DNA of 39,646 nt from a virus, in the IMG/VR virus record IMGVR_UViG_3300005067_000027, positions 1 through 39,646 of that record. The stretch is one strand, 5' to 3'. Each line of letters opens with the position of its first letter. The first letter of the stretch is position 1. Positions 1 to 39,646 of the stretch are shown piece after piece. The notes below the pieces were generated by a model. The model saw only the letters and a program-made list of their open reading frames with translations, did not search any database and was not told the origin of the DNA. The position numbers were made by a program, and so were the translations under genes.

Positions 1-155
1 GGATAATCCTTTCTGCGTTTGTGGAAATCCGGGCAGGAGCAGGTCAGGTTTTTTAACGATACGGTGTAGGATTCTGATTTTTCGGTAAGGCTTTGGATTT
101 TTACAATGTCTTCAAATTGTTCAACGTCCGGCAGAGCTAAAATGGAAGGTTTCAC
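1..155 (-). CDS. SWIM-type zinc-finger protein, N-terminal part (runs off the window)
   Basis: The minus strand reads a protein from a GTG at 155, preceded by a strong GGAGGGAG ribosome-binding site. It continues out of the window at position 1, so only about 51 residues are visible. Residues 40-48 contain CSCPDFHKR, the first half of a SWIM zinc finger (CxC followed later by CxH), a domain thought to bind DNA or proteins. The zinc-binding CxH half lies outside the window. The gene points the same way as the adjacent repressor and carries the same 12-base motif upstream, so the two may be controlled together. Whether it is phage or host is not decided by the sequence. Confidence 0.6.
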   Translation of the reverse strand, partial: MKPSILALPDVEQFEDIVKIQSLTEKSESYTVSLKNLTCSCPDFHKRRKDY

Positions 156-172
156 GGCTCCCTCCTTTATAT

Positions 173-184
173 ATTTTCTCTTAA
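173..184. promoter_or_regulatory. Operator-like 12-mer upstream of the SWIM gene
   Basis: ATTTTCTCTTAA occurs here and identically at 770-781, each time just upstream of a minus-strand gene (SWIM gene and repressor). The TTCTC core also recurs in the divergent promoter region as GAGAA/TTCTC pairs. It could be a repressor half-site, but an exact 12-mer in an AT-rich region may be partly chance. Confidence 0.3.
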
Positions 185-250
185 TTGCATAGAGCGAAAA
201 CCATTGACCGAAATGAGCATTATCTTATAAAATCTGAAAGGAGTATAATT

Positions 251-727
251 TCAGCCGTTGTTGTTTGAGATTTTTTTTACTTCCAATGTGTCAAACAGGG
301 CTTGTATGTAGGTTTCAGCTTGTTTGTATTTACTTGGTTCATTGTGTTCCAATGTGGCCAGCATCCGGTTTATATTTCTTGCGGTTTCCGGATCTTTAAA
401 AAGCCTTATAATTTCGTCATGAGTTAGTTCTATAGGTTTGTTGCAGGGTTCAAATTTAGCCATATCTTCCTTAACACACATGTCTTTATCGTTTTGTTCA
501 ACCAATTTTTTTCCTATCTCATAAAATTCAAGCGGGTCTTTTTTAAAAGCCGTAGCAATTTTTTCATGCAAGTCAAACCTTCCAGTTTTTTTCCCTTTTA
601 AAATTTCACTAATAGTTGAATTGCCAACCCCTGCCGTTAAGGCCAGTTCTGTTTGGCTATTAAAATGCTTTGGCAGCAGATCTTTTAGTGCCGCAGCAAA
701 ATATTTTTGAATTTTCGTTTCTCTCAT
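251..727 (-). CDS. CI-like prophage repressor with N-terminal XRE helix-turn-helix
   Basis: This is probably the lysogeny repressor. Near the N-terminus the protein carries an XRE/Cro-type helix-turn-helix: the stretch SQTELALTAGVGNSTISEIL has the usual two helices and turn, followed by basic GKKTGR. The rest is charged and helical; no LexA/CI-type Ser-Lys autoprotease motif is visible, so induction by self-cleavage is not supported. I place the start at ATG 727. The frame extends to a GTG at 784, but neither start has a clear Shine-Dalgarno, so translation may be weak or leaderless. It is divergent from the small HTH genes beginning at 831, the classic CI/Cro arrangement, with palindromic operator-like motifs between them. 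Confidence 0.7.
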   Translation of the reverse strand: MRETKIQKYFAAALKDLLPKHFNSQTELALTAGVGNSTISEILKGKKTGRFDLHEKIATAFKKDPLEFYEIGKKLVEQNDKDMCVKEDMAKFEPCNKPIELTHDEIIRLFKDPETARNINRMLATLEHNEPSKYKQAETYIQALFDTLEVKKISNNNG

Positions 728-769
728 TTTTTTAAATTCGCAAATAGCGAAGCATGAAACAATATAAAA

Positions 770-781
770 ATTTTCTCTTAA
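770..781. promoter_or_regulatory. Operator-like 12-mer upstream of the repressor
   Basis: Second copy of ATTTTCTCTTAA (first at 173-184). It lies between the divergent promoter and the repressor start, where an autoregulatory operator would be expected. Function is inferred only from position and repetition. Confidence 0.3.
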
Positions 782-794
782 CACGAATTTTTTC

Positions 795-840
795 TTGACA
801 TGCTTTTCGCGTTATGAGAATCTTCTCACCATGAGAACTA
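795..840 (+). promoter_or_regulatory. Early rightward promoter and palindromic operator region
   Basis: A perfect TTGACA -35 box lies at 795-800. Seventeen bases downstream is GAATCT (818-823), a mediocre -10. The -10 overlaps the palindrome GAGAATCTTCTC (816-827), and a second overlapping pair, TTCTC...GAGAA, runs on to 838 across the start codon of the first rightward gene. A protein bound there would block both polymerase and initiation. If the -10 is right, transcription starts near 830 and the 831 gene would be almost leaderless, which fits its lack of a Shine-Dalgarno. Confidence 0.5.
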
Positions 841-1043
841 AACTTCAATTCAAACAAAAAGATGTGGCCCAAAAATTAGGGACCAGCGTCTCTTATTTAA
901 ACGAAGTAATTCACGGTAAGCGCAGACCTTCAAGGGACACAGCCAAGGTTTGGAGTGAACGAACCGGGACCTGTCCCATGGTCTGGCTATATGGAACCGT
1001 GGACGATATTAAAAATCTCCTTTCTGTCGTTATGGATCAATAA
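831..1043 (+). CDS. Cro-like small XRE helix-turn-helix protein (first of three)
   Basis: A 70-residue DNA-binding protein consisting of little more than one XRE/HigA-type helix-turn-helix: KQKDVAQKLGTSVSYLNEVI followed by HGKRRPS, with a C-terminal GTCPMVWLYG segment. It is the first gene of the rightward early transcript and stands in the position of Cro. I chose ATG 831 over the upstream in-frame TTG at 795 because 795 lies inside the -35 box. No Shine-Dalgarno is present. The two following genes encode the same kind of protein (shared G-x-S-P/C-P-x-V/I-W-W/L-M/Y pattern near the end), so it belongs to a tandem paralogue set. Confidence 0.65.
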   Translation: MRTKLQFKQKDVAQKLGTSVSYLNEVIHGKRRPSRDTAKVWSERTGTCPMVWLYGTVDDIKNLLSVVMDQ

Positions 1044-1063
1044 ATGTGTTTTGGAGCATCCCA

Positions 1064-1297
1064 TTGAATTCTATTCGTCTTCCGATTCGTCAGATTGATT
1101 TAGCCAGCCGTCTTGGAAAAACCCAGGCTTTTGTCAGCCAATTTATAAACGGACAGGTCGGTTGCTCCCTGGAAACGGCTGAAAAGTTATCCGAGCTGTT
1201 CGGCCAGTCTCCTATCTGGTGGATGAAATCAAGCGCGGAAGATCGGCGCAGAGCGCTTTGCAATGGCAACCATGATGAATATAAAAAAACGGCTTAA
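1064..1297 (+). CDS. Small XRE helix-turn-helix protein (second of three)
   Basis: A short DNA-binding protein of about 77 residues. RQIDLASRLGKTQAFVSQFI is a typical helix-turn-helix, followed by a tail ending FGQSPIWWM that matches the same region of the genes before and after it. The best start is a TTG at 1064, seven bases after GGAG; an in-frame GTG at 1046 is the alternative and would begin two bases after the previous stop. It is tightly packed in the early operon. It could be a second Cro-like protein or a CII-like activator; the sequence does not say which. Confidence 0.55.
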   Translation: MNSIRLPIRQIDLASRLGKTQAFVSQFINGQVGCSLETAEKLSELFGQSPIWWMKSSAEDRRRALCNGNHDEYKKTA

Positions 1298-1307
1298 GGG
1301 GTCTGTG

Positions 1308-1688
1308 ATGTCGGATTCCATTCAAGATCATGATTTTAAGGTGGCTCTTGTACGCATTGAATATCAGCTGGCAGAGCTTGAAGTGGTTACTCAAAACCTG
1401 AAAAAGCAAGCCGCTTTTTTGCGCAAAGCAGTGCAGGGTGACGGGTTTTGTGTTTACGCCAATAAAAAAGTTTTTAGTTATAAAACCAAAAAAGCAATCG
1501 CGGAAAAGGCAGGCATATCGGCGGCCTTTTTGACTGAATTGACATCCGGTAAGAAACGACCTTCCTGGCCCACGGCAAAGAATCTGGCTGCGGCCACTGG
1601 CACCTCTCCGGTGTTGTGGATGGATGGCGGTCCCGGTGACATACAAAACGCAATTCATGCTTGTATGTCTGCCCAGGAGGTTTCTTAG
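1308..1688 (+). CDS. XRE helix-turn-helix protein with N-terminal helical extension (third of three)
   Basis: A 126-residue protein. Residues 1-45 form a helical, probably coiled-coil extension rich in Leu, Glu and Lys that could mediate dimerisation. The C-terminal part has a helix-turn-helix (KAIAEKAGISAAFLTELTSG) followed by GTSPVLWMDGG, closely resembling the C-terminal segments of the two preceding genes. The start at ATG 1308 follows GGGGTCTGTG; the frame is open back to 1263 with other ATGs, so the exact start is uncertain. With its neighbours it makes three consecutive related regulators, probably from tandem duplication followed by divergence. Confidence 0.6.
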   Translation: MSDSIQDHDFKVALVRIEYQLAELEVVTQNLKKQAAFLRKAVQGDGFCVYANKKVFSYKTKKAIAEKAGISAAFLTELTSGKKRPSWPTAKNLAAATGTSPVLWMDGGPGDIQNAIHACMSAQEVS

Positions 1689-1689
1689 C

Positions 1690-1890
1690 ATGGCCGCACC
1701 CACTCCAAACCCCGACCGCGACGAACAGATCATGCGCATCGAACAGACGCTGAAGCAGGCTGAAGAGCAGGCCCAGCGTTTTTTGATGCTCACAGAGTCC
1801 CTGCGCGCCCAGGTGCATGCCTTAAAGCACGGCGGGGCGCAGGAACCAAAGGAGAAAATCACCAACTGGGACTTTGTCATGGATTGGTGA
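1690..1890 (+). CDS. Small coiled-coil protein of unknown function
   Basis: A 66-residue protein beginning at ATG 1690, one base after the preceding stop, with an AGGAGG ribosome-binding site at about 1675. Residues 10-45 are an unbroken Glu/Gln/Leu-rich helix with heptad character, and it ends in NWDFVMDW. I do not recognise the family. The tight coupling and similar helical character to the extension of the previous protein suggest they might form a complex, but that is only inference. Confidence 0.5.
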   Translation: MAAPTPNPDRDEQIMRIEQTLKQAEEQAQRFLMLTESLRAQVHALKHGGAQEPKEKITNWDFVMDW

Positions 1891-1919
1891 CGCCTTTTCT
1901 TTTTTTTTAAAATGCAGTG

Positions 1920-1936
1920 CCCGGGGGTGCCCCGGG
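1920..1936 (+). other. GC-rich perfect hairpin between operon genes
   Basis: CCCGGGG and CCCCGGG form a perfect 7-bp stem with a three-base loop, just upstream of the HNH gene. No T-run follows on the plus strand, so it is not a classical terminator. It may stabilise or segment the transcript. Confidence 0.4.
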
Positions 1937-2012
1937 AAAACAAGGGGCTGCTGATTATATGTTTGCCCACTTAAAAAGGAAAGAAAAGGTCGAAATAAGG
2001 GAAGAAGCGCAC

Positions 2013-2327
2013 ATGCCAGTTGATTGGGAAAAATATCCGGCCAATTGGAAGGAGATTGCAGACAGGATAAAAGCCGAGGCTGATTATCAGTGCGAAATGT
2101 GCGGAAAGCAGTGCAGGCGCCCGGGGGAACCGTTTGATACCCATCGGAAAACAGCCACGGTGGCCCATTGCAACCATGAGCCCATGGATTGCAGGCCCGA
2201 GAATTTAGTTTGTGCATGCGCTCCATGCCATTTGCGTTATGACGCAAAGCATCACGCAGCCAATGCCGCACAGTCCCGGCGGCAAAAAGCAGATAAGGGT
2301 CAGAAATTCTTGTTTTTAGGGGCTTAA
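2013..2327 (+). CDS. HNH endonuclease-like zinc protein
   Basis: A 104-residue protein of the phage HNH type. It opens MPVDWEKYPANWKEIADR, a leader I associate with small HNH proteins, and then has CEMC (first zinc pair), the central His region around VAHCNHEP, NLVCACAPCH (second zinc pair plus the catalytic-type Asn/His) and DAKHH. All the usual metal and catalytic positions seem present. I chose ATG 2013, after AGGGAAGAAG, because this N-terminus matches the family; the frame is open upstream to 1917. Such proteins can nick or cut DNA during packaging, homing or host takeover. This one is far from the terminase, so a packaging role is not implied. Confidence 0.65.
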   Translation: MPVDWEKYPANWKEIADRIKAEADYQCEMCGKQCRRPGEPFDTHRKTATVAHCNHEPMDCRPENLVCACAPCHLRYDAKHHAANAAQSRRQKADKGQKFLFLGA

Positions 2328-2350
2328 TGTCGATTGTTATGGAGGCTATC

Positions 2351-2590
2351 ATGGAACGAGTAAAAATTGCAGACGGTACTACATGGCCTGATCCAAGCGG
2401 AGAAGATTATAACGCGTTGGCCTGGAGGCTTATTCACGCTCCTGAGTCAGTTGAAAAATCATGCATGATGGAAGCCGCGGCGGTTATGGAGGCATACGCA
2501 ATCATGGTCCAGCATCCGGCGTTTACACTGAAAAAGGTCCAAGAAAAAATCAGTGGCATCAGGCAAGCTATCAAGGACAAGAAAAAATAA
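2351..2590 (+). CDS. Small early protein of unknown function
   Basis: A 79-residue protein. ATG 2351 follows a well-spaced GGAGG and is preferred over the ATG at 2327. It is helical, with MMEAAAVMEAYAIMVQ in the middle and a Lys-rich end. I recognise no domain. It lies in the early operon, 23 bases after the HNH gene, and is followed at once by another small gene. Confidence 0.5.
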   Translation: MERVKIADGTTWPDPSGEDYNALAWRLIHAPESVEKSCMMEAAAVMEAYAIMVQHPAFTLKKVQEKISGIRQAIKDKKK

Positions 2591-2606
2591 CCATAGGGTT
2601 AAGAGC

Positions 2607-2813
2607 ATGGGCGAAGAAGCAAAATTTCGGCGCACAATCCGAGCAAATCGAATGCTGTCTGAATTAGGCTATAAAGACATGTTTTCCGCGCTTAATGGGC
2701 TGGCGTTTTATCGACAGCGTGTTCAAGAACTGGAAAGGCACAAATCAGAGTTCCCAGAACCGTACTACACAATGATCTGCAATATTTTGGCAAACGGGCG
2801 GATAAAACCCTAA
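2607..2813 (+). CDS. Small early protein of unknown function
   Basis: A 68-residue basic helical protein (RRTIRANRMLSELGYKDMF near the start), beginning at ATG 2607 after GGTTAAGAG. No family is recognised. It overlaps a spurious alternative frame but has a consistent position and ribosome-binding site within the early operon. About 100 non-coding bases follow before the helicase gene; I see only an AG-rich ribosome-binding site there. Confidence 0.45.
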   Translation: MGEEAKFRRTIRANRMLSELGYKDMFSALNGLAFYRQRVQELERHKSEFPEPYYTMICNILANGRIKP

Positions 2814-2913
2814 CCAATCAATAAACCAGGCAGGCGCATAAAGCCACACATACTGGTTATTTAAATCGTTCATGCCAATTGCAGCGCATCAACCTTAAAA
2901 AAGAGAGGTCGAA

Positions 2914-3795
2914 ATGAATGAAGAAACGAAACAGGATCAAGGGGTTGAATGCAGCCGGTGGCTGCGGTTTTTAGACGAATCCGTCGGCAGCCAGGCGGGT
3001 ATTGACTGCCTGCAGGAGTTTTTCGGGTATTGCCTGACCAGGGATGTGATTTTCTCCAAGGCCCTGGTTCTGGTGGGGCCTTGCGGGTGTGGAAAGTCCC
3101 TGGTCCTTAAAGTGCTGCGGGAAATTGTCAAGCCCGCTCCCGTGACAGATCTAACCATTGAAGAAATAAATGATCAGTCCTTCCGAAGATTTTTGCAACC
3201 TTCTGCTTTGAATATATCAGTTGAGGGGGATCTTAGGCTTGTTCTGGGAAGCGCTTATTTCAAGGCCATTCTGGCCGGAGACACGATTAATGCTTCTTAT
3301 CCAATGGGTTGCTTCCACAATCACCGAGCTTTTGTTTTCCAGCCATTTTGCAAGCTTGCCATTGAAACCAATCATTTCCCGCCTGAGGTGCTTAGGTCCC
3401 AGGCGGCGATGAAGCGGCTTCTGGTCATTTTGTTCAAAAATGTCCCACCAGAAGCTCGCTTGGAAGGCCTGTTTGATCTTTTCAAACAGGAAATTCAAGG
3501 GATTCGGTCCTGGGCTATATCCGGGTTTAAGCGCCTGATTGATCGAGCAGCTTTTACAGAGCCCTGCCTTATTCATGACAACGAACTGGACGCGCTTGAA
3601 CAGGGATGGATTGCCTTGCGCGGCCAACCCGAAGTGGAGTCGCCCAAAGAAAAACTGGATCGGTTTATCCGTGAAAACGGGTGGTCATACGATTTTGTGG
3701 CGATAGCTTCAAGTGCCCTGCTGATGGAAGAAAAATTTCGGAGGCTTGGGGTTGAGGCGTTTGCAAATGAGCCCAAGGACCAGGGCCGGCATTAA
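2914..3795 (+). CDS. Stand-alone SF3 helicase-like domain (D5/P4-type, no primase)
   Basis: A 293-residue P-loop protein homologous to the C-terminal helicase half of the large primase at 5169-7580. Shared blocks include LQEFFGYCLTRD here versus LQEFSGYCLTKT there. It keeps a Walker A GPCGCGKS at residues 55-62, an SF3-type Walker B region ending in Glu104 (LNISVE), motif C AIETN at 149-153 and a basic MKRLL at 166-170 in the Arg-finger position. It lacks the primase, zinc-finger and D5-N parts. The start is ATG 2914 after AGAGAGG. SF3 helicases form hexamers that unwind origins, so this shorter relative could be a loader, a mixed-ring subunit or a regulator of the full-length enzyme. Confidence 0.75.
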   Translation: MNEETKQDQGVECSRWLRFLDESVGSQAGIDCLQEFFGYCLTRDVIFSKALVLVGPCGCGKSLVLKVLREIVKPAPVTDLTIEEINDQSFRRFLQPSALNISVEGDLRLVLGSAYFKAILAGDTINASYPMGCFHNHRAFVFQPFCKLAIETNHFPPEVLRSQAAMKRLLVILFKNVPPEARLEGLFDLFKQEIQGIRSWAISGFKRLIDRAAFTEPCLIHDNELDALEQGWIALRGQPEVESPKEKLDRFIRENGWSYDFVAIASSALLMEEKFRRLGVEAFANEPKDQGRH

Positions 3796-3826
3796 TCCAA
3801 ATCAATTCAGGAAAGGACAGGCAGAA

Positions 3827-4336
3827 ATGAACCGAGAACCAAAAGCCCCTCCGTTGAGAAGCTGGCAGGTATTTTCCGCTGGCATTTATCATCTGAAAAA
3901 AGACTTTCTGGCCAAAATGTTCGGGGTGTCTTTGCGGCAGGTGGAGAGGTGGGCCGCGGATCCAGACACGACCGAAAGCCACCAGAAAAATCCGCTTGAC
4001 CGTCTGGAAGCCATGTGCCGGGCGTTTATGGCCCGGGGTCAAAGTGAGATTGCCCGGATTATGGCTGCCCGGCTGGCGTATGTGGTCAATTGCGAGCTGC
4101 GGGAACTGGATCCGGTTGAGTCGGACGCCGAAACCATTCAGCACGAGTGTTTAGACGATTATCCGCCGGTTACGCGTTTTCATGAGGCCATCAACCAGGG
4201 CGGAAACATTGAGGAAGTGCGGCACCTTTGGCAGGCGGCCAAAAGGGAGTTGGACGAAACCTTCGAAATGTACCTTCGGGAGTGGAAAGATGGCCAGGGG
4301 GGCATGCCAGAGAAGCAAAAAGGCGCGCGAGATTAA
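3827..4336 (+). CDS. Phage helix-turn-helix regulatory protein
   Basis: A 169-residue protein starting at ATG 3827 behind AGGAAAGGACAG. Residues 25-45 (KKDFLAKMFGVSLRQVERWA) look like a helix-turn-helix, followed by a helical region (LDRLEAMCRAFMARGQSEIA). The layout resembles the CII-like/Cox-like regulatory proteins of temperate phages, but I cannot assign a named family. The C-terminal third is charged (REWKDGQGG). It lies between the two helicase-domain genes and may regulate replication or early transcription. Confidence 0.45.
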   Translation: MNREPKAPPLRSWQVFSAGIYHLKKDFLAKMFGVSLRQVERWAADPDTTESHQKNPLDRLEAMCRAFMARGQSEIARIMAARLAYVVNCELRELDPVESDAETIQHECLDDYPPVTRFHEAINQGGNIEEVRHLWQAAKRELDETFEMYLREWKDGQGGMPEKQKGARD

Positions 4337-4478
4337 AAAACAGGCCCTGGCGGCCGGGCTGCCGTCGGGGTTTTCCCATCCGTCCCATATCGCCGGGGTT
4401 AAACGTTGCGCACGGCGGCACCGGCACAAGGTGTATTCGGTTGAGTGGCGGCGGATCACATGGAGGTTTTCGGCATGA
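4290..4478 (+). CDS. Small very basic protein, overlapping frame
   Basis: A 62-residue Arg/Lys-rich protein (RCARRHRHKVYSVEWRRITW near the end). It starts at ATG 4290 after GGGAGTGGAAAG, inside the last 47 bases of the preceding gene, and ends by an ATGA overlap with the next gene. The gene-chain overlaps at both ends are the main support. It could bind nucleic acid. No family is recognised, and a chance ORF is possible. Confidence 0.4.
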   Translation: MARGACQRSKKAREIKKQALAAGLPSGFSHPSHIAGVKRCARRHRHKVYSVEWRRITWRFSA

Positions 4479-4651
4479 TGAAATGGGTTGCACCCTGTGC
4501 GTTTGTGGTGCTGTTTTTCGGCGGAATGATGGTGGCAGGGTCTGACGGGGATTTTTTCCCGTGGACAATTTTAGTGGGCGTTTGCATGGCGGCTTTAGCC
4601 CTGTTTTTTGTACCAGAACTTGAAAGGCAGGCCAATGAAATCAATGAATGA
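4475..4651 (+). CDS. Small membrane protein with two predicted transmembrane segments
   Basis: A 58-residue protein starting at ATG 4475, which overlaps the previous stop (ATGA) and follows a well-spaced GGAGG. It has two hydrophobic segments, WVAPCAFVVLFFGGMMVAG and FPWTILVGVCMAALALFFV, separated by a short acidic loop (SDGD), with a charged tail. It should sit in the inner membrane as a hairpin. An early-operon position argues against a holin role; superinfection exclusion or host modification is possible, but this is unproven. Confidence 0.5.
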   Translation: MMKWVAPCAFVVLFFGGMMVAGSDGDFFPWTILVGVCMAALALFFVPELERQANEINE

Positions 4652-5165
4652 TGGGCTGGGCAACATCATTGCCTTTTCCGGAGCCCAGGGCACGGGCAAA
4701 ACCACGGCGGCCGGCCGGGTGGCCGGGCTTTATCGGGATCAGATCAAGTTTTCCGGGGCCGGGGTCTGTCTGATCACGGATATCGAGCGGCAATGTCCGT
4801 ATCCTATTAATCAGGAGGCCACACACGAGGCCCAGCAATGGATTTTTAACAAGCAGATGGCCGCTGAAATCCTGGCGGCCGCGGAATATGACATTGTGGT
4901 GACCGACCAGACCCTTATGGATGTGATTGCCTATTCTTTTGTTGCAGGCTTTAGGGCCCAGGCCGATGACATGCTGGCTGTATGGCGCCGGCATGCGTGT
5001 TATTACCGGCGGATCGTGTTTCGTAATATTGCCACCAATCACTGGAATTTTGAAGACGGCTGCCGGGATACAGATCCGGTGTTTCGGGCACGGGTGGAGG
5101 CAACCTTGTACGAGCTTTACCGCTATGTGGGCATGACCACGCAGCCCCAGTTTTTTGAGGTGTAG
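4635..5165 (+). CDS. P-loop NTPase / kinase-like ATPase (AAA_28-like)
   Basis: About 176 residues, starting at ATG 4635 (or 4644, which makes an ATGA overlap with the previous stop). FSGAQGTGKTTAAGRVA at 14-30 is a Walker A P-loop, and DIVVTDQTLMDVIAYSF near residue 95 gives a Walker B-like Asp. The short length and lid-like region (WRRHACYYRRIVFRN) resemble phage ATPase/kinase proteins of the AAA_28 or deoxynucleoside-kinase type. A nucleotide-metabolism or replication-support role is likely from its position directly upstream of the primase. The substrate cannot be read from the sequence. Confidence 0.6.
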   Translation: MKSMNDGLGNIIAFSGAQGTGKTTAAGRVAGLYRDQIKFSGAGVCLITDIERQCPYPINQEATHEAQQWIFNKQMAAEILAAAEYDIVVTDQTLMDVIAYSFVAGFRAQADDMLAVWRRHACYYRRIVFRNIATNHWNFEDGCRDTDPVFRARVEATLYELYRYVGMTTQPQFFEV

Positions 5166-5168
5166 GCC

Positions 5169-7580
5169 ATGGGAATTGCAAAAGAGCATCTGGAAGAGCA
5201 GCAGCGCCGGGCAATTGCCCAAGAGTGTTTTACGGTAAAAAGCGGGTGGGAGGCTGACGAACTGGTGGGCCTGTGCCCGTTTCATGAGGAAAAAAATCCG
5301 TCTTTTTCCTACAACCCAAAAAAGGACATGTTTCATTGCCTGGCCGGCCATTGCGGGGCGTCCGGCGATTTGGTTGACCTTTGGGCGCATGCACACGGCT
5401 ATGGTGCAGACGATGGGTTTAAGTCGTTTTGCGATGAATTCGGGATTGACCGCGGCGGGCATGGCGGCAAGCAGGGTCCCGGCCAGCCACCAGTTCCTGG
5501 CAGCCGGAAAAAAGACAAAGCCGCAGCAAATGCAAAGCAGGAGGATGATCCGCCCTATCTGGATGAAGCTTATGCCATGCTGGGTGATCTTCCCGAGACC
5601 TGGATCAAGTATCTGGAACGCAAAAGAGGGTGGTCCAGGGACGTGATGCAGGCCCTGGGATTGAAGCTGCAGACGCATTTTCAGGCCAAGACAGGGGAAA
5701 TCAAACAAATCAAGCAGCCGGACCGTGTTGGTATTCCGGTTTACGATAATGACGGCCATGTTCGCAATATCCGCCTTTACAAACCCGAAGGGTTAAAGGA
5801 AGGCGAAAGCAAAATCTTTTCCTGGGGCAAGGCCTATGGAAAGGCCAGGCTGCTGCCCGCGGCGCCTGATGACCGGTCCCCCGTGCTGGTATGCGAAGGC
5901 GAACCAGACATGATTTGCGCCCGGTCCCAGGGTTTTAACGCCATCACTCAGACAGGCAAGCCAAAGAAATGGAGCCGGGAACACGCGACCGTATTTGAAG
6001 GCCGGGACGTGGTTATGGCCTTTGACGCAGACCAGGCCGGGGAAAAATATGCGCATGTTTATGCAGCCCCGCATCTTGCCAAGGTGGTGCGGTCTCTTAA
6101 GGCTGTCGAGTGGCCCGATGAAATGGGCAGGCAGGTGGACGGCACATGGCCGGAAGACCATGGCCAGGATCTGACCGATTTTTTCGTGCGTCACCGAAAA
6201 AACGTGGATGATTTCTGGCAGCTCATATCCGAGGCCAGGCCGGTGGATATCCTGCAGCACGTATCTGCCCAGGCCCTGGAGTTTTTCGAGCGGGGATTAA
6301 ATGACCGGGTCAGCTTCAAACCCCGGCGCCTGGCAGAAAAGATCCTGGCAGAGCACCAGCTTTTGACCGATCCGGAAACCGGCCTGTTTTACCGCTGGAA
6401 CGGCCGATACTGGGAGCAATACCACGAGGATCATGTCAAAGGCCTGGCGCTTCGGTATCTGGGCGGGGAAAGCCAGAAAAGCAGGGCAGAGGATGCAGCC
6501 TACCAGGTGCGCATTTTAAGCACCATCCCCCACGGCCGGGCAGTCAATGACTTCAAGGACTGGGTGTGTGTCAGAAACGGCATGCTAAACCTGGAAACCC
6601 TGGAGTTAAAGCCCCATGATCCTGAATATTACGCCACATACGAGCTAAACGTCATCTATGATCCGAATACAGAGCGCCGGTGTGACAGGTGGCTAAAGTA
6701 TCTGGAAACCAATGTTAAAACACCCGGTGCGATTGCCCAGCTTCAGGAGTTTTCCGGCTATTGTCTCACAAAAACCACGATGTTTGAAAAAAGCCTCATT
6801 TTATTAGGGCCTGGTGGCGATGGTAAAAGCACCTATCTAAAGACTATACGCGAATTAGTAGGCCCTCAGAACACCACAAGCGTTTCATTTCCGGAATTGG
6901 AAGACCAGTTTTTAAGATCAAGCCTTTACCAGAAGGCTATCAATATCAGCACGGAGGTTGGATCCAAAGCTATAGAATCTCCATATTTCAAGGCGATTAC
7001 AAGCGGGGATTCAATCAACGCAGCTTTTAAGCATAAGAACTCATTTAACTTTGTGCCCTATTGTAAGCTGATGTTTGCTTCAAACCGGCTGCCCAGGGTG
7101 TTGGATAATTCAGACGGGTTTTTCCGTAAAATCTTGCCGGTTAAATTCAAAAGGCAATTTCTGGAAGGAGATCCGGAAAGAGATCCCCTTTTATTTGAGA
7201 AGCTGAAAAGTGAGTTGTCCGAAATCTTTTCCTGGGCTTTGGTGGGGCTCCATCGGCTCCTGAAGCAAGGCCATTTTACCGAATGCCAGGAAACCGACGA
7301 GTTGATGCTCGGCTACAAGCGGCAGAATAATCCGGTCCTCTGTTTTGTGGACGACATGTGCCACATCGGCCAGGAGCACCAGGAAAGCAAGAAAGAGCTT
7401 TATACCAAGTATAGGGAATACTGCAATGCAGGCGGCTATAAGATCCTTTCCCGGGAAAACTTCTTTCGGGAGCTTTATACGGCTGTCAACAACCTGCATA
7501 TGATCCGCCCCAGGGTGGATGGCAGGCGGGAACAATACCTCAAAGGAATCGCTATAAATGGTCTTGCCAATGAAGAATAA
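5169..7580 (+). CDS. Phage primase-helicase (CHC2 zinc finger, TOPRIM, D5-N, SF3 helicase)
   Basis: An 803-residue replication protein expected to make primers and unwind DNA. Domains in order: CHC2-type zinc finger (CPFH at 36-39, then C57 and C62); a low-complexity Lys/Pro linker at 97-125; TOPRIM at about 185-340 with LVCEGEPD (Glu243), MAFDADQAG (Asp286, Asp288) and DLTDFF; a D5-N-like region at about 380-500 (VCVRNGMLNLETLEL); and an SF3 helicase with Walker A GPGGDGKS at 547-554, Walker B ending at Glu596, motif C FASNR at 636-640 and RK at 653-654. All key residues look intact. It starts at ATG 5169, three bases after the previous stop. The iteron array immediately downstream is the likely site of action. 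Confidence 0.9.
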   Translation: MGIAKEHLEEQQRRAIAQECFTVKSGWEADELVGLCPFHEEKNPSFSYNPKKDMFHCLAGHCGASGDLVDLWAHAHGYGADDGFKSFCDEFGIDRGGHGGKQGPGQPPVPGSRKKDKAAANAKQEDDPPYLDEAYAMLGDLPETWIKYLERKRGWSRDVMQALGLKLQTHFQAKTGEIKQIKQPDRVGIPVYDNDGHVRNIRLYKPEGLKEGESKIFSWGKAYGKARLLPAAPDDRSPVLVCEGEPDMICARSQGFNAITQTGKPKKWSREHATVFEGRDVVMAFDADQAGEKYAHVYAAPHLAKVVRSLKAVEWPDEMGRQVDGTWPEDHGQDLTDFFVRHRKNVDDFWQLISEARPVDILQHVSAQALEFFERGLNDRVSFKPRRLAEKILAEHQLLTDPETGLFYRWNGRYWEQYHEDHVKGLALRYLGGESQKSRAEDAAYQVRILSTIPHGRAVNDFKDWVCVRNGMLNLETLELKPHDPEYYATYELNVIYDPNTERRCDRWLKYLETNVKTPGAIAQLQEFSGYCLTKTTMFEKSLILLGPGGDGKSTYLKTIRELVGPQNTTSVSFPELEDQFLRSSLYQKAINISTEVGSKAIESPYFKAITSGDSINAAFKHKNSFNFVPYCKLMFASNRLPRVLDNSDGFFRKILPVKFKRQFLEGDPERDPLLFEKLKSELSEIFSWALVGLHRLLKQGHFTECQETDELMLGYKRQNNPVLCFVDDMCHIGQEHQESKKELYTKYREYCNAGGYKILSRENFFRELYTAVNNLHMIRPRVDGRREQYLKGIAINGLANEE

Positions 7581-7668
7581 CCCTGCACCCGGCATGGTCA
7601 GGCCGTCGGGCGGCTTGGGGCTTGGGCTTTCCCCCGCGGCCCCCGTTCCCCCCTTTAAGTTCCAGGCC

Positions 7669-7927
7669 GGTCAGGGTGGTCAGGGTGCGGTCAGGGTGAA
7701 ATCGTTTCACCCTGACCGGGTAATTGATAACCATTCCAATTGGTTAATTGATGGTGGTCAGGGTGGTCAAGGTAAACGGCAATAATAATGCACATGCGCG
7801 CGCGTGTAGGGGGCTTGTAAATATTTTTGGTTTTATAAGAAAAACCCCTGACCACCCTGACCACAGCAGAGATGACGCGGCTTTTTACCTTGACCACTTG
7901 CCTTGACCGACCCTGACCACCTTGACC
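7669..7927. repeat. Inverted iteron array, candidate replication origin
   Basis: The 9-mer GGTCAGGGT, or its variant GGTCAAGGT, occurs on the plus strand at about 7669, 7678, 7689, 7756 and 7765. Its complement ACCCTGACC, with ACCTTGACC and close variants, occurs at 7709, 7845, 7854, 7887, 7901, 7910 and 7919. The 7689 and 7709 copies are the ends of a perfect 13-bp hairpin (arm GGTCAGGGTGAAA, loop TCG). Between the clusters lies an alternating GC tract (7793-7804) and an AT-rich stretch (7819-7844) that could melt. Iterons in two orientations around an AT-rich core, directly after a primase-helicase gene, are what a phage origin looks like. No reliable gene occupies 7581-7953. Confidence 0.6.
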
Positions 7928-7953
7928 AGGGCCTATGAACAGGAGGTTTTAAG

Positions 7954-8322
7954 ATGATCGGAAACCTTGCAGCAAAATATGACATTCCAATTGAGCAGCC
8001 GGAAGACCCGGCTATTGACCAGGGTGAAGCATGCGAACCCGACCCGCGGTTTATCAAACCCTTGTCCGCCCCGTGGCGTAGCTTTCCCAGGGTTGTGGCT
8101 TTGTCGGATTTCCTGAAGCGATACCAGGATCACGGTATCCGGATTGTGCACAGGGATAACGAAGTCTACATGCATTTTGCCCCACCCCTGGATCATGGCA
8201 ATAAAGAGCGCAATGCCATCGCCGGCCAGGCACTTGAACTGTTTGCCGGTGCCATCGGTGATATTGAATTCCTGATGCACCGTGGCCTGATCCGGCTGCC
8301 CGATCATCCCGGCTACCATTAA
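7954..8322 (+). CDS. Conserved-looking phage protein of unknown function
   Basis: A 122-residue protein with a strong AGGAGG site seven bases before ATG 7954. It begins with an acidic, Pro-rich stretch (IEQPEDPAIDQGEACEPDP) and continues with an alpha/beta-looking core (FLKRYQDHGIRIVHRDNEVY). No catalytic motif is visible and I do not recognise the family. It is the first gene after the putative origin. Confidence 0.5.
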   Translation: MIGNLAAKYDIPIEQPEDPAIDQGEACEPDPRFIKPLSAPWRSFPRVVALSDFLKRYQDHGIRIVHRDNEVYMHFAPPLDHGNKERNAIAGQALELFAGAIGDIEFLMHRGLIRLPDHPGYH

Positions 8323-8405
8323 CGGGTCCTTCCCGGGGCCCGGTTTCGTAGGGGTCATAACGGCGCGGCTTGTCACTACTTTTATTAAAAAAAACGGCTG
8401 GAAAA

Positions 8406-8798
8406 ATGGAATTTGCCGAAATCATTAAAAAAACTCAATTAAAGACTGTTTGCAAGGCAATTGATGCCTTTGGTCCGGATTTTTTGGACGCCGATGTTTG
8501 CCGAAAATTTGTTTTCAAATATTTGCATCCGGAAGGCGCCAGGTGTCCGGAATGCGGCGCGGGGCTGGATGAGACGAAGTCGTCACGGTTTTGGCAGGGA
8601 AAAGCCGTAAAATGCCGGCAATGCGGAAAAACTTTTACCATACGCACTGGCACCGCCCTGGCCGGCAAGGGGTTGTCCGTCCAGGAAATCGTTTTGATGC
8701 TCTGGTTATTGTCCCGCGGGGAAACCGATATCCGGATTGCTAAAATAGTTGGTTGTAACCGGGAGACCGTCCGCTTGTGGCGCCGGAAAACAACTTAA
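8406..8798 (+). CDS. Zinc-ribbon plus helix-turn-helix protein (IS1595-transposase-like N-terminus)
   Basis: A 130-residue protein beginning at ATG 8406 after GGCTGGAAAA. Residues 40-75 have two zinc knuckles, CPECG and CRQCG, of the zinc-ribbon type seen at the N-terminus of IS1595/IS1-like transposases. They are followed by SVQEIVLMLWLLSRGETDIR and a helix-turn-helix, IAKIVGCNRETVRLWRRK. No DDE catalytic domain follows, so it is not a transposase. It is more likely a DNA-binding regulator built from a transposase N-terminus, possibly a late-gene activator given its place between the replication and packaging modules. Confidence 0.6.
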   Translation: MEFAEIIKKTQLKTVCKAIDAFGPDFLDADVCRKFVFKYLHPEGARCPECGAGLDETKSSRFWQGKAVKCRQCGKTFTIRTGTALAGKGLSVQEIVLMLWLLSRGETDIRIAKIVGCNRETVRLWRRKTT

Positions 8799-8824
8799 CC
8801 AGTAAGAGGATTAAAAGGAGAATC

Positions 8825-9175
8825 ATGAAAGTTGCTGTTTGCGGCCCAAGATGGGTTCAGAAAATTGACCTAGAAAGTGTTCTGCCGGAAGCAACATCCA
8901 CGATTGTTTCCGGAGGCGCCAGGGGCGTTGACACCCTGGCGGAAAATTTTGCCCGGCAGCGCGGGCTTAAAACGATCATCCATTATCCGGACTATAAGCG
9001 TTATGGCCGGCGGGCCCCGCTTGTTCGAAACTCCCTGATTGTTGGGGATGCCGATCAAGTGATCGCCTTCTGGGACGGGGTTTCCCGCGGAACCCACGAC
9101 ACCATTAAGAAAGCAGAACGAAAAGGCAAACCTGTTCTGATTGTTTCTGTGGAGGTTGGGCGGAATGACGAATAA
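8825..9175 (+). CDS. SLOG-domain protein (YspA/DUF2493-like)
   Basis: A 116-residue single-domain protein with an AAAAGGAGAATC leader before ATG 8825. It has the SLOG Rossmann-like nucleotide-ligand fold: first strand MKVAVCGPRW, then VSGGARGVDTLAENFARQRG at 28-47, RNSLIVGDADQVIAFWDG at 68-85, RGTHDTIKKAERKGKPV and a last strand. The GGARGVD and RGT motifs match the YspA/DUF2493 branch. SLOG domains are known or predicted to bind or process nucleotides and occur in DNA-processing and conflict systems. Its end overlaps the start of the next gene, which carries a second SLOG domain, so the two products probably work together. Confidence 0.75.
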   Translation: MKVAVCGPRWVQKIDLESVLPEATSTIVSGGARGVDTLAENFARQRGLKTIIHYPDYKRYGRRAPLVRNSLIVGDADQVIAFWDGVSRGTHDTIKKAERKGKPVLIVSVEVGRNDE

Positions 9176-10157
9176 GTGCATGGTCTATGTTTGTTGTCCG
9201 TATTGGCATGAGGATGAAAGCGTCAGGAATTACCGCCGGCGCAAGGCCATTGAATATTCAACGGTCCTGGTTAAAAAGGGTGTGCCCTGCTATTCGCCCC
9301 TGCTTTATACAGAGCGGTTCAAGAATGACAACACCAAGGAAGGCTATTGGATCGAGCACGGCCGCCGGATGCTCGATGCATGTGACGAAGTGCGCGTGTT
9401 ATGCCTGGATGGCTGGGAAGAAAGCAATGGTGTGAAAGGCGAAATCCAGAGGGCTGAAGAGCTGGGCCTTGAAATCAAGTATATCGAAAAACACAGCCGA
9501 CTGTCTTTCCATGGCAGCCGGACCCTGGTTGATTCAAAAACCCGCCGGGTCATTTTGACAGAAATTGAAAAGCACCAGCCCGAAACCATTGTCACCCATG
9601 GAGAACCAGAGGGCGCCTGTGCTCTTGCCAGGGAGATAAGCAGAAAAGAGGGAATCCCTTTAAAGCTCCATCATCTGCAGCACAAGTACCTGGCAGGGCA
9701 ATTTCATCATCGGTCAGTGGCTGTTTTGGAAGACTGCGATCATGCCATATTCCTTCACGATGGCATAAGTCAGGGATGCAGCAATGAACTGGTTTTAGCC
9801 CGTAAAATGGGTATTCCCTATACCTATTATGTTCTGGAAAACGGAGTCCTGGTCCAGCGCGATGCCGAGGATCTGGCCAGCCAGGATATTGGGGTTGATC
9901 TGCTGGGGGACCAGTATGAGGCAAAGCTGGATCAATCAGCCAGAAAAACCCCGGAGTACAGAAAGTTTGTCAAGGCGGTTCTGGAACGGGACAATTACAC
10001 CTGTCAGTTTTGCGGATCCAAGGAAAACTATACGGTTCATCATCTTATACCATTTTCCAAGCATAATGAGCTAGCATTAGATCCCACCAATGGGCAAACA
10101 CTTTGCAAAGACTGTCATGAGGGAGTCCATGGAAAGAGACGATACAAACGAGCCTAA
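9165..10157 (+). CDS. Three-domain fusion: deoxyribosyltransferase-like (DUF1937/DUF4406) + SLOG + HNH nuclease
   Basis: A 330-residue protein from ATG 9165, nine bases after GGAGG and overlapping the previous gene by 11 bases. Residues 4-108 resemble the nucleoside 2-deoxyribosyltransferase superfamily (MVYVCCPYWH, SPLLYTERF, LDGWEESNGVKGEIQRAEE). Residues 113-225 are a second SLOG-like domain (SFHGSRTLVD, THGEPEGACALAREI, CDHAIFLHDGISQGCSNELV). Residues 264-325 are an HNH nuclease with CQFC (280-283), TVHHLIPFSKHNE, NGQTLCKDCHEGVH, and all zinc and His positions kept. I read it as a nucleotide-sensing or nucleotide-processing protein with a DNA-cutting output. It lies directly before the terminase genes, so a packaging-associated HNH role is the main alternative. 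Confidence 0.75.
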   Translation: MTNKCMVYVCCPYWHEDESVRNYRRRKAIEYSTVLVKKGVPCYSPLLYTERFKNDNTKEGYWIEHGRRMLDACDEVRVLCLDGWEESNGVKGEIQRAEELGLEIKYIEKHSRLSFHGSRTLVDSKTRRVILTEIEKHQPETIVTHGEPEGACALAREISRKEGIPLKLHHLQHKYLAGQFHHRSVAVLEDCDHAIFLHDGISQGCSNELVLARKMGIPYTYYVLENGVLVQRDAEDLASQDIGVDLLGDQYEAKLDQSARKTPEYRKFVKAVLERDNYTCQFCGSKENYTVHHLIPFSKHNELALDPTNGQTLCKDCHEGVHGKRRYKRA

Positions 10158-10584
10158 CAAGGAAGTTATTGGCAAGATAGCCGGCTATATGCGAGTTGGG
10201 GCTGATTTCTTTTTGGCTGCTGCCGCCTGCGGGATTTCTGAACGGGTCGCAGTGGAATGGAAAGAAAAGGCCTTGGCCGCTGAAAGGCAAAATGCCGGGG
10301 ATGTTTACCAGGAGTTATACGAGGCAGTCAGACAAGCCCAGGCCCATGCCGAGGTGATAGCCCTGCAGCGATTGTCTGCAGAGGGCGGCAGTGCCGGGGC
10401 TAAATGGCTTTTGGAGAAAATGAACCCGGACAAATACGGCAAGGCCGGCAGTAAGAAGCCGGATGAGGGAAAAGGAGTCCAGCAGGGGGACATCAAGAAG
10501 GTAAACGACGCCGGTGGCCTGGAACAAATAACCTGGGAAACCCTTGAAGATGGCGAAAACGCCGGGGACTGCCTTGCAGAATAA
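10129..10584 (+). CDS. Terminase small-subunit-like helix-turn-helix protein
   Basis: A 151-residue protein starting at ATG 10129 inside the end of the previous gene, with GAGGGAG just upstream. Residues 20-110 follow the pattern common in phage small terminases: a HTH (FFLAAAACGISERVAVEWKE), a helical stretch ending in EAVRQAQAHAEVIALQRLS, then AKWLLEKMNPDKYG, which matches the usual WLLER-x-P-x-x-W/Y-G signature. It probably recognises phage DNA at the packaging site. A second, Nu1-like gene follows, so two candidate small-terminase proteins occur in tandem; which one partners GpA cannot be told from sequence. Confidence 0.55.
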   Translation: MERDDTNEPNKEVIGKIAGYMRVGADFFLAAAACGISERVAVEWKEKALAAERQNAGDVYQELYEAVRQAQAHAEVIALQRLSAEGGSAGAKWLLEKMNPDKYGKAGSKKPDEGKGVQQGDIKKVNDAGGLEQITWETLEDGENAGDCLAE

Positions 10585-11323
10585 AGTCGAAAAACTGCTG
10601 GAAATTGTCACGGATACTGAAAAGACGGAATTGACCGTCTTAAACAATGCCGTGGTCAAAAACATCCGCGCTTATCGGGCGGATCCTTCGGCCGCAAATA
10701 AAAAGAACTGGGATGCGGCACAAGAGGGGTTTGATAACCGGGTCAGGCAGTTATGGGAAAAGTATTTTGAGGATGAAGAAGCCGAAGAGGCTTCAAAGTT
10801 AAAAAACATCCCTGCAGTGGTTGACTATCTCGACGGTCAGGGCTGGAAAATTTCCAAGTCTGCCGCTTACAAGCACAAAAAGGAAGGCAAACTTCGGCCA
10901 GGATCAGACGGCCGGTTTTCCTTCAGATCTGTTGACAAGTACGCCAGGCAGTGGCTGGAAAAAAAGGACGGTTCTGAAAGCGAATCAGCAGAAGATTTGC
11001 AGGCGCAAAAAGCCCAGGCAGAATTAGAAAAGATCAAGGCCCAGGCTCGACACTGGGATACGAAAACAAAAATCGAACTGGGCCAGTATGTTCCGCGGGA
11101 AGACTGGGACCGGGAACTTGCCGCCAGGGCCCGGGTATTTAAATCCGACATTGAAAATTTCATCCGGACCGAGGCAACCGAAGTGATCCGGATTGTCAAC
11201 GGCGATCCTGACAAAGCACCGGATCTGATTGAATACTATTTACGCCAGGCTGAAACCTGGATGAACCGATACACCCAGGAAAAAACCTGGAAAGTCACGG
11301 GAGGTGAAAATGAACACAGCTGA
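10550..11323 (+). CDS. Nu1-like terminase small subunit
   Basis: A 257-residue protein from ATG 10550, overlapping the previous gene. The centre (residues 90-135) has a winged-helix/HTH of the lambda Nu1 type: VVDYLDGQGWKISKSAAYKH followed by KEGKLRP and SFRSVDKYARQWLEKK. A helical Ala/Glu/Lys-rich linker (AEDLQAQKAQAELEKIKAQ) and a C-terminal region (EDWDRELAARARVFKSDIEN) follow, the latter suited to binding GpA. It is longer than lambda Nu1 (181 residues) because of an N-terminal helical extension. It ends inside the start of the large-subunit gene, as expected for a stoichiometric packaging pair. Confidence 0.7.
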   Translation: MAKTPGTALQNKVEKLLEIVTDTEKTELTVLNNAVVKNIRAYRADPSAANKKNWDAAQEGFDNRVRQLWEKYFEDEEAEEASKLKNIPAVVDYLDGQGWKISKSAAYKHKKEGKLRPGSDGRFSFRSVDKYARQWLEKKDGSESESAEDLQAQKAQAELEKIKAQARHWDTKTKIELGQYVPREDWDRELAARARVFKSDIENFIRTEATEVIRIVNGDPDKAPDLIEYYLRQAETWMNRYTQEKTWKVTGGENEHS

Positions 11324-13259
11324 AGATTTGACTGCTGCCGAATACGAGTTTGAGTTCACCAAGGCTGAAAAGCGGGTTTTCCGGGCAAAAGAAAACCTTA
11401 CGGTATCCGAACATGCTGAAAAGTTCAGGGAAGTCACCCGGGGTCCATGGAAAGGGCCATGGCGGAATGAAAATACAGAGTATTGCCGCTTTCCCATGGA
11501 CCTTTTTAACAAGCCGTCTGTCAGGCGGATTTATATGTGCTGGGCGCCCCAGACAGGCAAAACCCAGGTAGGGGCAAACTGTCTGGACTATGTGATTGAT
11601 CAGGATCCGGACACGGCATTTTATGTCATGGCCTCGGAGTCCACTGCAAAGCGGATTGCCAAGCGGCAGTTAATTCCCATGTTTCGGGCCCATCGCCGGG
11701 TATCAAAGCTTTTGTCCCGGCGCGCCGATGATACCTCCACGCTTTCGGTAAGCTTTCAAAACGGAATGGATTTGTTGCTGGCCTGGGCTTCGTCTGTTTC
11801 CGCCCTGGCCTCAGAGTCTGCCCGGTATATGTTTTTTGATGAAGTCGATAAATACTGGCCCAGGATCAACCTTTCCCTGGGTGACCAGCGGACAAACGCC
11901 TATCCGTTTACCAAAAAGCTGCTTTATTTCACCACGCCGGAAGACACGGAAGCCCCGATTACGCAGTTGATCCGCTACGAAGCCGATCTTCTGTATATCT
12001 ATCATGCGGTATGCCCCATGTGCGGTCATTTCCAGCGCATGATTTTTGACAATATCAAATGGCCTTCGGAAATCAGGGATTTCCGCAAAATTGAAAACAG
12101 GAAGCTGGCTTATTATATCTGCGAGTCTTGCGGTATGGGCTGGAATGACAGCCACAGAAACATGGCGGTTAAACGCGGTGGATGGGTCCCTTATCATCAT
12201 GACAGTGACTGGCCGGATGGAAAGCTTTGTCCCATGGAACCCGATGAAGTTCCGGAAAGACCCGAAAATGTGGCACTGCACCTGCCGGCCTGGTATTCGC
12301 CTTTTGTGTCTTTGTCTGAAAACGCCGGCATGTTTTTGCGCGGCCTGGCTGATCCGGAAAAGCTGCAGATCTTTGTCACCCAGTATAAGGCAGAGCCCTG
12401 GAAACAAACCGTATCCGAGCTGACCGAAGACAAGATCCTGGCCGCCAAGGTTAAGAACCTGGATGCGCAATATGTCCCGGAAAGCGCTGTTGCGCTTACC
12501 TGCGGAATTGATGTCCAGAAGTACGGGTTCTGGTTTTTGGTGCGCGCATGGGCCCGGGATTATACCAACTGGTTAATCCATTACGGATTTCTTTCATCAT
12601 GGGCAGAGATCGAGGATCTTTTATTCATGCGCGAATACCCCCGGATCGATGGCGGCCAGGGCTTGCGGATCTGGCGGGCGGGCTTTGATACCGGCGGTGG
12701 AAAATACCAGGAAGAATATTCTTCGGCCGAAAAAGTTTATTTCTGGATTCAGGAAAATCGAGGGCGCGGCTGCCAAATCTGGCCCACCAAGGGCGCAAGC
12801 CGGCCGCTTGCAACCAAGATTTCCATTGGAAAATCACAGGAAAGGGCGCCCAGCGGAAAAGCCATTCCCGGAGGCCTCCAGATCATCAGCCTGGATACCA
12901 ACAAGTTAAAGGATCTTTACCACTTCAGGGTTGCCAAGGCTGTGGATGAAGGCGGGCCCATGTCTGCCTATCTGAACCAGGGGGTAGGCCGTGACTATTC
13001 AAGGCAGATCCTGGCCGAAGTCAAAGAAAAACAAAAAAACGGAACCGAAGCCTGGGTGCAGAAGGCCCGGGACAATCACCTGTTTGACTGCGAGGTGATT
13101 GCCCATGCCCTGGCTGACCCGGAATGGCCCGGCGGCGGGGTGCATCTGCTGTCTGATTTGGCAGACGACGCCCCGGCTCCCAGAAGGCCAGCACAACAGG
13201 TAAACCCGCGCGACCGGGCCACGGCAATACGAGAACGAATCCGAAACAACCGAAGATAA
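11310..13259 (+). CDS. A: Terminase large subunit, lambda GpA family
   Basis: A 649-residue packaging motor and nuclease, starting at ATG 11310 behind GGGAGG. The ATPase half has a GpA-type Walker A (CWAPQTGKTQVG, residues 77-88) and Walker B (YMFFDEVDKYW, with Asp-Glu at about 177-178). A zinc finger, CPMC...CESC, lies near residues 235-275 as in other GpA proteins. The nuclease half begins with LTCGIDVQKYGFWFLV, giving the first acidic metal ligand, and DNHLFDCEVIAHAL near the end supplies another. Length and motif order match lambda gpA (641 residues), implying cos-type or related unit-length packaging. It cuts concatemers and translocates DNA into the prohead. Confidence 0.9.
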   Translation: MNTAEDLTAAEYEFEFTKAEKRVFRAKENLTVSEHAEKFREVTRGPWKGPWRNENTEYCRFPMDLFNKPSVRRIYMCWAPQTGKTQVGANCLDYVIDQDPDTAFYVMASESTAKRIAKRQLIPMFRAHRRVSKLLSRRADDTSTLSVSFQNGMDLLLAWASSVSALASESARYMFFDEVDKYWPRINLSLGDQRTNAYPFTKKLLYFTTPEDTEAPITQLIRYEADLLYIYHAVCPMCGHFQRMIFDNIKWPSEIRDFRKIENRKLAYYICESCGMGWNDSHRNMAVKRGGWVPYHHDSDWPDGKLCPMEPDEVPERPENVALHLPAWYSPFVSLSENAGMFLRGLADPEKLQIFVTQYKAEPWKQTVSELTEDKILAAKVKNLDAQYVPESAVALTCGIDVQKYGFWFLVRAWARDYTNWLIHYGFLSSWAEIEDLLFMREYPRIDGGQGLRIWRAGFDTGGGKYQEEYSSAEKVYFWIQENRGRGCQIWPTKGASRPLATKISIGKSQERAPSGKAIPGGLQIISLDTNKLKDLYHFRVAKAVDEGGPMSAYLNQGVGRDYSRQILAEVKEKQKNGTEAWVQKARDNHLFDCEVIAHALADPEWPGGGVHLLSDLADDAPAPRRPAQQVNPRDRATAIRERIRNNRR

Positions 13260-13268
13260 GGGGGTCCC

Positions 13269-13523
13269 ATGACCGAAAATCAACACGCATTTGTCTACCG
13301 CCGCAACCGGCCGGATTTGCAGGATGGCAGCCAAGCCCGCACGGATCGGCTACTTAACATCGACCAGGTCCGCCGCCGGCTCAACTGCTCCAAGTCCCAC
13401 GTCTATAACCTGATCCAGGCAGGGGATCTGCCGGCGGTTACCCTGGGGGCGTCCAGGGGAAAAAGGGTTTATGAGGCAGAGGTAAGTCTGTACTTGGAGC
13501 GCAAGCAAGATGCGGATGAGTAA
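13269..13523 (+). CDS. Excisionase-type (MerR-like) helix-turn-helix protein
   Basis: An 84-residue protein starting at ATG 13269 just after the terminase stop. Residues 28-78 are a HTH_17/excisionase-type winged helix (LLNIDQVRRRLNCSKSHVYN, then IQAGDLPAV and a final VYEAEVSLYLERK). In lambda this place belongs to gpW, but here a gpW-like gene comes 3 kb later, so this protein opens an inserted cargo region. It might regulate the cargo or act as a directionality factor. Its stop codon TAA lies at the beginning of a weak attC-like element, as also happens for the next gene. Confidence 0.6.
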   Translation: MTENQHAFVYRRNRPDLQDGSQARTDRLLNIDQVRRRLNCSKSHVYNLIQAGDLPAVTLGASRGKRVYEAEVSLYLERKQDADE

Positions 13524-13575
13524 CAGCGGGAATTGTTTGGCTATCCGCATAAAACCGCTATTTCAGATGTTAGCC
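13518..13575 (+). other. Possible degenerate attC site / 5' boundary of the gene cassette
   Basis: The interval runs from GAGTAAC, containing the stop codon of the HTH gene, to GTTAGCC at 13569-13575. These boxes pair at five of seven positions, and the inner flanks (CAGCGGGAATTG against CTATTTCAGATG) pair at about eight of twelve. This resembles a weak attC. GTTAGCC fits the GTTRRRY insertion-point consensus at six of seven positions, so it could mark the left cassette edge. Much less convincing than the site at 14414. Confidence 0.35.
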
Positions 13576-13591
13576 AATATTGGAAGTGCTA

Positions 13592-14419
13592 ATGTTCGCA
13601 CATGATTTAATAACGGATCTGAGTTTTGTTGATACAGACAAAACTCATTCTCATTTTGGCCTTGGATCTGAATATATAGAAAATATAAAGAATTCTTTTC
13701 ATTTTTTTTTGGGTGATTCTAAAGAAATTTTGAGTTTCGCAAAAAGAAAGGAATATAAGGGGCAGCGCCCTTTTTCTGGTTTGTTGGGGTATGATGTTAA
13801 AATGCCTTTTCCGAAGTGTCTTTTTTTCTTTCAGAGTCCAAAGGGGGTTAAAGTTGCGTTATACGCTGAGGAGTTCGACACGGGCGATAAAATAAATCTT
13901 TATTGTTTTATCAAAAAATCTCGAGCAACAGGATGGGGAGTTCCTTGTCACAAGATAACGATCTCTTATTTACTAAACCCAGAAGATAAATCTCTGTTTG
14001 ATATTGAATATTTACCTGATTCCGGGTTTGGACGTGATCGGGATCATGCAGAATTTATGTATTCTCAAGTGTGGATATTAAATTTCACACTTATGCTTTT
14101 AAATACCAAAAACATCATCCATAAAAAAAATAAACCGCCAGAAAAATTGAACAAAAAACGTGTCCAAAAAAATAAGCCACCGCTTTTTTCTTATCATACC
14201 TTGGAAGTTGTTAAGCCCGGTCAGCAGACGGTTTCAGAGGGTTGGGATTCTCCTGGGAACACAATGCGCTTGCATTTTTGTCGGGGGCATTTTCGATATT
14301 ACACAAAAGAAAAACCCTTATTTGGAAGGCTCGTAGGTCGTTTCTGGATACAGCCGCATTTAAGGGGCAGCAAAAACAAGGGTATGGTGGCTAAGGATTA
14401 TAACGTAAAAATTGGCTAA
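13592..14419 (+). CDS. AT-rich cassette gene of unknown function
   Basis: A 275-residue protein starting at ATG 13592, five bases after GGAAG. It is visibly more AT-rich than the terminase and portal genes around it, with runs of A and T and codons such as AAA, TTT and ATA, which points to separate origin. There is no signal peptide, P-loop or nuclease signature that I can name. The last 50 residues (LHFCRGHFRYYTKEKPLFGR, then LVGRFW, RGSKNKG and VAKDYNVK) have a shape I recall from uncharacterised phage and island proteins, with conserved RGHF, LFGR and KDY. Its stop codon lies within the R'' box of the following attC-like element, the standard arrangement of integron gene cassettes. Confidence 0.7.
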   Translation: MFAHDLITDLSFVDTDKTHSHFGLGSEYIENIKNSFHFFLGDSKEILSFAKRKEYKGQRPFSGLLGYDVKMPFPKCLFFFQSPKGVKVALYAEEFDTGDKINLYCFIKKSRATGWGVPCHKITISYLLNPEDKSLFDIEYLPDSGFGRDRDHAEFMYSQVWILNFTLMLLNTKNIIHKKNKPPEKLNKKRVQKNKPPLFSYHTLEVVKPGQQTVSEGWDSPGNTMRLHFCRGHFRYYTKEKPLFGRLVGRFWIQPHLRGSKNKGMVAKDYNVKIG

Positions 14420-14474
14420 CAAGCGCATCCACTGGACCGGAAAAAGCCCCGGCCAGTGATGGTTAACGTTAGGA
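14414..14474 (+). other. attC-like integron recombination site
   Basis: This 61-nt element has attC architecture. The left box GGCTAAC (14414-14420) matches RYYYAAC and contains the stop codon of the upstream gene. The right box GTTAGGA (14468-14474) matches GTTRRRY. Between them CATCCACTGGACCGG pairs with CCGGCCAGTGATG around a short AAAAAGCC loop, leaving single unpaired C and A bases that resemble attC extrahelical bases. The opening CTAACAAGCGC is also typical of attC. The right box forms part of the AGGAGG ribosome-binding site of the next gene. No integron integrase gene is in the window. Confidence 0.65.
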
Positions 14475-14484
14475 GGCTGAAAAA

Positions 14485-14823
14485 ATGCTTCATGTATCAT
14501 TTGCCATGACATCAGAGGCGTATGCCGATGGGACAAAGACAGAAACCCGCAGATTTTGGAAGCCCAGGCATGCCGATAAATTCAAGCCAGGCACGGTATT
14601 TATGGGCATAACAAAAGATTTCCGGGCAGGAGGAGAGAGGATGCACCCGGCACGGGTGGTCTTTTGCAGACCAGAGCGCCTGGGAGATATGACCGAGGAC
14701 AGTTTTCAGCGGGAAGGTGGTGTTAGGTATTGGATCGATCGGGAGAATTATATCCAGACCATGGGCGGCCCTGAAAGGGTGCCTTATGTTTTGCGGTTTG
14801 AGCACGTAAAGGATGGCCAGTGA
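14485..14823 (+). CDS. ASCH-domain-like protein
   Basis: A 112-residue protein from ATG 14485, with its AGGAGG site supplied by the attC-like right box. It opens LHVSFAMTSEAYADGTKTET followed by RRFWKP, the pattern of the ASCH (PUA-like) fold in which a GTKTxTRR loop follows the first strand. It continues with FKPGTVFMGITK, a strand pattern HPARVVFCR and a final VPYVLRFEHV strand. ASCH proteins bind RNA or act on modified nucleosides (the YqfB type hydrolyses N4-acetylcytidine), and they are frequent as phage accessory genes. Here it may modify or sense RNA; a specific reaction cannot be assigned. It is translationally coupled to the next gene by a TGATG overlap. Confidence 0.6.
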   Translation: MLHVSFAMTSEAYADGTKTETRRFWKPRHADKFKPGTVFMGITKDFRAGGERMHPARVVFCRPERLGDMTEDSFQREGGVRYWIDRENYIQTMGGPERVPYVLRFEHVKDGQ

Positions 14824-15086
14824 TGCCAGTGGACTGGTCCAAATATCCGTCTGATCATAAAACGCCAATGAAACAGCTCACTTTAGACCGATTTTTCGAT
14901 TTTAAAAGTATGTGCAGGCATAAAAGTATTTGCGCCACACATGCTTATGTCCCGACAGGAATAGCATGTTTGGACTGCGGCAAATTGTTGGCACAGTATA
15001 TCCCGGAATCGCCGGAAGTCTTGGGGTATGTATCAGCGGACTGGGCTTGGAAGCATATACATGGTGAAGAGTGGACTACTCAATGA
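14823..15086 (+). CDS. Small putative zinc-binding protein with MPVDW leader
   Basis: An 87-residue protein whose ATG (14823) overlaps the previous stop. The N-terminus MPVDWSKYPSDHK resembles the leader of the HNH protein at 2013 (MPVDWEKYPANWK), but no HNH core follows. Instead CRHKSICATHAYVPTGIACL with a following CGK gives several Cys/His residues, probably a zinc-binding site. It could be a remnant that kept an HNH-type leader, or a distinct small zinc protein. No function assigned. Confidence 0.5.
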   Translation: MPVDWSKYPSDHKTPMKQLTLDRFFDFKSMCRHKSICATHAYVPTGIACLDCGKLLAQYIPESPEVLGYVSADWAWKHIHGEEWTTQ

Positions 15087-15167
15087 ATTTGTGCTTGCAG
15101 TTAAAATAATTTTTTGTTTTTTATAATAAATATAAGGGATTAATACCCAAACAAAAGGAGGCCTATC

Positions 15168-15233
15168 ATGACCAAACTTTTGAAGGGGGCACGCTCTGTG
15201 CTTATTGGAAGCGGGATAACCTTGGACGTTTAA
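15168..15233 (+). CDS. 21-residue ORF, short relative of the gene at 15595
   Basis: ATG 15168 follows a strong AAAAGGAGG with good spacing. The peptide begins MTKLLKGARSVL and resembles the start of the 63-residue protein downstream (MTKKIKNILRGAGSVMDI). It may be a leader peptide or the truncated remains of a duplicated copy. The strong ribosome-binding site is the main reason to list so short an ORF. Confidence 0.35.
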   Translation: MTKLLKGARSVLIGSGITLDV

Positions 15234-15594
15234 GACCACCAAAAAAAGTCCAGGAACCTTAATTTAGAAATAACAGAGGCAAGGGGTAATAGCAGGATCC
15301 CCAATAATTTGCTGGTGGTCGCGTTGTTGGGATAAATTCTGTCGCGCCTCCCTCTTTATCTTAATTTTAGCTAAGTGGTTGTCACGCACCGCCAAGCGTA
15401 TTATCTTTATTATGTAATTTGAATGTAAGTAGGTGACTGAAAGCTTGCATCAATATATAGTGTATAGAGAAAATATTTTTCCAAAATCATGTATGCTTAC
15501 TTGATCCTTGTTGACAGAATCAGAAAATTAAACGATTCCACAAATAAGTGAAAAAGATTGTTGAATCATATAGCCGCTGCGAAAGGGCAAGGTA
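15234..15594. other. AT-rich intergenic gap of about 360 bases
   Basis: No credible gene in either strand. GACCACC at 15234-15240 pairs with GGTGGTC at 15314-15320, enclosing a GGGG...CCCC pair, so a folded RNA or remnant element is possible. A TTGACA at 15511-15516 might be a -35 box for the 15595 gene pair, but the -10 is poor. I see no further structure that I can support. Confidence 0.4.
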
Positions 15595-15786
15595 ATGACA
15601 AAAAAAATCAAGAATATATTAAGAGGCGCGGGCAGCGTGATGGATATTGCACCTGCCACCAATTACAATCAGTTCGTGCCTGAAAGAAATATAGCGAAAA
15701 GGATAGAGGGACACTGGATCAGAACCGGCAAAAATATTCAAAGGGCCATAGATCGCTTTGCCAATGAACAAAAAGCAAAAAAGTAG
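15595..15786 (+). CDS. Small partner protein of the DUF2335 gene
   Basis: A 63-residue basic protein from ATG 15595 with AAGG upstream. It contains ILRGAGSVMDIAPATNYNQF and ERNIAKRIEGHWIRTGKNIQ. Its last 23 bases overlap the start of the DUF2335 gene, indicating translational coupling. I recall small proteins of this shape preceding DUF2335 genes in prophages, though that is memory and not a search. A toxin-antitoxin or membrane-exclusion pair is conceivable; nothing in the sequence proves it. Confidence 0.55.
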   Translation: MTKKIKNILRGAGSVMDIAPATNYNQFVPERNIAKRIEGHWIRTGKNIQRAIDRFANEQKAKK

Positions 15787-16192
15787 CCAGCCCTCAAAAA
15801 AGCAAACCGCGCCGCAACAGGGGGAGGAAGCCCCAAAAAACAATAAAAACAGTCTTGTTGCAAGTGCCCAGTGGATAGGTCCCCTTCCGCCGCCCGGAGC
15901 ATTGGATCAATACGAAAAAGTCATCCCGGGTGCAGCTGAAAGAATTTTGTCCATGGCCGAAGGTGAAGCAGAGCATCAAAAATACATGGAAAAATCAGCG
16001 ATGCACCTGCAGCACAAGGAAAACCGACGCGGCCAGTATTTCGGAATTCTCACTGTAATTTTGTCTTTTGGAACAACCATCGCTTGCGCATACCTGGGGG
16101 CGACCGCTGCGGCCGGTATAATCGGTGGCGCAACGGTTGTCGGTCTTGTAACAGTTTTTGTGACGGGAAGATCACAAAAAGCCTCAAAATAG
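15764..16192 (+). CDS. DUF2335 predicted membrane protein
   Basis: A 142-residue protein from ATG 15764. After a polar Lys/Gln-rich leader comes WIGPLPPPGALDQYEKVIPG, the DUF2335 signature, then AERILSMAEGEAEHQ and an amphipathic HLQHKENRRGQYFG. Two hydrophobic segments follow (ILTVILSFGTTIACAYLG and AAAGIIGGATVVGLVTVFV), with a basic tail. It should be anchored in the inner membrane with the N-terminal domain in the cytoplasm. DUF2335 proteins are common phage and prophage accessory genes of unknown role; superinfection exclusion is a plausible guess. It is the last cargo gene before the terminator. Confidence 0.75.
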   Translation: MNKKQKSSQPSKKQTAPQQGEEAPKNNKNSLVASAQWIGPLPPPGALDQYEKVIPGAAERILSMAEGEAEHQKYMEKSAMHLQHKENRRGQYFGILTVILSFGTTIACAYLGATAAAGIIGGATVVGLVTVFVTGRSQKASK

Positions 16193-16210
16193 TTCGACCA
16201 TAAATTTTTT

Positions 16211-16242
16211 GTCCACTATTTCCACTACGTCCACTATTTCCA
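16211..16242 (+). repeat. Pair of 14-base direct repeats
   Basis: GTCCACTATTTCCA occurs at 16211-16224 and again at 16229-16242, between the DUF2335 gene and the terminator. Two copies with an 18-base period may be a protein-binding site or the junction where cargo joined the head operon. Confidence 0.4.
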
Positions 16243-16269
16243 TGGCGTATTAGACAACAGAACGACTTG

Positions 16270-16320
16270 CCCCATATAATGACCCCATCATATGGCATAA
16301 ATCCATATATGGGGTTTTTT
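16270..16320 (+). terminator. Intrinsic terminator at the end of the cargo region
   Basis: CCCCATATA (16270-16278) pairs perfectly with TATATGGGG (16306-16314), followed directly by TTTTTT (16315-16320). The loop is long (27 bases). The T-run ends one base before the spacer to the gpW-like ATG at 16322, so this terminator overlaps the ribosome-binding region of the next gene. Late transcription must read through it, for instance by antitermination, or restart beyond it. Confidence 0.55.
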
Positions 16321-16321
16321 C

Positions 16322-16549
16322 ATGTCCTTTTTCACCATCGCGGAATTAGACGAACAGATCGCGGCTTATAAAGCGGCCTTGAAAGCCGTGGCCATCAACC
16401 AGGAATACTCGGTGGGTGGTCGGCGGTTTACCCGGGCCGATCTTCCGGAAATCCGCAAAACACTGGAATGGCTCTGGTCTGAGCGGTCCCGGATTGCCAA
16501 TGGCATGGCACCGGGTCTGCAGGGCGTATCCACGCGGGTGGCCCGATGA
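16322..16549 (+). CDS. W: gpW-like head-tail joining protein
   Basis: A 75-residue protein from ATG 16322. Length and pattern match the gpW group: LDEQIAAYKAALKAV, then the hairpin YSVGGRRFTRADL, then IRKTLEWLWSER. In lambda, gpW (68 residues) binds the portal ring after packaging and prepares the attachment of FII and the tail. It directly precedes the portal gene, with an ATGA overlap, as in lambda. The only Shine-Dalgarno candidate is the GGGG at the 3' arm of the terminator, an unusual arrangement that could link folding and translation. Confidence 0.75.
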   Translation: MSFFTIAELDEQIAAYKAALKAVAINQEYSVGGRRFTRADLPEIRKTLEWLWSERSRIANGMAPGLQGVSTRVAR

Positions 16550-18087
16550 GCAGCCGTCCGGACCATAAGCATCAACAGACCCAGGGCCTGCTGGCCAGCC
16601 TGGCTAAATACAATTTCATGGCTATGGATGGGCCTGCATCCGGCCGGAAAAGTCCGATTTCCACTTCCGGGTATCCGGATGTTTCCAGGACTGCCGCATC
16701 CCGCAAGGGCACCATGTCCAACTGGGTTGTAAAACGGCTAAACCGGGTGACTGAATCGGCCGAACGGATCACGGTTACAGACCGGGCCGCGGACATGGTT
16801 TCCAATGATCCGCATGCGGCATCCATTGTTGATTCCATGGCCCTTAATTCAGTGGGCACCGGGTTGATTGCGCAATCAAACCCCCACCAGTCCATTCTGG
16901 GCTGGACCGATTCCCAGGTGCAGGATTTTCAGGAACAGGCCGAATGGTGGTTTTCCGTCTGGGGCCGGCAAGCAGATGCAGCCGGGCGCATGCCCTGGTG
17001 GTGCATAGAGTTTCTGACCATATATTCCCTTTTTGTCCACGGGGAATACTTGCGTGTTCCCGTGGTTTTAAATCAATCAAACCGAAGTTTTTCCATGGCG
17101 TTGCAGTGTCTGCATCCGGCACGGCTTGCAACACCCCGTGATTATGTTGGCAGCCCCAGGGTGCGCGATGGCGTTGAGCTTACCTCCTGGGGCGCGCCAT
17201 TCCGGTATTTTATCGCCAATCCATCAGATCGGTTCATGAGGACCCCTTCGGGTCTTTTGTCTTCCCAGTTTGCCAAGGTGCCGGCCTGGATCGGCCACCG
17301 ACCCGGATGCTTCCATGGGTTTGTGCAGAAAACCGAGGAACAGGTCAGGGGTGTGTCCGTGCTGGCGCCGGCCATGAAGTTTTTCCGGGACCTGTCCGAC
17401 TATCTCGACTTTGAGCTGGTGGGAGCGATCGTGGCGGCCAGTTTCCCGGTGTTCATCGAGACTGCCAACCCCTACGAGCAGGCCGCGGGCATGAAAAAGG
17501 TGCCCGAGCCGTTTCACGATATTGAGGCCGGCGGGGTTTACTTCGGCGCATCCAACCAAAGGCCCCATGTTTTGTCCCCGAACCGTCCTGGCAACACGTT
17601 TCCCGATTTTGTTGAACGCCTGTTGCGTGCCGTGGGCGCGTCTGTAGGCATGCCCTACGAGGTGGTGGCCAAGGATTTTTCAAAAACCAATTACAGCTCT
17701 GCCCGGGCCGCCCTGCTGGAAGCCTGGCGGGTTTATTCGTTTTACCAGAAGTGGCTGGTGGACAATTTTTGCCAGCGCGTCTGGGAAATGGTCCTGGAGG
17801 AAGCCTGGCTGAGGGGATACCTGACCCTGCCCCGAAAGGACCAGGATTTTTACGACATCCGCCAGGCTGCATGCCGGGCCAGGTGGATCCCGCCCAAGCG
17901 GGGGCATGTTGATCCGATCAAGGAGATTAACGCCATGGTCAAGGCCCTGGAAAACGACATCACAACCCTGGCTGACAGCGCGGCGGAAATGTCGGGCGGC
18001 GACTGGGAGTCTACAGTGGCCCAGCGCGCCAGGGAACGCCGGCGCCAGCGTGACGCCAACGGAACCGAATTGGAGATGGATGAATGA
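16546..18087 (+). CDS. B: Portal protein, lambda GpB family
   Basis: A 513-residue protein whose ATG overlaps the previous stop. It shows the lambda-family portal pattern: ARKG-type basic leader, ADMVSNDPHAASIVDSMALN near residue 85, then FLTIYSLFVHGEYLRVP, HPARLATP and FSKTNYSSARAALLEAWRVY, the conserved C-terminal helix motif. Length is close to lambda gpB (533). It forms the dodecameric ring through which terminase pumps DNA and to which gpW binds. No truncation is visible. Confidence 0.9.
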   Translation: MSSRPDHKHQQTQGLLASLAKYNFMAMDGPASGRKSPISTSGYPDVSRTAASRKGTMSNWVVKRLNRVTESAERITVTDRAADMVSNDPHAASIVDSMALNSVGTGLIAQSNPHQSILGWTDSQVQDFQEQAEWWFSVWGRQADAAGRMPWWCIEFLTIYSLFVHGEYLRVPVVLNQSNRSFSMALQCLHPARLATPRDYVGSPRVRDGVELTSWGAPFRYFIANPSDRFMRTPSGLLSSQFAKVPAWIGHRPGCFHGFVQKTEEQVRGVSVLAPAMKFFRDLSDYLDFELVGAIVAASFPVFIETANPYEQAAGMKKVPEPFHDIEAGGVYFGASNQRPHVLSPNRPGNTFPDFVERLLRAVGASVGMPYEVVAKDFSKTNYSSARAALLEAWRVYSFYQKWLVDNFCQRVWEMVLEEAWLRGYLTLPRKDQDFYDIRQAACRARWIPPKRGHVDPIKEINAMVKALENDITTLADSAAEMSGGDWESTVAQRARERRRQRDANGTELEMDE

Positions 18088-19478
18088 GATTTCGCGGCAT
18101 TGACATATCCATGTTTGATGGTCCCTGGATGATCGAGCCCCAGGCTATGGATAATCTGGTGGCAAATATGCGGTCCATGGACTGGGAAGCGGCCGTGCGA
18201 GTTCCTGGCATTGGCCAGGACAAGACGGGCAGCAAAGAGCTTTATGAACTACACGGGGGTGCGGCTGTAATAAGGATCAAAGGCATCCTGACCCCGGAGG
18301 AATCATTTTTTTCCAGACTATTTGGCGGATCTGGCATCAGGTCATATGCAGGCATAAAGGCTGCCGTCCAGGCTGCGGACAAAGATCCCAGAGTTAAGAA
18401 AAAGGTTCTGGTTTTTAATTCTCCTGGTGGCACTGTGGCAGGGGCTTTTGAGGCCCTGCATTCCCTTTCCGCCTCTGCTGCGGAAAAACCTGTTTACGCG
18501 TATGCAGATGGACAGATGACATCAGGTGCCCTTCTTATGGCTCTTCCAGCCGCAAAGATCGCTGCCCCAAAGACCGCCCAGATCGGCTCCATTGGAGTGT
18601 TGTTTACCCATATCAATGAGGAAAAGCTAAACGAGCGGATCGGGATTTCGGTCACCTATCTGACCGCGGGCAAATACAAGGCGTTCGGCAACCCGGACGA
18701 ACCTCTTTCTGATGACGCCAGGGCCTATTTCCAGGACCGGCTGGATAAAATCTATGCGTTTTTTGTTGATGAGGTTGCAGCTAGGCGGGGGCTTTCTTCT
18801 GAGCAGGCCCTTGCTGCAGCAGAAGGAAAAGTGTTTCTGGCAGAACAGGCCAAGGAAGCCGGCCTGGTGGATGTGATTGTCAACGATTTTGATGAATTTT
18901 TGCAAACCCTTACCAAGGAGGAACCACCCATGGATGTCAATGAACTCAAAACCCAGCATCCGGAATTGTACGCCCAGGTACTGGACCAGGGCAAAAAAGA
19001 AGGCCGGGACGCGGCCGCAGCCCAGGCCCCGGACCCGCAAGCCGCAGCCAAGCAGGCCATGGACTCGGTGCTTTCGATTCTGGGTGTGGTGGCAGGAAAA
19101 GACACGGCAGACCAGGTCAGAAAGATCACAGATCTTGGCATGACTGCAGAACAGCTCGAAGCAGCCCGCGGGCTTCTGGCTTCGGCCGGGGGCAATGGCG
19201 GGGATACCAACCAGGACAGCCAGCCGGATACATCCGGGGGGCAAAGCCAGGCTCCGACCAGACAGCAAATGCTGGATGCTATTAACAGCGTGGGCACACC
19301 GCCTTTAAACGCGGGCGGCGGCCAGAGTCCAGACCCGGAAAAGGTGGATTTCATGGCCGAAGTGGAAGCCTGGAAAAAGGAGAATCCCAACTCAAACCAC
19401 ATGGCCGCCATCCAGGCTGTTCGAAAGGCCCATCCCCAGGCCTATGAAAAATGGATCCAGGCTGAAAACCGGAAATAA
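18084..19478 (+). CDS. C: Head maturation protease with C-terminal scaffold (lambda GpC / S49 family)
   Basis: A 464-residue protein, ATG overlapping the portal stop. Residues 55-275 are an SppA/S49 peptidase: VLVFNSPGGTVAGAFEAL, then DGQMTSGALLMALPA with the likely nucleophile Ser147, IGSIGVLF, and TAGKYKAFGNPDEPLS carrying the likely general-base Lys (197 or 199). After residue 280 it becomes an Ala/Gln/Glu-rich scaffold-like tail. This is the lambda C/Nu3 plan, where protease and scaffold share one frame, and the tail has its own strong internal start at 18930. It should cleave scaffold and portal during prohead maturation. Confidence 0.88.
   Translation: MRFRGIDISMFDGPWMIEPQAMDNLVANMRSMDWEAAVRVPGIGQDKTGSKELYELHGGAAVIRIKGILTPEESFFSRLFGGSGIRSYAGIKAAVQAADKDPRVKKKVLVFNSPGGTVAGAFEALHSLSASAAEKPVYAYADGQMTSGALLMALPAAKIAAPKTAQIGSIGVLFTHINEEKLNERIGISVTYLTAGKYKAFGNPDEPLSDDARAYFQDRLDKIYAFFVDEVAARRGLSSEQALAAAEGKVFLAEQAKEAGLVDVIVNDFDEFLQTLTKEEPPMDVNELKTQHPELYAQVLDQGKKEGRDAAAAQAPDPQAAAKQAMDSVLSILGVVAGKDTADQVRKITDLGMTAEQLEAARGLLASAGGNGGDTNQDSQPDTSGGQSQAPTRQQMLDAINSVGTPPLNAGGGQSPDPEKVDFMAEVEAWKKENPNSNHMAAIQAVRKAHPQAYEKWIQAENRK
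18930..19478 (+). CDS. Nested scaffold protein (Nu3-like) from an internal start
   Basis: Inside the protease gene, AAGGAGG lies eight bases before ATG 18930, in frame with the full-length protein (codon 283). Translation from here gives a 182-residue protein (MDVNELKTQHPELYAQVLDQ onward), rich in Ala, Gln and Glu and ending in VEAWKKENPNSNHMAA plus a Lys-rich tail. In lambda, Nu3 is made in the same manner from within C and scaffolds capsid assembly. The perfect ribosome-binding site in the middle of a coding region is strong support. Confidence 0.75.
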   Translation: MDVNELKTQHPELYAQVLDQGKKEGRDAAAAQAPDPQAAAKQAMDSVLSILGVVAGKDTADQVRKITDLGMTAEQLEAARGLLASAGGNGGDTNQDSQPDTSGGQSQAPTRQQMLDAINSVGTPPLNAGGGQSPDPEKVDFMAEVEAWKKENPNSNHMAAIQAVRKAHPQAYEKWIQAENRK

Positions 19479-19486
19479 CCGCCATG

Positions 19487-19509
19487 TTGGCCGGTAAACC
19501 CGCCGGCAA
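19487..19509 (+). other. Small RNA hairpin between protease and decoration genes
   Basis: TTGGCCGG and CCGGCAA form a stem of about seven pairs with one bulged G and an eight-base loop. No T-run follows, so it is not a terminator; it may act as an mRNA stability element. Confidence 0.35.
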
Positions 19510-19548
19510 GGCGTGTGATTATCAATAATCAATCAGGAGGATTTCACA

Positions 19549-19944
19549 ATGTATAACAAGGGACCCAAAACTTTTCCCATCGGCACTGGCGGCGGGGTTC
19601 GAAACCGGTTGGTCAAGCTGTCTTCCGGTGCCGTGGTGCTAAACACCGCCACAGCTACAGACGATCCCATCGGCGCCATTGTGGGCATGGACGGTGACGG
19701 TGCGGAAGGCGATTATGCCGCGGTCCAGTTTTTAAAGGACGATGGCACCATTGAACTGGAAATGGCCGGCGCCATTGATCTGGATTCAGACGTGTACGCG
19801 GCTGCCGACGGCATGGGCCAGGCCCTGCCGGCTACCCCTGGCGATTACCGCAAGATAGGCAAACCCCTGCAGGCGGCCAGCGGTGCAGGCAGTGTAATCG
19901 AAGTGCTGCCCTACGACTTTTACCACGTGGAAACCGTGGCCTAA
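19549..19944 (+). CDS. D: Head decoration protein, lambda GpD type
   Basis: A 131-residue protein with AGGAGG before ATG 19549. It shows the decoration-protein pattern: LVKLSSGAVVLNTATATDDP, then GAIVGMDGDGAEGDYAAVQF and a final acid-rich beta region. Lambda gpD (110 residues) binds as trimers at the three-fold sites of the expanded capsid and stabilises it; this one occupies the same map position, between scaffold and capsid genes. There is no obvious added domain. Confidence 0.8.
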   Translation: MYNKGPKTFPIGTGGGVRNRLVKLSSGAVVLNTATATDDPIGAIVGMDGDGAEGDYAAVQFLKDDGTIELEMAGAIDLDSDVYAAADGMGQALPATPGDYRKIGKPLQAASGAGSVIEVLPYDFYHVETVA

Positions 19945-19954
19945 AACATTGATT

Positions 19955-19976
19955 CGGCGGATATGACATCCGGCCG
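19955..19976 (+). other. Small RNA hairpin upstream of the capsid gene
   Basis: CGGCGGAT pairs with ATCCGGCCG apart from one bulged base, around a five-base loop. It lies between the D and E genes without a T-run, so it probably stabilises mRNA and does not terminate it. Confidence 0.35.
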
Positions 19977-20000
19977 CAAAAACCAAGGAGGACCTTAAAT

Positions 20001-21005
20001 ATGAGACCCGAATCTGGAACCCCCGTTTACCGGCCGGACCTGGGCATTTACATGATTGAAACCGGCCAGATTCCCCAGGGTGGATTTATCGGCCTGGAAG
20101 TGCTGCCACCCTATACCACCCCGGACGATGCCGGCACCTTCAAGGTGATTCCCCTGGAGGAATACCGAAAATTGGTGTCAGACAGCCGCAGCCCCCTGGG
20201 TGCTTACAACCGGACTGACTGGAAATATCAGCGAGCCCGGTTTTCCACCCGGGACAAGGGCATTGAAGAGCCCATCGATGACGATGAATTTGACCGCCTG
20301 GAACGGCAAAGCCCTGGTATGGCTGATCAGGTCACCATTGATTCAGCCAGGGGTATCATTCAGATGAACCAGGAAAAGCGCATTGCCGACAAGGTCATGG
20401 ACCCCACCCGGTTTACCGCCAAGGGCGTTTCAACCCCTTGGGATAATGTTTCCACCGGAAAGCCCATCACAGATGTCAAGGACGGCATGTCTGACTTCCG
20501 GAAAAAAATGGGTGTGCTGCCCGACACTCTGGTCCTTTCCTGGAATTCAGCAAACAACGTCAATAAGACCGAAGAGGTCCGAAACACCTTGCAGTACACG
20601 TTTCCCGGCCTGGACATCAACAACCTGACCGCGGTTCAATTGGCCCGGATGTTCGGCATTGCCCGGGTGTTGATAGGAAACGCCTTGTTTGACGCGGCAG
20701 ACAAGAATCGGCCCAGGGAGTTGACCGACTTCTGGCCTGACACCCATGCTGCCCTGGTCAAGACAAACCGGGGCCCGGATCTGCGTCAGCCCTGTGTGGG
20801 CCGGACTTTTATCTGGACTGCTGATTCCCGCACCGAGCCCATTGTGGAAGTCTACCGGGAAGAGCAGATCCGCTCCGACGTTTACCGGGTAAGGCACCAT
20901 GTGGATGAGCGCCTGCTGGTAACAGAAGACGAAGACGGCAACACCCTGACCGATATTGCCGCGTCCTGCGTGTATCTGTTTTCCGGAATCAAAACGGAGG
21001 ATTAA
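20001..21005 (+). CDS. E: Major capsid protein, lambda GpE family
   Basis: A 334-residue protein with AAGGAGG before ATG 20001. It has the GpE pattern: FIGLEVLPPYTTPDDAGTFK near the start (the HK97-fold N-arm), GIEEPIDDDEFDRL in the middle, and PDTLVLSWNSANNVNK and FIWTADSRTEPIVEVYREEQ in the P and A domains. Length matches lambda gpE (341). It should form the hexamers and pentamers of an icosahedral shell, stabilised by the preceding D protein. Confidence 0.9.
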   Translation: MRPESGTPVYRPDLGIYMIETGQIPQGGFIGLEVLPPYTTPDDAGTFKVIPLEEYRKLVSDSRSPLGAYNRTDWKYQRARFSTRDKGIEEPIDDDEFDRLERQSPGMADQVTIDSARGIIQMNQEKRIADKVMDPTRFTAKGVSTPWDNVSTGKPITDVKDGMSDFRKKMGVLPDTLVLSWNSANNVNKTEEVRNTLQYTFPGLDINNLTAVQLARMFGIARVLIGNALFDAADKNRPRELTDFWPDTHAALVKTNRGPDLRQPCVGRTFIWTADSRTEPIVEVYREEQIRSDVYRVRHHVDERLLVTEDEDGNTLTDIAASCVYLFSGIKTED

Positions 21006-21011
21006 GGCAGA

Positions 21012-21111
21012 TGTGAGTTGTCAGTGATGAGTAGTGAGTCAAACCTGTCTCAACTGACAACTCATTACTCATTACTGGTTTCTCACAACTCACTACTCAC
21101 TACTGACAACT
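21012..21111. repeat. Heptad-repeat hairpin (copy 1)
   Basis: Degenerate seven-base units of the GTGAGTT/GTCAGTG/ATGAGTA type run forward for about four units, then return as complementary CTCACTA/CTGACAA-type units, so the RNA folds into a long hairpin. It fills the gap between the capsid gene and the next head gene and ends about ten bases before that gene's start. Similar elements lie at 23871, 24487 and 37774. Confidence 0.6.
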
Positions 21112-21121
21112 GGGGTACACC

Positions 21122-21481
21122 GTGACCGATTTTGAAGAACTGATTTTTGCCGATACTGCTGCCATGCTTGCAGCCGAAGAGTTTGCCGAAGACATTGTCT
21201 ATCGCAGGCCGTCGGCTGGGGGCGTGGAACGGACTATCAGGGGTATTACCGAAATCGGGGATCTGTCCCGGATGAAGGATATACGCACGGAAAACCTGCC
21301 CCAGCGTCGCACCGGCCGCCTGTATGTGGCAGACACGGCCTTGGCCGATTTCGGGGGCGCGGCTGAATACCGCGATGAGGTGGATATCAACGGGCAGACC
21401 TGGACGGTGCTTTCCACCATATCCGAGGAATACGGTCTGATAGAGTTGCTGATCGAGCGCGACGTCCGGCCGGCATTTTAA
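21122..21481 (+). CDS. Head-tail joining protein, FII-like
   Basis: A 119-residue protein with a GTG start at 21122 after ACTGGGG. Lambda FII is 117 residues and lies at the same place, directly after E apart from the small FI gene, which is missing here. The sequence is beta-rich (ERTIRGITEIGDLSRMKDIR, GRLYVADTALADFGGAAEYR, QTWTVLSTISEEYGLIEL), as expected for the FII fold that closes the portal and connects the tail. Motif evidence alone is modest; length and synteny carry the call. Confidence 0.6.
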   Translation: MTDFEELIFADTAAMLAAEEFAEDIVYRRPSAGGVERTIRGITEIGDLSRMKDIRTENLPQRRTGRLYVADTALADFGGAAEYRDEVDINGQTWTVLSTISEEYGLIELLIERDVRPAF

Positions 21482-21490
21482 GGGGTGTTT

Positions 21491-21835
21491 ATGGATCCTG
21501 TTTCAGTGCAGACATTTCAGTTTTCCGGACTGGAAACCCTGCTGATTTCTTTGCTGGTGGCCGTGATTGCCTGCGTGACTCTTTTCTGGCGGATGTCATC
21601 GAGATTTGTGACTCATGATGAATGCAAGCGCAACCACGATGGGGCAAACAGCGATGACGAGCAAATCCGGCAATTGCTCGAAAAGATGGAAAAAAAGATG
21701 GATGACCGTGACGCGCGCATGAACACCAAGCACGAGCTTTTGTTCCGCATGATGCGGGCAGTCATTTTATACATGGATCTGCCAGCGGAAAAGAAAACCG
21801 AGATCCTGAACATGAGGCCGAATCGTGAAACCTGA
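21491..21835 (+). CDS. Small membrane-anchored coiled-coil protein
   Basis: A 114-residue protein starting at ATG 21491 after AGGGGTG. Residues 14-34 form one transmembrane segment (TLLISLLVAVIACVTLFW), followed by a Cys/His patch (VTHDECKRNHDG) and a long coiled coil (DEQIRQLLEKMEKKMDDRDA). It is unusual for a gene between the FII and Z positions to encode a membrane protein; lambda has no equivalent. It could be a lysis-spanin-like or exclusion protein inserted in the head operon. No family recognised. Confidence 0.5.
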   Translation: MDPVSVQTFQFSGLETLLISLLVAVIACVTLFWRMSSRFVTHDECKRNHDGANSDDEQIRQLLEKMEKKMDDRDARMNTKHELLFRMMRAVILYMDLPAEKKTEILNMRPNRET

Positions 21836-22475
21836 AATATTAGTTGATCCCCGCGGTGAAGTGCTCATCGAGAATATCGAGGAGATTGTGGGCCGGTATC
21901 CCAAATGGGCAAAGCGGGCCATCAACTCCGCGCTGGCCTCAGAGGGTTATGTTCTTAGGCACATGCTCCAGGACGCAATAAAAAGAGGTGGGCCGCCTGG
22001 CGCATCATGGGAAAAGCTTAATCCCTACACAGCCCTTATGGAATCTCAATCCAGGAGACAAGAGCGCAGGAAGTCCTATGTACCCAAACTCAATCCGTCA
22101 GAGCTAACCGGGGATTATCGGGTGCCCCTACTGAAATTTAGAGGTGGTATCAGGTATGCGGTAAACAAGGATGAAACAGCCATGGGCGTGGGGTTTATAA
22201 ACCCGATTCCAGATGGCAAGGGGTGGGGGCCTCCTGGAACATCATTTCTGAATATGCTGAAGATGCATGCAAAGGGGTACACTAAGCGCGTGACCCGACG
22301 GATGCAGATCAAGTTTTTTACCCTTGGTCTGCCATTGACGGCCCGGACTCTCAGGGTGCCTGCCCGCCCACTGATTGAGCCGGTTTGGGATCAGGAAAAA
22401 GAGAATGTGATTTTTTCCATTGAACGAAAATTTTTTCTAAACATGGATCGGTATGCCAGAGGGGGCAAGAAGTGA
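21825..22475 (+). CDS. Tail completion protein, GpZ / virion-morphogenesis type
   Basis: A 216-residue protein with a GTG start at 21825 overlapping the previous stop. Near the C-terminus it has LRVPARPLIEPVWDQEKENV, the conserved segment of the phage virion-morphogenesis family. GPPGASWEKLNPYTALM near residue 50 also fits. In lambda, gpZ (192 residues) is needed for the finished tail to place DNA correctly at the connector; map position agrees. Basic residues dominate the central region. Confidence 0.65.
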   Translation: MKPEILVDPRGEVLIENIEEIVGRYPKWAKRAINSALASEGYVLRHMLQDAIKRGGPPGASWEKLNPYTALMESQSRRQERRKSYVPKLNPSELTGDYRVPLLKFRGGIRYAVNKDETAMGVGFINPIPDGKGWGPPGTSFLNMLKMHAKGYTKRVTRRMQIKFFTLGLPLTARTLRVPARPLIEPVWDQEKENVIFSIERKFFLNMDRYARGGKK

Positions 22476-22921
22476 ACACCCTAAGCCTGATCGCAAAATT
22501 AAAAGAAGTTTTTACCACAGATACAACCTTCCTGGCCTGGTGCACGGAGAATATCGGGGGGCGTCCAACATTGTATGTCGGGATGGATGACGCCAACCCG
22601 CCTGGCCGGGAAGATTATCCAATTGTGGGTATCACGGAAATCACATCAGAAGGTGAATCCGTGCGCGGGCAGGCTGATTTTACCCTTGAAGCTGGTTTCG
22701 GCATTGAGTCTGAGGTCATCACTGATGAATCAGCAATTAAATGCCGGACCTATACCGGTTTTACTTTGGCAGAATCTTTCCGGGTGGCCGGGCTTGCAGC
22801 TTTAAAGCGTGCAGCCCTGGGCAATATGACCGTGGAAGGCACCGGCCAGGTTAATTATCACCCGCTGTACGTCAGCGGCATGCGAATCAAAATATCAACT
22901 ATCAACACAGGGAGAAACTAA
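22472..22921 (+). CDS. Tail terminator-like protein, GpU position
   Basis: A 149-residue protein with a GTG start overlapping the previous stop. It occupies the gpU position (131 residues in lambda), between Z and V. It begins with LIAKLKEVFTTDTTFLAWCT, and an alpha/beta mix typical of tail terminator proteins follows (YPIVGITEITSEGESVRGQA, ESFRVAGLAALKRAALGN). Tail terminators cap the tube when tape-measure length is reached and bind the head connector. The call rests on length and synteny. Confidence 0.55.
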   Translation: MNTLSLIAKLKEVFTTDTTFLAWCTENIGGRPTLYVGMDDANPPGREDYPIVGITEITSEGESVRGQADFTLEAGFGIESEVITDESAIKCRTYTGFTLAESFRVAGLAALKRAALGNMTVEGTGQVNYHPLYVSGMRIKISTINTGRN

Positions 22922-22922
22922 A

Positions 22923-23864
22923 ATGGGTGATGCACAAAGCTTTCTTGGTGCCGGGGATCTTTACATGGACCGGCTCGATGAAGACGGAACCAAAAACGGA
23001 CTGGTGAAAGTGGGCGCGGCCCTGCTTTCCCTCCAGTCAAACGCGGAAATCAGGCAGGCCACATCAAAGGGCCGCGACGCTTACGGCCAGGTCATAGCAT
23101 CTGCCACCATCGGTCAGCCCCCGGTGGTAAATGCGTCCATCACCCAGCTGGACCGGGTGGCCCTGGCAATGAACTTTCTTGGAAACCTGGAAGATGTGGA
23201 TGTATCTGCCGGATCTGTTGCAGCCGAAGAAATTACCGTGCAGAACCTGGACAGGTATTTTAGGCTTGCCAAGCGCAATATTGACGCCACAAGTGTTGTT
23301 GTGACCAGATCCGCCGGATCAGGCGCTACCGCATGGAGTTCTGAGGCCACAGTGGAAGAAGGTGCTTATTATGTACCTCCATCCGGATCTGAAAACGATC
23401 ATTTTTACAAGGTCACGACTGGCGGTACTGTCGGCACCACAGAACCCATATGGCCCACAGACGGCAGCACTGTTGAAGACGGCACAGCGGTTTTCCAGGA
23501 CATGGGGCTGATTGAGGCGGCCGCAACCGATTTTGAAGTGATTGCCAGAACCGGCATGATCCGGGCTCTTTCCACCGGCAACATAGAGGCAGGCGAAACC
23601 CTGTCCATTGCCTATGATTATCTGGATGTCACCGGGGCAAAGGTCTTAGGCGCGGTACAGCCGACTATCAAGGCATATCTGTTCCTGGACGGCGTTAACA
23701 AAGTTGATGGCAAGGACGTTGAAGTTGAAGTTTGGGAAGCCCAGCTTCGGCCTACTTCGCCCGTTGACTTCCTGGCCGATGACTTTACCAGCCTCGAAAT
23801 GGAAGGCACGCCAGTCACGCCGGCTGATAAGAGCAGCCCCTTTGTGATCACGTATATTGATTAA
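22923..23864 (+). CDS. Major tail tube protein with an embedded accessory domain
   Basis: A 313-residue protein starting at ATG 22923, in the gpV position. Its N- and C-terminal parts look like a tube protein (GDLYMDRLDEDGTKNGLVKV; LRPTSPVDFLADDFTSLEME). In the middle, residues about 130-200, an extra segment (EEGAYYVPPSGSENDHFYKV, then GTVGTTEPIWPTDGSTVEDG) matches a small beta motif found repeatedly in phage tails, with its TEPxWP and VxDGT features. It would project from each tube ring, like the accessory C-terminal Ig-like domain of lambda gpV, but inserted and not appended. Confidence 0.7.
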   Translation: MGDAQSFLGAGDLYMDRLDEDGTKNGLVKVGAALLSLQSNAEIRQATSKGRDAYGQVIASATIGQPPVVNASITQLDRVALAMNFLGNLEDVDVSAGSVAAEEITVQNLDRYFRLAKRNIDATSVVVTRSAGSGATAWSSEATVEEGAYYVPPSGSENDHFYKVTTGGTVGTTEPIWPTDGSTVEDGTAVFQDMGLIEAAATDFEVIARTGMIRALSTGNIEAGETLSIAYDYLDVTGAKVLGAVQPTIKAYLFLDGVNKVDGKDVEVEVWEAQLRPTSPVDFLADDFTSLEMEGTPVTPADKSSPFVITYID

Positions 23865-23870
23865 GCAGCA

Positions 23871-23958
23871 AGTGAGTTGTCAGTAGTGAGTTGCGAGTTG
23901 AAAGACGGCTCCGACTCACAACTGACAACTCATAACTCACTACTCACTACTCACTACT
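23871..23958. repeat. Heptad-repeat hairpin (copy 2)
   Basis: Forward units of the AGTGAGTTGTCAGTAGTGAG type and a long complementary return arm flank a GACGGCTCCGACTCAC segment, which is nearly repeated in copy 3. It fills the gap between the tail tube and chaperone genes and ends about ten bases before the GTG start at 23969. Confidence 0.6.
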
Positions 23959-23968
23959 GGAGTCCAAA

Positions 23969-24391
23969 GTGGCAAGATTAGAAAAAACTATCACAATCAA
24001 AGGCCGGGGTCCGGTCACAGTCTACGAGCTTTCGGCAAAACAGATCCGTCAGATTGTTGATAAGCTCGAATCCATGGACGAAAAACAGATCCAGGAGCTT
24101 TTGGCCTGGTGCTCAACTGCCAGCTTGGATGAGATTCAGGAAATGTATCCATCTGAGATTCGGCAATTATATGATGCCTGGGCGGAGGTGAACACTGATT
24201 TTTTGCACCTGATACGGACGGCAATGAAGCAGCCGGCCGTAAAGAATTTTCTGGAAAGCTTACTCGACGAAGGCTTGAAGAAAGCGTCTGCGACCTTATC
24301 GAGTATGGGCATGTCAATGCCTGGGAATACGGATATAGCTTTTTACTGGCCTGTCTCCGAAGATCAGGCAGAAGGGATGCCCGGCGATTAA
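23969..24391 (+). CDS. G: Tail assembly chaperone, GpG type
   Basis: A 140-residue protein from a GTG at 23969, equal in length to lambda gpG (140). It is beta at the start (KTITIKGRGPVTVYELSAKQ) and helical afterwards (IQELLAWCSTASLDEIQEMY). It lies between tube and tape-measure genes. A second reading frame, open from 24199 to 24480, begins exactly at a T TTT TTG heptamer, so a frameshifted G-T product is expected. Chaperones of this kind coat the tape measure during tail assembly and are not found in the virion. Confidence 0.75.
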   Translation: MARLEKTITIKGRGPVTVYELSAKQIRQIVDKLESMDEKQIQELLAWCSTASLDEIQEMYPSEIRQLYDAWAEVNTDFLHLIRTAMKQPAVKNFLESLLDEGLKKASATLSSMGMSMPGNTDIAFYWPVSEDQAEGMPGD

Positions 24392-24480
24392 TTGACACGG
24401 CCAGGGCCATGCGTGCGGCATTTACGGCGGACAGTAACGGCTGGAGAAGTTTTATTAACACTTTGGAAAAACAGTTGTGA
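24199..24480 (+). CDS. GpT-like -1 frameshift extension of the chaperone
   Basis: The -1 frame opens directly after a TGA at 24196-24198 and runs without stops to TGA 24478-24480. It contains LEESVCDLIEYGHVNAWEYG and then YSFLLACLRRSG, a WEYGYSF motif characteristic of the T part of G-T chaperones. T TTT TTG at 24199-24205 is in the right phase (gaT TTT TTG) and is the only XXXYYYZ heptamer I find in the overlap. I infer a G-T fusion of 170 residues made at low frequency. Confidence 0.6.
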   Translation, partial: FFAPDTDGNEAAGRKEFSGKLTRRRLEESVCDLIEYGHVNAWEYGYSFLLACLRRSGRRDARRLIDTARAMRAAFTADSNGWRSFINTLEKQL

Positions 24481-24486
24481 AAAAAC

Positions 24487-24575
24487 AGTAGTGAGTTGTC
24501 AGTGGTCAGTAGTGAGCAAAACCGGCTCCGACTCACTGATTTAAACTCACTACTCACAACTCATAACTGAAAACT
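24487..24575. repeat. Heptad-repeat hairpin (copy 3)
   Basis: AGTAGTGAGTTGTCAGTGG-type units and their complementary return flank CCGGCTCCGACTCAC, almost the same centre as copy 2. It ends about ten bases before the tape-measure start. Its forward arm begins seven bases after the G-T frame stops. Confidence 0.6.
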
Positions 24576-24584
24576 GGGGTTCAC

Positions 24585-27500
24585 ATGGCGGCAAATAACA
24601 AATTCCAGATTATCATTGAGGCGGTCTCCCAGGGCTTTAAAGAGGTCCGGGCGGACATGAAAAACGCCCTTGGCAAAGGCAGTCAGGAAGCCACCGAAGA
24701 GATCAACCGCCTGAATCAGCGGCTCAAGGCCTTGGAGGCTGAAGCTGCGGCCACGCAGAACACCCTGGGCAAAATCCAGTCCTTCCGCAAGCTCAAAAAC
24801 GAGTCCGCCGAGCTGTCTGCTGAATGGAAGACCACCGAGGCCCGCCTGGCAGAACTGGCCCGCCAGATCCGCACAGCCGAAGGCGGCACAAAAACCCTGG
24901 AGCGGGAGTTTGAAAAGACCCGCAAACAGGCTGCAAAACTTAAAGAAGAATATCGTCAGAACGAGGCCGCCCTGCAATCTATGCGCAATGAGCTGGGAGA
25001 ATCTGGCGTCCGTGTCAATGCTTTGTCAGCAGCACAGGTGCGGCTTAAAAAAGATCTCAATGCCACCCAGGCGGAAATCAAGCAGACCGGCACAGCGTTT
25101 AAATCAGCACAGAAACCTACCACTGGTTTTTTTACCAAAGCCCGCCAAGGTGCAGGCGCGTTTTCCCAGGAGCTTCAGAAAAACCGAAAAGCCGCCTCCG
25201 GGTGGTCAACAGCTTTAAAGGGCGCTTTTGCGGCAATCGGTATCCGGGAAGTTACGCGGGGGTTGTGGGATGCTGCCAGGCAAGGCCAGAGCCTCAATAT
25301 CGCCTTTAAATCAATTTCCGGGTCCAGCGCTGCTGCAGCAGACGAACTGGAGTTTATTCGCGGTGTCACAGATGAGCTCAAGCTTGAATTTTATTCTACA
25401 GCCGAATCTTATAAGGGAATTTTTGCAGCTGCTAAAAATACAACCCTGGAAGGTGAAGGCGTCCGCAAAATTTTTACTTCCGTGTCTGAAGCGGCAGCAG
25501 CTCTGCAGATGTCGGCCGATAATACCAGCGGCACACTGCGTGCTTTAACGCAGGTAATGAGTAAAGGCAAGGTCCAGGCTGAAGAATTGCGCGGCCAGAT
25601 GGGTGAACGTCTTTATGGCGCTTTTACCATGGCTGCTGAAGGTATGGGCATTACCACAGAGCAGTTAGACCAAATGCTTGAGCGCGGTGAAGTGGTTGCA
25701 GATGAGTTCTTGCCCAGGTTTGCCAACATTCTATCCGAGCGTTATGGCAAAGCTGCCCGGGAAGCTGCAAGCGATACGGAAAACATGCAGGCGTCCATGA
25801 ATGATTTTAAGACGACCTGGAAAGACCTGACTATTGAAATCGCCAAGTCCGGGTTTATCAAAACAGCAACAGACACATTGCGGCGGCTGACTGCAACCCT
25901 AAAAGACCCTGAAACCAAGCAATCAATCACCGAGCTTACCTCCCTGATTTTTAAAATGATTGCCGCCGTGGTTGATATTACTGCCAAGTACGGCAAGTGG
26001 ATATTGATTTTAGGCGGCGGTGGCATGGCTGTTAAAAAGCTGACAAACCTGATGCTAGCCCTAAATGCCGCAATGCTCAAGGTTACTGGCGTGGGTATTA
26101 TAACGTGGTTTAAAAAGTACATTGCCCAGGTCGACATAGCTATTATTAAAAACGGGGTCTTGGATAAAAGTTTTACAACGCTAAAAGGCACCATCGGCCT
26201 TGCAGCAGGGGCTCTTGGATCATTTTTCGCCGGCTGGCAGATCGGCAAGATGATCGGTGAAATTGATATTGTGGAGCGTGCCGTCCAGGGCATGTATGCC
26301 ACTATTGATACATGGATCACCAAGGCAAGAATAAAATACCTGGAATTAAAAAAGGCATGGGAAAGCCTGTGGGGTGATGAGCAGGCAGTCAATGATATTA
26401 ATAAGCGCATTGATCAGTTAAATCGGCATTTAGATGTTATTGATTTAACAAAAGATAAAATTAAAGAAATCGGCAAAGTCACAAAAGAAACAGCTGCTGA
26501 CGCCAAACAAGCCGCCGAAGAAGAAGTGGCAGCCGAAGAAGACAAGCAAGCCGCCATCAAAAAAACCGAAGAGATCAAAAAACAATCCCATGATGAGAAT
26601 TTAAAGCGCATCAATTCCGAGCTTGCAGCCCTGGAAGTGGCTTTGGATGAGCAGCAGGCAGACATTGAACTGGCCCTTGCTAAACGTGAAATATCTGAAA
26701 AGGAAGCATCAAAGCGGCGCATCCAGATTGAGATGGACGCTCAAAAGCAAAAGATCCAGGTATTAAAAGATGCCCTGGCCAAGGCTGATGAACTATTCAA
26801 GGATGACACGGAAGCTGCGGAAAAATATAAAAAGGAGCTTAACGAAAAGCTGCGTCAGGCTGAAATTGACCTTACCCGCATCATGGCAGCAGAACATAAC
26901 CGGCGCAATCAAATAGCCGATGAAGCTGCACAGGCCCAGGCAGATGCTGCAAAAAAAGCAGCAGATAAGGAAGTTGAAGCTGCCAAAGGCGCAAGTGAGC
27001 AGAAAAAAGAGATTCGGCAAAACGATTTATTAACCCTGATTGAAGATCACGAGCGCCAGCTTGAATATATTGATGCCCTGGAGCAGGAAGGCATCATCAA
27101 GCATCATGAGGCCCTGCAGCGCAAAATTCAGGCGGATCTCGAATTTGCCCGGGCCAAGGTTGAGCACACAAAAGAAGCTGTTGATAAAGCGGTTGAGCAG
27201 TACGGCCGGGAATCTGACGAATATAAAAAAGCCATTCAGGAAATGAAAGACGCCATGGGTGAACTGGCCGAAGCTGAAGACGAAGCTGAAGAGCGCCAGA
27301 AAGAAGCCCAGGAGTCTTACCAAAGCTGGGTTGCCTGGAAGATAAAAAAGATCAAGGAGCAGGCCCTTGGCTATGATGAGCTGAACGCCAAGCTAAAAGA
27401 GCAGCAAAACCGCCTGGCCGACATACCGCGATCCACACCGTACGTTGTGTTGCTAAATCAGGTCAATCGTGTTGTGCAGGCCATGGAAGATTACGTCGAG

Positions 27501-29561
27501 CAGTTTGACCGGGTCCATGAGCGTGCAGAACGCGTGCTCGGGGTTCAGATTGATATTTCCAACACCTCCTTTGATGATTTGGTGGCCGGGGTTGAAGGCT
27601 TGCGCCAGAAGTTTGCCGACACCTACGAGCAGACCAAAGAAACTCGTGGCGGCATAGACGATATTAAAAACGGCATTACTCAATGGCGCAATGAGATATC
27701 AGATGCTGATGCCGCCATGGATGCTTATGCCAGCAGCGTCCAGGCTTATAACCGGGCATGGCAGAACCTGTTTTCAGACACTCCAAAGACCATTGCAGAG
27801 ATCGAGGCTGCACTGGACTCTGTTGCCGGGTCTTATGATGACATGGTGTCTGCCGGTGCAGCCGCCATTGACTCTTTAAAATCCAAATGGGACGAACTCG
27901 ACGACAAGATCAAGAGCGTTGAGCAAACCATCCGGGATCTGCATAAAAATACAGCTGACACGATTCGGGATTTAAACCGGGATCTGATGTCTGATGAACA
28001 GGCCTGGCTCGACACCCGTAAGCAGGCCCATGAAGTTTATGCCCGTGCAGTGCAGGAAATGGAGCGGGGCAACACCGAGTATGCAAAACAGCTTTTTGAC
28101 GAAGCCCGCAACCTTGCCAAGTCTTTAGCTGTTGAGATTAAAGACACTGAAGGCAACACAATAAAAAGCCTGGAATCAACCACAGATGTTGCAATCAGCT
28201 TGCTAAACAAAATCATGTCCGCCCAGGAGTCCGGCCTTAAATCCTACATGACCAGCATGGAAAAGCAGCAAAACGCCCTTGACCAGACCATTACAAAAGT
28301 ATGGACCCGGCTTGATTCCACGGGCAGGCGGCTGGATGTTTTAAAGGGCAAGGCCATAGAATTTGGCAAGGAAGTCAACTCTTGGGAATACGGCGGCGGA
28401 CGGGATTACCGTTTATTCCAGTTTGCCACAGGCGGCCCTGTGATCGGCCCTTCCCATGCAGCCGGGGGCGTGCCCATCGAGGCAGAGGGCGGGGAGTACA
28501 TCCTGCCTAAAAACCGCGTCAAAGAGCTGGGTCTGCCGTTTTTGGAAGCCCTGCGGTCCGGCGCTGGAGCCATGGCCCGGATGTTTCGGCCCAAGTTTGC
28601 CGAAGGGGGGCTGATTGATTGGGATGATGTTGGCAAGCTGCGGCTTGGGCACTGGAAAGCGGATGATTTTTATCTAAATTCTCCCAACCCCAAATATCAG
28701 CAGTATAAATTCAACCGACTTTTCAGCCCGTTGATGGAAGACATCAAAGATGTGTTGCAAACACCCGGCCTGGTGACTCAAGAGGAAGCAGACAAGGCCC
28801 TGGACCTGGGCGAAGCGTTGAAAAGTTTTGATATGAGCGATAAAGCTCCGAAAGACCTATTAGAGCTTCTGCGGTCCCTCCAGCAGCTTTTTTCAGAAAT
28901 ACAGGCATCGCATAAAGAAAAAAAAGACGACAATCCAGATAATATGGAGGCGTTTCGCATATGGTCGCGTGGCGATGACTTGATTACTCAGCAGCTGCTC
29001 AAAAAAATCAATGAGCCGGTTAGCACCCTATCAAACATTATAAACGCTGCGACAACTGAAGCGCGCGATGAAAGAATTTCATCGTTTGCCGCCGGCGGCC
29101 CGGTAATAGGTCCGTCGCATTCGGCAGGCGGTGTGCCGGTGGAAGTGGAAGGCGGGGAGCACATCCAGCCAAAGCGCGTAGTCAAGCATTACGGCGCGGC
29201 CATCTTTGAGGCTTTCAGAAATTTCCGCATACCCAAAGATATATCAGATCAGCTTGCCCGGCCAATGCGCCGTTTTGCAGCAGGCGGCCCTGTGCTGCCG
29301 GACATGAAATCAAGAATCCAGACAGGCATAAACCGCATGGGCGCGGCAGTGTCCGCAGCCCCGGCAGGCAGGATGGTATTTGCAGCAGGCGGCCCGGTGC
29401 CGTCAGCGTCAGGAGCCCCGGCAGGAGCCATAAGGCCGGATCAGGTCATCCAAGTTGATTTTAATTTTGGGGCAGGCCGCAAAGCTTCCGGGCAGTTTTC
29501 CGAAGCTGATGCGGGGGCCCTGGTCCGGTATTTAAAAGATGCACAAACGCGGTCTAATTAA
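24585..29561 (+). CDS. H: Tape measure protein
   Basis: A 1,658-residue protein with ACTGGGG before ATG 24585. Residues 1-180 are coiled coil. Residues 225-400 are the tape-measure N-terminal domain (MSKGKVQAEELRGQMGERLY and LDQMLERGEVVADEFLPRFA are its usual signatures). Residues 460-560 contain hydrophobic segments (KWILILGGGGMAVKK; AAGALGSFFAGWQIGKMIG) that may enter the host membrane. About 700 residues of charged coiled coil follow. The C-terminus has two copies of a GGPVIGPSHxAGGVP motif and two shorter FAAGGPV motifs. At roughly 0.15 nm per residue, as in lambda, this suggests a long tail of about 250 nm if unprocessed. Confidence 0.92.
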   Translation: MAANNKFQIIIEAVSQGFKEVRADMKNALGKGSQEATEEINRLNQRLKALEAEAAATQNTLGKIQSFRKLKNESAELSAEWKTTEARLAELARQIRTAEGGTKTLEREFEKTRKQAAKLKEEYRQNEAALQSMRNELGESGVRVNALSAAQVRLKKDLNATQAEIKQTGTAFKSAQKPTTGFFTKARQGAGAFSQELQKNRKAASGWSTALKGAFAAIGIREVTRGLWDAARQGQSLNIAFKSISGSSAAAADELEFIRGVTDELKLEFYSTAESYKGIFAAAKNTTLEGEGVRKIFTSVSEAAAALQMSADNTSGTLRALTQVMSKGKVQAEELRGQMGERLYGAFTMAAEGMGITTEQLDQMLERGEVVADEFLPRFANILSERYGKAAREAASDTENMQASMNDFKTTWKDLTIEIAKSGFIKTATDTLRRLTATLKDPETKQSITELTSLIFKMIAAVVDITAKYGKWILILGGGGMAVKKLTNLMLALNAAMLKVTGVGIITWFKKYIAQVDIAIIKNGVLDKSFTTLKGTIGLAAGALGSFFAGWQIGKMIGEIDIVERAVQGMYATIDTWITKARIKYLELKKAWESLWGDEQAVNDINKRIDQLNRHLDVIDLTKDKIKEIGKVTKETAADAKQAAEEEVAAEEDKQAAIKKTEEIKKQSHDENLKRINSELAALEVALDEQQADIELALAKREISEKEASKRRIQIEMDAQKQKIQVLKDALAKADELFKDDTEAAEKYKKELNEKLRQAEIDLTRIMAAEHNRRNQIADEAAQAQADAAKKAADKEVEAAKGASEQKKEIRQNDLLTLIEDHERQLEYIDALEQEGIIKHHEALQRKIQADLEFARAKVEHTKEAVDKAVEQYGRESDEYKKAIQEMKDAMGELAEAEDEAEERQKEAQESYQSWVAWKIKKIKEQALGYDELNAKLKEQQNRLADIPRSTPYVVLLNQVNRVVQAMEDYVEQFDRVHERAERVLGVQIDISNTSFDDLVAGVEGLRQKFADTYEQTKETRGGIDDIKNGITQWRNEISDADAAMDAYASSVQAYNRAWQNLFSDTPKTIAEIEAALDSVAGSYDDMVSAGAAAIDSLKSKWDELDDKIKSVEQTIRDLHKNTADTIRDLNRDLMSDEQAWLDTRKQAHEVYARAVQEMERGNTEYAKQLFDEARNLAKSLAVEIKDTEGNTIKSLESTTDVAISLLNKIMSAQESGLKSYMTSMEKQQNALDQTITKVWTRLDSTGRRLDVLKGKAIEFGKEVNSWEYGGGRDYRLFQFATGGPVIGPSHAAGGVPIEAEGGEYILPKNRVKELGLPFLEALRSGAGAMARMFRPKFAEGGLIDWDDVGKLRLGHWKADDFYLNSPNPKYQQYKFNRLFSPLMEDIKDVLQTPGLVTQEEADKALDLGEALKSFDMSDKAPKDLLELLRSLQQLFSEIQASHKEKKDDNPDNMEAFRIWSRGDDLITQQLLKKINEPVSTLSNIINAATTEARDERISSFAAGGPVIGPSHSAGGVPVEVEGGEHIQPKRVVKHYGAAIFEAFRNFRIPKDISDQLARPMRRFAAGGPVLPDMKSRIQTGINRMGAAVSAAPAGRMVFAAGGPVPSASGAPAGAIRPDQVIQVDFNFGAGRKASGQFSEADAGALVRYLKDAQTRSN

Positions 29562-29568
29562 CCAGCAC

Positions 29569-29590
29569 GGGCGGACACACAGGTCCGCCC
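29569..29590. repeat. REP-like palindrome after the tape-measure gene
   Basis: GGGCGGAC and GTCCGCCC form a perfect 8-bp stem with a six-base loop, followed by CCTACA. The shape resembles dispersed GC-rich palindromes common in bacterial chromosomes. It sits 8 bases after the stop with no T-run. Confidence 0.45.
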
Positions 29591-29626
29591 CTACAGAATA
29601 ATTGCAACACTGAAGGGCAGGCAGAT

Positions 29627-31255
29627 ATGGCCGATATAACAGAATCCGATGTAAAGCTCTACAAATCAGAAGACCAGACCGACACTGACACCGGCGGTGG
29701 GCGGATTTCCTCCAACGTTGTCGAGTCCGGCGTCATTAACAATTTATATGCCAACATTTCCCGCGTTGACCGGCTTCAGGGGCGCATCCAACCTAAAAAG
29801 GTGTTCCAGAAAATAGACTCTATCAATACCGGCGTTTATTCCGGTGCGCATCTGATTGTAAAGGACATGCCGCTGGATGAAAACGTGTCTGTGATCATGT
29901 TTGACACCGATGATCATAATGACAAACTGCCAGATATTGTTGACTATATGGAGAGCTATTACCAGGCATCAACCCCGGTGGGCAATGCAGGTCTTGAATA
30001 CGCGGTATCAGCAGGTGACCGGCAGCTGGTGTTTAAGATCCGGCACTACGAGTACACCCCGGAATACGACCGGGACGGCAAGCTGGTCTATCTTAAAAAA
30101 ATTGATGCCAAGTACGCTTTTAACGCCACAGTCGGCGATCTGCTTTTGCTCGATGACGGGGAAGACACCACTGAGCATATCCACATTCAGGAGATGGAGC
30201 GCGTCACAGAGCACTTAGACGGTGCAGACGAAAAGCATTATTACACTGTTGAATATATTGTTGTTACGCTGTCTGCCGGGCTGCTAAACGCCTGGGCCAA
30301 GGATACTATACCCTACCGCACGAAAAGAAACGCGGCCTGGAAGGCATACGGCGCAATGATGCTGGCAGAAGACGCAGCAGCAGAAGACACAGACATCGGC
30401 CTTGTGTCAACCAAGTCCCGGATCGCTCCGGTGATTTCCCGCAATATTGCCGTGTCTGACCAGGCTTTTTTCGGGCCTCCGACCATTGCAGACGATGTGG
30501 CCGCCGGTGCTGATGGCATTGAATGGACCCTGGACCAGGCTGAAGAAATCAACACGTCTGAATCCATAATAGCTATTGCCGGAAAAACATCTTATACGCA
30601 CGTACTGGAAAACAAGCCGCTTAAGGCCTCAACCCTTGAGATCTGGTATCGCTCAAACCTTGGCTGGTTTGTGATCACAGAAACAGACGGCGTGCTTTCG
30701 GGTGACGGATCAGGCTCAGTGTCTGATGACGGGGTGCTGACATTTACGTTAAGTGATGCAGCAGATCCGGATACCCATATCATGCTGTTTTACACTCGTT
30801 CGCACAACCTAAATGAGGTTGTAAATATTCCGCTCACATCCCCTGATGTCACCTATGAGCAGACGCAGGTTGCTGTTGCATCTGAAACAGAAACAATTTC
30901 CGGCACCATAGAAGACGCCCCGGTTGAACCAGGTTTTGTACGTCTTTTTATAGATGAGGGTGCCGGGTGGGAGGAGTTCGGCACAGATGGCGGAGCGGGG
31001 GTAATTACTGGCGACAATATCAATGCCTGTGAATTTGATTATATTACCGGCCAGTGGGAGTTGACATTCCAGAGCTTCTACACTGCCGGGATAGTTTTGA
31101 AATGGGAGTATGTGCCTCGATCTACATCTTTCGCGAGCGAAAACGGGTCTTTACCAGTCGGCGTGTCTGCCGGAAGTGCGTCTTTTAATTTAAGCAGCCG
31201 GCCCATAGCTCCAGGGTCTGTGAGGGTCACAATAGCTGGGTATTATCGATATTAA
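29627..31255 (+). CDS. Tail tip / distal tail protein of unknown family
   Basis: A 542-residue structural protein from ATG 29627 (GGGCAGGCAGAT upstream). It occupies the tail-tip position after the tape measure but does not resemble lambda M, L, K or I. It is beta-rich; one unit (FVITETDGVLSGDGSGSVSD, then TFTLSDAADPDTHIMLFY) recurs in looser form later in this protein and in the next gene, suggesting a duplicated small beta domain of about 55 residues. A helical stretch (KRNAAWKAYGAMMLAEDAAA) marks the middle. A baseplate or distal-tail role is inferred from position. Confidence 0.6.
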   Translation: MADITESDVKLYKSEDQTDTDTGGGRISSNVVESGVINNLYANISRVDRLQGRIQPKKVFQKIDSINTGVYSGAHLIVKDMPLDENVSVIMFDTDDHNDKLPDIVDYMESYYQASTPVGNAGLEYAVSAGDRQLVFKIRHYEYTPEYDRDGKLVYLKKIDAKYAFNATVGDLLLLDDGEDTTEHIHIQEMERVTEHLDGADEKHYYTVEYIVVTLSAGLLNAWAKDTIPYRTKRNAAWKAYGAMMLAEDAAAEDTDIGLVSTKSRIAPVISRNIAVSDQAFFGPPTIADDVAAGADGIEWTLDQAEEINTSESIIAIAGKTSYTHVLENKPLKASTLEIWYRSNLGWFVITETDGVLSGDGSGSVSDDGVLTFTLSDAADPDTHIMLFYTRSHNLNEVVNIPLTSPDVTYEQTQVAVASETETISGTIEDAPVEPGFVRLFIDEGAGWEEFGTDGGAGVITGDNINACEFDYITGQWELTFQSFYTAGIVLKWEYVPRSTSFASENGSLPVGVSAGSASFNLSSRPIAPGSVRVTIAGYYRY

Positions 31256-31270
31256 TGGAGGGCAATGATC

Positions 31271-33874
31271 ATGGCAGGCGCTGTATATAATCCATTCGGC
31301 GGCTCTGTACGATATGAGCTTGTGTTAGAAGATGATGGCAATGGCAACCTTGTGTTAGATAACGGGGACGGAACTGCAGTAGGCACAATAAATTACAGCA
31401 CAGGCAAGGTGGAGTTAAACTACAATTTTGCAAACAATATTAATTCAGCTGTTTCATGGTTTGCTTCTTACCAGCAAATCGTAAGCGGCATCTTCCAGCA
31501 GCTTGCCCTGCCATACCGCTTTTCCATCGGCCGCACCGATGCTTTGCCAGGCTCGCTGCTGATCAAATACTACACCGAAGGGGTGGACGCGGCGTGGTAT
31601 GCCAGGGATAAAGGCCGGGGTGAATTGGAGCTGATTGCAAGTTTGGGCGGATGGCAGTCTGGGTCACCGTTTACTCCGTCAGTAACCAATTTTGGTTGTG
31701 TGTATGGCAACGGTCGATGGCTTGCACTGATAGGAGAAGAAGATCCTCCAGGTTTTATAGGCGGGCAGGTTTGGACCTCCATTACCGGGCAGGAATGGGC
31801 GGTTTTGGTCGAAAGCACAGGATCTCGCGAATACTGGTGGAATGTGGCTTTCAAGGAAAGTGGGCCGGTTTGGGTGGCATGTGGGGATCAATACGAAAAT
31901 TCCGGTATAGATGGGGATCAGGTTGGCAGGTCGACGGACGGGGTCAACTGGACATCGCAAAACATAGGAGGTCATTCAGGGCCCGTTTTCCGGGACATTT
32001 GTTATTCGCCCGATTTAGATCTGTTTATGATGGTTTCCAACGGTGGTGTTTATATCTCCGATAATGACGGCGTCAGTTGGAGTTCCCAGGTTAATGCAAT
32101 CGGCAATTTGCAGTTCGGATTGGCTGCCACGTTAGACCTAACTCATATGCTGTTTGCTTTTGGCACAACAGGCCGATACCAATATTCCCTAAACGGCACC
32201 GACTGGACCGAAGGCAATAGCCAGCTAAACAATCCAGCTGTATGCGGTGCAGTGATCGCAGAAGATGGCATCAATACACTGATCGTAATGGATAGCGCTG
32301 GCAATGTGTCCAAAAGCGTGGATGGAATTGAATTTGTCCTTTTGGACGCATCTCTGAACGGATCCCCGGTCAATATAGCCACGGACGGGTCGGCTCTTCT
32401 GGTTGTGGCATTAGATGATGGGTCTGTGGATGTGTCCGATAATTACGGACAGAGCTGGAGCAACGTGGTTTTAGGCCACCAATGGAGTAATGTGGTGCGG
32501 CATAAGGTCTTTTTTGCCGAAGAAACGGGCTGGCTCCATCTCAGTTTTGGCAATTCAGGGGATGCCGATGCGATAAAGCCTTCTGCCGCACCTTTCGAAG
32601 TTATGACAGATGAAACAGGCACCGCCATTAAAACAGTCGGAGCATTTGACCCGGCCACCGGCATCGGCGAAATTACCGCCGGAGACCTGCCGGTTTCGGC
32701 CTCGGCACGGTATTTTCTAACGCCCCGGAGGCTTTCGGATTTTGTGGTGTTCACCTGGGGCGCGGTGCCGGTTCATGACAATTCATTCACCGTCTTTGGC
32801 CGCACGCACACCGGGGCCATGGTTATGCTCTCAGAAGATTCGGAAAACCCCGGCACGCTCACAGGCGACGGCACGGGCACGGTTAACAAAGAAACAGGTG
32901 TGGCAGAACTGACCTTTTCCCATGACGTGCGGCCTGAAACTATACGTATCAGCTATTCTTACGGCTCCATCTACAAACCCGAATACGACGAAATCAACAC
33001 CAGGGCACTGCCCTTAGATGGCCTGGTGCCTGTTGTGCAGGTCGGTGATGTGGCAGTGATTGTGGAGCATGCCCGGGCAAAGCTGATATCTGCCATAACA
33101 GATGCTGAAATGGCCATTGATATTGACGACGGAGCAGTATTTCCGGACCGGGCCATTACGGTAAAAATCGAAGACGAAGAAATTACCGGCACCATGAGCG
33201 GTGACACATTTTCTGTGACCGCACGCGGGGCAAACGGCACCACAGCAGCAGAGCATGACGCAAATACGGTCATGAAGCTGACTTCCCGGCGCGAGGAAAT
33301 GATTAACATCCTGCAGGTGGCAGGCAACCGGATCACAACTCCAAATCCCCTGGCCTATGATTATAAGGCAGGCGGTGCCATCCTGACATCTGCAATCGTT
33401 AAAGGTGATCTGTACGCCAGGGAATCAGGACATCATACGCAGGACGGCGAAGTGCCAGGATCATTGTGGATTGATTCTGACGATTTCGATGGCACCCCGG
33501 CTGACGGCACATACAATTTTGCAGACCACCCCTTGGAGCTTACCAACCAGGGAACCACCACCGAACGCTGGAAGCTGACCGTAACCGGCACAAGCCCTGT
33601 GACTGTAAACGTTGAGGGTGAATACTTAGGCATCATTGCAACAGATCAGGCCATAACATCTGATATAGCACCTGCAAACCCCCAAACCGGGGGGCAGTAT
33701 TTCATTTTGCCGTCCGAAGGCTGGGGCGCTGGTTGGCAGGTGGGAAACATCCTGCGATTTGATACGGTCATGGCCGGAGGCCCTGCCTGGATCACCCGGG
33801 TTATAAATGCCAGGGCATCAGACATTCAGGATGATTACGCAACAATTCAGAGCAGGGGGGACGTGGCAGTATAA
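31271..33874 (+). CDS. Tail protein with embedded Asp-box (BNR-like) beta-propeller
   Basis: An 867-residue structural protein. ATG 31271 is eight bases after GGAGGG and is preferred over 31265. Residues 10-60 and about 520-570 carry the same beta unit as the preceding protein (DGTAVGTINYSTGKVELNY; GTLTGDGTGTVNKETGVAEL). Residues 120-430 have at least five Asp-box motifs spaced 35-60 apart: RSTDGVNWTS, ISDNDGVSWSS, YSLNGTDWTE, KSVDGIEFV, VSDNYGQSWS. Asp-boxes mark sialidase-type propeller blades, so a carbohydrate-binding or receptor-binding propeller is likely. No sialidase active-site Arg triad can be confirmed by eye. Confidence 0.65.
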   Translation: MAGAVYNPFGGSVRYELVLEDDGNGNLVLDNGDGTAVGTINYSTGKVELNYNFANNINSAVSWFASYQQIVSGIFQQLALPYRFSIGRTDALPGSLLIKYYTEGVDAAWYARDKGRGELELIASLGGWQSGSPFTPSVTNFGCVYGNGRWLALIGEEDPPGFIGGQVWTSITGQEWAVLVESTGSREYWWNVAFKESGPVWVACGDQYENSGIDGDQVGRSTDGVNWTSQNIGGHSGPVFRDICYSPDLDLFMMVSNGGVYISDNDGVSWSSQVNAIGNLQFGLAATLDLTHMLFAFGTTGRYQYSLNGTDWTEGNSQLNNPAVCGAVIAEDGINTLIVMDSAGNVSKSVDGIEFVLLDASLNGSPVNIATDGSALLVVALDDGSVDVSDNYGQSWSNVVLGHQWSNVVRHKVFFAEETGWLHLSFGNSGDADAIKPSAAPFEVMTDETGTAIKTVGAFDPATGIGEITAGDLPVSASARYFLTPRRLSDFVVFTWGAVPVHDNSFTVFGRTHTGAMVMLSEDSENPGTLTGDGTGTVNKETGVAELTFSHDVRPETIRISYSYGSIYKPEYDEINTRALPLDGLVPVVQVGDVAVIVEHARAKLISAITDAEMAIDIDDGAVFPDRAITVKIEDEEITGTMSGDTFSVTARGANGTTAAEHDANTVMKLTSRREEMINILQVAGNRITTPNPLAYDYKAGGAILTSAIVKGDLYARESGHHTQDGEVPGSLWIDSDDFDGTPADGTYNFADHPLELTNQGTTTERWKLTVTGTSPVTVNVEGEYLGIIATDQAITSDIAPANPQTGGQYFILPSEGWGAGWQVGNILRFDTVMAGGPAWITRVINARASDIQDDYATIQSRGDVAV

Positions 33875-35811
33875 TGGCAGACCTTTCCGGATACAGATAC
33901 CGATTTCCCATTTCGTTTGACCACACCAAGGTGGACACGGATCTGCCGTGGTTTCCCGTGCCGGTGGTGCTGGGCGCAGCGGTCGGCCTGGCCGAGAAGG
34001 ATGTGACCGCCATTTTCGACGAAGTCGGGAGTGATTATCTCAAGATCGCCATCACCATGGCCGACGGCACAACCCAGTTATATGCGGAGGTCGAGCAATG
34101 GGACGCGGCCACGGAAAAAGCCCTGGTCTGGGTGTCCAAGTCCGACTGGTCGCTGTTGAGTGTATCCGATCAGCAGGGGTATTTTTATTTTGATGCCACG
34201 GCCAGCGATAACACAGCTTATGTGGGCACGCCGGGCAACCGGCCGGAGGTGTGGAATAGCGATTTTGTTGCTGTTTATACAATGGCGCAAGATCCGAGCG
34301 GGGGCACGGATTGTATCATAGACTCAACGGGCAATGGAAACCATGGGACACCAGCCGGGTCAATGACTTCCGGGGATTTGGTTGACGGCCAGATTGGCAA
34401 AGCCATAGATTTTGATGGGTGGGATGATCGTAATTATGTTTCAGACGACAATTCCTTAGATGTAACTTCCGAGCTTTTCATTGCTGCGACATTAACGCCT
34501 GAGTCTGTAACAGGGCATCAAACGGTTGTATGTAAGGATTCAGACGACACTGATCTTGCTTTATTTTATCTTAAACTGTCAGATGCCGACAACTCCGACA
34601 AGTCTGGCTTTGTGTTGCGAGATCCATCATCCGATTCTGCTACAAGAATTTTTGGGGATAATTTATCTGTTGGCACGAGGTATCGGCTCGCGGCCCTTTA
34701 TGATGGATCTTATCTAAGATTTTATATTGATGGGGTAGAGAAGGGATCTGCCAGCAGATCAGGAGACATCCCCACCTCTGTTGCTGATTTACAAGTCGGG
34801 TGTGGCTACTGGCTGCACGGGCTGGTCGATTATGCGGAGACTGCGATTGAGAACATACAGTTTGCATCTGCTGCTCCCTCTGCCGCCTGGATCAAAGCCG
34901 ACTACCACGCCCAGACCGATAACCTGATCACCTGGGGCGACCTCGAAGACCTTGGCGCCAGCGGCGAAACACCCACCGATCCCTACGAAGGCATGGCCGG
35001 CGCGCTTTGCACAGCAGCTGACACCGCAGCCATGGATCACCTGCACGGCACGGCCTATTCCCTGGCCGCCACAGTCTACCTGGCCCTGTCCACGGCAGAT
35101 CCGCTAAACGACGGCACCGGCCTGACAGAACCATCCGGCAACTATGCCCGCCAGGCCATATCTTTTAGCGCAGCGGCATCCCGGCAGATTGCAAATGCAG
35201 CAGATATTACTTTCCCCCTGGCCGAAGCCGCCTGGGGCGATGTCACCCACTGGGCGGTCTGCGATGCGCAAACCGCCGGCAATGTGCTGGCCAGAGGGCA
35301 ATTTGACGGGACAAAAACCGTTTCCGCCGGCATTGCACCGAAAATCTATGCCGGCGACATCTGGATCGCCATTTCTGCCAGCGGATCAAACGGCCATGGC
35401 CTCACCGATTATGCGGCCAATGCCCTGCTTGATCTCATATTCCGGAACCAGAGCTTTGCCATTGCCGGGCTTGCCGTGGCTTTACTGGCCGCCGAAACAG
35501 ACGACACAGCCGAAGACATAGCCACTGATTGCACGGAAACCACCGGCACCGGATATACACAAATAACAGTAAACGAAGCCGGGGGCGCGTCTCCAGCATT
35601 TAACGCAGCATCAGACGGAGCTGTAACCAATGCCGACTTAATCGACTGGGGCACGCCAGGGCATGATGACTGGTCCACTGTTGCCGCCCTGGCCCTGGTC
35701 ACGGATGCCGGCAAGGTCCTGGCATATGACAACAATATCACCGATTTTACGCCGGGTACTGCCGACACCGTGGCCATCCCGGCCGGCAGCTATCAGATGG
35801 CGCTGCATTGA
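33874..35811 (+). CDS. Receptor-binding tail protein: DUF2341 + LamG-like domain + duplicated fibre domain
   Basis: A 645-residue protein whose ATG overlaps the preceding stop. Residues 5-110 resemble DUF2341 (YRFPISFDHTKVDTDLPWFP). Residues 130-345 form a LamG/concanavalin-like jellyroll (IIDSTGNGNHGTPAGSMTSG, AIDFDGWDD, FYIDGVEKGSASRSGD). The rest holds two copies of the common phage tail-fibre domain: TVYLALSTADPLNDGTGLTE, NYARQAISFSAAA, WGDVTHWAVCDA and a weaker second copy from AVALLAAETDD to the end. It probably binds surface glycans. Order and size match a host-recognition protein in a late tail operon. Confidence 0.72.
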   Translation: MADLSGYRYRFPISFDHTKVDTDLPWFPVPVVLGAAVGLAEKDVTAIFDEVGSDYLKIAITMADGTTQLYAEVEQWDAATEKALVWVSKSDWSLLSVSDQQGYFYFDATASDNTAYVGTPGNRPEVWNSDFVAVYTMAQDPSGGTDCIIDSTGNGNHGTPAGSMTSGDLVDGQIGKAIDFDGWDDRNYVSDDNSLDVTSELFIAATLTPESVTGHQTVVCKDSDDTDLALFYLKLSDADNSDKSGFVLRDPSSDSATRIFGDNLSVGTRYRLAALYDGSYLRFYIDGVEKGSASRSGDIPTSVADLQVGCGYWLHGLVDYAETAIENIQFASAAPSAAWIKADYHAQTDNLITWGDLEDLGASGETPTDPYEGMAGALCTAADTAAMDHLHGTAYSLAATVYLALSTADPLNDGTGLTEPSGNYARQAISFSAAASRQIANAADITFPLAEAAWGDVTHWAVCDAQTAGNVLARGQFDGTKTVSAGIAPKIYAGDIWIAISASGSNGHGLTDYAANALLDLIFRNQSFAIAGLAVALLAAETDDTAEDIATDCTETTGTGYTQITVNEAGGASPAFNAASDGAVTNADLIDWGTPGHDDWSTVAALALVTDAGKVLAYDNNITDFTPGTADTVAIPAGSYQMALH

Positions 35812-35824
35812 GCGCAGGCGATGA

Positions 35825-37546
35825 ATGACCGATTACAGCCTGATCATATCCATATCCGCATTGACAGACAGCAGCGCGCCGGTGCTGGGGCGAGGGTTTG
35901 CCCTGCCTCCGATGATATCGGCACTGAGCGCGTCAGCGACAGACACGGAGATGTGGGCCGATGCATCCCCGGCAGTGGCGCTGCCATGGGAAAAATACCC
36001 CGGCGAAATCGATATCTCTCTGGAAACCCCATGGTCCACGGCATCGGCTCTGGACCGGGGAAACAACCTGATCTGGGCGCTGCCATGGGGCCAGGTGGGG
36101 CATGTGGATGTTTCCACGGGCCTGCCCTGGGGCGTGACCGACCCGGCCGATGTGGACAATGCACTGCCATGGGGCGGGACCCTTCACACGGACGCAGATA
36201 TTCAGATCCCGTGGCTGCAAGCCATCCCGACAGATCCGGACATTGTGCTGCCTTGGGTAAAGACCATCGACACGGATGCGGACATAACGCTGCCCTGGGC
36301 CAAAACCGGCACAGTGGATGTTTCAACGGTGCTGCCATGGTGGATGATGCTGGCAGTAGATGTGGAGACCCGGCTGGCATGGGGCAAGACCCTGACCGTG
36401 GACGTTGGCGTCAAGTGCCCATGGTCAAAAACAATCGCCCTGGATGTGAGCAATTTTACAGGGTTTACCGAGGGCGAAGGCGAATACGTAAAACAGGCGC
36501 TGTTTAAAGACTTTAAACTGCCGTGGATCGCGGCCGCAAGGATTATCATGTATGAGCAGAACATCACATTTACCAGGGTGTCAGATAGTGCAAACATCCG
36601 GCTGTTGTCAGCATCGGTAGACATTGACGTGGATTCATGGTGCTGGCAGATGCGCGTCACACTGCCGTCTAAAACCGATGCTGATTTGGTACGGCCGGAC
36701 CCGGGAACAGGCGAAATGACCGAAGTGGAGCTGTCCATCAACGGTTACACGTGGCGGTTTCTGGTCACAGAGCTTTCGGAAAACTACGCCTGGGCAAAGG
36801 GCACATACAACATAACCGGCTATTCTCCGACTTACCTGCTCGGAGATCCTGGCCCGCGCATCACGCAGGCATGGTCCGCACAGTCAGCAGAGGCTGTTGT
36901 GGCAGGGCTTTTGTCAGGTTCCGGCTACACATACACATGGAACCTGCTGGGAAACACCTGGAACCTGCCTGCCGGGTGCCTGTCTGTAGCCGATGCAACA
37001 TGGATTGATGTTGTCAAAAAGGTTGCTGCTGCTGTAGGCGGGGTGGTCCAGACAAATCCAGCCGGATATGATCTGATCTTGCAGTCCCGGTATCCCGCAA
37101 GCCCGAAAGACTGGGCAGCTACAACACCGGATGCAACATTGATGGCCGGAATCATGAGCCAGGGCATAGCGCCAAAGCAGCAGCCCGGATACAATCAGGT
37201 TATCGTGTCCGGCCAGCATTACGGAGTTATTGCAACTGTCAGGCGCGAAGGCACGGCAGGCGACAACCCGGCACCGAATGTCACAGACCCCCTGCTTACC
37301 AACGTGGCAGTATGTACAGAGCGCGGACGGGTAGAGCTTGATGAAACCGGATATAACAAAGCTGATGAAACCCTGCTGCTGCCATTGCCCGGCCCCGGAA
37401 ATACTCCAGCCTTACTGCTGCCCGGTGATCTGGTTTTAGTCCAGGATCTGTCAGCATCATGGCGCGGCCAGGTTAAAAGCGTATCTGTGGCAACCGAGCG
37501 GGCAAAAACGAGGCAGCAGGTAACTTTAGAGAGGGTCTATATATGA
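35825..37546 (+). CDS. Baseplate-hub-like tail protein with N-terminal LPW repeat array
   Basis: A 573-residue protein starting at ATG 35825. Residues 50-211 carry Pro-Trp repeats, nine of them at exactly 14-residue spacing. The remainder looks like a phage tail hub or GpD-like protein: VELSINGYTWRFLVTELSEN, TYNITGYSPTYLLGDPGPRI, then WIDVVKKVAAAVGGVVQTNP and YDLILQSRYPASPKDW. The C-terminus has VLVQDLSASWRGQVKSVSV. It ends in a four-base overlap with the next gene. The hub should surround the tail tip and carry the spike; the repeat array is likely an extended or solenoid-like projection. Confidence 0.65.
   Translation: MTDYSLIISISALTDSSAPVLGRGFALPPMISALSASATDTEMWADASPAVALPWEKYPGEIDISLETPWSTASALDRGNNLIWALPWGQVGHVDVSTGLPWGVTDPADVDNALPWGGTLHTDADIQIPWLQAIPTDPDIVLPWVKTIDTDADITLPWAKTGTVDVSTVLPWWMMLAVDVETRLAWGKTLTVDVGVKCPWSKTIALDVSNFTGFTEGEGEYVKQALFKDFKLPWIAAARIIMYEQNITFTRVSDSANIRLLSASVDIDVDSWCWQMRVTLPSKTDADLVRPDPGTGEMTEVELSINGYTWRFLVTELSENYAWAKGTYNITGYSPTYLLGDPGPRITQAWSAQSAEAVVAGLLSGSGYTYTWNLLGNTWNLPAGCLSVADATWIDVVKKVAAAVGGVVQTNPAGYDLILQSRYPASPKDWAATTPDATLMAGIMSQGIAPKQQPGYNQVIVSGQHYGVIATVRREGTAGDNPAPNVTDPLLTNVAVCTERGRVELDETGYNKADETLLLPLPGPGNTPALLLPGDLVLVQDLSASWRGQVKSVSVATERAKTRQQVTLERVYI
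36080..36457 (+). repeat. Nine in-frame 42-bp repeats encoding 14-residue LPW units
   Basis: Each unit encodes [L/I/C]-[P/A]-W followed by 11 residues, often containing KT and D-x-D/D-V. Units begin at residues 86, 100, 114, 128, 142, 156, 170, 184 and 198, without a single insertion or deletion. Two looser Pro-Trp units precede (residues 53 and 69). DNA identity between units is moderate, so selection maintains the protein pattern. Confidence 0.85.
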
Positions 37547-37626
37547 ACGTCTGGAAACAATTTGAGCGCCTTCAAAAACCGTCCGGTCAGGATTTGAGGG
37601 TGGCCGAAGTTATAGCGGTCTATGAC
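37510..37626 (+). repeat. Left arm of 117-bp inverted repeat
   Basis: This stretch covers the last codons of the hub gene and the first 28 codons of the next gene. It recurs on the minus strand at 39530-39646 with four mismatches, all synonymous third positions. Similarity stops sharply at the left end of the codon series (after AVYD). The right arm reaches the window edge, so the true repeat may be longer. Confidence 0.85.
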
Positions 37627-37773
37627 ACGGAATCATTGGTTGAAGACGCAGGCGGCCAGCAGTATCGAGCCCTGGGAACAGATCATTCAGCAGGACAGAT
37701 GGTGTTTATCCGCGATGGTGCAATTATCGGCCAGGCACCGAGTCTGACAAACGCTGGCATAGTCTATGTTTAA
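37543..37773 (+). CDS. Small tail-spike-like / OB-type protein
   Basis: A 76-residue protein whose ATG overlaps the stop of the hub gene. It reads as a short five-stranded beta protein: RVAEVIAVYDTESLVEDAGG, then YRALGTDHSAGQMVFIRDGA and IIGQAPSLTNAGIVYV, a pattern common for small proteins downstream of hub genes in siphophages. It may form part of the tail-tip spike. A copy of its first 28 codons occurs in the opposite orientation at the window end. Confidence 0.6.
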   Translation: MNVWKQFERLQKPSGQDLRVAEVIAVYDTESLVEDAGGQQYRALGTDHSAGQMVFIRDGAIIGQAPSLTNAGIVYV

Positions 37774-37804
37774 ACTCTCAACTCATAACTCACTACTAAC
37801 AACT
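37774..37804. repeat. Heptad-repeat element, single arm (copy 4)
   Basis: Only the return-arm type units (ACTCATAACTCACTACTAAC) are present, without the forward arm. As in the other copies, it ends about ten bases before the next start codon. Confidence 0.5.
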
Positions 37805-37814
37805 GGTGTAAAAG

Positions 37815-38201
37815 ATGGCACAGCTCGAAACCATTGCATTAGACGACAGGCAGACCGTCTGGACCGATGAATTTAACTGGTGTCCGGTGGGCCAGAGCGA
37901 GGAAACAGACATCCACGGCGGCCTGGTGGTTGAATACGTCAGCCCCAACGCTGATGGCCGCCCCGTGACTCTGGACCTGGGCTGGATAACCAAAACAACA
38001 CTTGATGCCCTGGTTGCCTTGCGTGATGCAGAAACGCAGTCCATCATGACCCTAACCCTGCCGGACAGCAGGGAAATAGATGTGCTGTTTAGGCATGCCG
38101 ATGGAAACCCGGTCCAGGTAACAGCCGTTGTTGAGCGGCCGGAATATGGTGCAGACGATCTGTTTGCTGTGGTCTTAAACCTTATGCAGGTGCTGGCGTA
38201 A
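37815..38201 (+). CDS. Small tail-associated protein of unknown function
   Basis: A 128-residue beta-rich protein from ATG 37815. Features are LDDRQTVWTDEFNWCPVGQS near the start, DLGWITKTTLDALVALRDAE and a final VVLNLMQVLA. It lies between the spike-like and transglycosylase genes, separated from the former by the heptad element. No catalytic motif and no family that I can name; a tail-tip component is likely from position. Confidence 0.5.
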   Translation: MAQLETIALDDRQTVWTDEFNWCPVGQSEETDIHGGLVVEYVSPNADGRPVTLDLGWITKTTLDALVALRDAETQSIMTLTLPDSREIDVLFRHADGNPVQVTAVVERPEYGADDLFAVVLNLMQVLA

Positions 38202-38202
38202 A

Positions 38203-38655
38203 ATGAGCATGCACCCCGGGCATTTGCGGAGAGTTATCGTAAGCGCGTTATTCCGGCACCTGGGCAGGGGCGCTGCATCTGCTGCAGCCGTGGAGTTGCT
38301 AATGCTCACTGCTGCAACCGAGTCGCGCCTGGGCACATATCTTTACCAGATCCGGGGCCCGGCCGTGGGCATATTCCAGATGGAGCCGCAAACACATGAT
38401 GATTTACAGTCCCGAAAGGTGATTGGCAGATATACCAATGTGCCCCTAGCAGATGCCCAGCGCATGGCCTGGGATCTGGCATATGCAGCGGTTATGGCCC
38501 GTATCTATTACATGCAGTTTATTGAGCCCCTGCCGGCAGCAGATGATATACCCGGCATGGCTGAATACTGGAAAGAGTATTACAACACCGAAGCTGGGGC
38601 TGGCACACCCGAAAAGGCAATAGCTGATTATGAACGGTATGTATTGCGACTATGA
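38203..38655 (+). CDS. Lytic transglycosylase-like tail protein
   Basis: A 150-residue protein from ATG 38203, starting one base after the preceding stop. LLMLTAATESRLGTYLYQIR contains Glu40, placed like the catalytic acid of lysozyme-fold transglycosylases (A-x-ES-x-G). GPAVGIFQMEPQTHDDLQSR follows, a glycine-rich loop matching the usual G-x-x-QM-x-P segment. There is no signal peptide. It may act as the peptidoglycan-cleaving endolysin or as a tail-associated enzyme; the neighbouring holin-like gene favours lysis. Confidence 0.6.
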   Translation: MSMHPGHLRRVIVSALFRHLGRGAASAAAVELLMLTAATESRLGTYLYQIRGPAVGIFQMEPQTHDDLQSRKVIGRYTNVPLADAQRMAWDLAYAAVMARIYYMQFIEPLPAADDIPGMAEYWKEYYNTEAGAGTPEKAIADYERYVLRL

Positions 38656-38779
38656 CAGCATTGATGCCATGGTTGCCCTGCTGAAGCTTAAATACGGCAC
38701 AGACAGCCAGGAGCTACAAGATCGGTTAAATGGCCTGCTGGCAGAGCCTATGGACCAGAAAGGCGAAGATGATGAGTAA
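38639..38779 (+). CDS. Small acidic protein of 46 residues
   Basis: ATG 38639 overlaps the end of the transglycosylase gene, and the frame stops inside the start of the DUF1353 gene. The peptide has a helix (SIDAMVALLKLKYGTDSQEL) and an acidic tail. It bridges the only gap in this operon by overlapping at both ends, but its ribosome-binding site is weak. No family recognised. Confidence 0.4.
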   Translation: MYCDYDSIDAMVALLKLKYGTDSQELQDRLNGLLAEPMDQKGEDDE

Positions 38780-39185
38780 TAACATCCGGCAGTATTTCCC
38801 GGACTACTTGCGTGTAGAGTCTATTTTCGGCGGCAAGTGGCGAAACTGGCGGCTGGTTTCCAGGTTTCGTTATTTTCCATACAAAGGCAAGCCGCCCATT
38901 GAGGCGGAAGCAGGATTTGTTACTGACCTTACAAGCATCCCCTGGTTTCTGCGCTCGCTGATCCCGGTATGGGGCAGACATGGCCCGGCTGCCGTGATCC
39001 ATGATTATCTATATGCTGTATCCGCTGGCAAGTTGTATGCAGACTGGATGTTTCTGCGGGCATTAAAGCAGTCCGGCTGCTGCGCGGCAAAACGATGGGC
39101 CATGTTTTTAGCCGTGCTGTGCTTTGGCTGGTTTGCCTATTGGAATCATAAACGTAAAAATAAAAAGGAGACACGCTATGTTTAA
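38772..39185 (+). CDS. DUF1353 phage protein
   Basis: A 137-residue protein starting at ATG 38772 (or the adjacent ATG 38769). It has the DUF1353 pattern: FRYFPYKGKPPIEAEAGFVT, then DLTSIPWFLRSLIPVWGRHG and PAAVIHDYLY, followed by ADWMFLRALKQSG. A C-terminal hydrophobic segment (WAMFLAVLCFGWFAYW) and a Lys-rich end suggest membrane attachment. DUF1353 genes are common near phage lysis genes; their function is not established. It runs eight bases into the next gene. Confidence 0.75.
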   Translation: MSNNIRQYFPDYLRVESIFGGKWRNWRLVSRFRYFPYKGKPPIEAEAGFVTDLTSIPWFLRSLIPVWGRHGPAAVIHDYLYAVSAGKLYADWMFLRALKQSGCCAAKRWAMFLAVLCFGWFAYWNHKRKNKKETRYV

Positions 39186-39477
39186 AAAAATCGGATCATT
39201 TTTACTTGGAATCGGAGCATGGCTGGCAGGCTATATAAAGACCGCAGCTGCCCGCATGCTCGACGAAATCGGACCCATCGCCGAAGATGTTGTGCGGCAA
39301 GTTGAAAAGCAATCTAATGGCCGAATGTCAGGCTCTGAAAAATTCGAGCTGGCCAAAACAATTTTGATTAAAAAATTATCGGCCAGGGGGATTGCCTTTA
39401 CTGTTTCGATTGTCCATTCCGCCCTGGAGTTGGCTGTTGATCTGCTCCGGGATCGCAACCAGGAAGTAAAGGGCTAA
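39178..39477 (+). CDS. Holin-like protein (phage LLH-type)
   Basis: A 99-residue protein from ATG 39178, with AAAAAGGAG upstream. It has one hydrophobic segment at the N-terminus (GSFLLGIGAWLAGYIK), then an amphipathic region (MLDEIGPIAEDVVRQVEKQS) and an alternating helical C-terminus (ALELAVDLLRDRNQEVKG). This resembles the LLH/holin_6 group with a single N-terminal transmembrane helix. Position after the transglycosylase-like and DUF1353 genes fits a lysis cassette. A non-holin membrane protein is the alternative. Confidence 0.5.
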   Translation: MFKKIGSFLLGIGAWLAGYIKTAAARMLDEIGPIAEDVVRQVEKQSNGRMSGSEKFELAKTILIKKLSARGIAFTVSIVHSALELAVDLLRDRNQEVKG

Positions 39478-39487
39478 AAATACATTA

Positions 39488-39613
39488 TTAACGTAATGCC
39501 ATAGCACTACACGCCTTGAGATCGTCCAAGTCATAGACCGCTATAACTTCGGCCACCCTCAAATCCTGGCCGGATGGCTTTTGCAGGCGCTCAAATTGTT
39601 TCCAGACGTTCAT
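39488..39613 (-). pseudogene. Minus-strand truncated copy of the 76-residue tail gene
   Basis: The first 28 codons match the gene at 37543 in protein sequence without any change (four silent base differences). A novel 13-residue end, LDDLKACSAMALR, and TAA 39488-39490 follow. The upstream 33 bases also match the end of the hub gene, so the hub gene's copy should continue outside the window. Either the 41-residue product is an alternative form, or the copy is a remnant after rearrangement. Confidence 0.6.
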
Positions 39614-39646
39614 ATATAGACCCTCTCTAAAGTTACCTGCTGCCTC
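39530..39646 (-). repeat. Right arm of 117-bp inverted repeat (open at window edge)
   Basis: Reverse complement of 37510-37626 with 113 of 117 positions equal. It reaches the last base of the window, so its full length is unknown. The arms enclose about 1.9 kb with one tail gene and the lysis genes. Confidence 0.85.

Follow-up and report, generated by a model that had tools for sequence, protein, structure and literature searches.

Positions 7669–7927 of the virus record IMGVR_UViG_3300005067_000027 (39,646 bases, analysed whole and referred to below as the window) are very likely a phage replication origin that is read by the primase-helicase encoded just upstream (probability about 0.9); there are no replication or binding data. 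We interpret it as a two-arm origin of the PICI/SaPI type located in a full-size phage, with a Z-DNA-prone element in addition; iteron binding and autonomous replication are inferred. Sequence comparison establishes the repeat array, its fixed plan, its link to the primase-helicase gene, the turnover of the repeated word, the covariation of that word with the winged helix of the primase-helicase, and the conservation of the Z-DNA-prone tract.

The array consists of twelve copies of GGTCARGGN directly 3′ of the gene for the 803-aa primase-helicase, in a gap of 373 bases (7581–7953) between the stop codon of that gene and the ORF at 7954. When up to one mismatch is allowed, GGTCARGGN matches 27 times in the whole window, where 7.6 ± 2.5 matches are expected; the maximum in 100 shuffles of the window was 13. 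A weak outlying copy lies near 7596. The six sites of the left arm are oriented + + + − + + and those of the right arm are all −, with most sites pointing inward. The two arms fit within 259 bp and are separated by a 71-bp centre that is 61% AT, as compared with 49% window-wide. The features are listed below.

2914–3795: small SF3 ORF, 293 aa, P-loop GPCGCGKS, paralogue of the helicase ATPase domain
5169–7580, + strand: primase-helicase, 803 aa, proposed initiator (Pfam/PHROGs)
7359–7562, + strand: C-terminal winged helix of the primase-helicase, residues ~731–798
7669–7677, + strand: iteron L6, outermost in the left arm
7678–7686, + strand: iteron L5
7689–7697, + strand: iteron L4
7688–7718: hairpin in which iteron L4 pairs with the inverted L3 (arms 7688–7701 and 7705–7718, 14 bp, perfect, 3-nt loop)
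7709–7717, − strand: iteron L3, inverted, at a conserved position within the left arm
7756–7764, + strand: iteron L2
7765–7773, + strand: iteron L1, innermost in the left arm
7788–7808: alternating pyrimidine-purine, Z-DNA-prone tract ATGCACATGCGCGCGCGTGTA, 21 nt, perfect
7809–7844: AT/T-rich half of the centre, presumed melting region
7845–7853, − strand: iteron R1, innermost in the right arm, GGTCAGGGG
7854–7862, − strand: iteron R2
7887–7895, − strand: iteron R3, GGTCAAGGT
7900–7908, − strand: iteron R4, GGTCAAGGC
7910–7918, − strand: iteron R5
7919–7927, − strand: iteron R6, outermost in the right arm, GGTCAAGGT

A first-pass annotation, made without database searches, had described twelve near-copies of a 9-mer in two opposed clusters, a perfect 13-bp hairpin in the left cluster, an AT-rich centre with a “GC-alternating tract”, and a gap of 370 bases after the primase-helicase gene. 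All of these observations held, the hairpin arms and the gap being slightly longer than stated, and the tract proving to be a perfect pyrimidine-purine alternation that is also conserved across relatives. Its interpretation of the array as an origin is strongly supported by sequence comparison, with no bench data. The proposed GC-skew check was run and was uninformative, since the skew is positive almost everywhere and no switch marks an origin across the window. The hairpin was considered as a separate device and dropped: comparison across relatives showed that an inverted iteron, usually ~20–24 bp from its neighbour, occupies a conserved place in the arm and accounts for the hairpin, which is therefore not an independent element.

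The link between the array and the gene came from scans in both directions. In 2.9 million viral contigs and 84,980 genomes, the DNA-first scan looked for a pair of adjacent repeats with an opposed repeat 70–100 bases further on, ignoring gene content, and returned 27 stretches from the viral contigs and seven from the genomes. A primase-helicase adjoins most of the arrays of six or more sites found in this way, mostly with 46–85% identity; the remote ones, at 24–28%, are from Gemmata, Lysobacteraceae and Alphaproteobacteria records. No other gene is shared so consistently among the array loci; the downstream ORF and an HTH protein are variable. The gene-first scan, which used aligned primases, yielded 79 loci, most of the loci being metagenomic contigs, and 61 remained as non-redundant after collapsing at 95% identity. 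At least nine copies of one word were present in the 900 bp after the gene in 53 of these 61 relatives, as compared with 4 of 183 same-locus control windows and 0 of 61 shuffles.

The first-pass annotation had proposed a search for the same 9-mer after the gene in related phages, and held that the origin would be refuted if relatives kept the gene and lacked the repeats. GGTCARGGT is found within 1 kb downstream of the gene in about half of the loci from the gene-first scan, and nearly all of the others have a different 9-mer on the same plan, the words at the equivalent position including GGTCCGGGT, TGTCCGGGC, TGGCACAGG, CGTCAGACC, CGTCCCAAG and more. For example, locus L149, whose gene is 71% identical to that of the window, uses the word TGAGCAATG with outer spacings of 9/11/22 (inverted) and 13/10/9. 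The objection that relatives lack the repeats fails because the differing words keep the plan of spacing and orientation. In the Desulfobulbus loci L128 and L138, the array lies ~2.4 kb beyond the gene, in another gene context and with its own alternating tract.

Among 15 annotated phages and plasmids with primases 23–31% identical, 14 had no array above background after the gene and the remaining one had only a cluster of the palindromic TTGCGCAA. In an Alicyclobacillus dauci plasmid (L232), eight to nine palindromic TTGCGCAA copies span ~260 bp just after the primase gene; this may represent another kind of origin associated with a related helicase. At L311, L362 and L377, remote helicases (~25–31% identical) are accompanied by two-arm arrays that use words such as GGGTAACAG and TGGGACAAC and have no alternating tract. 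At positions 1–381 of L048, the same word recurs as a long in-frame tandem repeat with an 18-bp period within a coding frame, which we consider unrelated to origins. A blastn comparison of the gap with known phages gave a sole match, to Streptococcus phage Javan137 and one sister; the Javan137 match lies inside a hypothetical-protein gene and was taken as chance. The 9-mer gave only noise in the literature searched.

Comparison of the 53 loci with a clear centre shows that the plan stays fixed while the word turns over. The commonest site count is six per arm (left arm, 30 of 53 loci; right arm, 33 of 53), which suggests, by inference, one hexamer per arm. Distances from the innermost site of the left arm peak at 0, 9, ~52 (inverted), ~74, ~85 and ~95; the right arm is either the mirror image of this plan or, as in the window, has sites at 0, 9, 42, 54, 64 and 74. 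The start-to-start distance across the centre is 81–119. Centres are 59% AT against 47% for the loci and are the richer in 51 of 53 cases (p = 3e-10); their right half is rich in T, which exceeds A in 46 of 52.

The centres also have the alternating pyrimidine-purine run in common, including centres whose words are quite different. In the window, the run at 7788–7808 is the longest alternation present, and a length of 21 was reached in only one of 200 Markov simulations of the window. Across relatives, a run of at least 14 nt is present in 47 of 53 centres; none of 997 other windows from these loci has one, and 4.8% of Markov-1 sequences derived from the same centres reach that length. Runs in the centres, of which CACATGCGCGCGCG is an example, have a median of 21 nt and reach 45, and only 55 runs of (YR)7 or more were counted in 515 kb of these loci, a number close to that of the origins. 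The run begins 15 bp (IQR 14–16) after the left arm and mixes CG, CA, TG and TA steps. Runs of 21–29 nt were likewise present in the new loci L250, L272, L277, L302, L305, L316, L327 and L385. That alternation is kept despite changes of letter points to a structural constraint, for which the obvious candidate, still unproven, is a B-to-Z transition driven by negative supercoiling. No such tract was found in three streptococcal PICIs, in P4 or in the more remote relatives tested, and we therefore regard it as a clade-specific addition. In the literature searched, which was partial, no earlier description was found of an origin with a conserved, Z-DNA-prone tract at a fixed internal position.

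Evidence for the identity of the reader came from the primase-helicase itself, which comprises a DnaG-type zinc ribbon, Toprim, D5_N, an SF3 ATPase (DUF5906) and a Pox_D5-like C-terminal winged helix. The closest solved fold to an AlphaFold2 model of residues 474–803 (pLDDT 91) is the SaPI5 primase-helicase (7om0/7ola, TM 0.74), and the modelled winged helix has its recognition helix at 762–772 and wing strands at 777–779 and 790–796. A covariation scan compared the word with all 657 alignment columns of the whole protein in 48 loci; words were aligned automatically, and the few loci with ambiguous registers were excluded. For base 5 of the word, residue 789 was the best-tracking column of the 657; bases 6, 1, 7 and 8 were best tracked by residues 789, 782, 763 and 772, respectively. 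All of these fall within the modelled winged helix, where the recognition helix contains 763 and 772 and the wing contains 782 and 789. Base 5 is C with Y, R or K at residue 789 (18 loci) or with N (10 loci of a single clade, with the wing “NAY”), and A with Q, N, P, T, A, C or W (18 loci). When independent pairs differing in base 5 were contrasted on a tree that excluded the winged helix, the residue-789 class also switched in 11 of 12, always in the same direction. L078 and L176, 87.7% identical, differ at residue 789, one having Q with base-5 A and the other Y with base-5 C.

Interpretation of the covariation is limited by its discovery: the residue-789 pattern had been spotted by eye in these very loci before the column scan ranked it, and only a small held-out set is independent. 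In that set, the base-5 rule held for R in three of three loci (L250, L277 and L316) and failed for E (L272) and W (L327). The failure on L272 was of the rule that D or E at residue 789 means G, which was rejected, and the clade with N and base-5 C also counts against the base-5 rule. Since E and W do not fit, these data amount to a strong association that falls short of a complete code. Matrix correlation linked the word to the winged helix only weakly (partial r 0.13, p = 0.028); we consider the column-by-column and tree-paired tests better. The first-pass annotation had named either the primase-helicase or the small SF3 protein as the reader. The covariation favours the primase-helicase, as does the absence from the small SF3 ORF of a winged helix; it also has no primase part. 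The primase-helicase is thus likely to read the iterons through its own winged helix, as inferred from covariation without binding data. Relatives of the small SF3 ORF occur in L125 (72%) and near L079 (41%), and it is possible that its product joins the helicase ring or antagonises it.

The proposed origin has parallels in PICIs and SaPIs. PICI origins lie immediately 3′ of rep and have two iteron sets around an AT-rich region (PMC6092414), and the C-terminal domain of SaPI Rep acts on iterons, apparently as two hexamers (PMC7581432). The window array similarly lies directly 3′ of an initiator helicase gene and has two opposed iteron sets around an AT-rich centre, and its initiator has a SaPI Rep-like fold with a C-terminal winged helix. 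The spacings in the PICI satellite Javan334 (L236) nearly match, at 0, 8, 52 (inverted), 74, 85 and 0, 8, 51 (inverted), 64, 85. Only the geometry is claimed as common, because the PICI words have the opposite direction; a shared GGT core was dropped on the same ground. The window differs in that its initiator has a DnaG-type zinc ribbon and Toprim primase part, and its centre has the long alternating tract missing from the three PICI centres. Moreover, a PICI is a satellite about one third of phage size that uses its helper's capsid genes, whereas the window encodes TerL, portal, protease, major head and tape measure, and is a full-size phage.

Phage P4 provides a second parallel. The annotated type-1 repeats of P4 ori fall at 0, 10, 53 (inverted), 75, 86 and 96, which is the left-arm plan, and its six repeats are spaced 10/11/22 (inverted)/43/10, as compared with 9/11/20 (inverted)/47/9 in the left arm of the window. 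P4 crr, which adjoins the alpha gene at its 3′ end, resembles a right arm (0, 9, 52 inverted, 70 inverted, 84). However, ori and crr are kilobases apart, crr is duplicated, and the P4 word is GGTGAACA. By analogy, a straightforward reading is that P4 may have split this origin, crr being the other arm in duplicate. Other systems match less fully. In plasmid pRN1 (primase, SF3 helicase and winged helix), the origin likewise lies just downstream of the primase-helicase gene (PMC4234260), but it is a stem-loop of ~100 nt without iterons, as against twelve in the window. The C-terminal domain of the SCCmec Cch2 helicase binds iterons downstream of its operon, at a putative origin (PMC7581432); these are three AAGTG iterons and not a 6+6 plan. 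An iteron plasmid of the Rep_3 type would carry its initiator gene next to the iterons, but no Pfam match to a Rep_3-family initiator was found among ten window proteins scanned, including those encoded on both sides of the array.

Taken with the SaPI/PICI and P4 precedents, the array suggests a mechanism that remains inferred. The primase-helicase would bind each 9-bp iteron via its C-terminal winged helix, and the six sites on each side would assemble one SF3 hexamer per arm. The two hexamers would face each other across the ~71-bp centre, melt its T-rich half, load and prime. The alternating tract beside the left arm would probably absorb stress from negative supercoiling, a B-to-Z switch being one possible way, and may thereby set the place at which the duplex opens.

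Four alternative explanations were considered. The first, that the tract arose by chance from GC-rich simple repeats and plays no part in origin function, is unlikely. Slippage generates simple repeats, and the absence of the tract from the PICIs, P4 and remote relatives tested means that not every such origin needs it; however, its near-confinement to the centres, its fixed start, the retention of alternation with mixed steps, and its presence in the new loci all argue against accident. The second, that the array is an operator for the downstream gene or genes or for autoregulation of the primase operon, is very unlikely. The array is upstream of the ORF at 7954 and inverted repeats are common in operators, but that ORF varies among loci that keep the array, the L128/L138 arrays and tracts sit in another gene context, and a T-rich centre flanked by two opposed arms, with twelve sites spread across ~260 bp, resembles an origin in plan. 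Also very unlikely is the third, an origin read by another protein, either the small SF3 ORF, as a helicase paralogue, or a zinc-ribbon/HTH protein (8370–8798) whose gene is often nearby. The former has no winged helix and is found in few loci, the latter is absent from many loci that keep the array, and the bases of the word track residues of the primase-helicase. The fourth, a packaging (pac/cos) or partition (centromere-like) site, is all but excluded: such sites use repeat arrays, and terminase genes lie ~2–4 kb downstream, but across loci the array accompanies the primase-helicase and not the terminase, and in P4 and PICIs an array of homologous geometry serves as an established origin (PMC6092414).

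Between the array and the terminase, the window encodes a SLOG/DprA-like protein (8777–9175) followed by a fused deoxyribosyltransferase-like (DUF7768/DUF4406) and HNH protein (9141–10157). CI-like and Cro-like regulators at 251–784 (−) and 1263–1688 (+) suggest a temperate phage; no integrase was found among the window proteins scanned.

The replication origin favoured here would extend the PICI/SaPI type to whole phages, although an earlier description of the two-arm plan cannot be excluded beyond the literature searched. A bolder reading, which we consider slightly more probably wrong than right, is that one blueprint underlies the origins of this clade, the PICIs and P4, with the tract as a supercoil switch and a word that follows a wing code. 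If this were true, the mirror arms of six would provide one site per subunit of two facing SF3 hexamers, P4 ori and crr would be two arms pulled apart, a tract prone to left-handed DNA at a fixed central place would drive opening via supercoiling, and the iteron word would co-evolve with a readable code in the initiator wing. The constant geometry combined with a changing word offers a handle on how the number and spacing of sites build two helicase rings, and natural pairs such as L078/L176 make the DNA code of the initiator directly testable. P4's need for a distant crr likewise gains a concrete, testable explanation.
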